NCBI GenBank assembly: GCA_947475995.1
Contig: CANJNI010000023.1
Coordinates: 1-64,000, forward strand
Direction of reading: 5' to 3'
Source of the DNA: Beijerinckiaceae bacterium
GTDB lineage: Bacteria > Pseudomonadota > Alphaproteobacteria > Rhizobiales > Beijerinckiaceae
DNA length: 64,000 nt
A model generated the notes under the pieces. That model worked only from the letters and a program-made list of their open reading frames with translations. It was not told where the DNA came from and did no database searches. This document shows positions 1 to 64,000 of the stretch, piece by piece. Each line of letters begins with the position of its first letter. The stretch's first letter is position 1. The position numbers were made by a program, and so were the translations under genes.

Positions 1-149
1 ATCAAGGTTAATCGGGAAGCCCGGCCGCAGGTTCCCGGTTCAGGGAATAAAGCAGCAAAAACATTGACTTGAAAAAATTGAAACTACATGGAACCGAATT
101 GCTTTTGTAAACGGGACGATAAAAATCTGATTACCATAAAACAACGAAA

Positions 150-547
150 GCGCCAGCCGGCCTGTAAGCCGGGTTCTGTATGGCGCGGGTCGCCCCGCAC
201 GTGACGGCCATTCCTCTGGGACGATCCTCGCGGATCGCCTCAAGCAACCAACCCGGGCGACGTCCCGGAAACAGGCTGGAGCCTTGCGGCTCCGGTCGCC
301 CCTATTCGGTCTTGCTCCCGGCGGGGCTTGCCATGCCGCGCCCGTTGCCGGCCGCGCGGTGCGCTCTTACCGCACCTTTTCACCCTTACCGATCGGCCAG
401 CAAGCTGGTTCGACAGGCGGTTCGATCTCTGTGGCGCTATCCCTGGGGTCGCCCCCGCCGGACGTTATCCGGCGCCGTATTTCCGTGGAGCCCGGACTTT
501 CCTCCCGCCGACTTGCGTCGAGCGAGCGGCCGTCCGGCCGACTGGCT
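150..547 (-). ncRNA. rnpB: RNase P RNA (class A)
   Basis: This is the catalytic RNA of ribonuclease P, which trims the 5' leader from pre-tRNAs. Read on the minus strand it carries the hallmark GAGGAAAGTCCGGGCTCC block near the 5' end and the ACAGAACCCGGCTTA block near the 3' end. The 5' segment GCCAGTCGGCC (from position 546) pairs over 11 bases with GGCCGGCTGGC (to position 152), forming the P1 helix, which sets both ends to within a few bases. Length is about 400 nt, normal for bacterial type A. Several ORF-track entries across this stretch are shadows of the RNA gene. Confidence 0.96.
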
Positions 548-552
548 GGCGA

Positions 553-581
553 GCGATAGGGGCTGGCGGGCGACGGGTCAA
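553..581 (-). promoter_or_regulatory. Candidate sigma-70 promoter of rnpB
   Basis: On the minus strand TTGACC (581-576) is followed after exactly 17 bases by TATCGC (558-553). Transcription would start about 7 bases further on, at G546, which is the base where the P1 helix of RNase P RNA begins. The agreement of the two independent lines supports the call; it is not experimentally shown. Confidence 0.6.
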
Positions 582-775
582 CGAGGAAACCGGGTCCGCA
601 AGGTTTTGTTGAGCTTAACCGGCGGCCAAATGCCGCCCTTGCGGCTGCGCAATGACGAATCCCCAAGGTTGTGGTTTGATGTTTCCCATGTGCGGCTCCG
701 CACATGCTGAGTAGGGTGTTCCGGCCGAAAGTGCGCGGCGTGCGCTGATAGGCGCGACAATTCTGGAGGCGTTTC

Positions 776-1063
776 ATGAAGAAGATTATTCTGCTCGCAG
801 GCGCGATCGCCATGGCCCTGCCGCTGGCGGCCTGCAACAGCCGTGATCCGGGCGACCGGGCGCTGGGCGGCGCGGCTCTCGGCGCGGGCGCCGGGGCTCT
901 CATCGGCGCTGCGGCCACCGGCCGGGCGAGCGGCGCTCTGGCGGGCGCGGCCATCGGCGCAGCCGGCGGCGCAATCGTCGGCGCGAGCACGGCTCCGCGC
1001 CGCTGCATTCGCTCGGGCTATGACTATTACGGCAATCCGGTCTGCCTGCGTTACGCCAACTAA
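776..1063 (+). CDS. Small glycine-zipper lipoprotein
   Basis: A 95-residue protein with a short signal peptide ending in a lipobox (LAAC, Cys about residue 20), so it is likely lipidated and anchored in the outer membrane. Residues about 30-75 are a Gly/Ala-rich zipper (repeats such as GGAALGAGAGALIG) resembling the glycine-zipper segments of 17 kDa surface antigen and OsmB-type lipoproteins. The C-terminal YDYYGNPVCLRY tail has a second cysteine. The start is supported by CTGGAGG upstream. It is a single gene closed by its own terminator. Function is unknown beyond likely envelope structure or stress. Confidence 0.8.
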   Translation: MKKIILLAGAIAMALPLAACNSRDPGDRALGGAALGAGAGALIGAAATGRASGALAGAAIGAAGGAIVGASTAPRRCIRSGYDYYGNPVCLRYAN

Positions 1064-1080
1064 TCCGGTTTCCGGAATGA

Positions 1081-1119
1081 AGCCCGGATCGCTCTCCGCG
1101 ATCCGGGCTTTTCTTTTTT
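1081..1119 (+). terminator. Rho-independent terminator after the lipoprotein gene
   Basis: AGCCCGGATCG and CGATCCGGGCT arms form a strong GC-rich hairpin followed by TTTCTTTTTT, the classic intrinsic terminator layout, 18 bases after the lipoprotein stop codon. Confidence 0.9.
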
Positions 1120-1143
1120 GCGCGCGCTGCGTTAGGTCAGCAC

Positions 1144-1902
1144 ATGCGCCTCACGCCTGACAGTCCGGTCGCCGCGAAAGTGTTTCCCTCGCCCAATCAC
1201 GGCGAGCGGCGCGGCGTCGAGCGTCCCGACAGCATCATCCTGCATTACACCGGCATGCCGACGGGCGAATCCGCCCTGCAATGGCTGTGCAATCCGGTGT
1301 CGGACGTCTCCTGCCATTATTTCGTGTGGGAGGACGGCCATGTGCTGCAACTCGTGCCGGAATCGCGCCGCGCCTGGCATGCCGGTCGCGGCCATTGGGC
1401 GGGCGCCGACGATCTCAATTCGCATTCTATCGGCATCGAGATCGTCAATCCGGGCCATGAGGGCGATTTGCCCGGCTTCCCGAACGTGCAGATCGAATCC
1501 GTGATCCGCCTGTGCGCGGACATCTGCGCCCGCCATTCCATCAAGCCGCAGCGCGTGCTGGCCCATTCGGACATTGCGCCTGCGCGCAAGCGCGATCCGG
1601 GCGAAAAGTTTCCGTGGGATGTTTTGCATCGCGGCGGCGTCGGCCACTGGGTCGAGCCCGCGCCCATCGGGAGCGGGCGATTTTTCGGGCCGGGGGACGA
1701 GGGCCAGCCGGTGCAGGCGCTGCAGGCCATGTTCGGCATGTACGGATACGGCCTCGCCATCACGGGCGTTTACGACGCGACGACGGAGCATGTTGTGCGG
1801 GCGTTCCAGCGCCATTTCCGGCAGGCGCGGGTGGACGGCGTGGCGGATGCGTCGACGATTACGACGCTGCGGAATCTGATTGCGGCGCAGGCCTCCCCGT
1901 AG
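1144..1902 (+). CDS. amiD: N-acetylmuramoyl-L-alanine amidase, AmiD-like
   Basis: A 252-residue murein amidase that would cleave the bond between N-acetylmuramic acid and L-alanine in cell-wall fragments. The Amidase_2 fold spans about residues 15-165: the zinc-ligand regions are visible as ILHYTGMP, AHSDIAPARKRDPG and the HSIGIEIVNPG strand. A PG_binding_1 domain (about 180-250, with DEGQPVQALQAMFGMYGYG and FQRHFRQARVDG) follows, the same order as in AmiD. There is no evident signal peptide at the chosen start, so its location (periplasm or cytosol, recycling) is uncertain. The gene starts soon after the lipoprotein terminator and is followed by a palindromic repeat. Confidence 0.9.
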   Translation: MRLTPDSPVAAKVFPSPNHGERRGVERPDSIILHYTGMPTGESALQWLCNPVSDVSCHYFVWEDGHVLQLVPESRRAWHAGRGHWAGADDLNSHSIGIEIVNPGHEGDLPGFPNVQIESVIRLCADICARHSIKPQRVLAHSDIAPARKRDPGEKFPWDVLHRGGVGHWVEPAPIGSGRFFGPGDEGQPVQALQAMFGMYGYGLAITGVYDATTEHVVRAFQRHFRQARVDGVADASTITTLRNLIAAQASP

Positions 1903-1907
1903 CTCTG

Positions 1908-2012
1908 CCCCTCCCTAACCCTCCCCGACAAGCGGGGAGGGAACAGTCGGCGGCGCACCACGTGCGCGCTCCCTCCCCCTTCATGGGGGAGGGTTGGGGT
2001 GGGGTTCACCGC
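1908..2012. repeat. Paired C/G-rich palindromes between convergent genes
   Basis: Two perfect 9-bp hairpins lie here. CCCTCCCCG (1919-1927) pairs with CGGGGAGGG (1933-1941), and CCCTCCCCC (1971-1979) pairs with GGGGGAGGG (1985-1993). Both arms share the same CCCTCCCC core and the second is followed by TTGGGGTGGGG. Elements of this look are scattered between convergent genes in many Hyphomicrobiales genomes. It sits between amiD and terC and may also end both transcripts. Confidence 0.7.
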
Positions 2013-2019
2013 GAGCCCC

Positions 2020-2991
2020 TCACGCCTTCTGCTCGTCCCGCGTCTTCCACAGGCTGAACAGCACGCCCGAGATGAGGATCGAGAAGGTCACGCCCAGCGA
2101 CAGGAGCGGGGGAACCTTTTCGATGCCGAGCAGGTCGGCCGCGAAGATCTTGCTGCCGATGAAGATCAGCACGAAGGCCAGCGCCACCTTCAGATAGTGG
2201 AAGCGGTGCACCATCGCGGCGAGCGCGAAATAGAGGGCGCGCAGGCCGAGGATCGCGAAGATGTTCGACGTGTAGACGATGAACGGGTCGGTGGTGATGG
2301 CGAAAATCGCCGGCACGCTGTCCACCGCGAAGATCACGTCGGCGAATTCCACCAGCACGAGCGCCAGGAACAGCGGCGTCATGAAGGTCGCGGTCTTGCC
2401 GGCGGCCGTCGGAAGCCGCACGAAGAATTTCTCTCCGTGCAACTCGTCGGTGACGTTGAAGCGCTTGCGGACAATGCGCAGCACCGGGTTCGAGGCGACG
2501 TCATATTCGCTGTCGCCCATGATGAGCATCTTCACGCCCGTCGCGACGAGGAACAGGGCGAAGAGGTAGAGCACCCAGTCGAAGCTCGCGATCAGCGCTG
2601 CGCCGAGGCCGATCATGATGGCGCGCAGGATGATGACGCCGACGATGCCCCAGAACAGCACGCGATGCTGATAGGCCTGCGGCACAGCGAAAAACGTGAA
2701 GATCATCGCGATGACGAAGACATTGTCCATCGCCAGCGCCTTCTCGATCGCAAAGCCGGTCAGATAGTTCATGCCCGCCTCGGCGCCGAGCGTCCACCAG
2801 ATCCAGCCGCCGAAGGCGACGCCGAGGCTGATGTAGACGGCTGACAGGACCAGGCTTTCGCTGACCCCGATGGCGCGGCTTTCACGATGGAAGACGCCGA
2901 GATCGAGAACCAGAAGGACCGCGACCAGACCCATGAAGGTCAGCCACATCCACAGAGGCTTGCCGAGAAACAAACCGAACAGGATTTCCAT
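2020..2991 (-). CDS. TerC/Alx family integral membrane protein
   Basis: A 323-residue polytopic inner-membrane protein of the TerC/Alx family, linked to metal-ion (often manganese) export and tellurite resistance. Two acidic family signatures are present in hydrophobic helices: IEKALAMDNVFVIAMIF (about residues 82-98) and EFADVIFAVDSVPAIFAIT (about 213-231). The charged linker between them includes VTDELHGEKFF. About seven to nine membrane segments can be seen. The start ATG is preceded by a weak ribosome site. The minus-strand neighbour upstream is a TerB-like protein, so the two may work together. No yybP-ykoY riboswitch, which controls some Alx genes, was recognised upstream. Confidence 0.88.
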   Translation of the reverse strand: MEILFGLFLGKPLWMWLTFMGLVAVLLVLDLGVFHRESRAIGVSESLVLSAVYISLGVAFGGWIWWTLGAEAGMNYLTGFAIEKALAMDNVFVIAMIFTFFAVPQAYQHRVLFWGIVGVIILRAIMIGLGAALIASFDWVLYLFALFLVATGVKMLIMGDSEYDVASNPVLRIVRKRFNVTDELHGEKFFVRLPTAAGKTATFMTPLFLALVLVEFADVIFAVDSVPAIFAITTDPFIVYTSNIFAILGLRALYFALAAMVHRFHYLKVALAFVLIFIGSKIFAADLLGIEKVPPLLSLGVTFSILISGVLFSLWKTRDEQKA

Positions 2992-3032
2992 TTGTTTTTG
3001 ATCGCCGGTGTTGTTGGAACGTCAAAAGACTT

Positions 3033-3055
3033 GCCGCGCGCGGGTTGCGCGCGGC
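3033..3055. terminator. GC hairpin between terB-like and terC genes
   Basis: GCCGCGCGC and GCGCGCGGC form a perfect 9-bp stem with a 5-base loop. On the minus strand it is followed by AAGTCTTTTG, a weak U-rich stretch. It could attenuate transcription from the terB-like gene into terC or act as a leader structure. Confidence 0.45.
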
Positions 3056-3086
3056 CTGTCGTGTCGCGTTATAGCTTGATGTCAGA

Positions 3087-3593
3087 TCAGATGGCGACCG
3101 GGAGGTGCCGGGGATTGTGCCTCTCGCGCTGCATCGCGAAGGCCGGAGCGCCGCCGTCGGGCTCCAGTCCGAGATTGACGCGCAATTTCGAGAAGGCGCG
3201 CTGCTCGGCGGGGTGAACGACCCCGTCGGCCGGGATCATGTGACGGCAGGTCTCGATGATGACGTGCGCCTCGCGACGGCGGTTGCGGAACGGCGCGAGT
3301 TTCTCGAAGGCCATCTCGCAGCCCATCTCGGGGTCCATCTCGATGGTGGCCGTATGGGCGGCGAATTCTTCCGCCAGTTCCTCGAACGAAAAGGCCGACA
3401 GGCGAGGCTCGCTGCGCGCCAGCGTCAGGAAACGACGGCGTTCCGCGCGTGCGACCTCGCCGTCCGCACAGGAGATGATGGCGCAGGCCGCAACGACAGC
3501 CTCCATGAATTCCGTATTGTGGGCGCGTTCAATATCGGTCGCCACAAACGCCGGGTTGAGCTTGGGACGGCGGCCGAAACGGGTCTCAGACAT
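3087..3593 (-). CDS. TerB-family tellurite-resistance-like protein
   Basis: A 168-residue soluble, mostly helical protein of the TerB/DjlA N-terminal-like family. The typical acidic helix-turn patterns are visible as ACAIISCADGEVARAERRRF and MIPADGVVHPAEQRAFSKLR, which form two metal-binding-like 'ADG.V...E' repeats. The ORF track starts at 3641, but the internal ATG at 3593 has a strong TGGAGGAAT site six bases upstream and gives the MSETRFGRRP start, so I use it. It lies just upstream of terC on the same strand with a hairpin between them. TerB proteins associate with TerC at the membrane in metal-stress systems; that pairing here is an inference. Confidence 0.8.
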   Translation of the reverse strand: MSETRFGRRPKLNPAFVATDIERAHNTEFMEAVVAACAIISCADGEVARAERRRFLTLARSEPRLSAFSFEELAEEFAAHTATIEMDPEMGCEMAFEKLAPFRNRRREAHVIIETCRHMIPADGVVHPAEQRAFSKLRVNLGLEPDGGAPAFAMQRERHNPRHLPVAI

Positions 3594-3888
3594 GTATTCC
3601 TCCACTTGCCTCGAAAGCAGCGCTTGGCTTTCCGGGTACATTTCTGGAGGGAGGTTGATGGGTCCCGATCAGAAAGGCACACCCGAGGGCATTGCGCTGA
3701 CTGATCCGACATCGCGTTTCTTTGAACGCCAGAGGGGCCCGGATCAATGCTGTCAAGGTCGTGTCCGATCGTGGCTTAGTTGTGGCGGCGGCGGCGTCTT
3801 CGACAAAAGAATGAGGGCGCACGTTTGGCGGCTGCTTCGTGTGGATAGGCCGTCTGCTCTGCCCGCATGGGCACGTCGCAATTCCCGC

Positions 3889-3917
3889 TTGACGGCCCGG
3901 TCGGACCGCGCTTAATT
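3889..3917 (+). promoter_or_regulatory. Candidate promoter of the ilvBN operon
   Basis: TTGACG (3889-3894) and TTAATT (3912-3917) are separated by 17 bases. Transcription would begin around 3924, giving a short untranslated stretch before the leader-peptide ATG at 3947. Confidence 0.55.
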
Positions 3918-3946
3918 GCCGGAGATCAGAGTTTTCGGGGGCCAGT

Positions 3947-3997
3947 ATGCTCAGCCTTATCGTAGTAGGACGCGCGCCAGGGACAGGACGGGGATAG
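3947..3997 (+). CDS. ilvL: ilv leader peptide ([16 protein letters not shown])
   Basis: A 16-codon ORF too short for the ORF track. Its second to seventh codons read Leu-Ser-Leu-Ile-Val-Val, so five of six are branched-chain amino acids, followed by an unremarkable tail and a TAG stop. It is preceded by a G-rich ribosome-site-like run and followed by a hairpin and a terminator before ilvB. This is the layout of transcription attenuation: ribosomes short of charged Leu, Ile or Val tRNA would stall on these codons and let RNA polymerase continue into ilvB. The reading frame and codons are seen directly; the mechanism is inferred from known ilv leaders. Confidence 0.8.
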
Positions 3998-4050
3998 ACC
4001 CCGCAATCCTGCGATTGGCGCATACCGGGCCCCCTGAGGGCCTTTTTTAT
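3984..4050 (+). promoter_or_regulatory. ilvB transcription attenuator (pause hairpin plus terminator)
   Basis: The first hairpin is nested: CAGGA (3984-3988) pairs with TCCTG (4007-4011), and inside it GGGG (3990-3993) pairs with CCCC (3999-4002). The leader-peptide stop codon lies in its loop. The second hairpin, GGCCC (4028-4032) with GGGCC (4038-4042), runs directly into TTTTTT (4043-4048) and is an intrinsic terminator about 50 bases upstream of the ilvB start. An upstream GGGGCC at 3938-3943 could compete for GGCCCC. Confidence 0.75.
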
Positions 4051-4098
4051 TGCCCGAAATCCAGAATGCAGCAGACGAACGACCGAGGGAACAGCGTC

Positions 4099-5871
4099 AT
4101 GTCGAGACAGATGACCGGTGCGGAGATGGTGGTGGAAGCCCTGAAGGGTCAGGGCGTCGATACGGTGTTCGGCTATCCGGGCGGCGCGGTGCTGCCGATC
4201 TATGACGCGATCTTCAACCAGAACCATGTCCGTCACGTGCTGGTTCGTCAGGAGGGCGGCGCGGCCCATGCGGCGGAAGGCTATGCGCGCTCCACCGGCA
4301 AGGTCGGCGTGCTGCTCGTCACGTCCGGTCCCGGCGCCACCAACGCCGTCACGGGCCTGACCGATGCGCTGCTGGACTCCATCCCGCTGGTCTGCCTCAC
4401 CGGGCAGGTGCCGACGCATCTCATCGGCTCGGACGCCTTTCAGGAATGCGACACCGTCGGCATCACGCGCCATTGCACCAAGCACAATTATCTGGTCCGC
4501 AATATCGAGGATCTGCCGCGCATCCTGCACGAGGCCTTCTATGTCGCCCGCAGCGGGCGTCCTGGTCCGGTGGTGATCGACCTGCCGAAGGATGTGCAGT
4601 TCGCGTCCGGCAATTATTCCGTGCCGGAGTTCAAAGGACACAAGACCTATTCGCCGAAGCTGAAGGGCGACGCCGGCCGCATCGCGGAAGCAGTCGCCCT
4701 GATGGCCTCTGCCAAAAAGCCGGTGTTCTATACGGGCGGCGGCGTCATCAACTCGGGGCCGAAGGCGTCCGAATTGCTGCGGGCCTTCGTGGCCATGACG
4801 GGGTTCCCGATCACCTCGACCCTGATGGGCCTCGGCTCCTATCCGGCGTCCGGCCCGAACTGGCTCGGCATGCTGGGAATGCACGGCACCTACGAAGCCA
4901 ATAATGTGATGCACGATTGCGACGTGATGATCTGCGTGGGCGCGCGTTTCGACGACCGCATCACCGGGCGGCTGGATGCGTTCGCGCCCTATTCGAAGAA
5001 GATCCACATCGACATTGACCCGTCCTCGATCAACAAGAACGTGCGCGTGGACATTCCGATCGTGGGCGATTGCGCGAATGTGCTCGAAGACATGATTGCG
5101 CAGTGGAAGGCCAAGAACTATCAGGCTGAAAAGACCGCGCTCACCGACTGGTGGAAGCAGATCGACAAGTGGCGTGCGCGCAAGTCGCTTGCCTATCGAC
5201 CCTCCAAAACCGCCATCAAGCCGCAGTATGCGGTCCAGCGTCTCTATGAATTGACCAAGAACCGCAACACCTACATCACGACGGAAGTCGGCCAGCACCA
5301 GATGTGGGCCGCTCAATATTATCATTTCGAGGAGCCGAACCGCTGGATGACGTCGGGTGGCCTTGGCACGATGGGCTACGGATTGCCGGCCGCCATCGGG
5401 GTGCAGATGGCGCATCCCGATGCGCTCGTCATTGATGTGGCGGGTGACGCCTCGATCCTGATGAACATTCAGGAACTTTCGACCGCCAAGCAATATCGGG
5501 CGGGCGTGAAGGTGTTCATCCTGAACAACCAGTACATGGGCATGGTGCGTCAGTGGCAGGAACTGCTGCACGGCGGGCGCTACGCCGAAAGCTACACGGA
5601 CTCGCTGCCGGATTTCGTCAAGCTGGCCGAAGCCTACGGGGCGAAGGGCATTCGCTGCACCGACCCGAACGACCTCGACCGCGCGATCAACGAGATGATC
5701 GAGACACCGGGTCTGGTGATCTTCGATTGCGTCGTGGAGGCGGAAGAGAATTGCTTCCCGATGATTCCCTCGGGCAAGGCGCATAACGACATGATCCTCG
5801 CAGAACTCGGCGACGATGCAGGCGTCGAACTGGGCGCCATCATCGACGAGAAGGGCAAGATGCTGGTGTGA
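4099..5871 (+). CDS. ilvB: Acetolactate synthase (acetohydroxyacid synthase) large subunit
   Basis: This enzyme condenses pyruvate with pyruvate or 2-oxobutyrate, the first common step of valine, leucine and isoleucine synthesis. The 590-residue protein has the usual length. The conserved catalytic Glu lies in [14 protein letters not shown] (E52), and the thiamine-diphosphate motif [12 protein letters not shown]...[12 protein letters not shown] is intact near the C-terminus, with the FAD-binding middle domain between. The ORF track begins at 3916, but that would translate through the leader and terminator. The ATG at 4099 ([10 protein letters not shown]) has GAGGGA upstream and matches the family start. 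ilvN follows 52 bases later. Expression is likely set by the attenuator upstream. Confidence 0.97.
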
Positions 5872-5923
5872 GGCGAAAGCCTCGCACTTCTCGCCTTCCC
5901 ATCATTCGCTACGGAACAAAATC

Positions 5924-6487
5924 ATGAACGCTCCTGTCCCCGCTCCGGTGATCCCGCCCTCGCCCTATTCGTCGGCGCTCGGCAAATCCAATATCGAAAG
6001 CCACACGCTCTCCGTGCTGGTCGACAACGAACCGGGCGTGCTGGCCCGCGTGGTCGGCCTGTTTTCGGGGCGCGGCTACAATATCGAGTCGCTGACGGTC
6101 GCAGAGGTTGCGCATACCGAGAACCTTTCGCGCATCACGATCGTGACCAGCGGTCCGCCCGAAGCCATCGAGCAGATCAGCCATCAGCTCGAACGCATCG
6201 TGCCGATCCACAAGGTTGTGGACCTGACCAAGCAGGGCCGGGCCATCGAGCGTGAACTTGCGATGATCAAGGTGCGCGGCACCGGCGACAATCGCAGCGA
6301 GGCGTTGCGGCTTGCCGAAGCCTTCCGGGCCAAGCTGATAGACGCCACGACCGAGAGCTTCATATTCGAACTCACCGGCACGCCGTCCAAGATCAACGAT
6401 TTCGTTGAGCTGATGCGTCCCATCGGCCTCGTCGAGATCGCCCGCACGGGCGTTGCGGCGATCACGCGCGGCGCTTCAAGCACCTGA
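5924..6487 (+). CDS. ilvN: Acetolactate synthase small (regulatory) subunit
   Basis: A 187-residue regulatory subunit that binds the large subunit IlvB and confers feedback inhibition by valine. An N-terminal ACT domain is clear (about residues 27-100: HTLSVLVDNEPGVLARVVGLFSGRGYNIESL split over the ACT core), followed by the C-terminal activation domain with ELAMIKV and ELTGTPSKI. The start at 5924 (MNAPVPAP) is chosen over the track's 5816, which overlaps ilvB. It has an extra Pro/Ala-rich N-terminal tail of about 20 residues. The next gene, a LysE exporter, begins ten bases after its stop, so the three probably form one transcript. The symbol ilvH is used for the same subunit in some genomes. 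Confidence 0.96.
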   Translation: MNAPVPAPVIPPSPYSSALGKSNIESHTLSVLVDNEPGVLARVVGLFSGRGYNIESLTVAEVAHTENLSRITIVTSGPPEAIEQISHQLERIVPIHKVVDLTKQGRAIERELAMIKVRGTGDNRSEALRLAEAFRAKLIDATTESFIFELTGTPSKINDFVELMRPIGLVEIARTGVAAITRGASST

Positions 6488-6496
6488 CCTGAAGTC

Positions 6497-7096
6497 TTGT
6501 CGATTGAACTCGCCATAGCGGCGGCCTTGTTCTGCTTCGCGGGTTCGCTGACCCCGGGGCCGAACAACATCATGCTGCTCGCCTCGGGGGTGAACTTCGG
6601 TTTCGCCCGCACGATTCCGCACATGAGCGGCGTCGTGGCCGGCTATGCGCTTCTCCTGCTGATGGTCGGGCTCGGCATAGGCCAGAGTGTCATGGCGCAT
6701 CCGATGGCGTTTCTGGCGCTCAAGGTCGCCGGCGCCGCCTATCTGGTCTGGCTGGCGTGGAAAGTCGCGACCGCCACCGGCGGCCCAAGCGGCGAAGGCC
6801 GAAGCGCGCCCCTGAGTTTCGTGCAGGCGGTCGCGTTTCAGTGGATCAACGTCAAGGGCGTGCTGCTGGGGATCAGCGCGGTGGCGGCCTTCACGCGGCC
6901 TGCTGCTTTCGGCCCCACGCTCACCATGCTGATATCGGTGTCCTTCGCGGCCAATGTCACTTCGGTGCTGGTCTGGACCCTGTTCGGGACGGCGCTGCGC
7001 GGCTTTCTGTCCGATCCGCGCAGGGCCCGCGTCTTTAACGTCGGCATGGCGATCCTGCTGCTCGCCTCGCTTTATCCGATGCTGGCGGACGTCTGA
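6497..7096 (+). CDS. LysE/RhtB-family amino acid exporter
   Basis: A 199-residue inner-membrane protein with about six hydrophobic segments and the family signature GSLTPGPNNIMLLASGVNFG at the N-terminus. LysE/RhtB proteins export amino acids or related metabolites by proton exchange. The start codon is TTG, and the protein begins as family members usually do (SIELAIAAAL). It follows ilvN by ten bases, so overflow export of a branched-chain amino acid or precursor is a fair guess, but the substrate cannot be read from sequence. Confidence 0.88.
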   Translation: MSIELAIAAALFCFAGSLTPGPNNIMLLASGVNFGFARTIPHMSGVVAGYALLLLMVGLGIGQSVMAHPMAFLALKVAGAAYLVWLAWKVATATGGPSGEGRSAPLSFVQAVAFQWINVKGVLLGISAVAAFTRPAAFGPTLTMLISVSFAANVTSVLVWTLFGTALRGFLSDPRRARVFNVGMAILLLASLYPMLADV

Positions 7097-7102
7097 GCGG
7101 GC

Positions 7103-7480
7103 TCAGGCCTCCCTGAGCGCGCGCCAGGCATTGAGGCAGAAGGCCGCCATCCCGGCGAAAATCAGGATCGATGCGATCACCGCCAGACCTTCACTCTGGG
7201 ATTTGATCGTCAGAAAAATGCCCGCCGCGAAGAAGGGCGTCACGCCCATGAACAGGTAGGCGTGAATGCGGGTCAGCAGGGGGCGGGCCTTCAGGTTGGG
7301 CCAAAGCTTGTAGGCGATGCCGAAAACAAGATGCAGGACGCCGCCTACCAGATTGAGATGGGCGTGGACCGGCGCATAGGTGAAGTCGTGGGAAGCGCCC
7401 ATATGGAGGCCCCAGCCCATCCCGATCGTCAGCCAGGTCGCTCCAAGAGACAGAAACCAGTTTTCGATACGGTCGATCAT
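7103..7480 (-). CDS. Small membrane protein with HAHLNLVG motif (haem-copper oxidase subunit I-like)
   Basis: A 124-residue protein with four predicted membrane helices. Helix two starts with the motif APVHAHLNLVGG, like the first haem-ligand helix of cytochrome oxidase or nitric oxide reductase large subunits, and helix one carries the matching GMGWGLHMGASHD. The protein is far too short to be an oxidase and lacks the later metal ligands. The ORF track starts at 7552, but the ATG at 7480 has AGGGGGACT upstream. It converges with the LysE gene, with six bases between the stops. Similar short proteins are common in alphaproteobacteria and have no agreed function; haem binding is possible. Confidence 0.75.
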   Translation of the reverse strand: MIDRIENWFLSLGATWLTIGMGWGLHMGASHDFTYAPVHAHLNLVGGVLHLVFGIAYKLWPNLKARPLLTRIHAYLFMGVTPFFAAGIFLTIKSQSEGLAVIASILIFAGMAAFCLNAWRALREA

Positions 7481-7672
7481 TCCAGTCCCCCTTTTCGAAC
7501 GCCCTTTGCGGGTCGCGGGCCGAAATGTGACTTTCCGGGTTACGGTCTGCAATCTCCTAAATACTTAAGATTGCGGTGTAATTCACAGAAACTGGAGTAG
7601 GCCCGGGCTGCCTTGATCGCCGGGGGGCTGCGCAGGCGCTTCAGAGGGTCGCAGTCGGCTCCCGGTCCCAAA

Positions 7673-7694
7673 GTCAAAGGCTTCGCCCTTTGAC
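7673..7694. promoter_or_regulatory. 8-bp palindrome over the ilvC -35 element
   Basis: GTCAAAGG (7673-7680) and CCTTTGAC (7687-7694) are perfect inverted repeats 6 bases apart. The right arm contains most of the TTGACG -35 hexamer of the ilvC promoter, so a dimeric regulator bound here would compete with RNA polymerase. There is no T-tract, so it is not a simple terminator. Confidence 0.5.
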
Positions 7695-7718
7695 GACAGG
7701 CCCGTCGCCGCTTATAGG
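7690..7718 (+). promoter_or_regulatory. Candidate sigma-70 promoter of ilvC
   Basis: TTGACG (7690-7695), a 17-base spacer and TATAGG (7713-7718) form a near-consensus promoter. The predicted start near 7725 leaves a leader of about 48 bases to the ilvC ATG. Confidence 0.65.
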
Positions 7719-7760
7719 GCGCAGGTCACAATTTTCGAGCGGCCCGGCCGCCACGAGTAG

Positions 7761-8792
<1,032 letters not shown>

Positions 8793-8813
8793 GGTCAACC
8801 GACCGGGGGCGGC

Positions 8814-9254
8814 ATGCAAAGTCTGGACGCGCTACTCAAACTCCCTAATGTCGACCGTGACATCATCGAGAAGACTGTGCGCGACTTTCTGGATTGCCGC
8901 GCCCGTTCCGACAGGAAGGCCTATTTCGCCTTCCTGTCTCCGGCGGCGGAAATCACCATCGTCGGGGACCCGAGGCTTCATCCCTATTCCGGGCGTTATT
9001 CCGGAGAGGAAGGCATCCGCCAGCTCCTGCGGCGGATCGACACGGAATTCATCTATCTCGAATCCGAGATTCTCGACACCGTGGTCGATCATGACCGCGC
9101 CGTCGTCCGCCGCATGAAACGGATGCGGCAGATCGGCACCGGCGAGGTGCGCGAGCAACATTTCTGCACCTGGTTCCGCTTCTCCGGCGGCAAGATCATC
9201 GAAATCGTCGAATATTCCGACACAGCCCTGACGATCTCGCTGAGCCAACCCTGA
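8814..9254 (+). CDS. SnoaL-like (NTF2-fold) protein
   Basis: A 146-residue single-domain protein of the SnoaL/ketosteroid-isomerase-like NTF2 fold: an N-terminal helix pair (VRDFLDCRARSDRKAYFAFLSPAAEITIVGD), the HPYSGRYSGEEGIRQLLRRID turn, and a C-terminal sheet (EQHFCTWFRFSGGKIIEIVEYSD). It starts 21 bases after ilvC. A related protein is encoded just downstream in the same orientation, so they look like tandem paralogues. Family members include isomerases, hydrolases and non-enzymatic binders, so no substrate can be given. Confidence 0.8.
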   Translation: MQSLDALLKLPNVDRDIIEKTVRDFLDCRARSDRKAYFAFLSPAAEITIVGDPRLHPYSGRYSGEEGIRQLLRRIDTEFIYLESEILDTVVDHDRAVVRRMKRMRQIGTGEVREQHFCTWFRFSGGKIIEIVEYSDTALTISLSQP

Positions 9255-9440
9255 TTGCACGCCGGTCGCGTCAAGCCTGCATCTTGAGCATGGCTATTTC
9301 ATTTGCAATCCTTAGCTGTGCGTTTACAAATGATATTCATTGACGGGAATTGGTCCGGCGTTCATCGGAGCGTCAGGCAAACTTAGGCATTGTGCTCCCA
9401 CGGGCCCTTGAGGCACAGCGCAATGCGGGTGGGTTGGAAA

Positions 9441-9872
9441 ATGGATTTGACCAAGGAGATAGTCCTTGAGCGCGGGCAGGTGCTCGAGCTGATCAAGGTG
9501 CTTTTCAAGACTCGTTTCGCGAGGGAAATAGACCAGCTCAGGCCCTATGTGGCGCCCGATATCGTCTATCGCATGGTCGGTCACAGGACGCATACGCCGT
9601 TTTCCGGCGAGTTCCGCGGCCCGGATGCGGTGATGAACGGCGTTCGCAATCTTCATATCGAGTTTGAATTCACCCATATGTCGCTCGACAAGGTCATCAT
9701 CGACGGCAACAGCGTCGGGGTGCGCTGGCACGGCCGCTGGAAGAACCGCGGCACGAACGCCTCCGCGGATTTCGAGGGCTTTGCGCATCTCGAATTCGAG
9801 AACGGACTGGTGAAGTCCTATACAAACTTCGTCGATACGGCCCTCGTGGCGAATATCTCCGGCTGGGGCTGA
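9441..9872 (+). CDS. SnoaL-like (NTF2-fold) protein, paralogue
   Basis: A 143-residue NTF2-fold protein with the same order of motifs as its upstream neighbour: VLFKTRFAREIDQLRPYVAPDIVYRMVG, then THTPFSGEFRGPDAVMNGVRNL, then the C-terminal sheet FEGFAHLEFENGLVKSYTNFVDTAL. The track starts at 9390; the ATG at 9441 (MDLTKEIVLE) follows a G-rich stretch and starts where the fold begins. About 185 bases of AT-richer sequence without a gene separate it from the first copy and may hold its promoter. Confidence 0.78.
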   Translation: MDLTKEIVLERGQVLELIKVLFKTRFAREIDQLRPYVAPDIVYRMVGHRTHTPFSGEFRGPDAVMNGVRNLHIEFEFTHMSLDKVIIDGNSVGVRWHGRWKNRGTNASADFEGFAHLEFENGLVKSYTNFVDTALVANISGWG

Positions 9873-9909
9873 GCGCTCGGGCGGGATAGTCTGGCGCGGT
9901 GGAGCGCCC

Positions 9910-11010
9910 ATGACGATTCGCATCGCCACCTTCAACGTCGAGAACCTGTTCTCCCGGTTCGATTTTTCGGGACGCGCCCAGCGCGAGAAGCGCCTCGTGG
10001 GCCATTTCGCATTCGACGACGAGCGACAGTTCGAAATGGCCCGGATGATCTTTCAGGCGGTGCATTCCGACGACATGCGGCAATTGACGGCGCTGGCGCT
10101 GGCGGAAACGCGCGCCGATATCGTCTGCCTGCAGGAGGTGGACAATCAGGACGCGCTCGACGTCTTCTACGAAAATTATGTGCGCCGCGTGCTGCGCCAG
10201 AGTTTTGCAGCGGCCACCAAGGGGTTGGGCGCAGAGGAAAGAAACGCCCGCGCGACGGACTTCTTTTACGACTATCGCTATGTGCTGCCCGGCAATGACC
10301 AGCGCGGCATCAATGTGGCGGTGATGTCGCGGCGCGATGTTTCCATCCGCTCATGGTCTGCGATAACCTATGACTTCATCCGGGATCTGCCGCTGGACTG
10401 GAGCAAGCTGGCCGCAGTGGGCGAGGCGCCGGGGAAGAAGGTATTTCGCCGCGATTGCCTGCAGGTCGAAACCAGCGTCGATGGAGCGCCACTCACGCTC
10501 TTCATCTGCCATCTGAAATCGCGGCAGGCCTATACGCCCAAGGGCGATCCCCAACAGGAGACCTTGCCGGTACGCCTTGCGGAAGCCCATGCGATCCGGC
10601 GCATCATCGAGCAACGCTTCGGCAAGGCGTCGAAACACGCCAACTGGGCCATCTGCGGCGACTTCAACGACTTCTACGAGATCGACGGTGCGCCCGTGGA
10701 AGAGCATGCGCTCGGACCGTTGCTCGGCGACGGCTTTGCGGTCAACATCATGGAGCGCCGTAGCGCTGACGACCGCTGGACCCATTACCATCCGGCCACC
10801 GACACGCATGTGCAACTTGATTATATCTTGCTGTCGCCTGCGCTCGCGGCCGCCAATCCGCAGGCGGTTCCGGAGGTCGTGCGGGCCGGGCAGGCGTTCC
10901 GGGTGCCGCGCCTGCACGACGCGCCACGCTATCCGCGCATCGGCTGGGACAGGCCGAAGGCCAGCGACCATTGCCCGGTGGCGGTTGAGTTGCATGTGCC
11001 GGGGCGGTGA
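9910..11010 (+). CDS. Endonuclease/exonuclease/phosphatase (EEP) family protein
   Basis: A 366-residue metal-dependent phosphoesterase of the EEP superfamily. The conserved elements appear in order: IATFNVENLF at the N-terminus, CLQEVDNQDAL (metal-ligand Glu), the HLKSRQAY strand, GDFNDFYE, and SDHCPVAVEL at the C-terminus with the catalytic Asp-His. No signal peptide or membrane segment is present, so it is probably cytoplasmic. The family includes nucleases, inositol phosphatases and sphingomyelinases; the substrate is not evident. It may be co-transcribed with the SnoaL-like gene 37 bases upstream. Confidence 0.85.
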   Translation: MTIRIATFNVENLFSRFDFSGRAQREKRLVGHFAFDDERQFEMARMIFQAVHSDDMRQLTALALAETRADIVCLQEVDNQDALDVFYENYVRRVLRQSFAAATKGLGAEERNARATDFFYDYRYVLPGNDQRGINVAVMSRRDVSIRSWSAITYDFIRDLPLDWSKLAAVGEAPGKKVFRRDCLQVETSVDGAPLTLFICHLKSRQAYTPKGDPQQETLPVRLAEAHAIRRIIEQRFGKASKHANWAICGDFNDFYEIDGAPVEEHALGPLLGDGFAVNIMERRSADDRWTHYHPATDTHVQLDYILLSPALAAANPQAVPEVVRAGQAFRVPRLHDAPRYPRIGWDRPKASDHCPVAVELHVPGR

Positions 11011-11019
11011 CGCCTTGCC

Positions 11020-11104
11020 GTCATTGCGAACGCAGTGAAGCAATCCAGAGTCGCTGCACGACACGATGGATTGCTTCGCGCGCCTTCGGCGCACTCGCAA
11101 TGAC
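11020..11104. repeat. REP-like palindrome (GTCATTGCGA...GCAATCC family)
   Basis: GTCATTGCGAACGCAGTGAAGCAATCC at the left is answered by GGATTGCTTCGC...ACTCGCAATGAC at the right, an imperfect inverted repeat of about 85 bases between two convergent genes. Related copies occur at 25656 and 63552. This is the common short intergenic repeat type of many Hyphomicrobiales. Confidence 0.8.
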
Positions 11105-11115
11105 GCGAGCGCCCA

Positions 11116-13608
11116 TCAAGCCGCCTTTACAAAACTTTCCAGCACCATCTTGCGGCCGGCCTTGTCGAAATCCACGGTGAGCTTGTTGCCATCCACGGCC
11201 GCAACGGAACCGTTGCCGAACTTCTGATGAAAGACGCGCGCGCCGGGCGCGAAGCCGGACTCGGTGGAGGACTTGGCGACAAGTTCGCCTTCGATCTGCA
11301 TGGGGCCGCCGCGCCGCGCGCCGCTGTTCCAGGATTGCTGCGGGCGGTCAGAAAATCCTTTTCCGCCGCCGCTATCGTCGCGGCGCGCCTGCGCGCGTTT
11401 CCAGCCCGGCGTGTCGTAGGTCGAGCCGAACGTGTCGACGGAATTGAAGCGCGACGACGCATAGCCGCCGTAGCTGTTGCCGCTCGCGGCTTCGACGACT
11501 TCCACATGTTCGGGCGGAAGCTCGTCGAGAAAACGTGAGGGAATCGTCGTCTGCCACAGGCCGTGAATGCGCCGGTTGGTGGCGAAATAGATCTTGGCCC
11601 GGCGCTTGGCGCGCGTCACCCCCACATAGGCGAGGCGGCGCTCTTCCTCGAGGCCCGCGCGGCCGTTGTCGTCGAGCGAACGCTGGTGGGGGAACAGGCC
11701 TTCTTCCCAACCGGGCAGAAACACCGTCTCGAATTCGAGGCCCTTGGCGGCGTGCAGCGTCATGATGCTGACGCGCGGCCCCGCATCCTTGTTCTCCACG
11801 TCCATCACGAGAGAAATGTGTTCGAGGAAGCTGGCGAGGTCCGGAAACTCCTCCATCGACCGCACGAGTTCCTTGAGATTTTCCAGCCGTCCCGCAGCTT
11901 CCGCCGAGCGGTCCTTCTGCCACATCTCGGTATAGCCGGATTCCTCCAGAATCATTTCGGCCAGTTCGTTGTGGGGCTTCTGGTCGATCAGCGACGACCA
12001 GCGGGAAAAATCGCCCAGCAGCGAACGCAATGTCTGGCGCTGCTTGGGCTTCAGTTCTTCGGTTTCGACCAGATTGCGGGCCGATTGCATCAGCGGAATG
12101 CGTTGCGCGCGCGCATGGTCGTGCAGGAACTGGATCGTCGCGTCGCCCAGGCCGCGCTTGGGGACGTTGACGATGCGCTCGAACGCCAGATCGTCAGACG
12201 GTTGCGCGACGGCGCGCAGATAGGCGAGCGCGTCGCGAATTTCGGCGCGTTCGTAAAAGCGCGGTCCGCCGATGACCCGATAGGGCAGGCCCAGCGTGAT
12301 GAAGCGTTCTTCAAATTCGCGCATCTGGAACGAGGCGCGCACCAGAATGGCGATCTCGTCCAGCGAGACGCCCTTGCGCTGCAATTGCTCGATCTCTTCG
12401 CCGACCGTCCGGGCTTCTTCTTCGGAATCCCACACGCCCGCAACGGTGGGCTTGATGCCTTCATCGCCGTCGGTGAACAGCGTCTTGCCCAGCCGACCCT
12501 CGTTATGGGCGATCAGTTTTGCGGCGGCGGCCAGGATGTGCCCGGTGGAGCGGTAATTGCGTTCGAGCTTGATGACGGTGGCACCGGGAAAATCCTTCTC
12601 GAAGCGCAGGATGTTGTCCACCTCGGCGCCGCGCCAGCCGTAGATGGACTGATCGTCGTCGCCGACGCAGCAGATGTTTTGCGGTCGCTTGTCCGCGCCA
12701 GACTGGGCCAGCAGGCGCAGCCACAAATATTGGACGACGTTGGTGTCCTGATATTCGTCCACCAGAATGTAGCGGAAGCGGCGCTGATACTCGGCCAGCA
12801 CGTCAGGGTTTTCGCGCAGCAGCCGCAGACCTTCGAGAAGGAGGTCGCCAAAGTCTGCGGCGTTCAAAATTTTCAGGCGCTCCTGATAGATGCGGTAGAG
12901 ATCGCCGCCCTTGCCGTTGGCGAAAGCGCCGGCTTCGCCCGGCGGAACGCGCGAGGGATCGAGGCCGCGATTTTTCCATGAGTCGATCTGGATCGCCAGC
13001 GCCCGCGCGGGCCAGCGCTTGTCGTCGATGTTTTCCGATTGCAGCACCTGCTTGAGCAGGCGAATCTGGTCGTCCGTGTCGAGAATCGTGAAGCTGGATT
13101 TGAGGCCGACGAGTTCGGCGTGGCGGCGCAGGATCTTGGTGCCGATGGCGTGGAAGGTGCCGAGCCACGGCATGCCTTCCGCCACCGGTCCCGCCAGAAC
13201 CGCGACGCGCTCTTTCATTTCGCGCGCCGCCTTGTTGGTGAAGGTGACGGCGAGAATTTCGTGCGCCCTCGCGCGGCCTGTCGCCAGAATATGCGCGATG
13301 CGGGTGGTGAGGACGCGCGTTTTGCCGGTGCCGGCTCCTGCCAGAACCAGCACGGGCCCGTCGATCGCCTCGACGCCCGCGCGTTGTTCCGGGTTCAGGG
13401 CGTCCAGATAACGCGGCGCGCCGACCGCAGCCGCCTGCGCGCGTGCCGCCAGCCCGCCTTGGCGCGGCACATACGGCTCAGCCGCGCTTCTGCCGGTTGC
13501 AGGGGCGCGGGGCGCGGGCGCACGATATTCGCCTTCTTCTTCGGCGTCGAACGAAAACGGATCGGACAGGGCGGCGGGCTCCGGTGAGGAGAACAGACTA
13601 CGAATCAA
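11116..13608 (-). CDS. uvrD: ATP-dependent DNA helicase UvrD/PcrA
   Basis: A superfamily 1A 3'-5' helicase for nucleotide-excision and mismatch repair. The Walker A AGAGTGKT, motif [10 protein letters not shown], motif [14 protein letters not shown], the LERNYRST motif and VGVTRAKRR near the end are all present. The C-terminus ([20 protein letters not shown]) matches the PcrA-type Tudor-like domain that contacts RNA polymerase. The track begins at 13782, far inside miaA. A TTG at 13608 overlaps the miaA stop (TTGA) and gives an 830-residue protein of usual size, so I prefer it; translation would be coupled to miaA. No in-frame ATG lies before the Walker A region. Confidence 0.93.
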
Positions 13609-14549
13609 TCGCGCCCAATGTGGGGCGCGGCGGGTGCGATGTCGATGGAAAGGCGACCGAACGCCTCCCCGGGCGTCATCCACTCGAAACCCGGCAATTG
13701 GTGACGGACGAAAGTGAACTGGCGCTTGGCGTAATGGCGGGTGTCGCGCTTGCCCCGTTCGATTGCGTCGGCGAGCGAACATTCCCCTCGCATGTAGGCC
13801 ATCAGGCCCGGAACCCCGTGCGCCCGCATGGCCGGGAGGGCAGGGTCGAGATTGCGGGCTGCGAGCTGCTGCACTTCGTCCAATGCCCCGTGGCGCATCA
13901 TCTGGTCGAAGCGCGCGTCGATCCGGACGTTGAGGGCAGGGCGGTCCGGGGCGAGGAATACGGCGCGGCAGTTCTCGATGTCGAGCAGGGGCGCGCTGCG
14001 GGCGCCCTGAAAATCCGCGAGGCTGCGGCCAGTTGCGGCGAAGATTTCCAGCGCACGCAGGATGCGCTGCGGGTCCGTGGGGCGGAGCCTTGCGGCCATC
14101 TGCGGGTCGCGGGCGACGAGGCGGGCGTGAAGCTCGGCGGGCGAGAGGTCCGCGGCTTCAGCGCGGATCGCGGCGCGAACCTCGTCAGGCACCGCCGGAA
14201 TGTCCGACAGCCCCTGCGTCAGCGCCTTGAAATACATGCCGGTGCCGCCGACGAAAATCGGCAAGCGGCCCGCCGCGCGAGCCTCGTCCAACAAGGCTTC
14301 CGCATCCGCTAGCCAGCGGCCTACGGAATAGTTCTGTGACGCATCCACATGACCGAAAAGCCTGTGCGGAGCGGCGGCTTCCTCGTCGGGCGTCGGGCGC
14401 GCCGTGATGATGCGCAGATCGCCATAGACCTGCATGGAATCGGCATTGATGACCCAGCCGCCGAGGCGCTGCGCCAGCGCGATCGCCAGTGCGGACTTGC
14501 CGCTGGCCGTCGGTCCTGCGATGAGAAGCGCCGACATTGCCGTGCTCAT
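13605..14549 (-). CDS. miaA: tRNA dimethylallyltransferase
   Basis: Adds a dimethylallyl group to the N6 of adenosine 37 in tRNAs reading codons that start with U. The 314-residue protein has the P-loop GPTASGKS at the N-terminus, the INADSMQVY substrate motif, [12 protein letters not shown], and the C-terminal [16 protein letters not shown] stretch. The start at 14549 ([12 protein letters not shown]) has an AGGAAGGA site; the track start at 14588 lacks one and would overlap serB. Only 30 bases separate it from the divergent serB start. Its stop overlaps the uvrD start. Confidence 0.95.
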
Positions 14550-14579
14550 GCACGGTCCTTCCTGTTGCCGGGCTTTCGC

Positions 14580-15476
14580 ATGATCCACGTCGTCACTCTC
14601 GTCTCCAATCCGGCGCGTCCCGCGCTCACCGATGCGCTGGTCGCGGCGGTTTCGGCTCTGCTTCCGGCTGCTTGCGAGCCCGACTGGCTGGAGCCCGGCG
14701 TCGCCTGCGACATTGCTTTCGCACCCGTGGGAGAAATCGACAACCGGGCCGTAGCGGACCGGCTTCGCGGCGTGCTTGGCGATGCGCCTGTCGACGTGAT
14801 GGTTCAGGCCGCGAAGGGTCGTCGCAAGAAGCTGTTTCTGGCCGATATGGATTCAACCATGATCGGGCAGGAGTGCATCGACGAACTGGCCGATTTCGCC
14901 GGCATGAAGGAACATGTGTCGGGCATTACGGAACGCGCCATGCGGGGCGAGATCGCCTTCGAGCCAGCCTTGCGCGAGCGCGTGGCGCTGCTGAAGGGGT
15001 TGAAGGCCGACATCATTGATCAGGTGATTTCGGAACGCATCCGGCTGACGCCGGGGGGGCGCGAACTGGTGCAGACCATGCGGGCGAACGGCGCTTACAC
15101 GGCGCTGGTGTCGGGCGGCTTCACGGTTTTCACCGAAAAGATCGCGGCCCGGATCGGCTTTCACGAACATCGCTCCAACACGCTCATCATCGAAGGCGAT
15201 TTCTTCGCGGGACTCGTGCAGGAGCCGATTCTCGGACGCGAGGCGAAGCTGGCCTCGCTGACGAGCCTGCGGATCGCACATGAACTCGCGCCTGAAGATA
15301 CGATGGCGGTGGGCGACGGCGCGAACGATCTGGCGATGCTGGAGGAGGCCGGGGCGGGCGTAGCGTTCCACGCAAAGCCCGCTGTCGCGGCGGCTGCGGC
15401 CTATCGTGTCGATCACGGCGACCTGAGCGCGCTGCTCTACATGCAGGGCTACCGGCGCAGCGAGTTCAGGACCTGA
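14580..15476 (+). CDS. serB: Phosphoserine phosphatase
   Basis: Releases phosphate from L-phosphoserine, the last step of serine synthesis. The 298-residue protein has an N-terminal ACT-like regulatory segment (about 1-75) and a HAD phosphatase domain: [18 protein letters not shown] with the nucleophile Asp, SGGFTVF (motif II), and [11 protein letters not shown] (motif IV). The track ORF extends upstream into antisense miaA; ATG 14580 ([14 protein letters not shown]) is the family-like start. It is divergent from miaA and convergent with the DUF1217 gene, ending next to its stop. Confidence 0.95.
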
Positions 15477-16268
15477 TCATTTCGTAGCGAGCTTCGCGCT
15501 CTGCAGCGACAGCATCGCGTCGAGCCCGATGCCGATGACAGGGCTCGACCTGTCGAACAGCGACAGTGTCTGGCTCTGCGGCGCATTGAGCAGGCCGCCA
15601 TTTGCGGCGTCATAGGCGGCGCAAAAGCGTTCGAGGAATTTTTGCAGCTTCTTCGCGTCCTTGAAGTCTGCGACATCCACCTTCGCGGCGAGGTTTTTCG
15701 CCTGCAAATCCACGTCCTGATGTGATGACAGGGGCGAAATGCCCAGCGCCATCTGGGCGACCTGCAGAAGATCTCGGTCTGCGAGCAGGCCTAATGTGCT
15801 GGTGATGTTCGGGGCGTTCTGGCGGAAATAAAGGGCCAGCCTCACGCCCGGATTCTTGGCGCCCTGTTCGACTTCGAGAGTCTGTTCGACGAAGCGGGCG
15901 GCGACATCCTGCCGGACCGCGTCGGACTGCGTGGCGAGCGCGCCCTTGCCGGCGAAATCGAAGGCTTTGGCGAAGGCCTTGATGCGCGGATCGTTGAGCC
16001 TGTTGGCGAGGGCCGAAGGACTGGCGGTTCCCTGTTCGAGCACCTTCTTCATCAGGCCTTTTGCATAGAGCCTGTCGCCCATCCCAAAGGCCTGCATGGC
16101 GAAGTTGAACAGCCTTGTGTTCTTAACGAAGGCGTCGATGGTTTTGACGTTGCCGATATTGGCCTGAAAATATCTGGTCTGCTGGGCGACCATCGGCTTC
16201 TTGTTGGTGATCGACTGCCAGCGCGTCAGGTCCCGGGCGATCAGCCGGTAATCGGTGAGGGTGGACAT
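15477..16268 (-). CDS. DUF1217 family protein
   Basis: A 263-residue all-helical protein of the DUF1217 family, known almost only from alphaproteobacteria and often encoded near flagellar genes. Typical features are an N-terminal TDYRLIARDLTRWQ segment and several IxxFVKNxRLFNFAMQAFG/DPRIKAFAKAFDF-like helical repeats. There is no signal peptide. Here it is not in a flagellar cluster, since the neighbours are serB and degP, so a flagellar role is only an association from other genomes. The start is the first ATG. It lies 62 bases downstream of degP, behind a terminator hairpin. Confidence 0.8.
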   Translation of the reverse strand: MSTLTDYRLIARDLTRWQSITNKKPMVAQQTRYFQANIGNVKTIDAFVKNTRLFNFAMQAFGMGDRLYAKGLMKKVLEQGTASPSALANRLNDPRIKAFAKAFDFAGKGALATQSDAVRQDVAARFVEQTLEVEQGAKNPGVRLALYFRQNAPNITSTLGLLADRDLLQVAQMALGISPLSSHQDVDLQAKNLAAKVDVADFKDAKKLQKFLERFCAAYDAANGGLLNAPQSQTLSLFDRSSPVIGIGLDAMLSLQSAKLATK

Positions 16269-16281
16269 GGGTCCAGAAACA

Positions 16282-16307
16282 GCAAGGCCCGCTTGCGCGG
16301 GCCTTGC
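16282..16307 (-). terminator. Hairpin terminator after degP
   Basis: GCAAGGCCCGC and GCGGGCCTTGC form a perfect 11-bp stem with a 4-base loop, between degP (ending at 16331) and the DUF1217 start (16268). On the minus strand it is followed by TGTTTCTG, a short weak U-stretch, so some read-through is likely. Confidence 0.7.
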
Positions 16308-16330
16308 GTGATCATCGACGTTACGCCGAA

Positions 16331-17854
16331 TTACTCCACGGGGAGCGCCACAAAGCGCTTGTCGCCGGTCGGGCTGGCGATCAGGAACAGCGCCGTCTTG
16401 CGGCCCTGATCCTTTACGGCTTTCATCTTTGCCGTGACATCGCTCGCCTGATTGATCGGGTCCTGATTGATCTCGACAATCGTGTCGCCCGCCTGAATGC
16501 GCTTTTCGGCGGCGGCGGAATTCGGCTCGACCTTGCTGACCACGACGCCCGTCACGCCTTCCTGAATGTTGTAGCGCTTGCGGATGTCCGGCGTCAGCGC
16601 CGAGAACTCCATGCCGATCGCCTTCTGGATGGCGGCCTGCGGGGCCGCCGGAGCGGGCTTGCCATCCTGAAGGGCGGCCTGCTGGGTCTTCTCGCCATCT
16701 TCCAGGCGGCCAAGCGTGACCTTGAGGGTCATGGGCTTGCCGTCGCGCATGATGCCGAGATCGACTTCCTTGCCGACCGGCGTCGAGGCGACGATCTTCG
16801 GCAGTTCGGTCGAGTCCTTCACGTCCTGGCCGTCAAAGGTGACGATCACGTCGCCGGCCTTGAGGCCCGCCGGTTTGGCCGGACCCTTTTCGTCAATGCC
16901 GGCGACCAGCGCGCCGCGCGCCTTGCCGAGCGCCAGACTCTCGGCGATCGAATCGTCGACGTTCTGGATACGCACGCCCAGCCAGCCGCGGCGGGTTTCG
17001 CCGTACTTCTGCAACTGGTCGATGATCGGGATCAGGGTCGCGGCCGGAGTCGCGAAGCCGATGCCGACCGAGCCGCCCGACGGCGACAGGATCGCGGTGT
17101 TCACGCCGACCACTTCGCCCGCCATGTTGAACAGCGGGCCGCCCGAGTTGCCCTTGTTGATGGAGGCGTCGGTCTGGATGTAGTTGTCGTAGGGACCGCT
17201 GTTGATGTTGCGGTTGCGGGCCGAGATGATGCCGAGCGTCACCGTGCCGCCGAGGCCGAACGGATTGCCGACCGCCAGAACCCAGTCGCCGACGCGGGTC
17301 TTGGAGCTGTCGGCGAATTTCACCGCCTTGAGGGGCTTCTCGGGCTTCACTCGCAGAACCGCGATATCGACCTTCGCGTCCTTGCCGAGCACTTCGGCCT
17401 TCAGCTTCTGACCATCGGTAAAGATCACCGTGACTTCATTCGAGTCGGCGATGACGTGATTGTTGGTGATGACGATGCCGGATGAATCGATTACGAAGCC
17501 CGAGCCCAAAGAATTTCCGCCGCGACGTTCCTGCGGAGCGGGCTGGCCGCCGCCCTGACCGCGCCGACGGAAGAATTCCTCGAACAGGTCGTCGAAAGGC
17601 GTGCCCTGCGGGAGTTGCGGGGCGGCGCTGGCGCTGCGCTGCGGGGCGGTCTGGGTCGCGGAGATGTTGACGACTGCGTCGCTCACCTTTTCGGCGAGGT
17701 CGGCGACGGAGTCGACGCCACGGACCTGACCGATCGCAGGCGGAACGATTGACAGGGGCGCGATGGCCAGCACTGCTGCCATCATGACTGCACGCGTTCC
17801 GGTGCGGAATTTTGGGGTGCTCGCCTTGGACGTGGCGGCGGTCGCGAAGCCCAT
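16331..17854 (-). CDS. degP: Periplasmic serine protease Do (DegP/HtrA)
   Basis: An envelope stress protease and chaperone that degrades misfolded periplasmic proteins. A signal peptide (AVMMAAVLAIAPLSIVPPAIGQ) is followed by a trypsin-like domain with the triad His (TNNHVIAD), Asp (KVDIAVL) and Ser (NKGNSGGPL), then two PDZ domains (about residues 290-380 and 400-500). The LA-loop holds a Gly-rich RRRGQGGGQ stretch. The track start is ATG 17863, but GAGGAG abuts that codon; the second ATG at 17854 has proper spacing, giving 507 residues. It follows hflK-hflC on the same strand, the common hflK-hflC-degP order in alphaproteobacteria. Confidence 0.95.
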   Translation of the reverse strand: MGFATAATSKASTPKFRTGTRAVMMAAVLAIAPLSIVPPAIGQVRGVDSVADLAEKVSDAVVNISATQTAPQRSASAAPQLPQGTPFDDLFEEFFRRRGQGGGQPAPQERRGGNSLGSGFVIDSSGIVITNNHVIADSNEVTVIFTDGQKLKAEVLGKDAKVDIAVLRVKPEKPLKAVKFADSSKTRVGDWVLAVGNPFGLGGTVTLGIISARNRNINSGPYDNYIQTDASINKGNSGGPLFNMAGEVVGVNTAILSPSGGSVGIGFATPAATLIPIIDQLQKYGETRRGWLGVRIQNVDDSIAESLALGKARGALVAGIDEKGPAKPAGLKAGDVIVTFDGQDVKDSTELPKIVASTPVGKEVDLGIMRDGKPMTLKVTLGRLEDGEKTQQAALQDGKPAPAAPQAAIQKAIGMEFSALTPDIRKRYNIQEGVTGVVVSKVEPNSAAAEKRIQAGDTIVEINQDPINQASDVTAKMKAVKDQGRKTALFLIASPTGDKRFVALPVE

Positions 17855-17991
17855 GTGGTTCATCTCCTCGATTGCCGGGTCGTCCCGGACTTCATTGCAT
17901 ATCGAAGCACGAAATGAGGCGTAATGGCGACAGAAACAGCCGCCATCACGCTTATTTTACGCGCAGCCCGCATCAGCGCCAAACCGGCGCG

Positions 17992-18900
17992 TCAGCGTGC
18001 GGCGGGAGTTGCGGCTGCGCCTGGCCTGATGCCCGACGGCGCCCCGAAGAAGCGGAAGAACTCGCTGTTCGGGCTGATCACCAGGCGCGTGTCGTTCGAT
18101 TTCAGGCCTGCTTCGTAAGCCTGCATCGACCGGTAGAAGGCGAAGAAGTCCGGGTCCTTGCCGAACGATTCGGCGAAGATCTGGTTTCTGGTGCCTTCGC
18201 CCTCGCCACGGATCGTGTCGGCCTGACGCTGCGCATCGGCGCGCAGGACGACCACGTCGCGGTCGGCCTTGGCGGTGATGCGCTGCGCCTGCTCGGCGCC
18301 CTGCGCGCGGAACTCGGCCGCTTCACGGGCGCGCTCCGTCTGCATGCGCTTGAACACCTGCTCCGAAATCTGCCTGGGCAGATCGGCGCGACGGATACGA
18401 ACGTCGATGACCGAGACGCCGAACTTCGTGGCTTCCAGTTCGACCTGATCGCGGATGCGGGCCATCAGGTTCGAGCGGTTATCGCGGACGATCTGCACCA
18501 TGTTGGCCTCGCCCAGAACGCGGCGGACTGCCGAGTTCAGGATCGAGCCCAACTGGTTGTTGCTGCGCTGAACGGTGTTGACCGACTGATAGAAGCGCAG
18601 CGTGTCGACGATCCGGTAGCGCAGGAATGCGTCCACCTCGATGCGGTTGTTGTCCGAGGCCAGCACTTCCTGTTTGTCGGTTTCGAGATCCAGGATGCGC
18701 TTGTCGAAGAACAGAACCGTTTCGATGAACGGCACCTTGAAGTGCAGGCCGGGGTTCGTCACGACGCCCCGCGGCTCGCCGAGGCGCAACACCAGAGCCT
18801 GCTGGTTCTGATGCACTGTATAGAGTGACCCGCTGCCGAGAATGATCACGGCGACGAGGGCGATGAGGGCAAAAAGCCCCAGAGCGGAATTGCGCATCAA
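17992..18900 (-). CDS. hflC: HflC, membrane-bound modulator of FtsH
   Basis: A SPFH/prohibitin-family protein that forms with HflK a large periplasm-facing cage around the FtsH protease. The 302-residue protein has an N-terminal membrane anchor (LGLFALIALVAVIILGSGSL split over residues 6-25), the SPFH domain (about 25-190), and a helical C-terminal part rich in Arg/Glu/Ala (RAREAAEFRAQGAEQAQRI). The start codon overlaps the hflK stop (ATGA), so translation is coupled. Degraded tails after about residue 280 are Ala/Pro-rich. Confidence 0.95.
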   Translation of the reverse strand: MMRNSALGLFALIALVAVIILGSGSLYTVHQNQQALVLRLGEPRGVVTNPGLHFKVPFIETVLFFDKRILDLETDKQEVLASDNNRIEVDAFLRYRIVDTLRFYQSVNTVQRSNNQLGSILNSAVRRVLGEANMVQIVRDNRSNLMARIRDQVELEATKFGVSVIDVRIRRADLPRQISEQVFKRMQTERAREAAEFRAQGAEQAQRITAKADRDVVVLRADAQRQADTIRGEGEGTRNQIFAESFGKDPDFFAFYRSMQAYEAGLKSNDTRLVISPNSEFFRFFGAPSGIRPGAAATPAAR

Positions 18901-20048
18901 CGGGCTCCCTGGCTGGCGGGTGCGGCAGGACGCGGCGCGTCCAGCGCGCCGAGCGGCAGGTAGGGCACGACGCCCTGTCCGTTCTGGCCCTGATCAATGA
19001 TGATCTTGCTGGTTCCGCCCAGAACACGCTCCATGGTTTCCAGATACATGCGCTCGCGGGTGACGGCGGGCGCATTTCGGTACTGCTCGTAGACCTGGTT
19101 GAACCGGGCGGCCTGACCACGCGCTTCCGCGACAGTCTGCTCCCGATAGCCTTCGGCTTCCTGCAGAATCCGGGACGATGCGCCTCGGGCCTCGGGAACC
19201 ACGCGGTTGGCGTAGGCCTCGGCCTCGTTGCGCAGACGGTCCTGATCCTGCTGGGCCGCCGTCACGTCGCGGAACGATGCAATGACCTGCTCGGGCGGAT
19301 CGACGGACAGGAGCTGCACCTGCAGCACAAGCACGCCGGCCTTGTAGTCGTTCAGCACCTTCTGGATCAGTTCCTGGGCGGCGGGTTCGATGACCTTTCG
19401 TTCCGCCGTCAGGATGCGCTGGATCGCGGTGCGGCCGACGATTTCGCGCATCGCGCTTTCGCCGACCGCCTTCACGGTCTCGGGCGGGTTGCGCACGTTG
19501 AAGGCGTAGTCTTCGGGCCGAACCGGGTCGATCTGCCAGATGACGCGGAACTTCACGTCGGCGATGTTCTCGTCGCCGGTCAGCATCAGGCTTTCTTCGG
19601 GAACCTCGATCTGGGTCGGCGAATTCACGCGGCGCGAATCTTCCCGCGTCACGAAGCCGATGTCAGTGCCGACGCGGTTCGTCACGGCCAGCTTGCTCAC
19701 CGAGCCGATCGGGTAGGGCCAGTTGTAATTCAGACCCGACGACGTCTTCTTGTCGAAGCGGCCGAAGATCATGTTGAGACCGACCTCGTTCGGCGCGACC
19801 GTATAAAAGCCGCTGCCGAGCCAGGCGACCGCAACCGCCACCAGAACCAGCAGGATTCCCTTCCCGCCCGCGATCCCGCCGGGCATTGCCTGCCGCAGCT
19901 TGTCCTGACCGCGTCTCAGCAGTTCCTCAAGATCCGGAGGGCCGCCGTTGCTATTGCCGCCGCCGGACGGTCCCTGACCCCATGGACCCTGATTGCCGGG
20001 TTTCCATGGTCCACCACCGCCGCCGCCAGACTGATTGTTCCAGGGCAT
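18897..20048 (-). CDS. hflK: HflK, membrane-bound modulator of FtsH
   Basis: Partner of HflC in the FtsH-regulating complex. The 383-residue protein has a Gly/Pro/Asn-rich cytoplasmic N-terminus (QSGGGGGGPWKPGNQGPWGQ region), one membrane helix (about 58-78, GILLVLVAVAVAWLGSGFY), the SPFH domain with YTVAPNEVGLNMIFGRF, and a long helical segment before a Pro/Ala tail. The track starts at 20099; the ATG at 20048 (MPWNNQSGG) has AGAGGAT upstream and matches family N-termini. It is the first gene of the hflK-hflC-degP group. Confidence 0.95.
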   Translation of the reverse strand: MPWNNQSGGGGGGPWKPGNQGPWGQGPSGGGNSNGGPPDLEELLRRGQDKLRQAMPGGIAGGKGILLVLVAVAVAWLGSGFYTVAPNEVGLNMIFGRFDKKTSSGLNYNWPYPIGSVSKLAVTNRVGTDIGFVTREDSRRVNSPTQIEVPEESLMLTGDENIADVKFRVIWQIDPVRPEDYAFNVRNPPETVKAVGESAMREIVGRTAIQRILTAERKVIEPAAQELIQKVLNDYKAGVLVLQVQLLSVDPPEQVIASFRDVTAAQQDQDRLRNEAEAYANRVVPEARGASSRILQEAEGYREQTVAEARGQAARFNQVYEQYRNAPAVTRERMYLETMERVLGGTSKIIIDQGQNGQGVVPYLPLGALDAPRPAAPASQGAR

Positions 20049-20172
20049 GAAATCCTCTTTTTTGGTTCCCCTCCCGCGCAAGCTTGGCCGAGGCCGCACC
20101 GGCGCGCTTCTGGCAGTTAATCACCGGCGGGGCCGTTTTCAACGTGACACAACAGACTTGTACGCTGCGTGC

Positions 20173-20694
20173 TTAATTCGGTTCGTAATCCACAAAGGAA
20201 AAGGCCGCCTCATCCTTCGGTCCCGAAGCATGTTCCTCGCGCCGGACCGCCTTCCAGCGGGCCGGATCTATGGGCGGAAACATGCTGTCGCCGGAAGGGG
20301 CGAGATCGACATGGGTGATGTGCATCCGGTCGGCCATTCCGATGGTCTGGGCATAAAGATCGGCGCCGCCGACAACCATGACGTCCTGGCTGTGCAGAAC
20401 GGCTGCGGCTTCGGCGGCTTTCGCCAAAGCCTGCTGCAAGTCGTACGCCACGATCACGCCCGGGAATGACCATTTGGGATCGCGCGTCAGCACGACCGAA
20501 GTGCGGCCCGGCAGGGGCTTGCCGATGGACTCGAAGGTCTTGCGGCCCATCAGGAGAGGCTTGCCCATGGTGAGCGCCCTGAACCGCTGCAGATCGCTCG
20601 ACAGCCGCCATAACAGCCGGTTGTCGCCCCCGATCACATTGTTCCTGGCGACGGCGGCGACGATGACCAAAGCCGGTTTCGCCGGAGCCGTCAC
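20173..20694 (-). CDS. folA: Dihydrofolate reductase
   Basis: Reduces dihydrofolate to tetrahydrofolate with NADPH, needed to restore the folate consumed by ThyA. The 173-residue protein has the family motifs IVAAVARNNVIGGDNRLLWRLSSDLQRF at the N-terminus, LMGRKTFESIGKPLPGRTSVVLTR, and VMVVGGADLYAQTI. The ORF-track entry (243 residues) runs backwards into the acetyltransferase gene. A GTG at 20694 overlaps that gene's TGA (GTGA), gives the usual DHFR length, and is the likely start, with coupled translation. It is the last gene of thyA-GNAT-folA. Confidence 0.94.
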   Translation of the reverse strand: MTAPAKPALVIVAAVARNNVIGGDNRLLWRLSSDLQRFRALTMGKPLLMGRKTFESIGKPLPGRTSVVLTRDPKWSFPGVIVAYDLQQALAKAAEAAAVLHSQDVMVVGGADLYAQTIGMADRMHITHVDLAPSGDSMFPPIDPARWKAVRREEHASGPKDEAAFSFVDYEPN

Positions 20695-21185
20695 AGCGTC
20701 TTGTCCGCGAGCCGCCAGAGGGCGGTTCCGTCGATGCGGCAGATGCGCCAGTCGTCGAGCACTGCGGCGCCCTGCTTCCTGTAAAAGTCGATGGCCTTCT
20801 GGTTCCAGTCGAGGACTGACCATTCGAGCCGGCCGAGGTTCTCCGACAGGCAGTGCTTGGCCAGTTCCGCCATGATGGCCTTGCCGCAGCCTTTCCCGCG
20901 CCATTCCGGCCGGATGTAGATATCCTCGATCCAGACCCCGTGCCGGCCGCGGAATGACGAGAAGGTGTAAAACCAGATCGCGAACCCGATGGGCCGGTCG
21001 CCCGACGCCTCGACCATAACGGCGAAAACGCGCGGACTTTCGCCAAACAGGGCTTCGGCGAGGCTTTCCTCGGTGGAATCGACCTTGTCGGCCAGCTTTT
21101 CGAACTCTGCCAGCTCCCGCACCATGGCGTAAATGTCCGGAACATCTTCCGGCTTTGCGGGGCGTATCTGCGGATGGATCAACAT
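20691..21185 (-). CDS. GNAT-family N-acetyltransferase (SSAT/diamine acetyltransferase-like)
   Basis: A 164-residue acetyl-CoA-dependent N-acetyltransferase. The acetyl-CoA loop is RPEWRGKGCGKAIMAEL, preceded by the beta strand VWIEDIYI. The N-terminal IRPAKPEDVPDIYAMVRELAEFEKL closely resembles spermidine/diamine and thialysine acetyltransferases. The gene sits between thyA (4-base gap) and folA (4-base overlap), an arrangement with no obvious metabolic logic apart from operon sharing. Polyamine acetylation is a guess from the family. Confidence 0.87.
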   Translation of the reverse strand: MLIHPQIRPAKPEDVPDIYAMVRELAEFEKLADKVDSTEESLAEALFGESPRVFAVMVEASGDRPIGFAIWFYTFSSFRGRHGVWIEDIYIRPEWRGKGCGKAIMAELAKHCLSENLGRLEWSVLDWNQKAIDFYRKQGAAVLDDWRICRIDGTALWRLADKTL

Positions 21186-21189
21186 GGGG

Positions 21190-21984
21190 TCATACAGCCA
21201 CGGGTGCGCGGATCAGCGGGTGCGGATCGTAATTCTCGATCGTGATGTCTTCGTAGCGGAAATCGAAGATCGACCTGACATCGGGATTCAGCCTGAGCGA
21301 TGGCAACGGGCGCGGCATGCGGCTCAGTTGCAGGCGGGCCTGCTCGAAATGGTTCGTGTAGATGTGGGCGTCCCCGAACGTGTGGACGAAATCGCCGGGC
21401 TTGAGCCCCGCCACGTGGGCGATCATGTGCGTGAGCAGCGCGTAGCTCGCGATGTTGAACGGCACGCCCAGGAAAATATCGGCTGAGCGCTGATAGAGCT
21501 GGCAGGAAAGTTTCCCGTCGGCCACGTAGAACTGGAACAGGCAGTGGCAGGGGGCCAGCTTCATCTTCTCGATGTCGGGCACGTTCCAGGCCGAGATGAT
21601 CAGCCGGCGCGAATCGGGGTTGCGGGCGATTTCCTTCATCAGCCAGGAAATCTGGTCGAAAGTCTCGCCGTTAGCGCCCTCCCATGAGCGCCATTGCTTG
21701 CCGTAGACGGGGCCAAGATCGCCGCGCTCGTCCGCCCATTCATTCCAGATGGAGACGCCGTTTTCCTTCAGGTAGCGAATGTTGGTGTCGCCCTGCAGGA
21801 ACCACAACAATTCGTGGATGATGGACTTCAGGTGAAGCTTCTTGGTGGTGACCAGCGGGAAGCCTTCCGCCAGATCGAAGCGCATCTGATAGCCGAACAC
21901 CGAGACCGTGCCGGTGCCGGTGCGGTCCTGCTTGCTTGTCCCGCTTTCCAGGACGTGGCTCATGAGGTCGAGATACTGGCGCAT
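21190..21984 (-). CDS. thyA: Thymidylate synthase
   Basis: Methylates dUMP to dTMP using methylenetetrahydrofolate, producing the dihydrofolate that FolA recycles. The 264-residue length equals that of the well-studied enterobacterial enzyme. The catalytic cysteine lies in [12 protein letters not shown], and the [26 protein letters not shown] and DAHIYTNH motifs are intact. The track starts five codons earlier at 21999; [12 protein letters not shown] at 21984 is the conserved start. It leads the thyA-GNAT-folA operon. Confidence 0.98.
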
Positions 21985-22177
21985 GGCGGGCCGGAGCAAA
22001 AAGGGGGAATCGAACCCTCTTGTAGCCTTTTTGGCGGCCAGCTGAAATCTTCATGGACGGGAGCGTCCCCCGGCCATGAAATTGATGCTCCAACTTCCCG
22101 CCATTGCAGGGAAGCGATCCAGCCCAAACGTTGCGCCGGGGCTCGCGGGGAGGTGGTTCCGGCGACGACGCTATCGG

Positions 22178-22930
22178 CTACTCGTTGCCCGGCATCAGGG
22201 TCGTCACGCCGCCGTCGACGAACAGGTCCGTGCCGACGATGAAGTCCGACTCATCCGAGACGAGGAACAGGACCGCATTGGCGAGGTCGATCGGCAGGCC
22301 GGGGCGGTCGCGCAGGTTCACGACCTTGCGGCTCGGGTCGAATTCCGACTTGCCGACCGGCGAACCAATCTTGTTCGGCACGACTGCGTTGACGCGGATG
22401 TTGTGCGGAGCAAGCTGGATCGCCATCGACTTGGTGAGGTTGCGGACGCCGCCCTTGGCGGCCGTATAGGCGACGGCGCGGTTGCGGCCGTAATAACCAG
22501 ACGTGGAGGACACGTTGACGATCTTGCCCTTCGTGCCTTTCGAGACCATCGCCTTGCCGACATGCTTGCCGAACAGGAAAGGCGCGGTGAGGGTGATCGC
22601 CAGAACGCGGTTCCATTCGTCGAGCGTGATGTCGAACATGTGCTTGTTGTCGGAAATGGCCGCGTTGTTGACCATGATGTCGATATGGCCCCACTCGTCC
22701 ATGACGGCTTTCACGACGGCCTCAATGTCGGCTTCCTTGCCGACGTCGCACACGAAGCCTTTCGCCCTGCCGCCCGACGCCACAATGTCGGCCGCCACCT
22801 TGTCGCCGCGCGCCTTGTCGAGATCGACCACCGCGACGGTCGCTCCATGGGCGGCCAGCAGCTTGGAAATGTCTTCGCCGATGTTGCGTCCCGCCCCGGT
22901 GACGATCGCCACCTGATTTGCCAGTTTCAT
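22178..22930 (-). CDS. Short-chain dehydrogenase/reductase (canonical SDR)
   Basis: A 250-residue NAD(P)-dependent oxidoreductase. The cofactor motif VTGAGRNIG, the NNAA motif (VNNAAISDN), and the active-site Ser...YTAAK (SSTSGYYGRNRAVAYTAAKGG) are all intact. The start at 22930 (MKLANQVAIV) has AAGGAGAC upstream; the track start at 22996 does not. It is the last gene of the leftward hyu/ABC operon, 35 bases after the permease stop, so it probably oxidises or reduces an alcohol/ketone in that pathway. The substrate is unknown. Confidence 0.88.
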   Translation of the reverse strand: MKLANQVAIVTGAGRNIGEDISKLLAAHGATVAVVDLDKARGDKVAADIVASGGRAKGFVCDVGKEADIEAVVKAVMDEWGHIDIMVNNAAISDNKHMFDITLDEWNRVLAITLTAPFLFGKHVGKAMVSKGTKGKIVNVSSTSGYYGRNRAVAYTAAKGGVRNLTKSMAIQLAPHNIRVNAVVPNKIGSPVGKSEFDPSRKVVNLRDRPGLPIDLANAVLFLVSDESDFIVGTDLFVDGGVTTLMPGNE

Positions 22931-22964
22931 TCTTGTCTCCTTGGTCAATCCAGCCTTGCTTTTC

Positions 22965-23801
22965 TCAATTGCGCGTGTCGACGCGCCAGGATTCAAAACG
23001 CCGTTCGATCATCCGCAGCACTTCGGTCATCAGCATGCCGGCGCCGGCGATGATGACGAGCCCCACGAAAACGCGGTCCGTCTGGAACGTCGCGCCCGCC
23101 AGCGACATCATGTAGCCGATGCCGGCCTGTGCGCCGATCATTTCGCCGACCACGATGCCGATCAGCGCGTGGCCAAGACCAAGGCGTAGCCCCGTGAGCA
23201 ACATCGGCACTGACGAGGGCAGCGCCACGGTGAGAAAGATTTGCCGGTCAGATGCGCCGAAGGAGCGCGCCACCTTGATGAAATCGCGGTCGATGGTGCG
23301 TACGCCCGTGATGGTGCTGACAAGGATCGGAAAGACTGTCGCCAGAAAGATGATGGCGATCTTCGCGCCGAGATCGACGCCGAACCAGATGATGATCAGC
23401 GGCACAAGCGCGATGCGGGGCGTCGCGTAGAGCGCCGACACGAATGGATCGAGAATGGCGTTGAGACGCCGGTACCAGCCCATCAGGATGCCGAGCGGAA
23501 TGCCGACCACGACCGCCAGCGTATAGCCGAACAAGAATTCCATGCCGCTGACCGCGAGATGGTTCCAGATGCTGCCGTCGGCGATCATCGCCACCAGCGC
23601 CTTCACGATGCGGGTGGGCGAGGACACAAAGAGCGGCTTGGCCCAGCCCATGATGACGGTGGTTTCCCAGAAGATCAGAAAGCAAACGACGGCCACGAGG
23701 CCGAGAATGAAATTCTCGCGTTTGCGCCAGGTTGCCCGGGCGCTCTTGGCGTTGACGGGCGCGGCGATGGGGGCGCTTGTTACAGTGCTCACTTGTGTCA
23801 C
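22965..23801 (-). CDS. ABC transporter permease (TauC/SsuC-like)
   Basis: A 278-residue inner-membrane permease of the binding-protein-dependent type with about six helices and the EAA-loop region (ARSFGASDRQIFLTVALPSSVP). It resembles the nitrate/sulfonate/taurine/pyrimidine-precursor importers. The start codon is GTG one base after the ATPase stop. It forms the channel for the ATPase and binding protein encoded next to it. With hydantoinase genes upstream, a hydantoin, ureide or pyrimidine-type substrate is plausible. Confidence 0.9.
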   Translation of the reverse strand: MTQVSTVTSAPIAAPVNAKSARATWRKRENFILGLVAVVCFLIFWETTVIMGWAKPLFVSSPTRIVKALVAMIADGSIWNHLAVSGMEFLFGYTLAVVVGIPLGILMGWYRRLNAILDPFVSALYATPRIALVPLIIIWFGVDLGAKIAIIFLATVFPILVSTITGVRTIDRDFIKVARSFGASDRQIFLTVALPSSVPMLLTGLRLGLGHALIGIVVGEMIGAQAGIGYMMSLAGATFQTDRVFVGLVIIAGAGMLMTEVLRMIERRFESWRVDTRN

Positions 23802-23802
23802 C

Positions 23803-24612
23803 TCACTGCGCCGTCATCAGGCCGGTGCGGGCGGATTCTTCCTCGATCAGCCGCCACACGTGCGCTTGCAGATCGCGGAAACGCGGCTGGTGCTTCATGG
23901 ACAGCATGCGGGTCGAGGGCAAATCGACCGACACGATCTCCTTGATCTTTGCGGGCCGCGCCGAAAATACCGCCACGCGGTTCGACAGGAAGATCGCCTC
24001 ATCGATCTGGTGCGTGATGAACAGGGCCGTCTTTTTCGTTCGTTCCAGAATCTTCAGAAGCTCCGCCTGCATGAATTCGCGCGTCTGCGCGTCGAGGGCA
24101 GCAAAGGGCTCGTCCAGCAGGAGCAGTTCGGGGTCTGGCGCAAGCGCGCGCGCGATGTTGACGCGCTGACGCATTCCGCCGGAAAGCTCATGCGGAAAAT
24201 GATCCGCGAAGCCTTTAAGGCCCACGAGTTCCACGAGGCCGCGCGCGCGGTCGATCATCGCGCTCTTTGGCATCTTCTGCTGGATTTCGAGCCCGTATAT
24301 CACGTTTTGCAGAACGGTCCGCCAGGGAAACAGCGAGTCGTTCTGGAACACCATTGCGCGATCCGGACCCGGCTCGTTCACAACCTTGCCGCTGACGCGG
24401 ATTTCGCCGCCGTCGACATGGATCAAGCCATCGACGGCAGCCAGAAACGTGGACTTGCCGCAACCGCTGGGGCCGACGATGGAGACGAGTTCCCCTTCGT
24501 TCACCGACATGTCGATGCCGTCGAGCACATGCAGGGTTTGCCCGATGCGCTCGTTGAAATAATCCAGACGCACGCCCCGGGCGGACATCTTGATCTGGGG
24601 ATCGGCCATCAT
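23803..24612 (-). CDS. ABC transporter ATP-binding protein (TauB/SsuB-like)
   Basis: A 269-residue ATPase energising the importer. Walker A GPSGCGKST, Q-loop VFQNDSLFPW, signature LSGGMRQRVNIARAL, Walker B LLLLDEPFAALD and the H-loop ITHQIDEA are intact. It lies between the binding-protein gene (18-base gap) and the permease gene (1-base gap). Subfamily features, including the SLFPWRTVLQNV stretch, match the nitrate/sulfonate/taurine group. Confidence 0.93.
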   Translation of the reverse strand: MMADPQIKMSARGVRLDYFNERIGQTLHVLDGIDMSVNEGELVSIVGPSGCGKSTFLAAVDGLIHVDGGEIRVSGKVVNEPGPDRAMVFQNDSLFPWRTVLQNVIYGLEIQQKMPKSAMIDRARGLVELVGLKGFADHFPHELSGGMRQRVNIARALAPDPELLLLDEPFAALDAQTREFMQAELLKILERTKKTALFITHQIDEAIFLSNRVAVFSARPAKIKEIVSVDLPSTRMLSMKHQPRFRDLQAHVWRLIEEESARTGLMTAQ

Positions 24613-24630
24613 GCGGCTCCGGTCTCGGGC

Positions 24631-25611
24631 TTACTTGAGCTTGTCGAAGAAGCCTTCCTTCTGAAGCTGGTCGAGGATCGACATGTCGACCAGAGACTCA
24701 GGCTTCACGTTGGCGGCGGCCGGGACGGTGGCCTTCAGTTCATCGAGCACGATTGCGATGCCCTTGACGGAAGGCGCAGGCACGTCAGGGAATATTTCAC
24801 GATTGAAATAATCGTAGGTGTCCTTCACCGCATGGCCGGGCTTCAGCTTGAGAAAGTCGATCATGACCTTCTGGCCTTCGTCGGGATTCTTCTTGAAGCC
24901 CGCAATGCCTTCCGACATGGCCATCATGAAACGCTTCGCGCCTTCAGGGTTCTTTTTCAGAAATGCGCGGGTCGTCACATAGGATGTGTTGGGATAGTCG
25001 CCGGCAATGGGCGTGCAGTCGACCAGCACATGATAGCCTTCGTCTTCCAGCTCCGCAGTGCGCGGATATTGTTCAAGCGAAGCGTCTAGCTGGCCGCTCA
25101 TCATGGCGGCTGTGCGGGTGGTTTCACCGCCCAGCTGCAGGATGTTCACATCGGTGCGCTTGAGGCCGAGGTGCGTCAGCGCAAAGGTGGCGGCGGTGTC
25201 GGTCGATGAGCCAAAGCGCGAAATCGCGATGCGCTTGCCCTTCAGGTCCGCGGCGGTCTTGATGTTGTTCTTCACAACAAGCTGGAACGGAAGCTTGTTG
25301 GAAATGCCGCCGATGAAGACGAGATCCGCGCCCTGTACGGCGGCTGCTGCGGCGGATGTGTAGCCGTTCTGGCCGATATCGACGGAGCCGCCGATGACGG
25401 CCTGGGTGAGCGTCGGGCCGCCGTCGATGTAGGTGATCGTAATGTCGAGGCCATGCTTCTTGAAGATGCCGTTCTTCTGCGCATACATCATCGGCGATGT
25501 GGTCATAGACGCGCCGTCATAGCCGACCCGAAGCGGAATCGGGGCCTGGGCGAAGGCCGGGGAAGCCAGCAGAAGAGCGCTGGCGGCGAAAGCGAACTGG
25601 CGACGGTTCAT
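24631..25611 (-). CDS. ABC transporter periplasmic substrate-binding protein (TauA/SsuA/NMT1-like)
   Basis: A 326-residue solute-binding protein. A signal peptide (FAFAASALLLASPAFAQ) leads into a type II periplasmic-binding fold with the family start LRVGYDGASMTTSPMMYAQKNGIFKKHGLD. The start at 25611 (MNRRQFAFAA) has GGGAGACC upstream, whereas the track start at 25644 has none. A REP-like element separates it from hyuB, so the transporter genes may have their own expression level. The ligand is not evident; NMT1-like members bind sulfonates, nitrate, or thiamine/pyrimidine precursors. Confidence 0.9.
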   Translation of the reverse strand: MNRRQFAFAASALLLASPAFAQAPIPLRVGYDGASMTTSPMMYAQKNGIFKKHGLDITITYIDGGPTLTQAVIGGSVDIGQNGYTSAAAAAVQGADLVFIGGISNKLPFQLVVKNNIKTAADLKGKRIAISRFGSSTDTAATFALTHLGLKRTDVNILQLGGETTRTAAMMSGQLDASLEQYPRTAELEDEGYHVLVDCTPIAGDYPNTSYVTTRAFLKKNPEGAKRFMMAMSEGIAGFKKNPDEGQKVMIDFLKLKPGHAVKDTYDYFNREIFPDVPAPSVKGIAIVLDELKATVPAAANVKPESLVDMSILDQLQKEGFFDKLK

Positions 25612-25655
25612 GCTGGTCTCCCGTGAAATGACTGGTCTGTTCACATTATTGGTCC

Positions 25656-25735
25656 GTCATTGCGAGAAGCGAAGCGACGAGGCAATCCAGCACATTTGAT
25701 GGATCCTTTCGTTCGCCCTGGCCCCGCTCAATGAC
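25656..25735. repeat. REP-like palindrome, second copy
   Basis: GTCATTGCGAGAAGCGAAGCG...GCAATCCAG on the left and CTCAATGAC on the right match the family seen at 11020 and 63552, with a degraded right half. It lies inside the hyu/ABC operon between hyuB and the binding-protein gene, where it could affect mRNA stability. Confidence 0.65.
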
Positions 25736-25737
25736 GA

Positions 25738-27471
25738 TCACGCGTTCATCAATTCGTTGCGTCTGGATTTCGTAGCCGCTTCATCCACCGCATCGGCAGA
25801 AATTACCACCCCGTAATCCCTCGCGGCGGATTCTACGGACAGGTAGCCTTCACGGATGTCCGACAGAACCATGGCGGGATCACGCTCAAGGGCCGAGCCC
25901 AGGCCGCCGCCCCCGGGCGTGTCGAGCCGGAAACGATCGCCGCCTTTCAGCGGATAATCGGCATAGCGGGTCGGCAGGCGCTTTTCGCCTTCAAGTCCCG
26001 GATTGACAATGATGTCGCCGGTGCGCCCCTTGCCGCCGTCCGCCGCGCCGTTCGGAGCGATGACGTGTTTGGTCGAGCGGATCGAGAAGCGCGCATCTTC
26101 CAGATTGACGTATTCGCGGCGAATGCCGAGGCCGCCGCGGAACTTGCCGACGCCGCCGGAGTCGCGAATGAGTTCGAAACGTTCGACGCGCGTGGGAAAT
26201 TCACTTTCGACGATTTCGATCGGCGCAATCTTGGCGTTGCTCTGGTTCACCGACGTGCCGGATGTGCCGTCCTTCGAGGCGCGTGCGCCCGCGCCGCCGC
26301 CCAGAATTTCGTACTGCACGTAGCCCTTGCCGGTGTAGGTGCTGCGGCCGCCCAGAATGATCGAGCGGCTGCCGCAGCCATCAGCGCGCGCCTTGGAAGG
26401 CACGATGTTGGTGAGCGCCGCGAACACTGCTTCGACTGTCGCATGCACCGTCGGATTGTAGGTGTTCACAGGCGCCGGGAAGCGGGGGTTCATGACGCTG
26501 CCCTCGCGGACGGTGATGCTGAATGCGTCGAACAGGCCCGAGTTGACGAAAATGTGCGGATCGACGAGCGCGATCAGCACATAGGCGCAGGCGGCATTGA
26601 CGAGCGGCGGGCGAATGTTGGCGGGGCCGCGCGTCTGATCGGCGGAGCCTGAAAAATCGAAATGGATGCTGTCGCCCTTCTTCTCGACGACGACATGGAT
26701 CCGCACCGGCTTGTTGAGTTCGATGCCGTCGTCATCGACGAAGCGCTCGGCCTCGTAGCGCCCGTCGACCCATTCGGAAATGGCGGCCCGCATGCGAAGT
26801 TCGGCCAGTTCCAGCAGGCGCGCAAAACACGCGATGGCGCGCTCGCGGCCGAATTTCGTGATAAGCGCCTTGAGGCGCTCCTCGCCGAGGCGGCTCGAAC
26901 CAAGCTGTCCACGAATATCGCCGAGCACCAGTTCGGGGGTGCGGCTGTTGCAGGCGATGATGCGCTCGATCTCCGTGTTGCGCTGATAGCCGCGCTGATA
27001 GCGAACCGCCGGCAGATGCAGGCCTTCATTGAACGTTTCGCGCGCCTGGCCCGAGCATGAGCCCGGCACGGGGCCGCCTATGTCGCTCTTGTGGGCGATG
27101 GAAGCGCAGAAGCCCATCAGGTCGCCATTGATGAAGACCGGCGTGATCACGGCCATGTCGGGCGCGTGCGGGCTGCCGCCCTCATAGGGATGATTGATCA
27201 GGTAGGCGTCGCCTTCCTGAATATCATCGTAAGTGCGCAGCACGGCCTGACAGCAGGCGGGAAACGACCCGATGTGCAAAGGCAGCACGACATGCTGGGC
27301 GATCACGTCGCCCTTCGGGTTCATGATCGCGCATGACGCATCCTGAGACTCGCGCACGATGGTCGAATAGCCCGTGCGGAAAAGCGAATTCTGCATTTCC
27401 TGCACGATGCCATCGAGGCTGGCGCGCATGATTTCAAGATCGACTGCGTCGAGCTTTGTCTTGGTCGGCAT
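25738..27471 (-). CDS. hyuB: Hydantoinase B / N-methylhydantoinase beta subunit
   Basis: The 577-residue HyuB subunit of ATP-dependent hydantoinase/5-oxoprolinase-type enzymes, which open hydantoin-like rings with HyuA. Family motifs include the N-terminal VDLEIMRASLDGIVQEMQNSLFRTGYS, the DVIAQHVVLPLHIGSFP region, DYNHPYEGG-like INHPYEGGSPHAPD, and GGGGLG near the C-terminus. It starts one base after the hyuA stop (TGACATG), so the two are coupled. Homologues include N-methylhydantoinase, acetone/acetophenone carboxylase and 5-oxoprolinase subunits, so the substrate is open. Confidence 0.92.
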   Translation of the reverse strand: MPTKTKLDAVDLEIMRASLDGIVQEMQNSLFRTGYSTIVRESQDASCAIMNPKGDVIAQHVVLPLHIGSFPACCQAVLRTYDDIQEGDAYLINHPYEGGSPHAPDMAVITPVFINGDLMGFCASIAHKSDIGGPVPGSCSGQARETFNEGLHLPAVRYQRGYQRNTEIERIIACNSRTPELVLGDIRGQLGSSRLGEERLKALITKFGRERAIACFARLLELAELRMRAAISEWVDGRYEAERFVDDDGIELNKPVRIHVVVEKKGDSIHFDFSGSADQTRGPANIRPPLVNAACAYVLIALVDPHIFVNSGLFDAFSITVREGSVMNPRFPAPVNTYNPTVHATVEAVFAALTNIVPSKARADGCGSRSIILGGRSTYTGKGYVQYEILGGGAGARASKDGTSGTSVNQSNAKIAPIEIVESEFPTRVERFELIRDSGGVGKFRGGLGIRREYVNLEDARFSIRSTKHVIAPNGAADGGKGRTGDIIVNPGLEGEKRLPTRYADYPLKGGDRFRLDTPGGGGLGSALERDPAMVLSDIREGYLSVESAARDYGVVISADAVDEAATKSRRNELMNA

Positions 27472-27472
27472 G

Positions 27473-29536
27473 TCACGCGCCTCCCATGGTCATGATGATG
27501 TTGCGATATTCGTCCACCCGCGCCGCATGGCCGGGGAACAGCACGGTGGTGCAATCGAGCTGGTCGATGATGGCCGGCCCTGTAAAGGTAACGCCCACGT
27601 CGAGCTTTTCCCGCTGGTAGACGGGGCAATCCACGACCTTTCCGTCGAACTGCGCCTTGCGGGTTTCGCGGATGGCGTCGGTCAGCTTCGCGCCCGTCGG
27701 GGCGAATTTCGGTATCTTCACGGGCGGAACGAGGCCGACTCCGCGCAGACGATAGGAAACAATTTCGACAGGTTCGTCCGGCGCAGTGTGGCCGAAGCTC
27801 TGCTTGTGCATGTCGTCGAACAGCGCGCGGAGCTTCCTGATCGCACCCGGCTGCAGCGCAACATCACACGGCACGGTGATTTCATAACCTTGCCCGGCGT
27901 AGCGCATGTCGAGCGCAGCCTCGATGCGGATTTGCGAGTCTGTAAAATCCTCGCCGGCGAGTTCGAGCTTCGCGCTGGCGGCGAGTTCGGCGAACACATC
28001 GTTGATCTGGTCTTCGGTGATCTTCGCCAACGAGGTGAGGCGCGAGCGAATGTAATCGTGCTTCACGTCCGACATCACGAGGCCCATGGCCGAATAGACG
28101 CCTGGATAGAGAGGCACCACGACGCCAGCCATTCCGAGGTCTTCGGCGATGCGGCCTGCGTGCAGCGGACCGGCGCCGCCAAAGGCCAGCAGCATGAAGT
28201 CGCGCAGATCGTGCCCGCGCATGGTCGAGATGGCCTTGATGGCTTCCTGCATCTTCACGTTGATGATGCGCACGATGCCCTCAGCCGCAGCCGGAACCGT
28301 CATCTGCAGCGCATCGGCGACGTTGGTCTGGATCGCCGTGCGGGCCTTGAGGCGGTCGAGCTTCATCTTGCCGCCGAGGAAATTGTCCTCGCCCAGATAG
28401 CCGAGCACGAGATTGCAATCGGTGATGGTGGGCTGCGTGCCGCCGCGGCTGTAGCAGGCGGGGCCGGGCTGCGCGCCTGCGCTTTCCGGTCCGACTTCCA
28501 GCGTGCCGAACCGATCGACGCGGGCCAGCGTGCCGCCGCCGGCGCTCACGGTGTTGATGTCGATCATCGGCAGCGCAATGTCGCGTCCCTCTATCTTGCC
28601 GCGATTGCTCACGGAGGGCTCGCCATCCTTGATGAGAGCCACATCGCAGGACGTGCCGCCCATGTCGAAGGTGATGAGGTTCTGGAATCCGGTTGTGCGG
28701 CAGGCCTGAACGCTGGCCGTAATGCCGCCTGCCGGGCCTGAGAGCACCGTCGCGACGGCCTTCTTCGCCGTGGCCGCAAAGGTCGACATGCCGCCGTTCG
28801 ACTGCATGATGTATTTCTGCGGCGTATCGACGCCCGCGCCCGCAAGGCGGCCTTCCAGATTGGCGATGTAGCGCGCCAGAATAGGCTGCAGGTACGCGTT
28901 GATCACAGTTGTCGAAAGACGATAATATTCCCGGATCTGCGGTACGATTTCGCTCGACAGCGAGACGCTGACGCCTGGAAGTTCTTCCGCAATGATCTCC
29001 CGCACGCGCGCTTCATGCTGGGGAGCGAGGAACGAGAACAGCAGGCAGACCGCGATGGATTGCAGGCCGGTCTTTTGCAGACGGCGCAACTCCTGCCGCA
29101 GATGGTCTTCGTCCAGCGCCTTCAGGATTTCGCCGTCGAACGCCACGCGTTCGCGCACTTCACCGGTCTGGCTTGCCGGGGCGAGAAGCGAAGGCTTGTC
29201 GTACATGATGTCGAAAATGGTCGGGCCATGCGGGCGTGACTGTTCCTGCACCTCGTAGACGCCCCGAAATCCTTCCGTCACCAGAAGGCCGGTGCGGACG
29301 CCCTTGCCTTCCAGCAGGGCGTTGGTGCCGACTGTGGTGCCGTGGCAGAAATAGCGGATGTCCTGCGGCTTCACGCCCTGCGCGATCAGCAGTTCGACGC
29401 CCGACAGGATCGCGCGCGAGGGGTCATCCGGCGTTGAAGGAATCTTGGCGACGGTGATCTCGTCCGTGTCCTCGTTGAGGTACACGAAATCCGAAAATGT
29501 GCCGCCTGTGTCGACTGTGACCCGATAAAGTCCCAT
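27473..29536 (-). CDS. hyuA: Hydantoinase A / N-methylhydantoinase alpha subunit
   Basis: The 687-residue ATP-using HyuA subunit with an ASKHA (actin-like) fold: the phosphate-binding motifs VDTGGTFSDFV at the N-terminus, CHGTTVGTNALLEGKG, ITFDMGGTSCDVALI in the middle, and the LLAFGGAGPLHA motif near the C-terminal third. It phosphorylates the ring carbonyl so that HyuB can assist ring opening. It heads the catabolic genes after lysR on the same strand (113-base gap). Together with the carbamoyl/allantoate amidohydrolase on the other arm it makes a classical hydantoin-to-amino-acid pair. Confidence 0.93.
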   Translation of the reverse strand: MGLYRVTVDTGGTFSDFVYLNEDTDEITVAKIPSTPDDPSRAILSGVELLIAQGVKPQDIRYFCHGTTVGTNALLEGKGVRTGLLVTEGFRGVYEVQEQSRPHGPTIFDIMYDKPSLLAPASQTGEVRERVAFDGEILKALDEDHLRQELRRLQKTGLQSIAVCLLFSFLAPQHEARVREIIAEELPGVSVSLSSEIVPQIREYYRLSTTVINAYLQPILARYIANLEGRLAGAGVDTPQKYIMQSNGGMSTFAATAKKAVATVLSGPAGGITASVQACRTTGFQNLITFDMGGTSCDVALIKDGEPSVSNRGKIEGRDIALPMIDINTVSAGGGTLARVDRFGTLEVGPESAGAQPGPACYSRGGTQPTITDCNLVLGYLGEDNFLGGKMKLDRLKARTAIQTNVADALQMTVPAAAEGIVRIINVKMQEAIKAISTMRGHDLRDFMLLAFGGAGPLHAGRIAEDLGMAGVVVPLYPGVYSAMGLVMSDVKHDYIRSRLTSLAKITEDQINDVFAELAASAKLELAGEDFTDSQIRIEAALDMRYAGQGYEITVPCDVALQPGAIRKLRALFDDMHKQSFGHTAPDEPVEIVSYRLRGVGLVPPVKIPKFAPTGAKLTDAIRETRKAQFDGKVVDCPVYQREKLDVGVTFTGPAIIDQLDCTTVLFPGHAARVDEYRNIIMTMGGA

Positions 29537-29649
29537 TCGGCGATCCGTCCCGACTGTTGTTTCTGGTGGCCGGACCCTAGCGGGTCCGGACGGTCAGGTA
29601 AATTACGGGGTTTCTGTAGGCGAGTTTCAGATTTTGTGAATGTCGCCCC

Positions 29650-30540
29650 TCAACCCCCGTCATGCGCCAGCGTTTCGATGAGATCGTTCGCCTGCGGGAT
29701 GCGCTGCGCGCCCTTGCGATGCACGACGCTGAAGGCCAGCTTGCCGATGCGCGGGCCGAGGTCGACCGCCTGCACCTGCCGCGACCTCAGGCGGTGAATG
29801 CAGAGCGTATGCACGATGGCGCTCCCGACGCCCGCCTCCACGAAAGTCGCGGCTGTCTCGCAGGTCGGGGCCTCCAGCAGCATCCCGGCCCGGGCGATGT
29901 GGGGTCCCAGCGTTCGCTCGATCAGCTTGCGGGTCGTGGTGGTGGCGGGGGGCACGATGAGCCGCTGGCGGGCGAGGTCGGCCAGCGCCGGCGGGCGGCG
30001 GCGGATGGCGGGATCTTTCGGATTGAACGCCAGCGACAGGCCGGTTTCGGCGACCGTCTCTCGTTCAAGCCGTTTCGGCAGGTCGGGGAAAATCCCCAGC
30101 GCAATATCCACCTCGCCCTTGTCGAGAGCCACGATGGCGTCGGCTGACTTGTAAACGCGCAGGTTCACTTCAATGGACGGATAGCGGTTCAGGAAGTTGC
30201 GGATTTTCGGCGCGAAATACCACGCATGATCGCTGCCGACCGAAATCGCCAGACGTCCCTCCGGGGCGCGGCGCGAGAGGGTTTGCAGCGCCTGTTCGGC
30301 GCGCTCGAAGATTGCGTCGACTTCGCGCAGAAAGCGTTCGCCTGCCACGGTGAGCACAAGTTTATTCGGCAGGCGCTCGAACAGATCGAAGCCCAGATCG
30401 GTCTCGAGCCTGCGAATCTTGCCGGAGATGGCCGGGATCGATTGTTTCAGTCGCGCGGCCGCGAGCCGCAGGCTTCCCTGTCGGGCCACGAGATGGAAGG
30501 CCCGCAGGCGCTTCAGGTCGAGCGTATCAATATCGAGCAT
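29650..30540 (-). CDS. LysR-family transcriptional regulator
   Basis: A 296-residue LysR regulator: N-terminal winged helix-turn-helix (LKRLRAFHLVARQGSLRLAAARLKQSIPAISGKIRRLE) and a C-terminal periplasmic-binding-like effector domain. It lies at the centre of the divergent hyu/puu cluster and is transcribed toward hyuA, so it probably controls both arms in response to the imported compound or an intermediate. A T-N11-A type palindrome (TTCAG-N5-CTGAA) lies just upstream of its start codon. Confidence 0.9.
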   Translation of the reverse strand: MLDIDTLDLKRLRAFHLVARQGSLRLAAARLKQSIPAISGKIRRLETDLGFDLFERLPNKLVLTVAGERFLREVDAIFERAEQALQTLSRRAPEGRLAISVGSDHAWYFAPKIRNFLNRYPSIEVNLRVYKSADAIVALDKGEVDIALGIFPDLPKRLERETVAETGLSLAFNPKDPAIRRRPPALADLARQRLIVPPATTTTRKLIERTLGPHIARAGMLLEAPTCETAATFVEAGVGSAIVHTLCIHRLRSRQVQAVDLGPRIGKLAFSVVHRKGAQRIPQANDLIETLAHDGG

Positions 30541-30546
30541 CGGAGG

Positions 30547-30561
30547 TTCAGATTTGCTGAA
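30547..30561. promoter_or_regulatory. LysR-type operator candidate 1 (TTCAG-N5-CTGAA)
   Basis: A perfect 5-5-5 palindrome containing T-N11-A lies 6 bases upstream of the lysR start. This is a typical position for LysR autoregulation. Confidence 0.5.
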
Positions 30562-30611
30562 ACTTGTCGCAGGTAAGCCTCAGGACTGGGCAAGGTCAAT
30601 GGCGCGCTCCT

Positions 30612-30626
30612 GCATTGGTCGAATGC
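30612..30626. promoter_or_regulatory. LysR-type operator candidate 2 (GCATT-N5-AATGC)
   Basis: A second perfect palindrome with 5-base arms and 5-base spacer in the lysR-puuE divergent region, about 70 bases upstream of puuE. It is well placed for activating the rightward operon. Confidence 0.45.
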
Positions 30627-30694
30627 GCCGGATTATTGTTGGCCGCGCGGGCCGCCGGGCCTAGAATGCGCTGCACCGGATTCAGGATTTTTCC

Positions 30695-31609
30695 ATGACG
30701 ACCGTCTACCCGCGCGATCTTGTTGGATATGGCCGCAACCCGCCCGACGCCCAATGGCCTGGAGGGGCGCGCGTCTGCGTGCAATTTGTCGTCAATTACG
30801 AAGAGGGCGGCGAGAACAACATCCTGCATGGAGACGCGGCGTCCGAGGCGTTTTTGTCGGAAATCGTCGGCGCCGCCCAATGGCCGGGGCAGCGGCACTG
30901 GAACATGGAATCGATCTACGAATATGGCGCGCGCGCCGGCTTCTGGCGCGTCTGGCGCGCCTTCACGCGACGCAACCTGCCGGCTACCGTCTATGGCGTC
31001 GCCACGGCGCTTCAGCGCTCGCCCGAACAGGTGGCGGGCATGAAGGAGGCCGGGTGGGAAATCGCCAGCCACGGCTACAAATGGATCGAATACAAGGATT
31101 ACACGCGGCAGGCCGAACTTGAACATTTTCACGAGGCGTTGCGCATCCATGAAGCCGCCACGGGCGAACAACCACTCGGCTGGTATACCGGTCGCGCGTC
31201 AATGTTCTCGCGCGAGATCGCCGCAGACCATGGCGGGTTCCTGTATTCGTCGGACGACTATGCAGACGATCTGCCATACTGGGTGAAGGGCAAGAACGGC
31301 CCGCATCTGGTCATCCCCTACACGCTCGATGCGAACGACATGCGTTTTGCAGTGGCGGCGGGTTTCAATTCCGGCGAGCAGTTCTTCCAGTATCTGAAGG
31401 ACAGTTTCGACGTGCTGTATCGCGAGGGTCAGGAAGGCTCGGCGAAGATGATGAGCATCGGCCTCCATTGCCGCCTCGTCGGTAGGCCCGGCCGGATCGC
31501 GGCGCTGGAGCGCTTCATGGATTACATCCTGTCGCATGAAAAAGTCTGGGTGGCGAAGCGCGTCGATGTCGCGCGCCACTGGCATGCTGTTCATCCGGCG
31601 AAGGTCTGA
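30695..31609 (+). CDS. puuE: Allantoinase, PuuE (polysaccharide deacetylase-like)
   Basis: A 304-residue protein that matches the cofactor-independent allantoinase PuuE, which hydrolyses the hydantoin ring of (S)-allantoin to allantoate. Characteristic stretches are YPRDLVGYGRNPPDAQWPGG, VQFVVNYEEGGENNILHGD, MESIYEYGARAGFWRV, EIASHGYKWIEYKD, GWYTGR and LHCRLVGRPGRIAALERFMDYI. It leads the rightward operon and its stop overlaps the next start (TGATG). The fold is the metal-dependent deacetylase barrel with altered ligands. Activity on another hydantoin is possible given the hyuAB neighbours. Confidence 0.9.
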   Translation: MTTVYPRDLVGYGRNPPDAQWPGGARVCVQFVVNYEEGGENNILHGDAASEAFLSEIVGAAQWPGQRHWNMESIYEYGARAGFWRVWRAFTRRNLPATVYGVATALQRSPEQVAGMKEAGWEIASHGYKWIEYKDYTRQAELEHFHEALRIHEAATGEQPLGWYTGRASMFSREIAADHGGFLYSSDDYADDLPYWVKGKNGPHLVIPYTLDANDMRFAVAAGFNSGEQFFQYLKDSFDVLYREGQEGSAKMMSIGLHCRLVGRPGRIAALERFMDYILSHEKVWVAKRVDVARHWHAVHPAKV

Positions 31610-32841
31610 TGAGCGCACTCACCGGAGATCTCATCGAGGCGCGGCTGAAGGAACTGGCGCAGCATACGTCCGAACCGGGACGGATGACGCGGCTCTATCT
31701 TTCGCCCGAGCATCGCGCCGCAATGGATCTCGTGGCGAGCTGGATGCGCGCCGCCGGCATGGACGTGCATGTCGACGCGGCGGCCAATGTCGTCGGCCGT
31801 TACGAGGGCGCGCCTCCCGATGCGCAAACGCTCTTGATCGGCTCGCACATCGACACGGTGCGCAACGCCGGTATTTACGACGGCAATCTGGGCGTCGTGA
31901 CGGGCATTGCGGTCGTGGAAGAATTGCATCGCGCCGGCCGACGCCTGCCGTTTGCGATCGAGGTGATTGCATTCGGGGATGAGGAGGGCGTGCGGTTCGC
32001 CACGACGCTGAGCGGATCGCGCGCGGTCGCGGGACGTTTCGTCGAAAGCTGTCTTGATGAACGCGATGCCGGGGGCCAGTCGCGGCGGGACCTGCTGGCG
32101 GGCTTCGGTTGCGGGGTGACGCAAACTCCGCAAGCTGCGCGCGATCCCTCCAGGGTTCTGGGCTATGTGGAAGTCCATATCGAGCAGGGTCCGGTGCTGG
32201 AAGCCCGAAGCCTGCCGCTCGGAATCGTGACGGCGATCAATGGCTGTTCGCGCGGCGAGGTGCGCCTCAAGGGCATGGCCGGCCATGCCGGAACCTTGCC
32301 GATGGACATGCGCCACGATGCGCTTGCGGCCGCCGCCGAAATGATTCTTGCAGTCGAGGCGCGCGGACGCGCCGAGACTGGACTCGTGGCGACGGTCGGC
32401 GTGCTGAACATGCCGTCCGGGGCCATCAATGTGGTGCCGGGCGAGGTGCGTTTCACGCTCGATGTCCGAAGCGCAGACGACGCCGGCCGGCATCGTGCCG
32501 TCGAGGATATCCGCCGCGACCTGGCCCGAATAGCCGCGCATCGCGGCGTTTCATGCGACATCGAGATTTCCTACGACGCGCCTGCCGCGCCCTGCGACGG
32601 GGCCTTGATGGATCTGCTGTCGCGCGCTGTGGACATTCAGGGTCTGGAGGCGTTCCGGCTGCCGTCCGGCGCGGGCCACGACGCGATGTCGTTTCGCGGC
32701 CTGTGGCCGATCGCGATGCTGTTCGTGCGGTGCCGCGGAGGCGTCAGCCATAATCCGGCGGAATATGCCTCCCCTGAAGACATGGGACTTGGGGCGCGGG
32801 CGCTTTTCGATTTCGTGCATTTGCTTGGAGCCAGAACATGA
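31609..32841 (+). CDS. Allantoate amidohydrolase / N-carbamoyl-amino acid hydrolase (M20 family)
   Basis: A 410-residue zinc or manganese amidohydrolase of the M20/AllC-HyuC family. Metal-ligand motifs are visible: GSHIDTV (H80), YDGNLG (D91), GDEEG (E125/E126), VHIEQGP and the C-terminal SHNPAEYA. It would act after PuuE, hydrolysing allantoate to ureidoglycine or ureidoglycolate with ammonia and CO2, or hydrolyse an N-carbamoyl amino acid made by HyuAB; the two activities are not separable by motif alone. It overlaps puuE by 1 base and the lyase start by 4 bases. Confidence 0.9.
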   Translation: MSALTGDLIEARLKELAQHTSEPGRMTRLYLSPEHRAAMDLVASWMRAAGMDVHVDAAANVVGRYEGAPPDAQTLLIGSHIDTVRNAGIYDGNLGVVTGIAVVEELHRAGRRLPFAIEVIAFGDEEGVRFATTLSGSRAVAGRFVESCLDERDAGGQSRRDLLAGFGCGVTQTPQAARDPSRVLGYVEVHIEQGPVLEARSLPLGIVTAINGCSRGEVRLKGMAGHAGTLPMDMRHDALAAAAEMILAVEARGRAETGLVATVGVLNMPSGAINVVPGEVRFTLDVRSADDAGRHRAVEDIRRDLARIAAHRGVSCDIEISYDAPAAPCDGALMDLLSRAVDIQGLEAFRLPSGAGHDAMSFRGLWPIAMLFVRCRGGVSHNPAEYASPEDMGLGARALFDFVHLLGART

Positions 32842-34466
32842 CGGTGGCAGTCGACGGCCGCAAACTTACCGCTGCGCGTGTCGTGCGCGTAGCCCGACCG
32901 ACCGGAGGTCGTTACGAGAAGGCGCGGCTCGATCCGAAGGCGCGCGAGAACATCGTGGCGACACGGCAATATCTCGACTCGAACTTCATGCATGACGATG
33001 CGCCGCTGATGTATTCCTTCAATACGGGCGTCGGGCTTTTCAAGGACCAGCGCGTGCTGATGCGCGACATGGCGGAATATCAGCGAAAGAGCGTTTACGC
33101 CCATGCGACGGGCGTGGGCGAGCCGTTCGACGAGGACGTCACGCGCGCCATCATGCTGCTGCGCGCCAATGCCTTCGCGTCCAATTATTCGGGGCCGCGC
33201 GTCGAGCTTGTCGAGCGGTTGATCGAGTGCCTGAACGCGGGCCTGCATCCGGTCATTCCGCAAAAGGGATCGGTCGGCGCATCCGGCGATCTCGCGCCGC
33301 TGGCGCATATGTCGGGCGCGATCTGCGGCTTCGAGGAAGCCGAGATGTTCTACAAGGGCAAGCGCATGAAGGCGCGCGATGCCCTGCGCAAGGCCGGACT
33401 TTCGGAGACGTTCGATCTCGGCGCCAAGGATGCTTCTTGCCTGATCAACGGATCGACCGTGTCGCTTGCGCTGGGCGCGTTGGCGCTGGAAGATTCCAAA
33501 AGACTGTTGAAACACGCTGATATTGCGTTGGCGCTGTCGCTGGAATGTTTGCGCGGCGAGCTGGCCGCTTTCGACCCGCGCGTTCATGCTGCTAGGCCGC
33601 ATCCGGGGCAGGCGGCGAGCGCGCGCAATGTCCTGCGCATGGCGGGCGACTCGAAACGTTGCTCGGAAGACGCCCGCATGACGGTCTTTCCCGAAGAAAC
33701 ACGCGCTCCCGGCGTCAAGCCTCCGCCGCGCGTGCAGGACGTTTATTCGCTTCGCTGCGGCCCGCAGGTGCATGGGCCGGTGCGCGAGGCGCTCGCCTAT
33801 GTGGATCGCATCATCGGGACGGAAATCAATTCGGCGACGGACAATCCGCTGGTGTTCGACAACGGAAAGGGCGGGCTCGAAATCATTTCGGGCGGTCATT
33901 TCCATGGTCAATATGTGGCGCAGACGATGGACCTGCTCGGCATGTCGATCACGGATCTGGGCTCCATCAGCGAGCGGCGACTGGCGCGTCTCGTCGATCC
34001 GACGATGAGCTACGGACTGCCGCGCAATCTGCTTGCCGGCAAGAAAGGCCTCAACACGGGCTTCGCGACAGTCCAATGTTCAATGTCAGCGCTGGTCATG
34101 GAGAACCGCACCTTGTCGGGGCCGGGTTCGGTCGATTCCATTCCGGGCAAGTCGAACGCCGAGGATCATGTGTCCAATTCGACCTGGTGCGGGCGCAAGG
34201 CGCGCACCATCGTGGCGAATACGGAGCAGATCGTCGCCTGCGAAATCCTGATGGCGGCGCAGGCGCTTTCGCTGGTGGCGGAAGTGGCGAAGGATCACCC
34301 GGTCGGCAGCGGCAGCCGCGCGGCGCTCGACGCAGTCCGGAAGGTGATTCCTCCTGCCCTCGATGGAGACCGCTGGTACGGAATCGAGATGCAGCAGGCG
34401 CTCGATCTGGTGCGCTCGGGAGCGATTGTGGAGGCGGTGGAAGCGGCGGTCGGTCCGCTGGAATGA
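32838..34466 (+). CDS. MIO-type aromatic amino acid ammonia-lyase (histidine ammonia-lyase-like)
   Basis: A 542-residue member of the HAL/PAL family, which removes ammonia from an amino acid using a cyclised Ala-Ser-Gly cofactor. The cofactor triad is intact in GSVGASGDLAPLAHM (A148-S149-G150). The catalytic Tyr lies in MYSFNTGVG (Y59), and the His used for histidine selectivity in HutH is present in AHATGVGEP (H89). Other HutH sites differ, for example GGHFHGQ for the usual GNFHGE-like motif and AEDHVS for QEDHVS. It is longer than HutH (about 510). No urocanase or other hut gene is nearby. It is translationally coupled on both sides in an allantoin-type operon; the substrate is unknown. Confidence 0.88.
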   Translation: MTVAVDGRKLTAARVVRVARPTGGRYEKARLDPKARENIVATRQYLDSNFMHDDAPLMYSFNTGVGLFKDQRVLMRDMAEYQRKSVYAHATGVGEPFDEDVTRAIMLLRANAFASNYSGPRVELVERLIECLNAGLHPVIPQKGSVGASGDLAPLAHMSGAICGFEEAEMFYKGKRMKARDALRKAGLSETFDLGAKDASCLINGSTVSLALGALALEDSKRLLKHADIALALSLECLRGELAAFDPRVHAARPHPGQAASARNVLRMAGDSKRCSEDARMTVFPEETRAPGVKPPPRVQDVYSLRCGPQVHGPVREALAYVDRIIGTEINSATDNPLVFDNGKGGLEIISGGHFHGQYVAQTMDLLGMSITDLGSISERRLARLVDPTMSYGLPRNLLAGKKGLNTGFATVQCSMSALVMENRTLSGPGSVDSIPGKSNAEDHVSNSTWCGRKARTIVANTEQIVACEILMAAQALSLVAEVAKDHPVGSGSRAALDAVRKVIPPALDGDRWYGIEMQQALDLVRSGAIVEAVEAAVGPLE

Positions 34467-35722
34467 GCGCGCAGCGCATTCTGCTGGAAAAGATGTTTCT
34501 GGCCGCCATTGCGGCTGCCGATCCGATGCTTTGCGTGCCGCCGCATCTGCCCGTGCGACCGAAAGGCCGCACCATCGTGATCGGCGCCGGAAAGGCCGCC
34601 GCCAGCATGGCGCGCGCGGTGGAGAAGAACTGGCGCGGCGCGTTGAGCGGTCTGGTGGTCACCCGCTATGGACATGCGGCTCCGTGCGCGCAGATCGAAG
34701 TCCTGGAGGCTGCGCATCCGGTGCCGGATGCGGCGGGTGAGGCGGCTGCGCGACGCATCCTCGAAACGGTGCGGGGTTTGACGGCGGACGATCTGGTGAT
34801 TTGTCTGATTTCGGGCGGCGGCTCCGCCTTGCTGTCGCTGCCTGCCGAAGGACTGAGGCTTGCGGACAAGCAGGCGGTCAATGCGGCGCTTCTGAAAAGC
34901 GGCGCGACCATTACGGAAATGAACTGCGTCCGCAAACATCTGTCCGCCATCAAGGGCGGACGTTTGGCGCTGGCCTGCGCGCCCGCGCGACTGCTGACGT
35001 TGATCATTTCTGATGTACCGGGCGATGATCCGTCAGTCATTGCGTCGGGTCCCACCGTTGCAGATGCGACGACCTTTGCGGATGCGCGCGAGATCATGCG
35101 GCGCTACGGGATCGACGCTCCGGCTGCGGTGACGGCGCATCTGGAGATGGCGAAAGAGGAAACGCCGAAGCCCGAAGATGGACGGCTCGTGCATGGCGAA
35201 ACCAGACTTGTCGCGACGGCTCTGCAATCCCTTGAGGCCGCCGCACAAGTAGCGCGCGTGGCGGGTTATGCGCCGCTGATCCTGGGGGATTCCATCGAGG
35301 GCGAAGCGCGCGATGTCGCGCTCGTTCATGCGGGCGTCGCGCGGCATGTGGCGCGTCACGGCGGGCCGGTCGGGAAGCCCTGCGCGATTCTTTCCGGCGG
35401 CGAGACGACCGTGACGGTGCGTCACAAGGGGCGCGGCGGACGCAACGGCGAATTCATGCTGGCGCTCGCCAGGGCGCTCGGCGGCCATGCGGGCATTCAT
35501 GCTTTTGCTGGCGACACGGATGGAATCGACGGCTCCGAAAATAACGCAGGGTGCTTTGCGTCGCCCGACACTCTCTCGCGTGCGCTTGCGCTGGGGCTGA
35601 AAGCCGACGATTATCTCGCCCGCAACGATGCGTGGAGTTTTTTCAATCCGCTCGGCGATCTTCTGATCACCGGCCCCACGCTCACGAATGTCAATGACTT
35701 TCGGGCGATTCTAATCGACTGA
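34463..35722 (+). CDS. Glycerate 2-kinase (MOFRL/TtuD family)
   Basis: A 419-residue kinase of the MOFRL family that phosphorylates D-glycerate to 2-phosphoglycerate. Motifs are VIGAGKAAASMARAVE at the N-terminus, CLISGGGSALLSLPAEG, LSAIKGGRLA, ISDVPGDDPSVIASGP, and the C-terminal GRGGRNGEFMLALA and AGDTDGIDGSENNAG. It overlaps the lyase stop (ATGA), so it belongs to the rightward operon. In ureide catabolism glyoxylate enters metabolism through glycerate, which would explain this kinase; the glyoxylate-to-glycerate genes (gcl, glxR) are not in the window. Confidence 0.92.
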   Translation: MSAQRILLEKMFLAAIAAADPMLCVPPHLPVRPKGRTIVIGAGKAAASMARAVEKNWRGALSGLVVTRYGHAAPCAQIEVLEAAHPVPDAAGEAAARRILETVRGLTADDLVICLISGGGSALLSLPAEGLRLADKQAVNAALLKSGATITEMNCVRKHLSAIKGGRLALACAPARLLTLIISDVPGDDPSVIASGPTVADATTFADAREIMRRYGIDAPAAVTAHLEMAKEETPKPEDGRLVHGETRLVATALQSLEAAAQVARVAGYAPLILGDSIEGEARDVALVHAGVARHVARHGGPVGKPCAILSGGETTVTVRHKGRGGRNGEFMLALARALGGHAGIHAFAGDTDGIDGSENNAGCFASPDTLSRALALGLKADDYLARNDAWSFFNPLGDLLITGPTLTNVNDFRAILID

Positions 35723-35837
35723 GGGCGGGGAGGTAAGATGCAAAAGCATCATGCGGCGCGGCTTGCGTATGCGCTCGCCTGTTCGTCGACCGGCAAGCCT
35801 GCAATTAATTCCATCCCGAGCGAAACAAGACGCAAGA

Positions 35838-36401
35838 ATGAACACTGAAAAAACCACAGCCGCTGTCGGGTTGCACCAGATTTTCCTCGCCTTCTGCAAC
35901 ATCGGCGCATTCAGCTTCGGAGGCGGCATATCAGGACTCATCCATCGCGAAATCGTTCACAACAAGAAATGGTTGAGCGATACGGAGATGCTGGCGGGCC
36001 TGGCGCTTGCGCAGGTGGTGCCGGGGGCAAATGTCGCGAACACCTGCGTCTATGTCGGCCAGCGGCTGCGTGGCGTCCCGGGCGCAGCGGCTGCATTGCT
36101 CGGCCTGCTTTGCATCCCGTTCTTCGCCACCGTGTTCGTCTATCTGATGTGGGATCAGTTGTCGGCGATTCCGATGATGGATTCGGTGGTGGACGGCGTT
36201 GCGGCTGCGGCCGTCGGCCTCAACCTGAGGCTCGCCATGGTGGGCGCGCAACGGTCCTTTCCGAAGATTTTCCCCATGCTGGTCATGGCGGCGACGATCG
36301 TGGCGGTGGGAGTCCTGCGCTGGCCGATCATCCCGGTGATGGCGGTGCTTGCGCCGCTCAGCATCGCCTATGCATGGCCGAGGAAGTCCGCCGATGCGTG
36401 A
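35838..36401 (+). CDS. Chromate transporter ChrA, N-terminal-type half
   Basis: A 187-residue membrane protein with one CHR domain and about five to six helices; the family signature is FCNIGAFSFGGGISGL followed by LALAQVVPGANVANTCVYVG. Such short CHR proteins work as heterologous pairs, and the second half follows with an 8-base overlap. The track starts at 35751; ATG 35838 (MNTEKTTAAVG) begins at the family N-terminus. It lies 115 bases after the glycerate kinase, and the intergenic space could hold a promoter. Substrate may be chromate or another oxyanion. Confidence 0.88.
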   Translation: MNTEKTTAAVGLHQIFLAFCNIGAFSFGGGISGLIHREIVHNKKWLSDTEMLAGLALAQVVPGANVANTCVYVGQRLRGVPGAAAALLGLLCIPFFATVFVYLMWDQLSAIPMMDSVVDGVAAAAVGLNLRLAMVGAQRSFPKIFPMLVMAATIVAVGVLRWPIIPVMAVLAPLSIAYAWPRKSADA

Positions 36402-36939
36402 CAATCTCTATCTCCAGATCGCCGCCGTCATGGCGCCTCTTTCGCTGATTGCGGTCGGGGGCGCACCGGCGATCTTCGCGCCGATGCAGCATGAGGTCGT
36501 GGACGTGCGGCAATGGCTGACCGGCCGCGAGTTCGTGGAAATGTTCGCGGTCGCGAAATTCGCTCCGGGGCCGGGGGCCATGATCTCCACCCTGATCGGC
36601 TACAAGGTGGCCGGCTGGATCGGCGCGCTCGTGTCGACGCTGGCGCTTTTTTTGCCCTCGTCGCTGCTCTGCATGGCGGTGGCGCGGGCGTGGGACAAGC
36701 ATCGCGGCAAGCCGTGGCACAAGGCGGTGGAGGAGGGGCTTTCGCCAATCGCGGCGGGGCTGGTGTTCGCCGGCATTCTGGCGCTGTTCCGCCTGGTGGA
36801 CTCGGGCGTCCTGTCGTGGATCGTGGCTGTGGTGGTCGCGGGCGTGATGACGTGGCGGGCGAAGATTCACCCGTTCAGCCTGCTGGGGATCGGAATCGTG
36901 ATCTTTCTGGCCGTCGCGTTCGCCCGCAAGCTGGTCTGA
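36394..36939 (+). CDS. Chromate transporter ChrA, C-terminal-type half
   Basis: A 181-residue CHR-domain membrane protein with the matching signature IAVGGAPAIFAPMQHEVVD and FAVAKFAPGPGAMISTLIGYKVAGW. The start ATG at 36394 lies inside the end of the upstream half (ATGCGTGA), so the two are made together; the track start at 36349 is deeper in the previous gene. The pair corresponds to the two halves of a full-length ChrA. Confidence 0.88.
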   Translation: MRDNLYLQIAAVMAPLSLIAVGGAPAIFAPMQHEVVDVRQWLTGREFVEMFAVAKFAPGPGAMISTLIGYKVAGWIGALVSTLALFLPSSLLCMAVARAWDKHRGKPWHKAVEEGLSPIAAGLVFAGILALFRLVDSGVLSWIVAVVVAGVMTWRAKIHPFSLLGIGIVIFLAVAFARKLV

Positions 36940-37006
36940 AGGCGCGCTTCCGTTGCGCGGCGCTTTGGGCTAATCAGCCGAAGTCGCCTCTGTCCCGGAT
37001 CGTCCC

Positions 37007-37336
37007 ATGAGCCCCATCGTCAAGGATATTTCGCTTCCCGACCTCAAGAACGGTCTGGCGGACGGGTCAATCCTTCTGGTCGATTGCCGCGAGGCGAACG
37101 AATGGGCAGATGCGCGCATTCCGGGCGCGACCTTCAACCCGCTGTCGGCGTTTGATGTCGCGGCGCTGCCGAAGCCGGGGCCGGGACAAAAGGTTGTGAT
37201 TCATTGCCGCTCGGGCCGCCGCTCGGTGACGGCGCTCGACATGGCCCAGCAGGGCGGCCGCAGCGATATAGACACGCATTTCGGCGGCGGCATGCTGGCC
37301 TGGCAGGCGGCGGGCGAGCCGACCGATCGCGGTTAG
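37007..37336 (+). CDS. Rhodanese-like domain protein
   Basis: A 109-residue single rhodanese domain. The active-site loop is HCRSGRRS (Cys about residue 68), the six-residue loop typical of sulfurtransferases, preceded by LVDCREANEWADARIPGA. Such proteins carry persulfide sulfur. It has no signal peptide. Its stop overlaps the end of the convergent protease gene by 4 bases. Confidence 0.9.
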   Translation: MSPIVKDISLPDLKNGLADGSILLVDCREANEWADARIPGATFNPLSAFDVAALPKPGPGQKVVIHCRSGRRSVTALDMAQQGGRSDIDTHFGGGMLAWQAAGEPTDRG

Positions 37337-38391
37337 GCCGCTTTCCGCTCGGTCGGGCCGACCCAGAATTTCCGCATATCCGAGCGTCGCAGCACATCCA
37401 CCCGCACGGTCTTGCCGATCCGGTCGCCATTCAGCAGGCGGACCAGATCGTCGACGCCCGTGACCTGCTGGCCGTCCACAGCAATCACGAAATCACCGGT
37501 CATCAGATCCGCCTCGGCGGCGGGGCTGCTTTTCTCGATGGCCGTGATGAGCGCTCCGGTCGCCTGCGCCAGCCCAAGCCGCAACGCGAGGCGGCGCGGC
37601 AGAACCGCCGTGCTGGCTGCTACGCCGATATAGGCGCGCCGCACGCGGCCATGGCGCAGGATTTCGCCCAGCACGAAATTCGCCGTGTTGGACGCCACCG
37701 CGAAGCAGATGCCCTGCGCGCCGCGGATGATCGCGGTATTCACGCCGATCACTTCCCCCGACGAGGAGACCAGCGGTCCGCCCGAATTGCCGGGATTCAG
37801 CGACGCATCGGTCTGGATCACGTCGTCGATCATGCGGCCGTTCTGCGAGCGCAGGGTGCGGCCGAGCGCCGACACCACGCCTGCCGTCACCGTCGCGTCG
37901 AAGCCGAGGGGATTGCCGATCGCAATGGCGAGCTGGCCGGGGCGCAGCTTTTTGGAATCGCCCAGCGTCGCGTGCGGCAGATGCGTGTTTTCCTCGATCC
38001 GCGCCAGCGCCAGATCGGTGTCGGGGTCCTCGCTGAGCACGCGCGCGGCGAGGCGGCGGCCATCCAGGGTTGTGACTTCAACGCGCCGAGCCCCGTGCAC
38101 CACATGGCTATTGGTGAGGATCAGCCCGTCGGGCGAGACGATGACGCCCGAGCCCGAACCCTGCGGCGAACCATCCGGCCGCCGCAGGTCGAGTCGGACC
38201 ACGCTCGGGCCGACCCGCTCGACAACGTCGCTGACCGTGCGGGAATAGGCGTCGAAAAGGGCTGTGTCGTCAGGTCCTCCCGGGGCCGGGCCGGATCTGG
38301 AGACGGGTTCATCATTCCTGTCCCCGTCGAGGACAGGTTCTGTGGAGAAATCAAGCATGGAAGGGTCTGTCCCTGAAGGATTTCCACTCAT
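37333..38391 (-). CDS. Trypsin-like S1C serine protease with one PDZ domain (HtrA-like)
   Basis: A 352-residue protease related to DegP and DegS. The triad is His96 (LTNSHVVHG), Asp126 (DTDLALA) and Ser203 (NPGNSGGPL), followed by a single PDZ domain (about 255-345, with GALITAIEKSSPAAEADLMTGDFVIAVDG). Unlike the degP product in this window it shows no signal peptide or membrane anchor, so it may act in the cytoplasm or be exported by another route. The first ATG (38391) has no clear ribosome site; a second ATG at 38358 is an alternative. Transcribed convergently with the rhodanese. Confidence 0.87.
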   Translation of the reverse strand: MSGNPSGTDPSMLDFSTEPVLDGDRNDEPVSRSGPAPGGPDDTALFDAYSRTVSDVVERVGPSVVRLDLRRPDGSPQGSGSGVIVSPDGLILTNSHVVHGARRVEVTTLDGRRLAARVLSEDPDTDLALARIEENTHLPHATLGDSKKLRPGQLAIAIGNPLGFDATVTAGVVSALGRTLRSQNGRMIDDVIQTDASLNPGNSGGPLVSSSGEVIGVNTAIIRGAQGICFAVASNTANFVLGEILRHGRVRRAYIGVAASTAVLPRRLALRLGLAQATGALITAIEKSSPAAEADLMTGDFVIAVDGQQVTGVDDLVRLLNGDRIGKTVRVDVLRRSDMRKFWVGPTERKAA

Positions 38392-38551
38392 ATGGGGGTG
38401 GAATTTTCCGTCCGCCAGTAGCGGACTTCGGGGGACTCAATTCTGCCTCACGGCCATGTGACCCGGCGGGGTGAGATTGTGTAATCGCGCAACTCTCAAC
38501 CCGTGGCATGTGTGTTCTGCATGGCAACACGCCATTTCCGGAGGGATTGTA

Positions 38552-38995
38552 ATGATTGGTAAGGTTCTTGTCGCTGGCCTGGTGCTTGCCGGCGTCGCGA
38601 CGACTGCAATTGCGCAGAACGATCCTATTGCCCAGCGTAAGGCGACCATGAAGGGCGTCGGAGATATCTGGTTCGGCGACATCAACAAGATGATGAAGGG
38701 CGAAATGCCCTACAACCAGGCGACAGCCGTTCTGGTGCTTGAAAAGATTCAGGCCGCCGGCAAGGCGATGGTTCCGCTGTTCCCCGACAACAGCAAGACC
38801 GGCGGCGACACGAAGGTTCTGCCGACCATCTGGGAAACGAAGGCGGATTTCGACGGCCGCTGGACCCGCATGGCCAATGAAGCCACCGCCGCTCTGGCTT
38901 CGGTCAAGGACGAGGCTTCCTTCAAGGTCGCCCAGCCGAACATCGCCAAGAACTGCCAGGAATGCCATTCCACCTATCGTCAGCGTAACAACTGA
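38552..38995 (+). CDS. Cytochrome c' (class II c-type cytochrome)
   Basis: A 147-residue periplasmic four-helix-bundle cytochrome. A signal peptide ends at TTAIAQ, and the single haem-binding site CQECH sits close to the C-terminus, the placement that defines class II. The helix-one segment DPIAQRKATMKGVGDIW is family-like. Cytochromes c' bind NO or other gases and may protect from nitrosative stress. The start at 38552 has GGAGGGATT upstream; the track start at 38471 does not. A strong terminator follows. Confidence 0.92.
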   Translation: MIGKVLVAGLVLAGVATTAIAQNDPIAQRKATMKGVGDIWFGDINKMMKGEMPYNQATAVLVLEKIQAAGKAMVPLFPDNSKTGGDTKVLPTIWETKADFDGRWTRMANEATAALASVKDEASFKVAQPNIAKNCQECHSTYRQRNN

Positions 38996-39019
38996 CAGGA
39001 ATTTGCATCGGGAAATCCG

Positions 39020-39047
39020 GGGGCGGCGATTGCCGCCCCTTTTGTTT
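39020..39047 (+). terminator. Rho-independent terminator after cytochrome c'
   Basis: GGGGCGGC and GCCGCCCC form a perfect 8-bp stem with GATT loop, followed by TTTTGTTT, 25 bases after the stop codon. Confidence 0.88.
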
Positions 39048-39097
39048 GGCGGGCCGCCTGATGCTAGCCTTACTGTCTCGTTTGCGGGAAGATTCGA

Positions 39098-40000
39098 ATG
39101 CGCAATGTGTTGATCGGGCTTGGAGTGTTGGCGGCGGTGGTTCTGGGCGGAGCCTGGTGGATCACCGAGCCGAAGACGGGGCATATCCAGCGCGTCTTCG
39201 CCATCGGGGACGCCGGTCGCGGCAAGGCGGTGTTCGATGCGGGCGGCTGCGCTTCCTGTCACGTCTCGACCGGGCAGGAAAACCGCCTTCAGCTCGGCGG
39301 CGGCATGAAGTTCGCCACTGCTTTCGGGACGTTTTATGCGCCCAACATCTCCCCCAGCGTGCGCGACGGCATCGGCGGGTGGAGCTATGAAATGTTCACC
39401 AACGCCCTGCAGGCAGGCGTGGCGCCGGACGGCTCGCATTATTATCCGGCGTTTCCGTACACCACCTTTGTGCGGATGAAGCCGCAGGATGTCTCGGACC
39501 TGTTCGCCTATATCCGCACGCTGCCGCAAGTGGACGGCAAGGCACCGCCGCATGAACTGGCGTTTCCGTTCAACCAGCGCCGCGCGCTTGGATTCTGGAA
39601 GGCGCTCTATCTCGACACCACCCCGATCGTGAACGAGTCCTCGAAATCCGCCGAATGGAATCGCGGACGTTATCTGGTCGAGGGGCTGAGCCATTGCGCC
39701 GAATGCCATTCGGCCCGGACGCAGCTCGGCGGGATCGACGAAAATTTCCGCATGGCGGGCGGTCCGAACCCCGACGGCAAGGGGCGCGTGCCGAACATCA
39801 CGCAGGAGACGATGGGCAAGTGGAGCAAGTCGGATATTGTCGAGGTCCTGACCACCGGCATTACGCCCGACATGGATGAAATCGCCGGCTCCATGATGGA
39901 AGTCGTCAAGAATCTCGCCCAGCTTCCCAAGAGCGACCGCGAGGCCATCGCCGAATACATCAAGTCGCTGCCGCCGAAGAAAAGTCCGCCGCGGACCTGA
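39098..40000 (+). CDS. Membrane-anchored dihaem cytochrome c
   Basis: A 300-residue periplasmic electron carrier with an N-terminal hydrophobic anchor (VLIGLGVLAAVVLGGAWW). Two haem sites are present: CASCH (about residues 51-55) and CAECH (about 201-205), each with a downstream Met region. The layout resembles the cytochrome subunits of alcohol, aldehyde or nicotinate dehydrogenases, but no dehydrogenase gene is adjacent. It may be co-located with the cytochrome c' for respiration or detoxification; its partner is unknown. Confidence 0.9.
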   Translation: MRNVLIGLGVLAAVVLGGAWWITEPKTGHIQRVFAIGDAGRGKAVFDAGGCASCHVSTGQENRLQLGGGMKFATAFGTFYAPNISPSVRDGIGGWSYEMFTNALQAGVAPDGSHYYPAFPYTTFVRMKPQDVSDLFAYIRTLPQVDGKAPPHELAFPFNQRRALGFWKALYLDTTPIVNESSKSAEWNRGRYLVEGLSHCAECHSARTQLGGIDENFRMAGGPNPDGKGRVPNITQETMGKWSKSDIVEVLTTGITPDMDEIAGSMMEVVKNLAQLPKSDREAIAEYIKSLPPKKSPPRT

Positions 40001-40017
40001 GCGTTTTGGCAAAAATC

Positions 40018-40048
40018 GCGAATCGTCCGACACTGACGGACGATTCGC
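40018..40048. promoter_or_regulatory. Perfect 12-bp inverted repeat upstream of the 40058 gene
   Basis: GCGAATCGTCCG and CGGACGATTCGC flank a 7-base loop. An A-tract precedes it on the plus strand, so it looks like a terminator only when read on the minus strand, where no gene points this way. It ends 9 bases before the next start codon, so it could be an operator, a translation-blocking hairpin, or a rho-independent end of the cytochrome transcript with an unusual tail. Confidence 0.55.
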
Positions 40049-40057
40049 AGGGGCGAC

Positions 40058-40663
40058 ATGCCGACCCACCGGCCACCGCAGGGGCTTGAAGAAGCCGATT
40101 ACGAAACCATCGAGGCCGCCGTCATGGAGACGGCGCGCGGTCGATGGTTTCTGCACGAGCACGCGCGCCGCACGCGCGAGGCCGAAACGGCCCGAATGCT
40201 GGAGGCCATCGGGCAACTTGAAAGGCTGTTGCGCGAACAGTCGCAAGCGCGTCCCGACTCCATCGACCGGCAGGATGCGGCGCGGCTTCTCGGATTGATC
40301 GAGGAACGACTGCTCGACCTGTCCTGGATGATGAAATCGCGCGGGTTGGACCCTGCTCTCTGCGAGGTCGTGGACCGCGAGGCGCGGCTCATCGGGCGCG
40401 CTCTGGAACGCGATGCGGGGCTCGATCTCGCCGCGCCGATGCGGCCCCTGCCGCCGCCCGACGCGCCTGAGCAGGCGCAGGCCGCGCCACCGGAGCGGTT
40501 GGAGGATGCGCGTCCGGCCGAGAGAGCCGCCGAGTCTTCGCCAGAGCCCGTCGCGACGGCGCAGCCCGACGATGTCCCGTCCGAGCCCCTGCGGTTGCGG
40601 CTGGAAGCGCTGGAATTCCTCGACCGCATGAGCGAGCGCGAGCGTCAGCGGTTTTTCGCCTGA
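40058..40663 (+). CDS. Conserved hypothetical protein (ETARGRWFLxEHARR family)
   Basis: A 201-residue protein with a charged helical N-terminus, including AVMETARGRWFLHEHARRTREAETARMLEAIGQLERLL split across residues 22-60. A Pro/Ala/Glu-rich linker (about 128-180) separates it from a short C-terminal helix, LEALEFLDRMSERERQRFF. No signal peptide or membrane segment. Proteins with this N-terminal motif are common in Hyphomicrobiales, but I know no assigned function; a CheZ-like or scaffold role is only a thought. A perfect inverted repeat lies just upstream. Confidence 0.75.
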   Translation: MPTHRPPQGLEEADYETIEAAVMETARGRWFLHEHARRTREAETARMLEAIGQLERLLREQSQARPDSIDRQDAARLLGLIEERLLDLSWMMKSRGLDPALCEVVDREARLIGRALERDAGLDLAAPMRPLPPPDAPEQAQAAPPERLEDARPAERAAESSPEPVATAQPDDVPSEPLRLRLEALEFLDRMSERERQRFFA

Positions 40664-40729
40664 GCGATGGCGGTCGAGCGACCCGTCCTGTAAGAGGTCG
40701 CGGATATTTCGGATCACCGGAGAACTTCC

Positions 40730-41509
40730 ATGGATCTCGGCATCAAGGGCCGCAAGGCTATCGTCTGCGCATCGAGCCGGGGACTCGGGCGAGCCTGCGC
40801 AACAGCGCTGGCCGAGGCCGGATGCACGGTCGTAATCAATGGGCGGGATGAGAAGACGCTCGCCGCAACGGCAGCCGAACTTGCGCGTCTTACAGGATCG
40901 GAGATCATTCCGGTTGCTGCCGATGTCGGTACGCCGGAAGGGCGCGACCGGCTGCTCGCGGCCTGTCCGTCGCCGGACATTCTGGTCAACAACAACGCCG
41001 GGCCGCCGCCGAAAGATTTCCGCCAGCTTTCCCATGCGGACATGATCGCCGGCGTCGAAGCCAACATGATCACCCCCATCGCGCTCATTCAGCGCGTCAT
41101 CGACGGCATGGTGGAGCGGCGCTTCGGGCGCATCATCGACATCACCTCCGGCTCGGTGAAAATGCCCCTGCCGCTGCTGGATCTTTCATCCGGCGCCCGC
41201 GCGGGCCTGACGGCCTTTCTGGCGGGCGTCGCCCGTCAGGTCGCGGGTTCCAACGTGACCATCAATCATATCCTGCCCGGCGCGTTTTCCACGGACCGTC
41301 TGTCGGCGATCATGCAGAAGACCGCCACCGACAAGGGCATACCGTTCGAGAAGGTGGCGGACGCCCGCATGGCGACGATCCCGGCGAGACGCTTCGGGAC
41401 GCCTGAGGAATTCGGCAAGCTCTGCGCCTTTCTGGCAAGCCAGCACGCCGGATACATCACCGGACAAAATCTGCTGATCGACGGCGGCGCTTTCCCAAGT
41501 GCCTTCTAG
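40730..41509 (+). CDS. SDR-family protein lacking the YxxxK catalytic pair
   Basis: A 259-residue classical-length SDR with an intact cofactor site (VCASSRGLGRA) and NNAG motif (VNNNAGPPP). In the active-site helix, where Tyr-x-x-x-Lys should follow the catalytic Ser, the sequence is LDLSSGARAGL, so Tyr reads as Ser and Lys as Arg. This matches a divergent SDR subgroup and may mean altered chemistry or a binding role. The next gene, a DMT exporter, overlaps its end by 11 bases, suggesting a shared metabolite. Confidence 0.87.
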   Translation: MDLGIKGRKAIVCASSRGLGRACATALAEAGCTVVINGRDEKTLAATAAELARLTGSEIIPVAADVGTPEGRDRLLAACPSPDILVNNNAGPPPKDFRQLSHADMIAGVEANMITPIALIQRVIDGMVERRFGRIIDITSGSVKMPLPLLDLSSGARAGLTAFLAGVARQVAGSNVTINHILPGAFSTDRLSAIMQKTATDKGIPFEKVADARMATIPARRFGTPEEFGKLCAFLASQHAGYITGQNLLIDGGAFPSAF

Positions 41510-42458
41510 GGTCCTTCGCGGCATCGGACTGAAGGTGCTGTCGACGCTGATCTTCAGCGTCATGCTGGCGCTCGTAAAGGCGCTCAACGGCTATCCGCTG
41601 AGCCAGATCGTCTTCATCCGGTCCGCGCTGGCGATTGTGATCCTGTGCGTCTGGCTTGCGGCCAGCCATGAATTTCCGGGCGCGCTGGGAACGAAGCGGT
41701 TCGGCGGGCATCTGCTGCGGGCGATTGCCGGAGTGGGAAGCGTGTTTCTCAACTTCACGGCCTTCCGGCTGCTGCCCTTTGCGGATGTGACGGCGCTGAA
41801 CTTCCTGTCGGTGCCGCTCATCCTGATCTTTTCGGCCCTGATGGGCCGAGAACCCATGCGGGGCATCCGGTGGGCGGCGGTGATCGGCGGCTTCGGGGGC
41901 ACGATGCTGATGCTCTGGAGCCATTTCGAGCCGGGCAGTTCGGAGCACTCGCGCAGTCTTCTGGGCATTTCGGCGACGCTGATCAGCGTCTGCGCCGTCG
42001 CGGTCGCGATGATCCAGACCCGCAGCCTGGCGAAATCCGAGCACACGGCTGCGATTGTCTTCTACTTCCTGAGTCTGACCGGACTGCTGGCATTGCTGGC
42101 CTATCTGGCGGCGCTGGCATGGCCGGCCGACTGGGCGGGAGCGGCCTTGATGCGCGACCAGCACTGGGTTTGGCCGACGCCGGAAGACTGGCTGCTGCTG
42201 ATCATCATGGGCTTCGCCGGCGGAGTGGGTCAGCTGGTGATGACGGCGGCGTTCCGCCACGCGGACGCCTCCGTGCTGGCCTGTTTCGAATATTCGGCCA
42301 TGCTGTGGGCGCTGCTGATCGGCATCCTGATCTTCGGGGAATTTCCGACCGCGCTGGTCATGGGCGGTGCAGGGCTGATCATCGCATCGGGCCTCGTGGT
42401 CATGTGGTCCGAGGGACAGGTGGGGGCGCGATTGCGGGCCGCGCTTCGTCGGACCTGA
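41499..42458 (+). CDS. DMT-superfamily (EamA) transporter
   Basis: A 319-residue inner-membrane transporter with ten predicted helices in two EamA repeats; the second starts around residue 170 (LLGISATLISVCAVAVAMIQTR precedes it). Typical stretches are ALNFLSVPLILIFSALMGREPM in repeat one and ACFEYSAMLWALLIGILIFGE in repeat two. The start is GTG within the SDR coding end. Members export amino acids, purines and drugs; the substrate here is unknown. Confidence 0.9.
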   Translation: MPSRVLRGIGLKVLSTLIFSVMLALVKALNGYPLSQIVFIRSALAIVILCVWLAASHEFPGALGTKRFGGHLLRAIAGVGSVFLNFTAFRLLPFADVTALNFLSVPLILIFSALMGREPMRGIRWAAVIGGFGGTMLMLWSHFEPGSSEHSRSLLGISATLISVCAVAVAMIQTRSLAKSEHTAAIVFYFLSLTGLLALLAYLAALAWPADWAGAALMRDQHWVWPTPEDWLLLIIMGFAGGVGQLVMTAAFRHADASVLACFEYSAMLWALLIGILIFGEFPTALVMGGAGLIIASGLVVMWSEGQVGARLRAALRRT

Positions 42459-42550
42459 GAGCCTTTATTCCCCGGCGGCCCAGTTTTCCGTTCGTTATTC
42501 CAAACAAAATCGTTTATTATCCAAAACGCTTTGAATGGAGTGGGATTTCG

Positions 42551-43168
42551 GTGGGCGTCGAAGGACGAGACAAGGTCAAGGCGCTGGAAGCCGGGGCGCA
42601 AGCCCTGTCGGGTCAGTTGGGCAAGACCGTGCAGCGGTTGCGCAAGGCCTATAACCTGTCGCTGTCCGAACTCTCCGAGCAGTCGGGCGTCGCCAAGTCG
42701 ATCATCAGCCAGATCGAGCGCAACGAAACCAACCCCACTTTGGCGACGATCTGGCGGCTGGCGCAGGCGCTGGATGTTTCCATCGAGCGCGTGTTGCAGG
42801 GCGCCGGCGACGAGCCGTTCCTCGAAAAATCCACCAAGGGCGAGACGCCCATTCTGGTCTCGGACGACGGCAAGTGCAGGCTGGCCATCATCGGCTGGAT
42901 CAAGACCGTCGAATGGCTTCAGTGGTACAGCTTTCAGGCCGATCCGGGCGGCGCGCTGGAATCAGAAGCGCACCAGCGCGGGTCGGTGGAATGTCTGTCG
43001 GTGCTGGAAGGCGCGCTGGAAGTGGAAGTCTCCGGCGTGATCGAGACCGCGCAGGCCGGCGAGACGCTGCGGTACAGGTCCGACCGGCCGCATGTGATCC
43101 GCAACATCGGCAAGAAGCCGGCGCATGCGATCATGGTGAACATCCTCAAAGCCGCCGTGATGGAATAG
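42551..43168 (+). CDS. XRE-family regulator with C-terminal cupin domain
   Basis: A 205-residue regulator: an N-terminal helix-turn-helix of the Cro/C1 type (VQRLRKAYNLSLSELSEQSGVAKSIISQIERNETNPTLATIWRLAQALDVS across residues 19-70) and a cupin sensor domain (about 115-200, with HQRGSVECLSVLEGALEVEV and HVIRNIGKKPAHAI). The ORF track merges it with a shadow of the upstream gene. GTG 42551 with GGAG upstream is the likely start. AT-rich direct repeats upstream may be its operator. The MFS gene follows by 16 bases, so it probably regulates that transporter. Confidence 0.9.
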   Translation: MGVEGRDKVKALEAGAQALSGQLGKTVQRLRKAYNLSLSELSEQSGVAKSIISQIERNETNPTLATIWRLAQALDVSIERVLQGAGDEPFLEKSTKGETPILVSDDGKCRLAIIGWIKTVEWLQWYSFQADPGGALESEAHQRGSVECLSVLEGALEVEVSGVIETAQAGETLRYRSDRPHVIRNIGKKPAHAIMVNILKAAVME

Positions 43169-43184
43169 GCGACGCGAGCCTGAC

Positions 43185-44390
43185 ATGAGCCAGCCCCTGC
43201 CTTCAGGCGACGCGGCGAAACATCAGCGCATTTCAGGTTCACATCTGTCGATCCTGTTCGGATCCACGATGGCCTATGTGGGCATTGCCTTGCCGTTCTT
43301 CCCGGTGATGCTGGCCGGAAAGGGTTTGTCGGGGGAGGACGTGTCGCTCGTCATCGCGATCTCGCTGGTCTCGCGGCTGCTCGGCAATCCGCTCGTGACC
43401 GCCATCGCCGACAGGTGGTCGGGGATCGCGCGTGCGCTTGCAGTCTGCACGGTTCTGGCGGCGTTCCTGACGGCCCTGCTGGTCGCCGCGAACGGCTTCT
43501 GGCAAATCGCGGTTCTGGTGGCGCTGATGTCGCTCGCGCAGGGATCGCTCATGCCGCTGAGCGATGCGATCACCATGGGCGAGATCAGGCGGCGCGCGGA
43601 AGCGCATGAGCCCGCGCTCGATTACGGGCGCATCCGGGTCTGGGGGTCCGGCACCGTCTTCGCCGTGATGCTGATCGGCGGAAGCCTGATCGAACTTATT
43701 CCGGGAGAAGGCATCGCGATTCTTCTGGCGGTCGCCACGCTTGCGCCGGTCCTTCCGGCCATGGCGCTGGCGCGGCGCAACATCGCCAGTCCGCGCGAGA
43801 CGCAGATGCGCGAGAGCGCGGAGCGCACGATCGTCTGGGCGCCCATCGTGCTGCTCATCCTGTCATCGGGTTTGGTGCAGGCCAGCCACGCGATGTATTA
43901 TTCCTTTTCGTCGCTGCACTGGAAAGCCATCGGGCTCTCGACGGCCTTCACCGGAACCGCCTGGGCGCTGGGCGTTCTGTGCGAGATCGTTTTTTTCGTC
44001 ATTGCCGGCAAGGTTTTCGGCGGCGAACGCAACGCGATCGTCTTTCTCTTCGTCGGGGCGCTGGGCTGCATCATCCGGTGGGGGGCGATGACGAGCGATC
44101 CGGCGCCCGCCGTGCTGCTTGGTTTGCAAAGTCTTCATGCGCTGACATTCGCCTCGACCCATCTGGGAAGCGTGTATTTGTTGTCGCGCCTTGCAGGCCC
44201 GACCTTCCGGGCGCAGGCGCAGGGCTGGATGGCGGCCGCCGCGAGCTGCGGATTAACCGTGTCGACCATCGCGATCGGCCAGAGCTACGCGCAGATCGGC
44301 GAACAGGCCTACTGGATCATGGTCGGCATGGCGGCGGCGGGTTTGTGCGGATTCATTGCCATCAGCCGGATATTGCGGACTGATCGGTAA
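43185..44390 (+). CDS. MFS transporter (MFS_1_like/HcaT-like)
   Basis: A 401-residue twelve-helix transporter. The N-terminus (SILFGSTMAYVGIALPFFPVMLAGKGLSGEDVSLVIAIS split over the first helices) and the GRIRVWGSGTVFAVMLIGG region match the MFS_1_like group that includes the phenylpropionate permease HcaT and nucleoside permeases. It follows the XRE-cupin regulator closely. An aromatic acid or related small organic acid is a possible substrate. Confidence 0.88.
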   Translation: MSQPLPSGDAAKHQRISGSHLSILFGSTMAYVGIALPFFPVMLAGKGLSGEDVSLVIAISLVSRLLGNPLVTAIADRWSGIARALAVCTVLAAFLTALLVAANGFWQIAVLVALMSLAQGSLMPLSDAITMGEIRRRAEAHEPALDYGRIRVWGSGTVFAVMLIGGSLIELIPGEGIAILLAVATLAPVLPAMALARRNIASPRETQMRESAERTIVWAPIVLLILSSGLVQASHAMYYSFSSLHWKAIGLSTAFTGTAWALGVLCEIVFFVIAGKVFGGERNAIVFLFVGALGCIIRWGAMTSDPAPAVLLGLQSLHALTFASTHLGSVYLLSRLAGPTFRAQAQGWMAAAASCGLTVSTIAIGQSYAQIGEQAYWIMVGMAAAGLCGFIAISRILRTDR

Positions 44391-44466
44391 CCTTGACGCA
44401 AGGCCGGACGAGGCAACACGCGGTTCCGTGGTAAGAACGCACTGTGGTGCTTGCGGAGTGGCTGCG

Positions 44467-44877
44467 GTGGAAAACTCACCGATGCTCGAATACCGGATCG
44501 TCGAAAGCGGTTCTGCCTTTACGGAAACCTATCTGCTCGATGGCGAATTGCATCGGGACGATGGACCCGCAGCAATCATGCGCCGCACCTGCGACGGGCA
44601 GGTCGCGTGGGAGACATGGTATCGTCACGGCGTCCTGCATCGCGAGGACGGGCCGGCGGCGCTCTACTACAATCTCGAAACCGGCCGCGTCGAAGAAATC
44701 TATTATTTCCTGGACGGCGCGCTGCGCCGCGAGGACGGCGGCCCGGAAAGCATCGAGTTCGATCCGCATTCGGGACGTATGCGCGACGCTACTTGGTGGC
44801 GCGACGACGAACCGCAACAGCTGACGCTCAGTCGCTGGATGTGGCTGACGCGCGCCCGAAGCGAAGGCGCGGGCTGA
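44467..44877 (+). CDS. HREDGPA-repeat protein (MORN-like)
   Basis: A 136-residue protein built of three short beta repeats of the type W/YxxGxLHRxDGPAxxxxxxxxG: LDGELHRDDGPAAI, YRHGVLHREDGPAALYY and LDGALRREDGGPESIEF. No signal peptide or membrane helix. The GTG at 44467 has GGAG upstream; the track start at 44356 overlaps the MFS gene. Such repeats occur in phage- and toxin-associated proteins and in small stand-alone proteins without known function. Confidence 0.75.
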   Translation: MENSPMLEYRIVESGSAFTETYLLDGELHRDDGPAAIMRRTCDGQVAWETWYRHGVLHREDGPAALYYNLETGRVEEIYYFLDGALRREDGGPESIEFDPHSGRMRDATWWRDDEPQQLTLSRWMWLTRARSEGAG

Positions 44878-44953
44878 CCGCCGCGTGCGCGGCAGCACAT
44901 CTGGACGCGCGCAATCGACCTATTAGTCTGGTGTTCCCGAGGGAGGATCGGAC

Positions 44954-45544
44954 ATGCGAGTCGCGGCTGCACTCTGCTTCGTTTTTCTCGGCGCGGCGGG
45001 CGCGCAGGCGCAGGGCGCGCAGAGCGCCTATACGCGAACCGGCGGCGCGGATTGCCGCACGACGCCTGTCATGCAGGACAAAATCGAGATCGGCGCCACG
45101 ACTGTCTGCAAGGGCTTCGCGGGCATTGCGGTCACGCAATTCGAGGACGACAGCCGCGTGGCCGTGTCTTACGGCCGCAAGCCATCGGGCGAACCTGCGG
45201 CCAGCACGTTCTTCGGACCGCTCAATTCCATCGGCGACATGATCGAATGGCGATATGTGAAGAGCGGCGACAAGTCCCTTCCTCATGCGACGATACTGCG
45301 CTGGCGGCTCAGTCCGGTCGATGAACACGACCATGTGAAGAAGCTCGACGTGCTGGTCGTGACGCGGCTTGCGCCCGGACCGGTCTGTCATGTGGCCTAC
45401 GTGGACGCCGAAGCGAACCCGAACGCCAATGAGCTGGCGCGCCAGGCGGCCGACCGGATGGCGAAATCCTTCCGCTGCGAGGCCGACAAGCCCGCGATGG
45501 CCGGGCTGCCTGGCAGGGCGGCCAAAATCCTCATCGGCCCCTGA
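44954..45544 (+). CDS. Secreted protein of unknown function
   Basis: A 196-residue protein with a clear signal peptide (MRVAAALCFVFLGAAGAQAQ). The mature part has four cysteines (ADCRT, TVCKG, GPVCH, FRCEA) that may form disulfides, and a mixed alpha/beta pattern. I do not recognise a family. It lies upstream of the Mla-like transporter genes but ends about 85 bases before them and need not be linked. Confidence 0.75.
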   Translation: MRVAAALCFVFLGAAGAQAQGAQSAYTRTGGADCRTTPVMQDKIEIGATTVCKGFAGIAVTQFEDDSRVAVSYGRKPSGEPAASTFFGPLNSIGDMIEWRYVKSGDKSLPHATILRWRLSPVDEHDHVKKLDVLVVTRLAPGPVCHVAYVDAEANPNANELARQAADRMAKSFRCEADKPAMAGLPGRAAKILIGP

Positions 45545-45629
45545 CATTTCAGCGCGATAGCGGCGGCGGTGCAAAAGCGTTAAGAGGGGTGGCCGTCCCG
45601 GCCGGTCGGCGTCGATTCATCGCGAGATC

Positions 45630-46763
45630 ATGGCGGACGAACCTTCCTTCAACGTCAGACGGCTCGGGACCAGCGTCCGGGTTTCGCTGGCGGGCGGCTG
45701 GATTGTCCGCAACGGCCGCCAACTCGAACGACTCGGGGCGGACCTCGCGAAAGAATGCGGCGATGCGCGCGAGATCGTGTTCGATCTCGCCGGGGTGACG
45801 GCCTTCGACACGGCGGGCGCCTGGATGATCGGCCGCAGCCGCGCGGGCCTTGAACAGGGCGGCGCTGCGGTCTCGATCGAAAACGCCACGAACGCCCATC
45901 AAATCCTGCTGCAGGAAGCGTCGCACCAGAATTTTGAAAGGCCGGTCGTCAAGCAGGGCTTTTTCATCGTCGACATGCTGGCCGACCTCGGCTTCGTGAT
46001 GGTGATGGCCCTCAAGGATCTGTGGAGCGGCGTCGCATTTTTCGGCGAGGTGATGTCCGCACTGGTCAGGCTGGTCCTGCGACCGGCGCGGTTCCGCTTC
46101 ACGTCGGTGGTCTTTCACATCGAGAATTTCGCATTCCGCAGCCTGCCCATCATCGCGCTGATCAATTTTCTTGTGGGCGGCATCGTGGCCCAGCAGGGCA
46201 TCTTTCAGCTGAGCCGGTTCGGAGCCTCGACCTTCACGGTGGATCTGATCGGCATTCTGGTCCTGCGCGAACTGGCTGTGCTGCTCACCTCGATCATGGT
46301 GGCGGGCCGGACAGGGTCCGCCATCACGGCGGAGCTCGGCTCGATGAAAATGCGCGAGGAAATCGACGCATTGCGGGTCATGGGTCTCGATCCCATCGAC
46401 GTGCTGGTGATCCCCCGCCTGCTGGCGCTGCTGGTGTCGTTGCCGCTGCTGACGTTTCTGGCCGACCTGTCCGCGATCTTCGGCGGGCTTGTGGTGGCGT
46501 GGCAATATGGCGGCATCAGCCCGGATGTGTTCATGAGCAGGCTGCAGGCGGCCATTGCGATGAACACCTTCATGGTCGGCATCATCAAGGCGCCGGTGAT
46601 GGCGCTCCTCATCGGCATGATCGCCGCCATCGAGGGATTCCGGGTGCAGGGCTCGGCGGAATCGCTGGGTCGTCAGGTGACGGCTTCCGTGGTCAAATCC
46701 ATTTTCATGGTCATCGTGGTGGATGGCATTTTCGCCATCTTCTTCGCTGCAATCAATTACTGA
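45630..46763 (+). CDS. mlaE: MlaE-like ABC transporter permease with N-terminal STAS domain
   Basis: A 377-residue permease of the Mla-type phospholipid (retrograde lipid) transporter. The N-terminal about 100 residues are a STAS-like domain (GGWIVRNGRQLERLGADL, VFDLAGVTAFDTAGAWM), usually a separate protein (MlaB) in E. coli. The rest has the MlaE helices and the QQGIFQLSRFGASTF, RELAVLLTSIMVAGRTGSAITAELG and AIEGFRVQGSAESLGRQVT motifs. It is followed immediately by the ATPase gene. Confidence 0.93.
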   Translation: MADEPSFNVRRLGTSVRVSLAGGWIVRNGRQLERLGADLAKECGDAREIVFDLAGVTAFDTAGAWMIGRSRAGLEQGGAAVSIENATNAHQILLQEASHQNFERPVVKQGFFIVDMLADLGFVMVMALKDLWSGVAFFGEVMSALVRLVLRPARFRFTSVVFHIENFAFRSLPIIALINFLVGGIVAQQGIFQLSRFGASTFTVDLIGILVLRELAVLLTSIMVAGRTGSAITAELGSMKMREEIDALRVMGLDPIDVLVIPRLLALLVSLPLLTFLADLSAIFGGLVVAWQYGGISPDVFMSRLQAAIAMNTFMVGIIKAPVMALLIGMIAAIEGFRVQGSAESLGRQVTASVVKSIFMVIVVDGIFAIFFAAINY

Positions 46764-46765
46764 AC

Positions 46766-47620
46766 ATGGCGGACGACGACGAAACCATTCCAATGCCCCG
46801 CGAAGTCACGGTCGATTTGCCGGCCGCCGAACGCTCGCGCGAAATTGCGATCCGGGTTCGCGATCTGACAGTTGGTTTCGGTCCCAAGATCATTCTCGAT
46901 CATCTCGACCTCGACGTGTATCGCGGCGAAGTGCTCGGCTTCGTGGGCGGCTCGGGCACCGGCAAGTCGGTGCTGACGAGGACAATTCTCAAGCTGGTCG
47001 ACAAGCGGGGCGGGACGATCGAGGTGTTTGGTCAGGATCGCGATGCGATTTCGACGCGGGAAAATCGCGTGATGGAGCAGCGCTTCGGCGTGCTGTTCCA
47101 GCAGGGCGCGCTGTTCTCGGGCCTGACGGTGAAGCAGAACATCCAGATTCCCATGCGGGAATATCTGCATCTCTCGCAGCAGTTCATGGACGAGCTTGCG
47201 CTTCTCAAGATCCGCATGGTGGGTCTGCCGCTCGACGCCGCTGAAAAATATCCGTCCGAATTGTCCGGCGGCATGATCAAGCGCGCGGCGCTTGCGCGCG
47301 CGCTGGCGCTCGATCCAGACATCCTGTTTCTCGACGAGCCCACCTCGGGACTCGATCCCATCGGGGCGGCCGATTTCGACGAGCTGATCGCTACGCTGCA
47401 GAAGACGCTGGGCCTCACGGTCTTCATGGTCACGCATGACCTCGACAGTCTTTATTCCATCTGCGACCGGATCGCCGCACTGGCCGAAAAGCGGATCATC
47501 GCAGCGGGCACGATCGAGGAAATGCTGGCCAACGACCACCCCTGGGTGCGCTCCTATTTCCACGGCAAGCGCGCCCGCCAGCTGGCGGTTCCCGAACACC
47601 GTCGGGAGGGCCTGTCTTGA
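46766..47620 (+). CDS. mlaF: MlaF-like ABC transporter ATP-binding protein
   Basis: A 284-residue ATPase for the Mla-type lipid transporter. Walker A is GGSGTGKSVL, the Q-loop is LFQQGALFSGLTV, the signature is ELSGGMIKRAALARAL and Walker B is LFLDEPTSGLD. Overlap with a shadow frame in the ORF track hides its start; ATG 46766 comes two bases after the permease stop. The sequence is in family length. Confidence 0.94.
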   Translation: MADDDETIPMPREVTVDLPAAERSREIAIRVRDLTVGFGPKIILDHLDLDVYRGEVLGFVGGSGTGKSVLTRTILKLVDKRGGTIEVFGQDRDAISTRENRVMEQRFGVLFQQGALFSGLTVKQNIQIPMREYLHLSQQFMDELALLKIRMVGLPLDAAEKYPSELSGGMIKRAALARALALDPDILFLDEPTSGLDPIGAADFDELIATLQKTLGLTVFMVTHDLDSLYSICDRIAALAEKRIIAAGTIEEMLANDHPWVRSYFHGKRARQLAVPEHRREGLS

Positions 47621-47680
47621 AAGCGCCCCGAAAGATTGCGACTGTGCGCGAGCTGCGGCTCGGCCGCGGGAAGTGAGTGA

Positions 47681-48949
47681 ATGGAAACGCGCGCCAATTA
47701 CGCCCTGATCGGACTGTTCACCCTGGCGGTGCTCGCCTCGGCGATCATGTTCGTCACGTGGTTTTCGGGAGCCGACAAGCGCGGCACGCGCGTTGTGTAC
47801 AAGGTCGTCTTCACGACGTCCGTCTCGGGCCTTTCGCGCGGCGCGCAGGTGCTTTTCAACGGCTTGAAAGTGGGCGAAGTCACCGCCATCGACCTTATGG
47901 ACGATCCCGGTCAGGTCTATGCAATGATCGACGTGGACCGCCGCACGCCCGTCAAGGTCGATACGCGCGCAAGGCTCGAATATCAGGGTCTGACGGGCGT
48001 CGGTTCCATCGCGCTTGCGGGCGGCACTCCGGATGCGGCTGCGCTGCAGTCAACGGACGGGACGCCGCCGACCATTCTGGCCGAACGTTCGGAATTCCAG
48101 AACATCCTTGAGACTGTGCAGCGGCTTTCCGGAAAGACCGAAAGCGTGCTCGAAAATGTCGATAAGCTGATTTTGGGCAATTCCGAGAATGTCGGCCGGA
48201 TGATCGTCAATCTTCGCACCTTCTCGGACGCGCTGGCGGCGAATTCCGACGGCCTGAAAGATTTCATGGCCGGTATGTCGGAGCTTGGCCGCGCAGTTAA
48301 GCCGGTCGCCGAAAACCTCGAAAGGCTCACGCGCGATCTCGACGAGCGCATCGTGGCGATCGACCCCAAGGCGATCACCAGCATCGTGGCGAATGTGCAG
48401 GATCTGTCGGCGAAGCTGAACGATTCGGCCAACCCCGAAAGCATCAAGCAGTTCCTGACCGGCATGGCGGACCTTGGCCGCGCCGCCAAGCCCATCGCGG
48501 ACGATATCCAGAAGGTCACGCGCGACCTCGACGAGCGCATCGCGGCGGTGGACCCGAAAGCCGTTTCCTCCATCATGGCCAATGTGCAGGAGCTTTCGAC
48601 CAAGCTGAACGCTTCGGCCGACAAGGTTGATTCCGTGCTGGCCGGAATCAACAATTTCATCGGCGCCGGCGACGGCAAGGGCGGCGACACCAAGAGCATG
48701 TTCGCCGATGTCGGGGAGGCGGCGCGGTCGATTCGCAAGCTCGCCGACAATCTCGACCAGCGCACCAAGGATCTGACCGCCAGCATCGGGCGTTTCACCG
48801 GCCCGGGACTGCGGCAATATGAGGCGCTGGCGGCCGACGGGCGCAAGACGCTCGAAGAGATCAACCGCACCCTGCGCTCGCTGGAAAAGAACCCGCAGCA
48901 GCTCCTCTTCGGCGCGAAGCCGAAGATTCCCGAATACAGCGGTCGGTAA
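47681..48949 (+). CDS. mlaD: MlaD-like MCE-domain protein
   Basis: A 422-residue membrane-anchored MCE protein that would bind lipid and form a hexameric ring between the inner and outer membranes. An N-terminal helix (ALIGLFTLAVLASAIMFVTWF) is followed by the MCE domain (about residues 38-115), and then a long helical region. A 63-residue tandem duplication is visible in the helical part (LGRAVKPVAENLERLTRDL and LGRAAKPIADDIQKVTRDL copies), lengthening the protein beyond E. coli MlaD (183). It could form a tunnel- or needle-like extension. Confidence 0.93.
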   Translation: METRANYALIGLFTLAVLASAIMFVTWFSGADKRGTRVVYKVVFTTSVSGLSRGAQVLFNGLKVGEVTAIDLMDDPGQVYAMIDVDRRTPVKVDTRARLEYQGLTGVGSIALAGGTPDAAALQSTDGTPPTILAERSEFQNILETVQRLSGKTESVLENVDKLILGNSENVGRMIVNLRTFSDALAANSDGLKDFMAGMSELGRAVKPVAENLERLTRDLDERIVAIDPKAITSIVANVQDLSAKLNDSANPESIKQFLTGMADLGRAAKPIADDIQKVTRDLDERIAAVDPKAVSSIMANVQELSTKLNASADKVDSVLAGINNFIGAGDGKGGDTKSMFADVGEAARSIRKLADNLDQRTKDLTASIGRFTGPGLRQYEALAADGRKTLEEINRTLRSLEKNPQQLLFGAKPKIPEYSGR

Positions 48950-49078
48950 TCCATCATTCCTGTGCAACCAGAGGAACTTCGCCCGCCCTTCCGGCTTGCC
49001 ATCGGGCGGCGTTGTTTCCATAGTCGTCGCAATGATCGATCGAATGCGGGCCGGAACTCGGCCTGCGCGGAGTGGGGT

Positions 49079-49705
49079 TTGAAAGCGTCCTTGCCTTCGA
49101 CGCGCTTCAGACGTGGCGGCGCGCCCCGTGGGCGCTTGGCCCGATGGATCGCGGTCGCGCTTATGGCGGGCGCGCTCGCCGGCTGCGGCGGCTCGGCCCC
49201 GGCGACATTCGATCTCACAGCTCCTACCAGCGGCATCGGCGGACGACCTACGCGCGCACAGATCCTCGTGGCGGAACCAAACGCCACATCCCCGGTCGAC
49301 GGGGACCGCATCGTGGTGCGGACCGGGGCAGAATCCGTTGCTTATCTCTCCGGCGCCCAGTGGGCCGAACGGCTTCCGCGCCTGATCCAGACCCGGCTCA
49401 TCCAGACTTTCGAGAACGGCAAGTCCTTGCGGTCGGTCGGACGTGTTGGCGACAAGATGGTCGCGGACTCGACGCTGACCACCGAAATCCGCCGCTTCGA
49501 GATCGACGTGACGACCGGTCAGGCCGTTGTGGAAATGTCCGCCAAGCTGGTCGGCGAAATGAGCGGGCGCGTGATGGCGGCGAAAATCTTCTCCGCTTCG
49601 GCGCCCGGCAGCGCGTCGGATGGCGCGGCTGCGGCTGCGGCGCTCGACGCGGCGCTATCGAGCGTCCTGCGTCAGATCGTGGCCTGGACCAGCGCCCGCG
49701 GATAA
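49079..49705 (+). CDS. ABC-type transport auxiliary lipoprotein (PqiC/LinN-like)
   Basis: A 208-residue lipoprotein of the ABC_trans_aux family, the outer-membrane partner of MCE transporters. After a basic N-terminus comes a signal ending in LAGC, then the domain with RAQILVAEPNATSPVDGDRIVV, WAERLPRLIQTRLIQTFEN and SVLRQIVAW. The start TTG at 49079 has GGAGTGGGG upstream; the track start at 48962 precedes any reasonable signal peptide. Last gene of the mlaE-F-D group, ending at a strong terminator. Confidence 0.88.
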   Translation: MKASLPSTRFRRGGAPRGRLARWIAVALMAGALAGCGGSAPATFDLTAPTSGIGGRPTRAQILVAEPNATSPVDGDRIVVRTGAESVAYLSGAQWAERLPRLIQTRLIQTFENGKSLRSVGRVGDKMVADSTLTTEIRRFEIDVTTGQAVVEMSAKLVGEMSGRVMAAKIFSASAPGSASDGAAAAAALDAALSSVLRQIVAWTSARG

Positions 49706-49721
49706 TTTCGACTTACTCAAT

Positions 49722-49752
49722 AAAAAAGGCGGCCTCGCGGGCCGCCTTTTTT
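49722..49752. terminator. Bidirectional rho-independent terminator
   Basis: AAAAAAGGCGGCC and GGCCGCCTTTTTT form a perfect 13-bp stem with a TCGCG loop, so it terminates transcripts from both the mla group on the plus strand and the GPR-like gene on the minus strand. Confidence 0.95.
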
Positions 49753-49772
49753 GCATTCTGTCGGTTTGCTGC

Positions 49773-52700
49773 TCAGTCGAAGCGGCCTGCCGCATGTGCG
49801 AGCATCGTATAGACCTTGCCGGTGTCTGAGGTCAGATACGAGCGCACCAGCGTCCCGTCGCGGTCCTCTCGGCCGACCTCGGTGAGGAGGCGCTCGAACT
49901 CGCGCGTATAGCGGGTCACGGTCTCCCGGAAATCCGCATCCACCCTGTAGCGGCGGCGGATTTCGTCGAAGGTCTGCTGTCCCTGCACGGTGTAGAGCCG
50001 GCGGGAGAACACATTGCGCTCGCCCCGGTTGTAGCGCTCCCACACGTCCATGACGGCGTCGTGATCGACCATGCGGGCAATGTCGAGCGAGATCGACTCG
50101 AGCGTATCGGCAGGCTTCGCGACCGGGGCAGGCGCAGCGCGCTGGGCCTCGGGCTCGTCGCGGGAGGCGCGGGCGAGCAGGTCCGAAATCCAGCCTGCGC
50201 CGCGATCGGTCGCCGAACGGGCAGGGCTTGCGGCGGCGGCGCGGCGCGGTTCCTCGCGCGGCGGCGGCGGGGTGACGCGCGCTTCGTTGCGGAACGGCTC
50301 GAAGCTGCGGGCCGGTTCGGGACGCGCCTCTTTCCGCGCGGGTTCGGACATCCGGAAGGTCGGTGCGGGATCGACCGGGCGCGGCGTGGCGCGGAAGGTC
50401 GGCTGCACGGCTTCGGGCATCCGCACCGGTTCGGGCGCGCGTTTGGTCTCGACGACGCGGGCGGGCTCGACGCGGGCGGCCGGAGCAGCGTCCACAACGT
50501 CATAGGCGCGGCCTGACCGGGAGACGAGTTCGGTCAGTTCGCCGAGCGCCTTGATCTGGTCGTTGACGACACGGCGCAGTGCGGCGGCCTGTTCGGCCGT
50601 CTCGCGCGGCAGGTCCGCAGTCCCGCGGCGCACTTCCTGCCGGGTCGCTTCCAGTTCCTGCTGGATTTGCGCCGACACAGTGCGCACTTCCTGGGCGGAG
50701 GTCTGGAATCGTTCGGTGGCCTGCGAGAACAGTTCGTTCATCTCGCGGATGGCCTGCTCGTAGGCGGCCCGCAGGGCTGCAGCGGTGCGCTCGCGTTCGC
50801 GGCCGCTCGCATCGCGGATTTCCTCGAATTGCGAGCCGATCATGCCCGCCACGCCCTGCGTGGTTTCGGACAGGAACGTGCCGATGTCGCGTGCGCGCGC
50901 TTCCGCCTTCTGGAAGGATTCGTCGAGCAGGGAGGAGAAAGACCGAAGCACGCCGTCGAAGTCGCCGGTGCGGCGGTTGATCTCGGCCAGAAGCGCGTCG
51001 AGCGACTCGCGGCGCTGCTCGACCATATGTTCGATCTCACGCTGCGAGCGGCTGAATTCGACCGCGCTGAGTTCGAGGTTCTGCTGTTCGGTCTGGAGGC
51101 GGCCGGCCAGCGCGCCGGCGTTCTCGAGCGTCGAGGACGCCGTCTGGTTGAGGGTGATGACCTGCGTGGAGATTGCGCCAAGCGACGACTGGAAATCGCG
51201 CACGCGATTGCCGAGCGCGCCTTCGATGGCGCCGAGATTCTGGCTGGCGTCGCCGATGATCGACTGCAAGGCCGTGTTGGTGTTCGAAAGCTGATCGAGC
51301 ACGGCGACCATCTCGCTCTTGAGGCGGTCGTTGGCGCTGAGCAGCGAATGAACGGACTGGGTGGCGCTCGTCTCGATCGCCTGACGCAGGCCGTTGGTCG
51401 AATGATCGACCGCAGCGGACAGTTCCATGCGGGTCTTGCCGAGTTGCTGCACCACGGAGGCGCCGCGCTGCTCGATCGCATTGGCGACCAGTTCGCCGAC
51501 GCTCGCGACTTCCTGGGCGATCTCGCTGCCGCGCGACGACAGGAGTTCGATCAGCATCGGACCCTTCTGGTCCAGCATGTCGTGCAGTTCGGACGAGCGC
51601 GTCGCCAGCGTGTTGTGAAGCTGCGACGTGCTCTGCGAGAGCGATCGTTCGATCTCGCCGATGCGGCGCGTGAGCGTCTCTTCCAGCACCTGCGGATTGA
51701 GAACGGCCGCGACGCGTTCGACGCCGTCGCCCAGCACGCGCGCGATGTCGAGCGCATTCTGTGCGAGCGTGTCGCGGACAGCAGCGCCGCGCGCCTCGAG
51801 GCCTGACTCGATCTTCTCGGTGATCTGCGTCAGCGTGCGGGCGACTTCGCCGGCGCGCGATGCGGTGGTGCGGTCGAAATTGTCGATCTGCTCCGCCAGA
51901 CGCTCCGAGACTTCGGTCGTGCGCACCGATGCGGTTTCCTCGAACCGTTCGATGTGGCTGGCCATCGTGTCGATGTGCGACGCGATGCGTTCGGCCACTT
52001 CCACGGCGCGGGTCGAGGCTGTTTCCTCGAAGCGGGCGATATGGGCGGCCATCGTGTCGGCGATCTCGCGCGCCTTGGCGGCGGAAACGCTGTCGAAGCT
52101 CTGAAGCTGTTCGCCGATGGCGGCGGCGACTTCATCGGTCCGGGTTCCGGCGGCGTCTTCGAGCATCTGGATATGACCGACGAGCGCTGTCGTCACTTCC
52201 GTGGCGCGGGCAGCGGTGGTGCGGTCGAAGCTCTCGATCTGGTCCGCGATGGCGTTCAGAACGTCGTTCGTGCGCGTTCCGGCGGTCTCCTCGAAGACGC
52301 GCAGTTGCGCCTGGATTGTCTGCGCGGTTTCCTCCGCGTGCCGTGCGGCATGGTCGTTGAAAGTGCGGATGTAGCCGTCGAGCGCGCGGGCGATGGCGAC
52401 GGTCTTTTCGTTGGCGGCCTGCTCGAAGCGGCTGATATGCCCGTCGAAGGTGGCGGCCACCTCGATGGTCTTGAACTCGGCGGTCTCGTTGAAGTTGCGA
52501 ACCTTCGCTTCGAGCAGCGAGGCCGCTTCATGCGTGCGCTGCGCAAGACGATCCGTGAAGGCCTCGGCATGGGTCGTGAAGGCCGCTTCGACCGCGTCGA
52601 GCTTCTCGTTCACTTCGCCGGTGAACTTGTCCGAATGGGCGGCGATCTGCTGCGTCAGCGCGCTGCCGTGCGCCATGACCGCCTGTTCGAACGAACCAAC

Positions 52701-55397
52701 GCGATCCACGATGGCTTCGTTGATACGGTCCCCATGCATGCCGATGGCCGCAATGGCCTCCCCGGCGGAAGCCGCGAAACGTTCGTGCAGCGCGTTGGTC
52801 TGCGCCTCGAGCTGCGTGCGGGCGAGTTCGTGATGCTGGTCGAGCATCTCCGCGACTTCGTTGCCGGAGACATGGAAAAGCTGACGGGCGGCGTCGGCCT
52901 GCGCGGCGATGCGGGCCGCGATGTCCGACGTCGAGGCTTCGAGTTCTTCCTGCAGCTTGCGGCCCTGGACCGTGATGGTTTCCTGCAGCTGGTCGGTCGT
53001 CTGCGCGATGCGCACGGCCAGGTCCTGGCCGTCGCCGGTGATGACGGAGACGATGCGGGCGCTGGCTTCGTCGAGGCGTCCGGTGACGGCTTCGCTGTGC
53101 TCGGCGATGTTGCGGGTGAAATGATCTGCGCCGGCCGTGAGATGCCCGGCGAAGGTCTCGCTCTGCTCGGCCACGGTGCGGGTGAAGAACTCCGCCGTCG
53201 TGGTGAGCTTTTCAGCAATTGAATCGCCGTGCAGCGAGACCGCGTCGAGGAAGCGCGTGGATTCCTGATTGATGCGCGATGTGACCGCCTCGCCTCGCGA
53301 CGAGATGACCTCGCCGATTTCGCCCGCCGCATTGGCGATGCGGTCGGTGATGGCTTCGTTGTGCCCCGCCAGAGTTTCGGCGAGATGCATGGCTGCAGCG
53401 CCGACACGCTCGGCCAGCGACTCGCTGTGCGTCGTAAGGGCCTCGGTGAGATAGCCGGTCGTGTGTTCCAGATTGGCCGCAATGGTTTCGGAACCCGTCG
53501 ACATGGCGGCCGCCAGACGGTTCGTGGCTTCGTCGACGCTGGAGACGATGTGGTCGGAATGGCCCGACAGGGTCTGGGTCAGCTTGCCCGAGCCGGATTC
53601 GAGCGTGGTCGCAAGCCGTTCCGTGGCTGCTTCCAGATTTGTGCCGAGCAGCGAGGTCTGACCCGAAATCGTTTCGGTGAGGCGCGAGGCCGCGCTGTTG
53701 AGATCGCCCGTGAGTTGTTCACCATGCTGGGTGAGTGTGCCGGCCAGATGAGCGGCGGCGGTCGCGATGCTGTTGGCGAGCGTGTCCGTGTGGCTCGCCA
53801 GTATTTCGGCGTGCTGCGACAGGGTCGTGCCGAGAACGCCCGACGACTGGTCGAGCGTCTGGGTGATGCGGTCGGTGCCGCTGTTGATGGTCGCCGCCAG
53901 ATTGCTGGTCGATGTTTCGACCTTGGTGGTCAGCAGCGCGCCATAAATTGACAGCGTCTCGCCGACTTCGGTCGTGGAACGTTCGAGCTGTTCGGTAAGG
54001 GTCGTGGTTCCCGTCGTGAGGCTCTCGGCAAGCTTCGCGCTTGCTTCATCGAGGCGGGTGGTCAGCGAATCGCCACGCGTGGCGATCGTGTCGGCGATCA
54101 ACGACGCGGTTTCGCTCAGGCGCGCCGCCAGATTGTCGCCGCGCGAGGAGATCGTATCGGCGATGCGGCTGCCGGTTTCGTCGAGCCGCGTGGCGACTTC
54201 CGTGCCGCGCAGGCCGAGGTCCGCCACGAGAGCTTCGCCGGTGGTCTTCAGGCGCTGGTCGAGCGAGCCGACCTGTTCGGCCAGCGTGGTGGCGACGGTC
54301 TCGGACGCATCGGAGAGCTTGCGGGCGACGTCTTCGCCCGTGCCGGAAAGGCGCGTAACGATGTCCGCGCCGTGGGCGCCGATCTGTTCGACCAGCGTTT
54401 CGCCGGTGCGGGCGAGGGTGAGGCTGATTTCCTCGCCCTTCGAACCCAGGGAGGTGGTGACGCGCGCGCCGGCGTCGCTGACGCGCTCGGCGATCTGGCG
54501 ACCGGCGGTTTCGAGTTCCTTCGAAAGCGAGTCATGGGCGCCGGTGATGGCGAGCTTCACGCGCTCCGCATTGGACGCAATGGCTTCGCGTTCCGAAATG
54601 AGTTCGTCGAGCAGGGCGCGCATGCGCCGCTCGTTGTCCGAATACGAGCGTTCCAGGTTCGAGACTTCGGAACGCACGACCGTTTCGAGTTCCGCCGCGC
54701 GGGCGAGCGCCCGCTCGATCCCGTCGCCCATGGAGGCGACCTCGCGGCGGATGGCCTGCGACAGGGACACGACCTTCTCGGTCGCGAGGCCTTCGGGCTC
54801 CGCCAGACGAATGGCGACTTCGGTCATGGAACGCGCGGTGAGGCGCATTTCCTGGGCGCGGCGCATGATCCAGCCGGCGAGCAGGAACAGGAGCGCCGGG
54901 CCGAGCGCCGCAAAGCCCAGAACGGCGAGCGTATGCTGCGGCAGGCTCATCAATTCGCCGCTGCGCCAGAGGCTGAGGGCGTAAATGGCCGAGAGGCCGA
55001 GCCAGCCGGCGGCCAGCAGCAATCCGAGCAGAACCGGCGCGCGCGAGGGGCGGATCTGCATCGCCTGAAGAATCTGGCCGACGGAGCGCTGGTCGTCATT
55101 GGCGGCGACGGCGGTGGAGCGCGGCGGCTGCAACGGGGTTGCGCCGAGGTCGATCGGGGCAGGGCGCTCGATCGGCTCCCTGATGTCCAGCTTGGGGATG
55201 GCGCTGTCGTCTATGTCGGGAAGCCGCGAGGACGCCCGCACCGGAGGCGCGTCGTCGCCGATGGGATCGCCGATCTTGGGCAGGCGGGGTTCGTTGTCGG
55301 ACGTATTTTCGTCCTTGCCGGGCGTCAGGTTCAGCGCCTCCTCGATGGCCGAGAGCGCCGCCGCCGCCGGATCGAGAGGTTTGGGTTGGGTCGCCAT
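49773..55397 (-). CDS. Giant GPR/RgsE-like growth-pole-ring protein
   Basis: A 1874-residue protein matching the layout of the growth-pole-ring protein GPR of Agrobacterium (RgsE in Sinorhizobium), which forms a ring at the growing pole and is needed for unipolar growth. A disordered acidic N-terminus (about 1-115) is followed by two transmembrane helices (about 120-142 and 158-178) and then about 1400 residues of helical, apolipoprotein A-like repeats. The repeats carry Thr/Ser/Ala-Glu patterns such as TLAEQVGSLDQRLKTTGEAL. A Pro-rich linker (about 1640-1760) leads to a compact C-terminal domain (VMDVWERYNRGERNVFSRRLYTVQGQQTF part). The ATG at 55397 is the first in frame. Confidence 0.85.
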   Translation of the reverse strand: MATQPKPLDPAAAALSAIEEALNLTPGKDENTSDNEPRLPKIGDPIGDDAPPVRASSRLPDIDDSAIPKLDIREPIERPAPIDLGATPLQPPRSTAVAANDDQRSVGQILQAMQIRPSRAPVLLGLLLAAGWLGLSAIYALSLWRSGELMSLPQHTLAVLGFAALGPALLFLLAGWIMRRAQEMRLTARSMTEVAIRLAEPEGLATEKVVSLSQAIRREVASMGDGIERALARAAELETVVRSEVSNLERSYSDNERRMRALLDELISEREAIASNAERVKLAITGAHDSLSKELETAGRQIAERVSDAGARVTTSLGSKGEEISLTLARTGETLVEQIGAHGADIVTRLSGTGEDVARKLSDASETVATTLAEQVGSLDQRLKTTGEALVADLGLRGTEVATRLDETGSRIADTISSRGDNLAARLSETASLIADTIATRGDSLTTRLDEASAKLAESLTTGTTTLTEQLERSTTEVGETLSIYGALLTTKVETSTSNLAATINSGTDRITQTLDQSSGVLGTTLSQHAEILASHTDTLANSIATAAAHLAGTLTQHGEQLTGDLNSAASRLTETISGQTSLLGTNLEAATERLATTLESGSGKLTQTLSGHSDHIVSSVDEATNRLAAAMSTGSETIAANLEHTTGYLTEALTTHSESLAERVGAAAMHLAETLAGHNEAITDRIANAAGEIGEVISSRGEAVTSRINQESTRFLDAVSLHGDSIAEKLTTTAEFFTRTVAEQSETFAGHLTAGADHFTRNIAEHSEAVTGRLDEASARIVSVITGDGQDLAVRIAQTTDQLQETITVQGRKLQEELEASTSDIAARIAAQADAARQLFHVSGNEVAEMLDQHHELARTQLEAQTNALHERFAASAGEAIAAIGMHGDRINEAIVDRVGSFEQAVMAHGSALTQQIAAHSDKFTGEVNEKLDAVEAAFTTHAEAFTDRLAQRTHEAASLLEAKVRNFNETAEFKTIEVAATFDGHISRFEQAANEKTVAIARALDGYIRTFNDHAARHAEETAQTIQAQLRVFEETAGTRTNDVLNAIADQIESFDRTTAARATEVTTALVGHIQMLEDAAGTRTDEVAAAIGEQLQSFDSVSAAKAREIADTMAAHIARFEETASTRAVEVAERIASHIDTMASHIERFEETASVRTTEVSERLAEQIDNFDRTTASRAGEVARTLTQITEKIESGLEARGAAVRDTLAQNALDIARVLGDGVERVAAVLNPQVLEETLTRRIGEIERSLSQSTSQLHNTLATRSSELHDMLDQKGPMLIELLSSRGSEIAQEVASVGELVANAIEQRGASVVQQLGKTRMELSAAVDHSTNGLRQAIETSATQSVHSLLSANDRLKSEMVAVLDQLSNTNTALQSIIGDASQNLGAIEGALGNRVRDFQSSLGAISTQVITLNQTASSTLENAGALAGRLQTEQQNLELSAVEFSRSQREIEHMVEQRRESLDALLAEINRRTGDFDGVLRSFSSLLDESFQKAEARARDIGTFLSETTQGVAGMIGSQFEEIRDASGRERERTAAALRAAYEQAIREMNELFSQATERFQTSAQEVRTVSAQIQQELEATRQEVRRGTADLPRETAEQAAALRRVVNDQIKALGELTELVSRSGRAYDVVDAAPAARVEPARVVETKRAPEPVRMPEAVQPTFRATPRPVDPAPTFRMSEPARKEARPEPARSFEPFRNEARVTPPPPREEPRRAAAASPARSATDRGAGWISDLLARASRDEPEAQRAAPAPVAKPADTLESISLDIARMVDHDAVMDVWERYNRGERNVFSRRLYTVQGQQTFDEIRRRYRVDADFRETVTRYTREFERLLTEVGREDRDGTLVRSYLTSDTGKVYTMLAHAAGRFD

Positions 55398-55483
55398 CTG
55401 TTACGCCTCGCGCTACGCCTCGACTACATAACGATAAAATGCTTGCCGATCGCCAGTGGGCCTCGGACCGGCAGCTTTCATCG

Positions 55484-55498
55484 TTAACCAAATCTTAA
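55484..55498. promoter_or_regulatory. CtrA binding box (TTAA-N7-TTAA), perfect
   Basis: TTAACCAAATCTTAA fits the full CtrA consensus of alphaproteobacteria. It lies 86 bases upstream of the GPR-like gene start, a typical distance for direct control. Confidence 0.7.
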
Positions 55499-55555
55499 TG
55501 TACAGCGAAGGGCCGACGAATGAAACCGGCCCGGACATCCCAAAGCAAAACGTCG

Positions 55556-55570
55556 TTAACGCGACATTTA
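55556..55570. promoter_or_regulatory. CtrA-like box (TTAA-N7-TTTA), one mismatch
   Basis: TTAACGCGACATTTA differs from the CtrA consensus in one base. It lies on the HPt side of the region, 134 bases upstream of the HPt start. Confidence 0.5.
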
Positions 55571-55704
55571 CCCTGTTACTGAAGGGTTTGTTCACCTCAG
55601 GCGAGGATCGGGTGTGGATAATCCCGCCGGTTCATCTGCCGTTCGGCTTCAGTTTGCACAATAGCCGGCGTGGCATCGGATCATGCCGCACATGGAGACT
55701 TCGT

Positions 55705-56115
55705 ATGTCAATGCAGGCTGCCCGCCAGTTTGGTACCCGCGACGGGTACAAGCCGCCCGCCCCGGCGACCGACCGTCCGATTGATCTTGTTCACCTTTCA
55801 CGCCAGACACTGGGCGACCGGGCGCTGGAAATGGAACTGCTTTCCCTGTTCGAGCGGCAGGCGGCGCAGGCGATCGAGCGTCTCCAGCAGCCCAATGGAA
55901 ATGGGGAGCGCCGCTGGCGGCACGATCTGGCCCATACCCTGAAAGGCTCTGCCCGCGCCGTGGGCGCCGGGCGGGTTGCGGCGGCCGCGCAGTCCTATGA
56001 AGAGGCCCTGTTCTCCTCGACGAGCGAGACGGAAATCGCGGTGGTTCTGGCCGAACTGGCCGCTGCGGTCGAGGAAGCCCGGAAGGCAGCGCTGGAATTC
56101 GTCTCCGAGGCCTGA
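55705..56115 (+). CDS. Stand-alone HPt phosphotransfer protein
   Basis: A 136-residue histidine phosphotransfer protein. The phosphorylatable His lies in DLAHTLKGSARAVGA (H77), within a four-helix bundle with leading segment LVHLSRQTLGDRALEMELL. It has no kinase or receiver domain. It would relay phosphate between a hybrid kinase and a response regulator. The start at 55705 has GGAG upstream; the track start at 55456 spans the control region. Being divergent from the growth-pole-ring gene with CtrA boxes between suggests a role in cell-cycle signalling, though partner proteins are not in the window. Confidence 0.85.
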   Translation: MSMQAARQFGTRDGYKPPAPATDRPIDLVHLSRQTLGDRALEMELLSLFERQAAQAIERLQQPNGNGERRWRHDLAHTLKGSARAVGAGRVAAAAQSYEEALFSSTSETEIAVVLAELAAAVEEARKAALEFVSEA

Positions 56116-56241
56116 CCTGATCCGCGTTCTGCAGAAAACGCCCGGCGCCGATATGCGGCGCTGCGGCCTCTCGCCAAAGCTGCCTTGATTGGATAAGGGA
56201 AGGCGCGACAATTCCGCCCAACCTCCCGAGAGCAGCTCCCG

Positions 56242-56562
56242 ATGGTGAAGATTACCTATATCGACAATGATGGCGAAAGCCGGTCCGTCAACGCCGAGGA
56301 AGGCTCGACGGTCATGGAGACCGCCCTGCGCAACGACATTCCGGGCATCGAGGCGGAATGCGGCGGCGCCTGCGCCTGCGCGACCTGCCACGTCTATGTT
56401 GAAGAAGAATGGTTCGCCAAGCTGCCGAAGGCGCAGCAGATGGAAGAAGACATGCTGGATTTCGCCAGCGACGTCCGCCCCACCTCGCGCCTCTCCTGCC
56501 AGATCAAGGTCGCCAAGGACATTGACGGGCTGGTGGTGACGACGCCGGAATCGCAGGGCTAG
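56242..56562 (+). CDS. [2Fe-2S] ferredoxin, adrenodoxin type
   Basis: A 106-residue ferredoxin with cluster ligands C40-x5-C46-x2-C49 and C86 ([12 protein letters not shown] and LSCQIK). This is the adrenodoxin/ISC-Fdx/putidaredoxin group, used for iron-sulfur assembly or cytochrome P450 electron supply. The [18 protein letters not shown] end is typical. It is followed 124 bases later by a ferredoxin-NADP reductase, a natural electron donor. Confidence 0.94.
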
Positions 56563-56590
56563 GGCCGGATCGGTATTTTTACATAACAAT

Positions 56591-56614
56591 TTTGGAATTA
56601 AAACTGTTTCCAAA
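56591..56614. promoter_or_regulatory. Palindromic operator candidate (TTTGGAA-N10-TTCCAAA)
   Basis: A perfect 7-bp inverted repeat with a 10-base AT-rich spacer lies between ferredoxin and reductase genes, about 75 bases before the reductase start. It looks like a dimeric transcription-factor site. A short GC hairpin (CTCCGC and GCGGAG, 56640-56659) follows. Confidence 0.5.
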
Positions 56615-56632
56615 TTTGTTCTGTTGAATTAA

Positions 56633-57724
<1,092 letters not shown>

Positions 57725-57816
57725 CGCCGTCACGGCGTTTAAGCTGAAGCACCGCATTCTCTTGCATGAACGGGCCGCCGCACTATGGTGCGCCACCTTC
57801 ACAAAAGGATGGCGAT

Positions 57817-58689
57817 GTGACCGGCGCAGGCACCGACAAGACACGGCCCATGATCGCGGGCGGACCGGCGGTCATTCTGGTGCGCCCGCAACTCGCGGTG
57901 AACATCGGCATGTGCGCCCGGGCCATGGCGAATTTCGGCCTCAGCGATCTGCGGCTGGTCAATCCGCGCGAAGGCTGGCCACGAACGGGCGCGCTTCGCA
58001 AGGGCGCCTATGCGGCTGCAGCCGGCGCTGTTCATCTGCTGGAAGGCGCGAAGCTTTACGACACGCTCGAAGCCGCCGTGGCCGACCTCAATTTCGTCTG
58101 GGCCACCACCGCCCGCGAACGCGGGCAAGGCAAGCGCGTCGAGGCTCCGTTTACCGCAATGGCGGAAACCGCCGCGCGTCATGCCGCAGGCGAGGCTCAT
58201 GGCATCATGTTCGGGCCCGAACGCACCGGGCTCGACAATGACGAGGTGGCGCTGGCCGACGCCATCATGACGTTTCCGGTCAATCCGGCCTATGCGTCGC
58301 TCAATCTGGCGCAGGCCGTTCTGCTGTCCGGCTATGAGTGGTTCCGGTCCTCGCAGGGCGACGTGATGCCCTTTGCGGCGCCCGAGCGCTCCTATCCGGC
58401 CCAGCGCGAGATGACGATCGCGTTCTTCGAATTTGTCGAAGGCCATCTGGAAGATGCGGGCTTCTTCCGGCCCGCCACGAAGCGCCCGGTCATGCAGCGC
58501 AATTTGCGCAACATGTTTCACCGCATGCAGCTCACCCAGCAGGATGTTCGCACGCTCTGGGGCGCAGTGGTGCGGCTTGTGGAGGGTCCGCGCCAGCATG
58601 TGCAGACCCGCAAGCGAATCCGTCCGCCCAAGAAGTTGCCCGAGCCGTCAGTCGACAAGACTGAGGGGACGGGCGACGCTCTCGAGTGA
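57817..58689 (+). CDS. trmJ: TrmJ-type tRNA/rRNA methyltransferase (SPOUT)
   Basis: A 290-residue SPOUT-class 2'-O-methyltransferase similar to TrmJ, which modifies position 32 of tRNAs. Motifs: VILVRPQLAVNIGMCARAMANFGLSDLRLV, FVWATTARERGQGKRV, GEAHGIMFGPERTGLDNDEVALAD and FPVNPAYASLNLAQAVLLSGYE. The C-terminal extension (about 200-290) matches TrmJ's. The track start ATG 57766 has no ribosome site; GTG 57817 with AAAAGGA upstream is preferred. The 3' end overlaps the convergent MFS gene by 42 bases. Confidence 0.9.
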   Translation: MTGAGTDKTRPMIAGGPAVILVRPQLAVNIGMCARAMANFGLSDLRLVNPREGWPRTGALRKGAYAAAAGAVHLLEGAKLYDTLEAAVADLNFVWATTARERGQGKRVEAPFTAMAETAARHAAGEAHGIMFGPERTGLDNDEVALADAIMTFPVNPAYASLNLAQAVLLSGYEWFRSSQGDVMPFAAPERSYPAQREMTIAFFEFVEGHLEDAGFFRPATKRPVMQRNLRNMFHRMQLTQQDVRTLWGAVVRLVEGPRQHVQTRKRIRPPKKLPEPSVDKTEGTGDALE

Positions 58690-60087
58690 CCTGCGTTCGG
58701 CTGCGACGCCCCAGCGCCACATGACGAGAGCTGCAACGATCATCAGCACGGCCCCGAACGCATAGCCGGCGAATACGTTGGCGCGTTCGCCGCTCGCCAC
58801 CAGCCAGCCGAACAGCCAGGGCGCGCCCACGCCTCCGAGGCCCGTCCCGATGGCGTAGAAGACCGCGATGGCCAAAGCGCGAATTTCCACCGGGAATGTC
58901 TCGCTCACCGTCAGATAGGCCGAACTCGCCGCCGCCGACGCGAAGAAGAAGATCACGGACCAGGCGAAGGTCATCTGCGCGGCTGTGAGCATGTCGCGCC
59001 AGAACATCCAGCCGCAGACCAGCAACAGCAGGCCCGAGATGGCATAGGTGAGGCCGATCATCGGGCGGCGGCCCCATGTGTCGAACAGCGGCCCCAGCAC
59101 AAGCGGGCCAAGCACATTGCCAAGCGCAAACGGCAGGATGTACCAGCCGACATCCGCGCTGGGCACGCCGTAGAATTTCGTCAGCACAAGCGCGTAGGTG
59201 AAGAAGATGGCGTTGTAGAAAAACGCCTGCGCGGCCATCAGGGTCAGGCCCACCATTGCGCGGGTCCGGTGCTGGTGGAACAGGCTGTCGAAGACTTCGC
59301 GCAACGGCGTATGCGGGCGGCTGCGCAATCGCATCGCGTCCAGATCGTCAACGCGGCCCACGTCGGCGCCTGCAAGGCAGCGGCCCTCGATCTCCTCGAT
59401 TACCCGTTCGGCCTCGTGCTGGCGGTTGTGGATGACCAGCCAGCGCGGGCTTTCGGGAAGCCATGCGCGCATGATGAGCGTCACGAGGCCCAGAACCGCG
59501 CCGATGAAGAACGCCAGCCGCCAACCCGTATCCGGACCGAAACGCGCCGGATCAATCAGCACGATGGAGCCTGTTGCGCCCAGCGCAGCGCCGACCCAGA
59601 AGGAGCCGTTGATCGCGAGGTCCGTGCGGCCCCGGTAGCGCGCCGGAATGAGTTCCTGAATGGTGGAATTGATCGCCGCATATTCGCCGCCGATGCCCGC
59701 GCCGGTGAGGAAGCGGAACGCGCAGAAGCTCCACAAATTCCACGAGAAGGCTGTTGCGGCAGTCGCCAGCAGATAGATCGCCAGTGTGATGAAAAACAGC
59801 TTCTTGCGGCCGAGACGGTCGGTCAGCCAGCCGAAATAAAGTGCGCCCAGCACAGCGCCCAGCAGATAGAAGCTCGATGCGAAGCCGACATCCGTATCGG
59901 TGAACCGCAGGGTAGGGCTGTCTTTCAGCGCTCCCGCAACAGATCCGGCGAGAGTGACTTCAAGTCCGTCGAGAATCCATGTGATGCCCAGAGCGGCGAC
60001 GACATGCCAGTGAAATAGGCTCCAGGGCAGGCGATCGAGCCGCGCCGGAATGCGCGTCAGCACGGCAGTCGCGGGTCCAGCCTCCAT
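58648..60087 (-). CDS. MFS transporter (sugar-porter-like)
   Basis: A 479-residue twelve-helix MFS transporter. The family motif GWLTDRLGRKKLF follows helix two, and WRLAFFIGAVLGLVTLIMRAWLPESPRWL matches the middle loop of sugar/aromatic-acid porters; the central loop carries EEIEGRCLAGADVG. ATG 60087 (MEAGPATAVL) has GAGGAC upstream, whereas the track's first ATG (60123) does not. Convergent with trmJ, overlapping at the 3' end. Confidence 0.9.
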   Translation of the reverse strand: MEAGPATAVLTRIPARLDRLPWSLFHWHVVAALGITWILDGLEVTLAGSVAGALKDSPTLRFTDTDVGFASSFYLLGAVLGALYFGWLTDRLGRKKLFFITLAIYLLATAATAFSWNLWSFCAFRFLTGAGIGGEYAAINSTIQELIPARYRGRTDLAINGSFWVGAALGATGSIVLIDPARFGPDTGWRLAFFIGAVLGLVTLIMRAWLPESPRWLVIHNRQHEAERVIEEIEGRCLAGADVGRVDDLDAMRLRSRPHTPLREVFDSLFHQHRTRAMVGLTLMAAQAFFYNAIFFTYALVLTKFYGVPSADVGWYILPFALGNVLGPLVLGPLFDTWGRRPMIGLTYAISGLLLLVCGWMFWRDMLTAAQMTFAWSVIFFFASAAASSAYLTVSETFPVEIRALAIAVFYAIGTGLGGVGAPWLFGWLVASGERANVFAGYAFGAVLMIVAALVMWRWGVAAERRSLESVARPLSLVD

Positions 60088-60234
60088 GTCGTCCTCGCAG
60101 CTTTGGCGAGTCCATGAAGTCACGAGCTTGTTATAAGCTCCACAGCCCCGGAAATTCCGGCTGCATCATTTTGCCCGTTTTCGCCGCCATGATTGAGCTT
60201 ATAATCCTCCTTCATTGATTTGCCGGACATCGCC

Positions 60235-61560
60235 ATGACGAAACTGGTTTCCCGACGCAGCGTGTTCGGCGTCATGGGGGCGAGCCTTGCGCTTCCGCAT
60301 GCGTTGCGGGCGCAAACCGCCGCTTTCGATTTCGACGTCGCCATCGTGGGTGCTGGCGCGGCAGGCGTGACGGCGGCGCGCGCGTTGCAAAAACTCGGCA
60401 AGTCCTTTGTGATTCTGGAGGCGCGCGACCGCATCGGCGGGCGTACCTTTACGGATACGAGTCTCGGTGCGCCCTTCGACGCCGGTGCGCTCTATATCCA
60501 CTGGGCCGAACGCAATCCGTGGCGCGACATCGCTGACGCCCTGAAGGTTCCGACCATCGACAGCTCCGCCATCCGGGGCGGGTCGAGGTTTTTCGACAAT
60601 GGCGCGCAGAGCGAGCGCGGCGGCGGGCGCGGTCGCGGCGGGTTCCAGGAAATCATGAAGCTGTTCGACACGGACGAGGGCGACGTGCCGGATGTTTCGC
60701 TCGTGCAGCGAGTGGCTCATCTGGGCGATGGCGCGCAAAGCGTGTCGGGCATTGCCCGCATGGCGCTGGGCGACGAGCCGGAGAATATTTCGGCGCTGGA
60801 TTATGCGCGGCTCTGGTCCGGCGACGATCTGGTCGTTCCGAGCGGTTACGGAGATCTGGTCGGGCTCTATGCCAGGGGCCTCGACATACGCCTTTCGACT
60901 CCGGTGACGGCGATTGATACCAGCGGCGCGGGCGTGGCGCTGGATACGCCGGGCGGGCGGTTGCGCACACGCGCCGCCATCCTGACCGTGCCGGTGGGCG
61001 TCCTGAAGGCTGGCGGCGTGCGTTTCACGCCGGAGCTTCCTGTCTCGACGCAGGAGGGCATTAACGGCCTCGGCATGGGAGCGCTGTCGAAAATCGGGCT
61101 GCGCTTCGACGGTAACCGGTTCGGCCTGAAAGCGCCCACGGATGTCTGGGAGCGTCTTGGACCACGCGCGTCGATCAATTTCGACTGCTGGTCCTTCGAT
61201 CGCGATATTGTGGTGGCCTATTTCGGCGGAGACCATGCGCGCGATGTGGTGGGGCGCGGGTCGAAAGAGGCTGTCGCCTATGTGCTGGATGAATTTGTGA
61301 AGATCATCGGCCCCGAGGCGCGCAAGTCCTTCGTGGGCGCCGTGATGCACGGGTGGAGTGTCGATCCGTGGTCCATGGGCTGCTATTCGCACGCGCTCCC
61401 GGGCCATGCGGATGCGCGCGCCAAGCTCAAGCAGCCTGTGGCGGAGCGGCTGTTCTTTGCCGGCGAGGCCACGGGCGGCGAAGGGTTCGGGGGCGCGATG
61501 ACGGCGGGCGGCGCGGCGCTGGCCGGGCAGGAGGCCGCGATGGCGGCTGCGAAAGTCTGA
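60235..61560 (+). CDS. Flavin-containing amine oxidase, Tat-exported
   Basis: A 441-residue FAD-dependent oxidoreductase of the monoamine-oxidase family. An N-terminal twin-arginine-like signal (SRRSVFGVMGASLALPHALRAQ) suggests export to the periplasm. The FAD motif VAIVGAGAAGVTAARALQKLG, EARDRIGGRTF, and the C-terminal RLFFAGEATGGEGFGGAMTAGG motif are intact. The ATG at 60235 is the family-like start; the track's 60220 is a TTG. The amine substrate is unknown. Confidence 0.88.
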   Translation: MTKLVSRRSVFGVMGASLALPHALRAQTAAFDFDVAIVGAGAAGVTAARALQKLGKSFVILEARDRIGGRTFTDTSLGAPFDAGALYIHWAERNPWRDIADALKVPTIDSSAIRGGSRFFDNGAQSERGGGRGRGGFQEIMKLFDTDEGDVPDVSLVQRVAHLGDGAQSVSGIARMALGDEPENISALDYARLWSGDDLVVPSGYGDLVGLYARGLDIRLSTPVTAIDTSGAGVALDTPGGRLRTRAAILTVPVGVLKAGGVRFTPELPVSTQEGINGLGMGALSKIGLRFDGNRFGLKAPTDVWERLGPRASINFDCWSFDRDIVVAYFGGDHARDVVGRGSKEAVAYVLDEFVKIIGPEARKSFVGAVMHGWSVDPWSMGCYSHALPGHADARAKLKQPVAERLFFAGEATGGEGFGGAMTAGGAALAGQEAAMAAAKV

Positions 61561-61618
61561 AGCCTCGCATTGCACCGACTCGCGGCTTCCTCCAGACTCG
61601 GCGCGGCTGGAGGAACGG

Positions 61619-62368
61619 ATGACGATTGTACTTGTGCATGGGGCATGGACCGGAAGCTGGTCGTGGCGCGACTGCGCGCGCATTCTGCGCCGCAAGGGCT
61701 ATGAGGTTTATGCGCCGACCAATACGGGCCTTTCCGAACGGTCCCATGTGAAGCCGCGGCATGTGACGCTGGAATCGCATATTGCGGATATTGCCGGACT
61801 GCTGCGCTACGAGGACCTGAACGACGTGCTGCTGGTCGCGCATTCCTACGGAGGAATGCCGACGACCGGCGCGGTGGATCGGGAACGCGACCGGGTGAAG
61901 GGCGTCATGTATGTCGATGCGTTCCTGCCCGAAAGCGGCCAGTCCCTCTGGGATATCGTGTCTGCGGACGGCAAGGCCACGCAGCAGAGGATGGCGCAGG
62001 AGTTCGACGGCGGGCTGTCGGTCCCCCGCCCGCCGCACGCGCCAATACGCCCACGCACGAGGCCGTGGCCGCCCGAATGGTCGCCCCAACCGGTCGGGAC
62101 GACGGCAGAGCCCTATGTGTCCGTGCGCGGCGCGGCCACGATGGACCCATCATGGTGGCCGCCGCGCCATTATGTGCTCTGCACAGGCTATGAAAACTCG
62201 ACCTTCACGGGCCTCGCCGCCAAGGCGCGCGGCGCGCCCGGCTGGGACTATAGCGAATTCGACTGTCATCACGACGTGGTCCGGACCCATCCGCAGATGA
62301 CGGCCGACCGGATCGAGGCATTTGCCGACAAGCTGGGGATCGCCCGGCCCTATGCTAGAACCCCCTGA
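61619..62368 (+). CDS. Alpha/beta-fold hydrolase
   Basis: A 249-residue alpha/beta hydrolase. The oxyanion motif VLVHGAWTGSWSW, the nucleophile elbow AHSYGG and the catalytic His in DCHHDVV are present. GGAGGA is directly upstream of the start. It resembles the salicylate-esterase/hydroxynitrile-lyase-like group. It may be co-transcribed with murI, which starts in the TGATG overlap, but that pairing has no known metabolic meaning. Confidence 0.85.
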   Translation: MTIVLVHGAWTGSWSWRDCARILRRKGYEVYAPTNTGLSERSHVKPRHVTLESHIADIAGLLRYEDLNDVLLVAHSYGGMPTTGAVDRERDRVKGVMYVDAFLPESGQSLWDIVSADGKATQQRMAQEFDGGLSVPRPPHAPIRPRTRPWPPEWSPQPVGTTAEPYVSVRGAATMDPSWWPPRHYVLCTGYENSTFTGLAAKARGAPGWDYSEFDCHHDVVRTHPQMTADRIEAFADKLGIARPYARTP

Positions 62369-63231
62369 TGACGGACCCGACGATCCTCGTCTTCGATTCC
62401 GGGCTCGGCGGCCTGACGGTCCATGCCGAGATCGTCGCCCTGCGTCCGCAGGCCCGCTATGTCTATCTGGCCGATGATGCGGTGTTCCCGTACGGCGGCA
62501 TGGCGGCGGACGTTCTGATCGAGCGCGTCTGCGGGTTGCTGGACGTCCAGATTGCGCGGCTGAAGCCGGACATTGTGGTGATCGCGTGCAATACGGCTTC
62601 GACGCTGGTGCTGCCGCGCCTGCGCGCTACATGGCCGGGCATTCCATTTGTCGGCACCGTTCCGGCCGTGAAGCCCGCCGCACATCATTCGGCGTCGCAA
62701 CTGATCTCCGTGCTGGCGACTCCGGCGACCGTGGCGCGGGACTATACGCACGACCTGATCCGCCAATACGCTTCCCATTGCGAGGTGCAACTTGTGGGCG
62801 CGCCGAAACTTGCCTCTCTCGCAGAAGCCTTCATGAAGGGCGAGAGCGTGGCGGACGCGGACATCGCCCGCGAGATCGAATCCTGTTTCGTCGAGAAAGA
62901 CGGGCGGCGCACCGATCATGTGGTGCTGGCCTGCACGCATTATCCGCTGCTGCTCGATGCGTTCCGGCGCGTTGAGCCCTGGCCGGTGACATGGGTCGAC
63001 CCGGCCCATGCGATTGCGCGCCGCGCCGATCATGTGCTGGTCGAGGCAGGATTTCCGGAAGAGCCGCATGGAAGTGCGTCCCCCGTGCAGGTCGGCTTTG
63101 CGGAATTCACCAGCAACCGGCCACCGGGGGCGGCGCTCGCGAAGGCGCTGGAGGCGCGCGGCCTTGTCTGGCGCGCGATGGATGAGCGCAATGGCGACAG
63201 ACGGGTTTCGCAATCCGCCGCACTTCGCTAG
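62368..63231 (+). CDS. murI: Glutamate racemase
   Basis: Makes D-glutamate for peptidoglycan from L-glutamate. The 287-residue protein has FDSGLGGLTV, the first catalytic cysteine in IACNTAST (C74), the second in ACTHYPLLL (C189), and the PYGG motif. It starts in the TGATG overlap with the hydrolase. Confidence 0.95.
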   Translation: MTDPTILVFDSGLGGLTVHAEIVALRPQARYVYLADDAVFPYGGMAADVLIERVCGLLDVQIARLKPDIVVIACNTASTLVLPRLRATWPGIPFVGTVPAVKPAAHHSASQLISVLATPATVARDYTHDLIRQYASHCEVQLVGAPKLASLAEAFMKGESVADADIAREIESCFVEKDGRRTDHVVLACTHYPLLLDAFRRVEPWPVTWVDPAHAIARRADHVLVEAGFPEEPHGSASPVQVGFAEFTSNRPPGAALAKALEARGLVWRAMDERNGDRRVSQSAALR

Positions 63232-63254
63232 TTTGCCTAAAAGCCGAGCCCGGA

Positions 63255-63494
63255 ATGCCGCCTCTCAACGATCCCGACCGTCCCAACGACCACACAGATT
63301 ATGATCGCCGCCGCCGGGTGAACATCGTCGTGGGGGTCGGGCTGTGCGTATTGCTGTTCATCTTCATCTGGGCCGTTCAGGCGCTGGAGGAAAACGAGCG
63401 TCTTCAGCGCTGCCTTGCGACCGGCAGGCGCGACTGCGTCAAGATCGACGATCGCGGGCGCGAAGGACCGCTGGAGCCGACTTTGCCGCGTTGA
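63255..63494 (+). CDS. Small single-pass membrane protein
   Basis: A 79-residue protein with one transmembrane helix (IVVGVGLCVLLFIFIWAVQAL) between a charged N-terminus rich in Asp/Arg and a C-terminal part with two cysteines (RCLATGRRDC). A plausible ORF with a weak ribosome site; no family recognised. It lies just after murI. Confidence 0.6.
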   Translation: MPPLNDPDRPNDHTDYDRRRRVNIVVGVGLCVLLFIFIWAVQALEENERLQRCLATGRRDCVKIDDRGREGPLEPTLPR

Positions 63495-63551
63495 CGGGCG
63501 GGGCGACAATGATCAAACTTCATCCCTAACAAAGCGAGGCCTTTGCAAGCC

Positions 63552-63644
63552 GTCGTTGCGAGCAAGCCTTGGGCGCCGAAGCAATCCGTGCATTGTGTTC
63601 CGGATTGCTTCGCTCCTCTGGCGATCTGCGATCGCCACAATGAC
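63552..63644. repeat. REP-like palindrome, third copy
   Basis: GTCGTTGCGAGC...GAAGCAATCCG at the left is matched by CGGATTGCTTC...CACAATGAC at the right. It belongs to the same repeat family as the copies at 11020 and 25656. Confidence 0.75.
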
Positions 63645-63676
63645 CATCAACGAACGAAAATCATCGGGAGGGAATA

Positions 63677-64000
63677 TTGCGGACTTTCAAATCGACACTC
63701 ATGGCGGCGCTTTTGTTTGCCCCGATGGCCCATGCGGCTGATCAGGCGCTGATCGACGCGGCGAAAAAGGACGGCAGCGTCACCTGGTACACGACGCAGA
63801 TCGTCAATCAGATCGCAGCGCCCATCGCGGCGGCATTCGAGAAAAAATATGGCGTCAAGGTCGATTACGTTCGCGCCGACAACAATGAAGTGATCCTGCG
63901 CCTCAATTCGGAAGCCAAGGCTGGCAAGATTCAGGGCGACCTGTTCGACGGGACGGTGGCGACGTCGCTCATTCGCGACGGGCTTGTGCTGCAATGGCAG
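63677..64000 (+). CDS. Iron-type ABC transporter substrate-binding protein (partial)
   Basis: The first 108 codons of a periplasmic binding protein, cut by the window end. The TTG start at 63677 has a strong GGGAGGGA site. A signal peptide (LMAALLFAPMAHAAD) is followed by LIDAAKKDGSVTWYTTQIVNQIAAPIAAAFEKKYGVKVDYVRAD across the N-lobe, which matches the iron(III)/2-aminoethylphosphonate (COG1840) class. Downstream transporter genes are not in the window. Confidence 0.85.
   Translation, partial: MRTFKSTLMAALLFAPMAHAADQALIDAAKKDGSVTWYTTQIVNQIAAPIAAAFEKKYGVKVDYVRADNNEVILRLNSEAKAGKIQGDLFDGTVATSLIRDGLVLQWQ

Follow-up and report, generated by a model that had tools for sequence, protein, structure and literature searches.

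CtrA is the master cell-cycle regulator of alphaproteobacteria. In the window, a stretch of 64,000 nucleotides from a Beijerinckiaceae bacterium analysed here as a whole, two boxes of CtrA type lie between divergent genes for a growth pole ring protein (GPR) and an orphan HPt protein, and the locus raises the question of which of these genes the boxes belong to. An earlier note on this DNA had placed polar growth and the HPt protein together under CtrA timing.

The GPR/HPt gap and its two boxes

The gap and its surroundings contain the following features.

49773..55397, (-): GPR / RgsE homologue, growth pole ring protein, 1874 aa (PF01442, E 6.5e-71)
55484-55498, (-): Box 1, TTAACCAAATCTTAA, a perfect TTAA-N7-TTAA, read in the GPR direction as TTAAGATTTGGTTAAC, that is, TTAA-N7-TTAAC
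55497..55502, (-): predicted GPR -10, TACATT (consensus TAnRWT), from footprint and distance peak
55519..55527, (-): predicted GPR -35 region, GGTTTCATT (consensus GGTTTCAAT), 18 nt from the predicted -10
55549..55572, (-): extended element of Box 2, GGTAAATGTCGCGTTAACGACGTT (TAAA-N7-TTAAC), containing 55556-55570
55556-55570: Box 2, TTAACGCGACATTTA, TTAA-N7-TTAA with one mismatch
55705..56115, (+): orphan HPt protein, 136 aa (PF01627, E 5.4e-9)
56242..56562, (+): 2Fe-2S ferredoxin, the usual gene next downstream of HPt

GPR is a very large protein with repeats of the apolipoprotein A1/A4/E type (PF01442), and hydrophobic stretches are visible in its N-terminal translation, as for an N-terminal membrane segment. 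It is homologous to RgsE of S. meliloti (SMc00190; PMC7327166), and localisation in a polar ring is known from GPR homologues (PMC7327166, PMC9938171). The HPt protein carries the invariant residues H77, G81 and A83, the phospho-accepting His77 (HTLKGSA) being encoded at 55933-55935, and 239 of the 298 Hyphomicrobiales genomes have a relative. Outside this order, too, the HPt gene diverges from, or lies close to, a gene whose product weakly resembles GPR/TipN (L235, L236, L240, L241, L245, L246, L248), and a perfect box lies 138 bp before the HPt match in L246, which belongs to another alphaproteobacterial order; the pairing of GPR-like and HPt genes may be older than Hyphomicrobiales.

The gap comprises 307 bases (55398-55704; 54% GC) between the starts of GPR at 55397 (-) and HPt at 55705 (+). 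Box 1 is the single occurrence of a perfect TTAA-N7-TTAA in the 64 kb window (shuffle mean 0.01), and when up to one mismatch is allowed, the whole window contains two sites, Box 1 and Box 2, both in this gap. Among 20,000 dinucleotide shuffles of the 307 bases, a perfect site arose in 0.33% and at least two sites with up to one mismatch in 0.42%; the earlier note had reported a perfect repeat and a one-mismatch copy in the gap, and both were recovered; the two shuffle outcomes coincided in 0.03% of cases. The repeat and its spacing agree with the ChIP-derived CtrA consensus, TTAA-N7-TTAAC (PMC7200025).

The two boxes differ in their distribution. Box 2 is the element of the gap with the strongest conservation in the footprint. 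Its second half-site is frequently degenerate and its conserved core, CGTTAACGAYGTTT, exceeds the length of a CtrA half-site; both points weigh against the CtrA reading. The core CGTTAACGAYG (55549-55561 and relatives), present in 38 of 127 gaps, surpasses a CtrA half-site in length and in conservation, which hints at an additional factor or a more extensive contact. Box 1 is found mainly in Beijerinckiaceae-type loci, where its half TTGGTTAA is kept. CcrM sites (GANTC), present in 79 of the 127 gaps, do not occur in the window's own GPR/HPt gap and carry no information on this question.

Conservation across Hyphomicrobiales

The comparison covered 80 named loci and about 110 from genomes across Hyphomicrobiales, and 127 GPR-HPt gaps were left for the spacing scan after removal of near-duplicates. 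TTAA-N7-TTAA with up to one mismatch occurs in 103 of these gaps. With any of 25 other spacings the count is 16-55, and for the N7 pattern in shuffled gaps it averages 15.6 (maximum 23). Perfect pairs behave in the same way; 33 gaps contain one at N7, 0-19 at other spacings, and shuffled sequences give a mean of 1.05 and a maximum of 3. The runner-up spacing is N6, which is known for some CtrA sites (PMC4287350), and perfect pairs also show a secondary peak at N16 (16 regions), for which adjacent or overlapping boxes may be responsible. Site density is 2.84 per kb in the gaps vs 0.43 in adjacent noncoding DNA of similar GC content. At least half of the loci have the box in 24 of 30 families, so that the conservation upstream of GPR, which the earlier note had proposed as a check in relatives, holds for most of them. 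The box is lacking in family f2, where one of nine loci has it, and in f5, f10, f22, f31 and f39, mostly singletons. Family f2 (L129-L132, L197, L198, L202, L203, L206) keeps the GPR-HPt order intact and lacks the N7 box in 8 of its 9 genomes, and offers a natural negative set.

Linkage of Box 2 to GPR

Loci in which the two genes have become separated are informative about the owner of the box. Family f35 (Hansschlegelia and its relatives) has a relocated GPR that now follows the HPt and ferredoxin genes. Two genomes of family f20 (L040, L153) carry an insert that splits the pair by 2.5-3.4 kb. The box is upstream of GPR in all of these nine genomes from two families (f35, 7/7; f20, 2/2). Each of the nine moved genes has it as a sequence of the type GGTGAA-N5-CGTTAACGAYGTT, equivalent to Box 2 in GPR orientation, some 100-265 bases before the predicted start, and no box was found within 500 bp upstream of HPt in any f35 locus or in L040 and L153. 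Since the box stays with GPR after separation and is absent before HPt, Box 2 is linked to GPR.

The geometry of the predicted GPR promoter points in the same direction. The footprint, read toward GPR, has the order Box 2, GGTTTCAAT, 17-18 bases and TAnRWT; loci of Rhizobiaceae, Phyllobacteriaceae and Bradyrhizobium-like genomes have a similar order of elements with box variants of their own. Over all gaps, the distance from the start of the box to TAnRWT peaks at 64-71 nt (the fullest 10-nt bin holds 27 regions vs a median of 6), a peak that is descriptive because the TAnRWT pattern was picked after the alignments were viewed, and the same scan on the opposite, HPt strand gives no peak. In the window, Box 2 starts 68 nt upstream of the predicted -10. 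Box 1 overlaps the predicted -10/+1 of GPR, a placement that would be a repressor position.

The claim of shared timing was thereby only partly upheld. Its CtrA part is supported by the consensus, by the spacing, by the box kept before GPR and by the failure of base composition to account for the boxes; its HPt part is not, there being no box before HPt where GPR has left and no -10 peak in the HPt direction. If the boxes nevertheless served both divergent genes, CtrA at Box 2 would activate HPt as well as control GPR, and growth pole and phosphotransfer would be co-timed. The distance from the end of Box 2 to the HPt start codon (about 135 bases) and the retained adjacency of the genes, GPR being divergent to HPt in 173 of 190 loci, speak for such dual control; against it speak the loss of the box before HPt upon gene separation, the lack of a conserved -10 at a fixed distance in the HPt direction and the lack of any strongly conserved element beyond Box 2 toward HPt. 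Control of HPt by the box is unsupported, the separated HPt promoters being without one, and dual control seems rather unlikely.

The identity of the reader is a separate matter. The boxes might instead be read by another OmpR-family envelope regulator, for example CenR, or by CtrA in combination with another factor, for example SciP, to which the long core of Box 2 could be due. CenR is a known controller of envelope and division genes, and Box 2, often TGAAC-N6-TTAAC, comes near to the CenR repeat TGA-N8-TGA; the CenKR regulon resembles this locus in its OmpR-type direct repeat with an 11-bp pitch at envelope promoters (PMC9275681). It differs in that TGA-N8-TGA is not enriched in GPR-HPt gaps (18 regions vs 10-24 at other spacings), and the CenR motif was rejected on this count; enriched instead is T[TG]AA-N7-TTAAC, with 40 regions vs at most 19 at other spacings. 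Perfect TTAA-N7-TTAA occurs in 12 of 30 families with varying spacers and flanks, which argues against both CenR and a composite reader, and we regard either as unlikely. Last, TTAA is common in intergenic DNA, and dinucleotide shuffles yield a site with up to one mismatch in 12% of gaps, so the boxes might be TTAA pairs that arose by chance because the promoter gap is richer in AT, and no regulator would read them. As a full explanation, chance is contradicted by the shuffles, the specificity for N7 in the spacing scan, the noncoding controls of similar GC content and the movement of the box with GPR, and it is hardly credible.

CtrA in the genome and the proposed timing of polar growth

At the level of sequence, the sites, their conservation and spacing and their linkage to GPR rather than HPt are in evidence, and so is CtrA itself. 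The window's genome encodes CtrA with a conserved DNA-binding domain on two contig ends, with identities of 95% (residues 1-190) and 93% (152-224) to a Caulobacter CtrA query. The reading that we consider likely is that both boxes are CtrA sites of the GPR promoter, Box 2 order-wide and Box 1 lineage-specific, with HPt as only a neighbour.

What we infer about CtrA binding, the effect of each site and the timing is as follows. CtrA~P would bind the TTAA-N7-TTAAC direct repeats in the GPR promoter. Box 2 would be the ancestral, order-wide upstream site with an activating or anchoring role, and Box 1, in the Beijerinckiaceae-type lineage, would cover -10/+1 and block RNA polymerase at high CtrA~P. 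Transcription of GPR, and hence tip growth, would follow the CtrA cycle up and down, and HPt would share the gap with GPR and nothing more. In Caulobacter CtrA promoters, full TTAA-N7-TTAA sites near -35 are activator sites and TTAA half-sites over -10 are repressors (PMC4287350). The repeat and its spacing are identical here, and Box 1 over the predicted -10/+1 would fit the repressor class, whereas Box 2, some 65-83 bases ahead of the start site predicted for GPR, lies beyond the activator position near -35, and the putative target is a polar-growth protein, unlike in the Caulobacter CtrA promoters. In Agrobacterium, a change of TTAA to AATT in a CtrA motif derepressed dgcB (PMC7003649).

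The 4.14 Mb genome contains 28 perfect sites vs 16 for a reversed control pattern. The 27 others, all but 3 of which lie between predicted genes, were annotated piecewise; most of them precede genes, and many of these genes serve division and the envelope. Perfect sites (L002, L007, L009, L012, L213, L211) are found a short way ahead of ftsK and of genes for an MltB-type transglycosylase, a YkuD L,D-transpeptidase, a class A PBP, D-Ala-D-Ala ligase (Ddl) and two outer membrane barrels, which probably form an envelope set timed by CtrA. At the class A PBP gene, the site is shared with a divergent gene for the DNA polymerase III beta subunit, the two genes flanking it. The positions of the sites before envelope and division genes are consistent with the Brucella CtrA ChIP-seq regulon, which comprises envelope and division genes (PMC10787603), and envelope, peptidoglycan and division genes likewise appear in the CtrA regulons of S. 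meliloti (PMC4433202) and Brucella abortus (Francis 2017 via PMC10787603). Upstream of the genome's own ctrA (L126) lie GGTAACCAAAGATTAAGG, which resembles Box 1 closely, and TTAACCATT, in keeping with autoregulation.

The earlier note had not seen a link between CtrA and GPR in print, and our literature search, which covered article texts, agrees in finding no statement of one with GPR/RgsE; the available S. meliloti and B. abortus CtrA texts do not name it as a CtrA target, and the link may already stand unremarked in a supplementary ChIP table. The closest case found is that of the Agrobacterium L,D-transpeptidases, upstream of which CtrA sites were predicted in silico (PMC11527210). It similarly connects a CtrA motif with polar-growth enzymes and differs in concerning LDT genes rather than GPR and in being a single-species motif scan without a conservation test. 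Branching follows both the loss of CtrA (PMC4433202) and overproduction of RgsE (PMC7327166), and these published phenotypes would be expected if CtrA limits GPR.

Given the conservation of the box in most of Hyphomicrobiales and its linkage to GPR, the cell-cycle clock probably has direct control over when polar growth takes place. A wider proposal, to which we would give an even chance, is that CtrA ancestrally and directly times the unipolar growth ring of Hyphomicrobiales through an upstream site that much of the order keeps at a near-fixed distance to the GPR -10, with an added operator over the start site in Beijerinckiaceae, and that GPR, class A PBP and L,D-transpeptidase form a CtrA-timed set for polar growth. 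If true, this would constitute a direct wire from the master regulator to the growth pole, bearing on how tip growth is coupled to the cell cycle in Rhizobiales, Brucella and Agrobacterium, and a conserved CtrA-type site before GPR could help to explain the branched cells that arise after CtrA loss.
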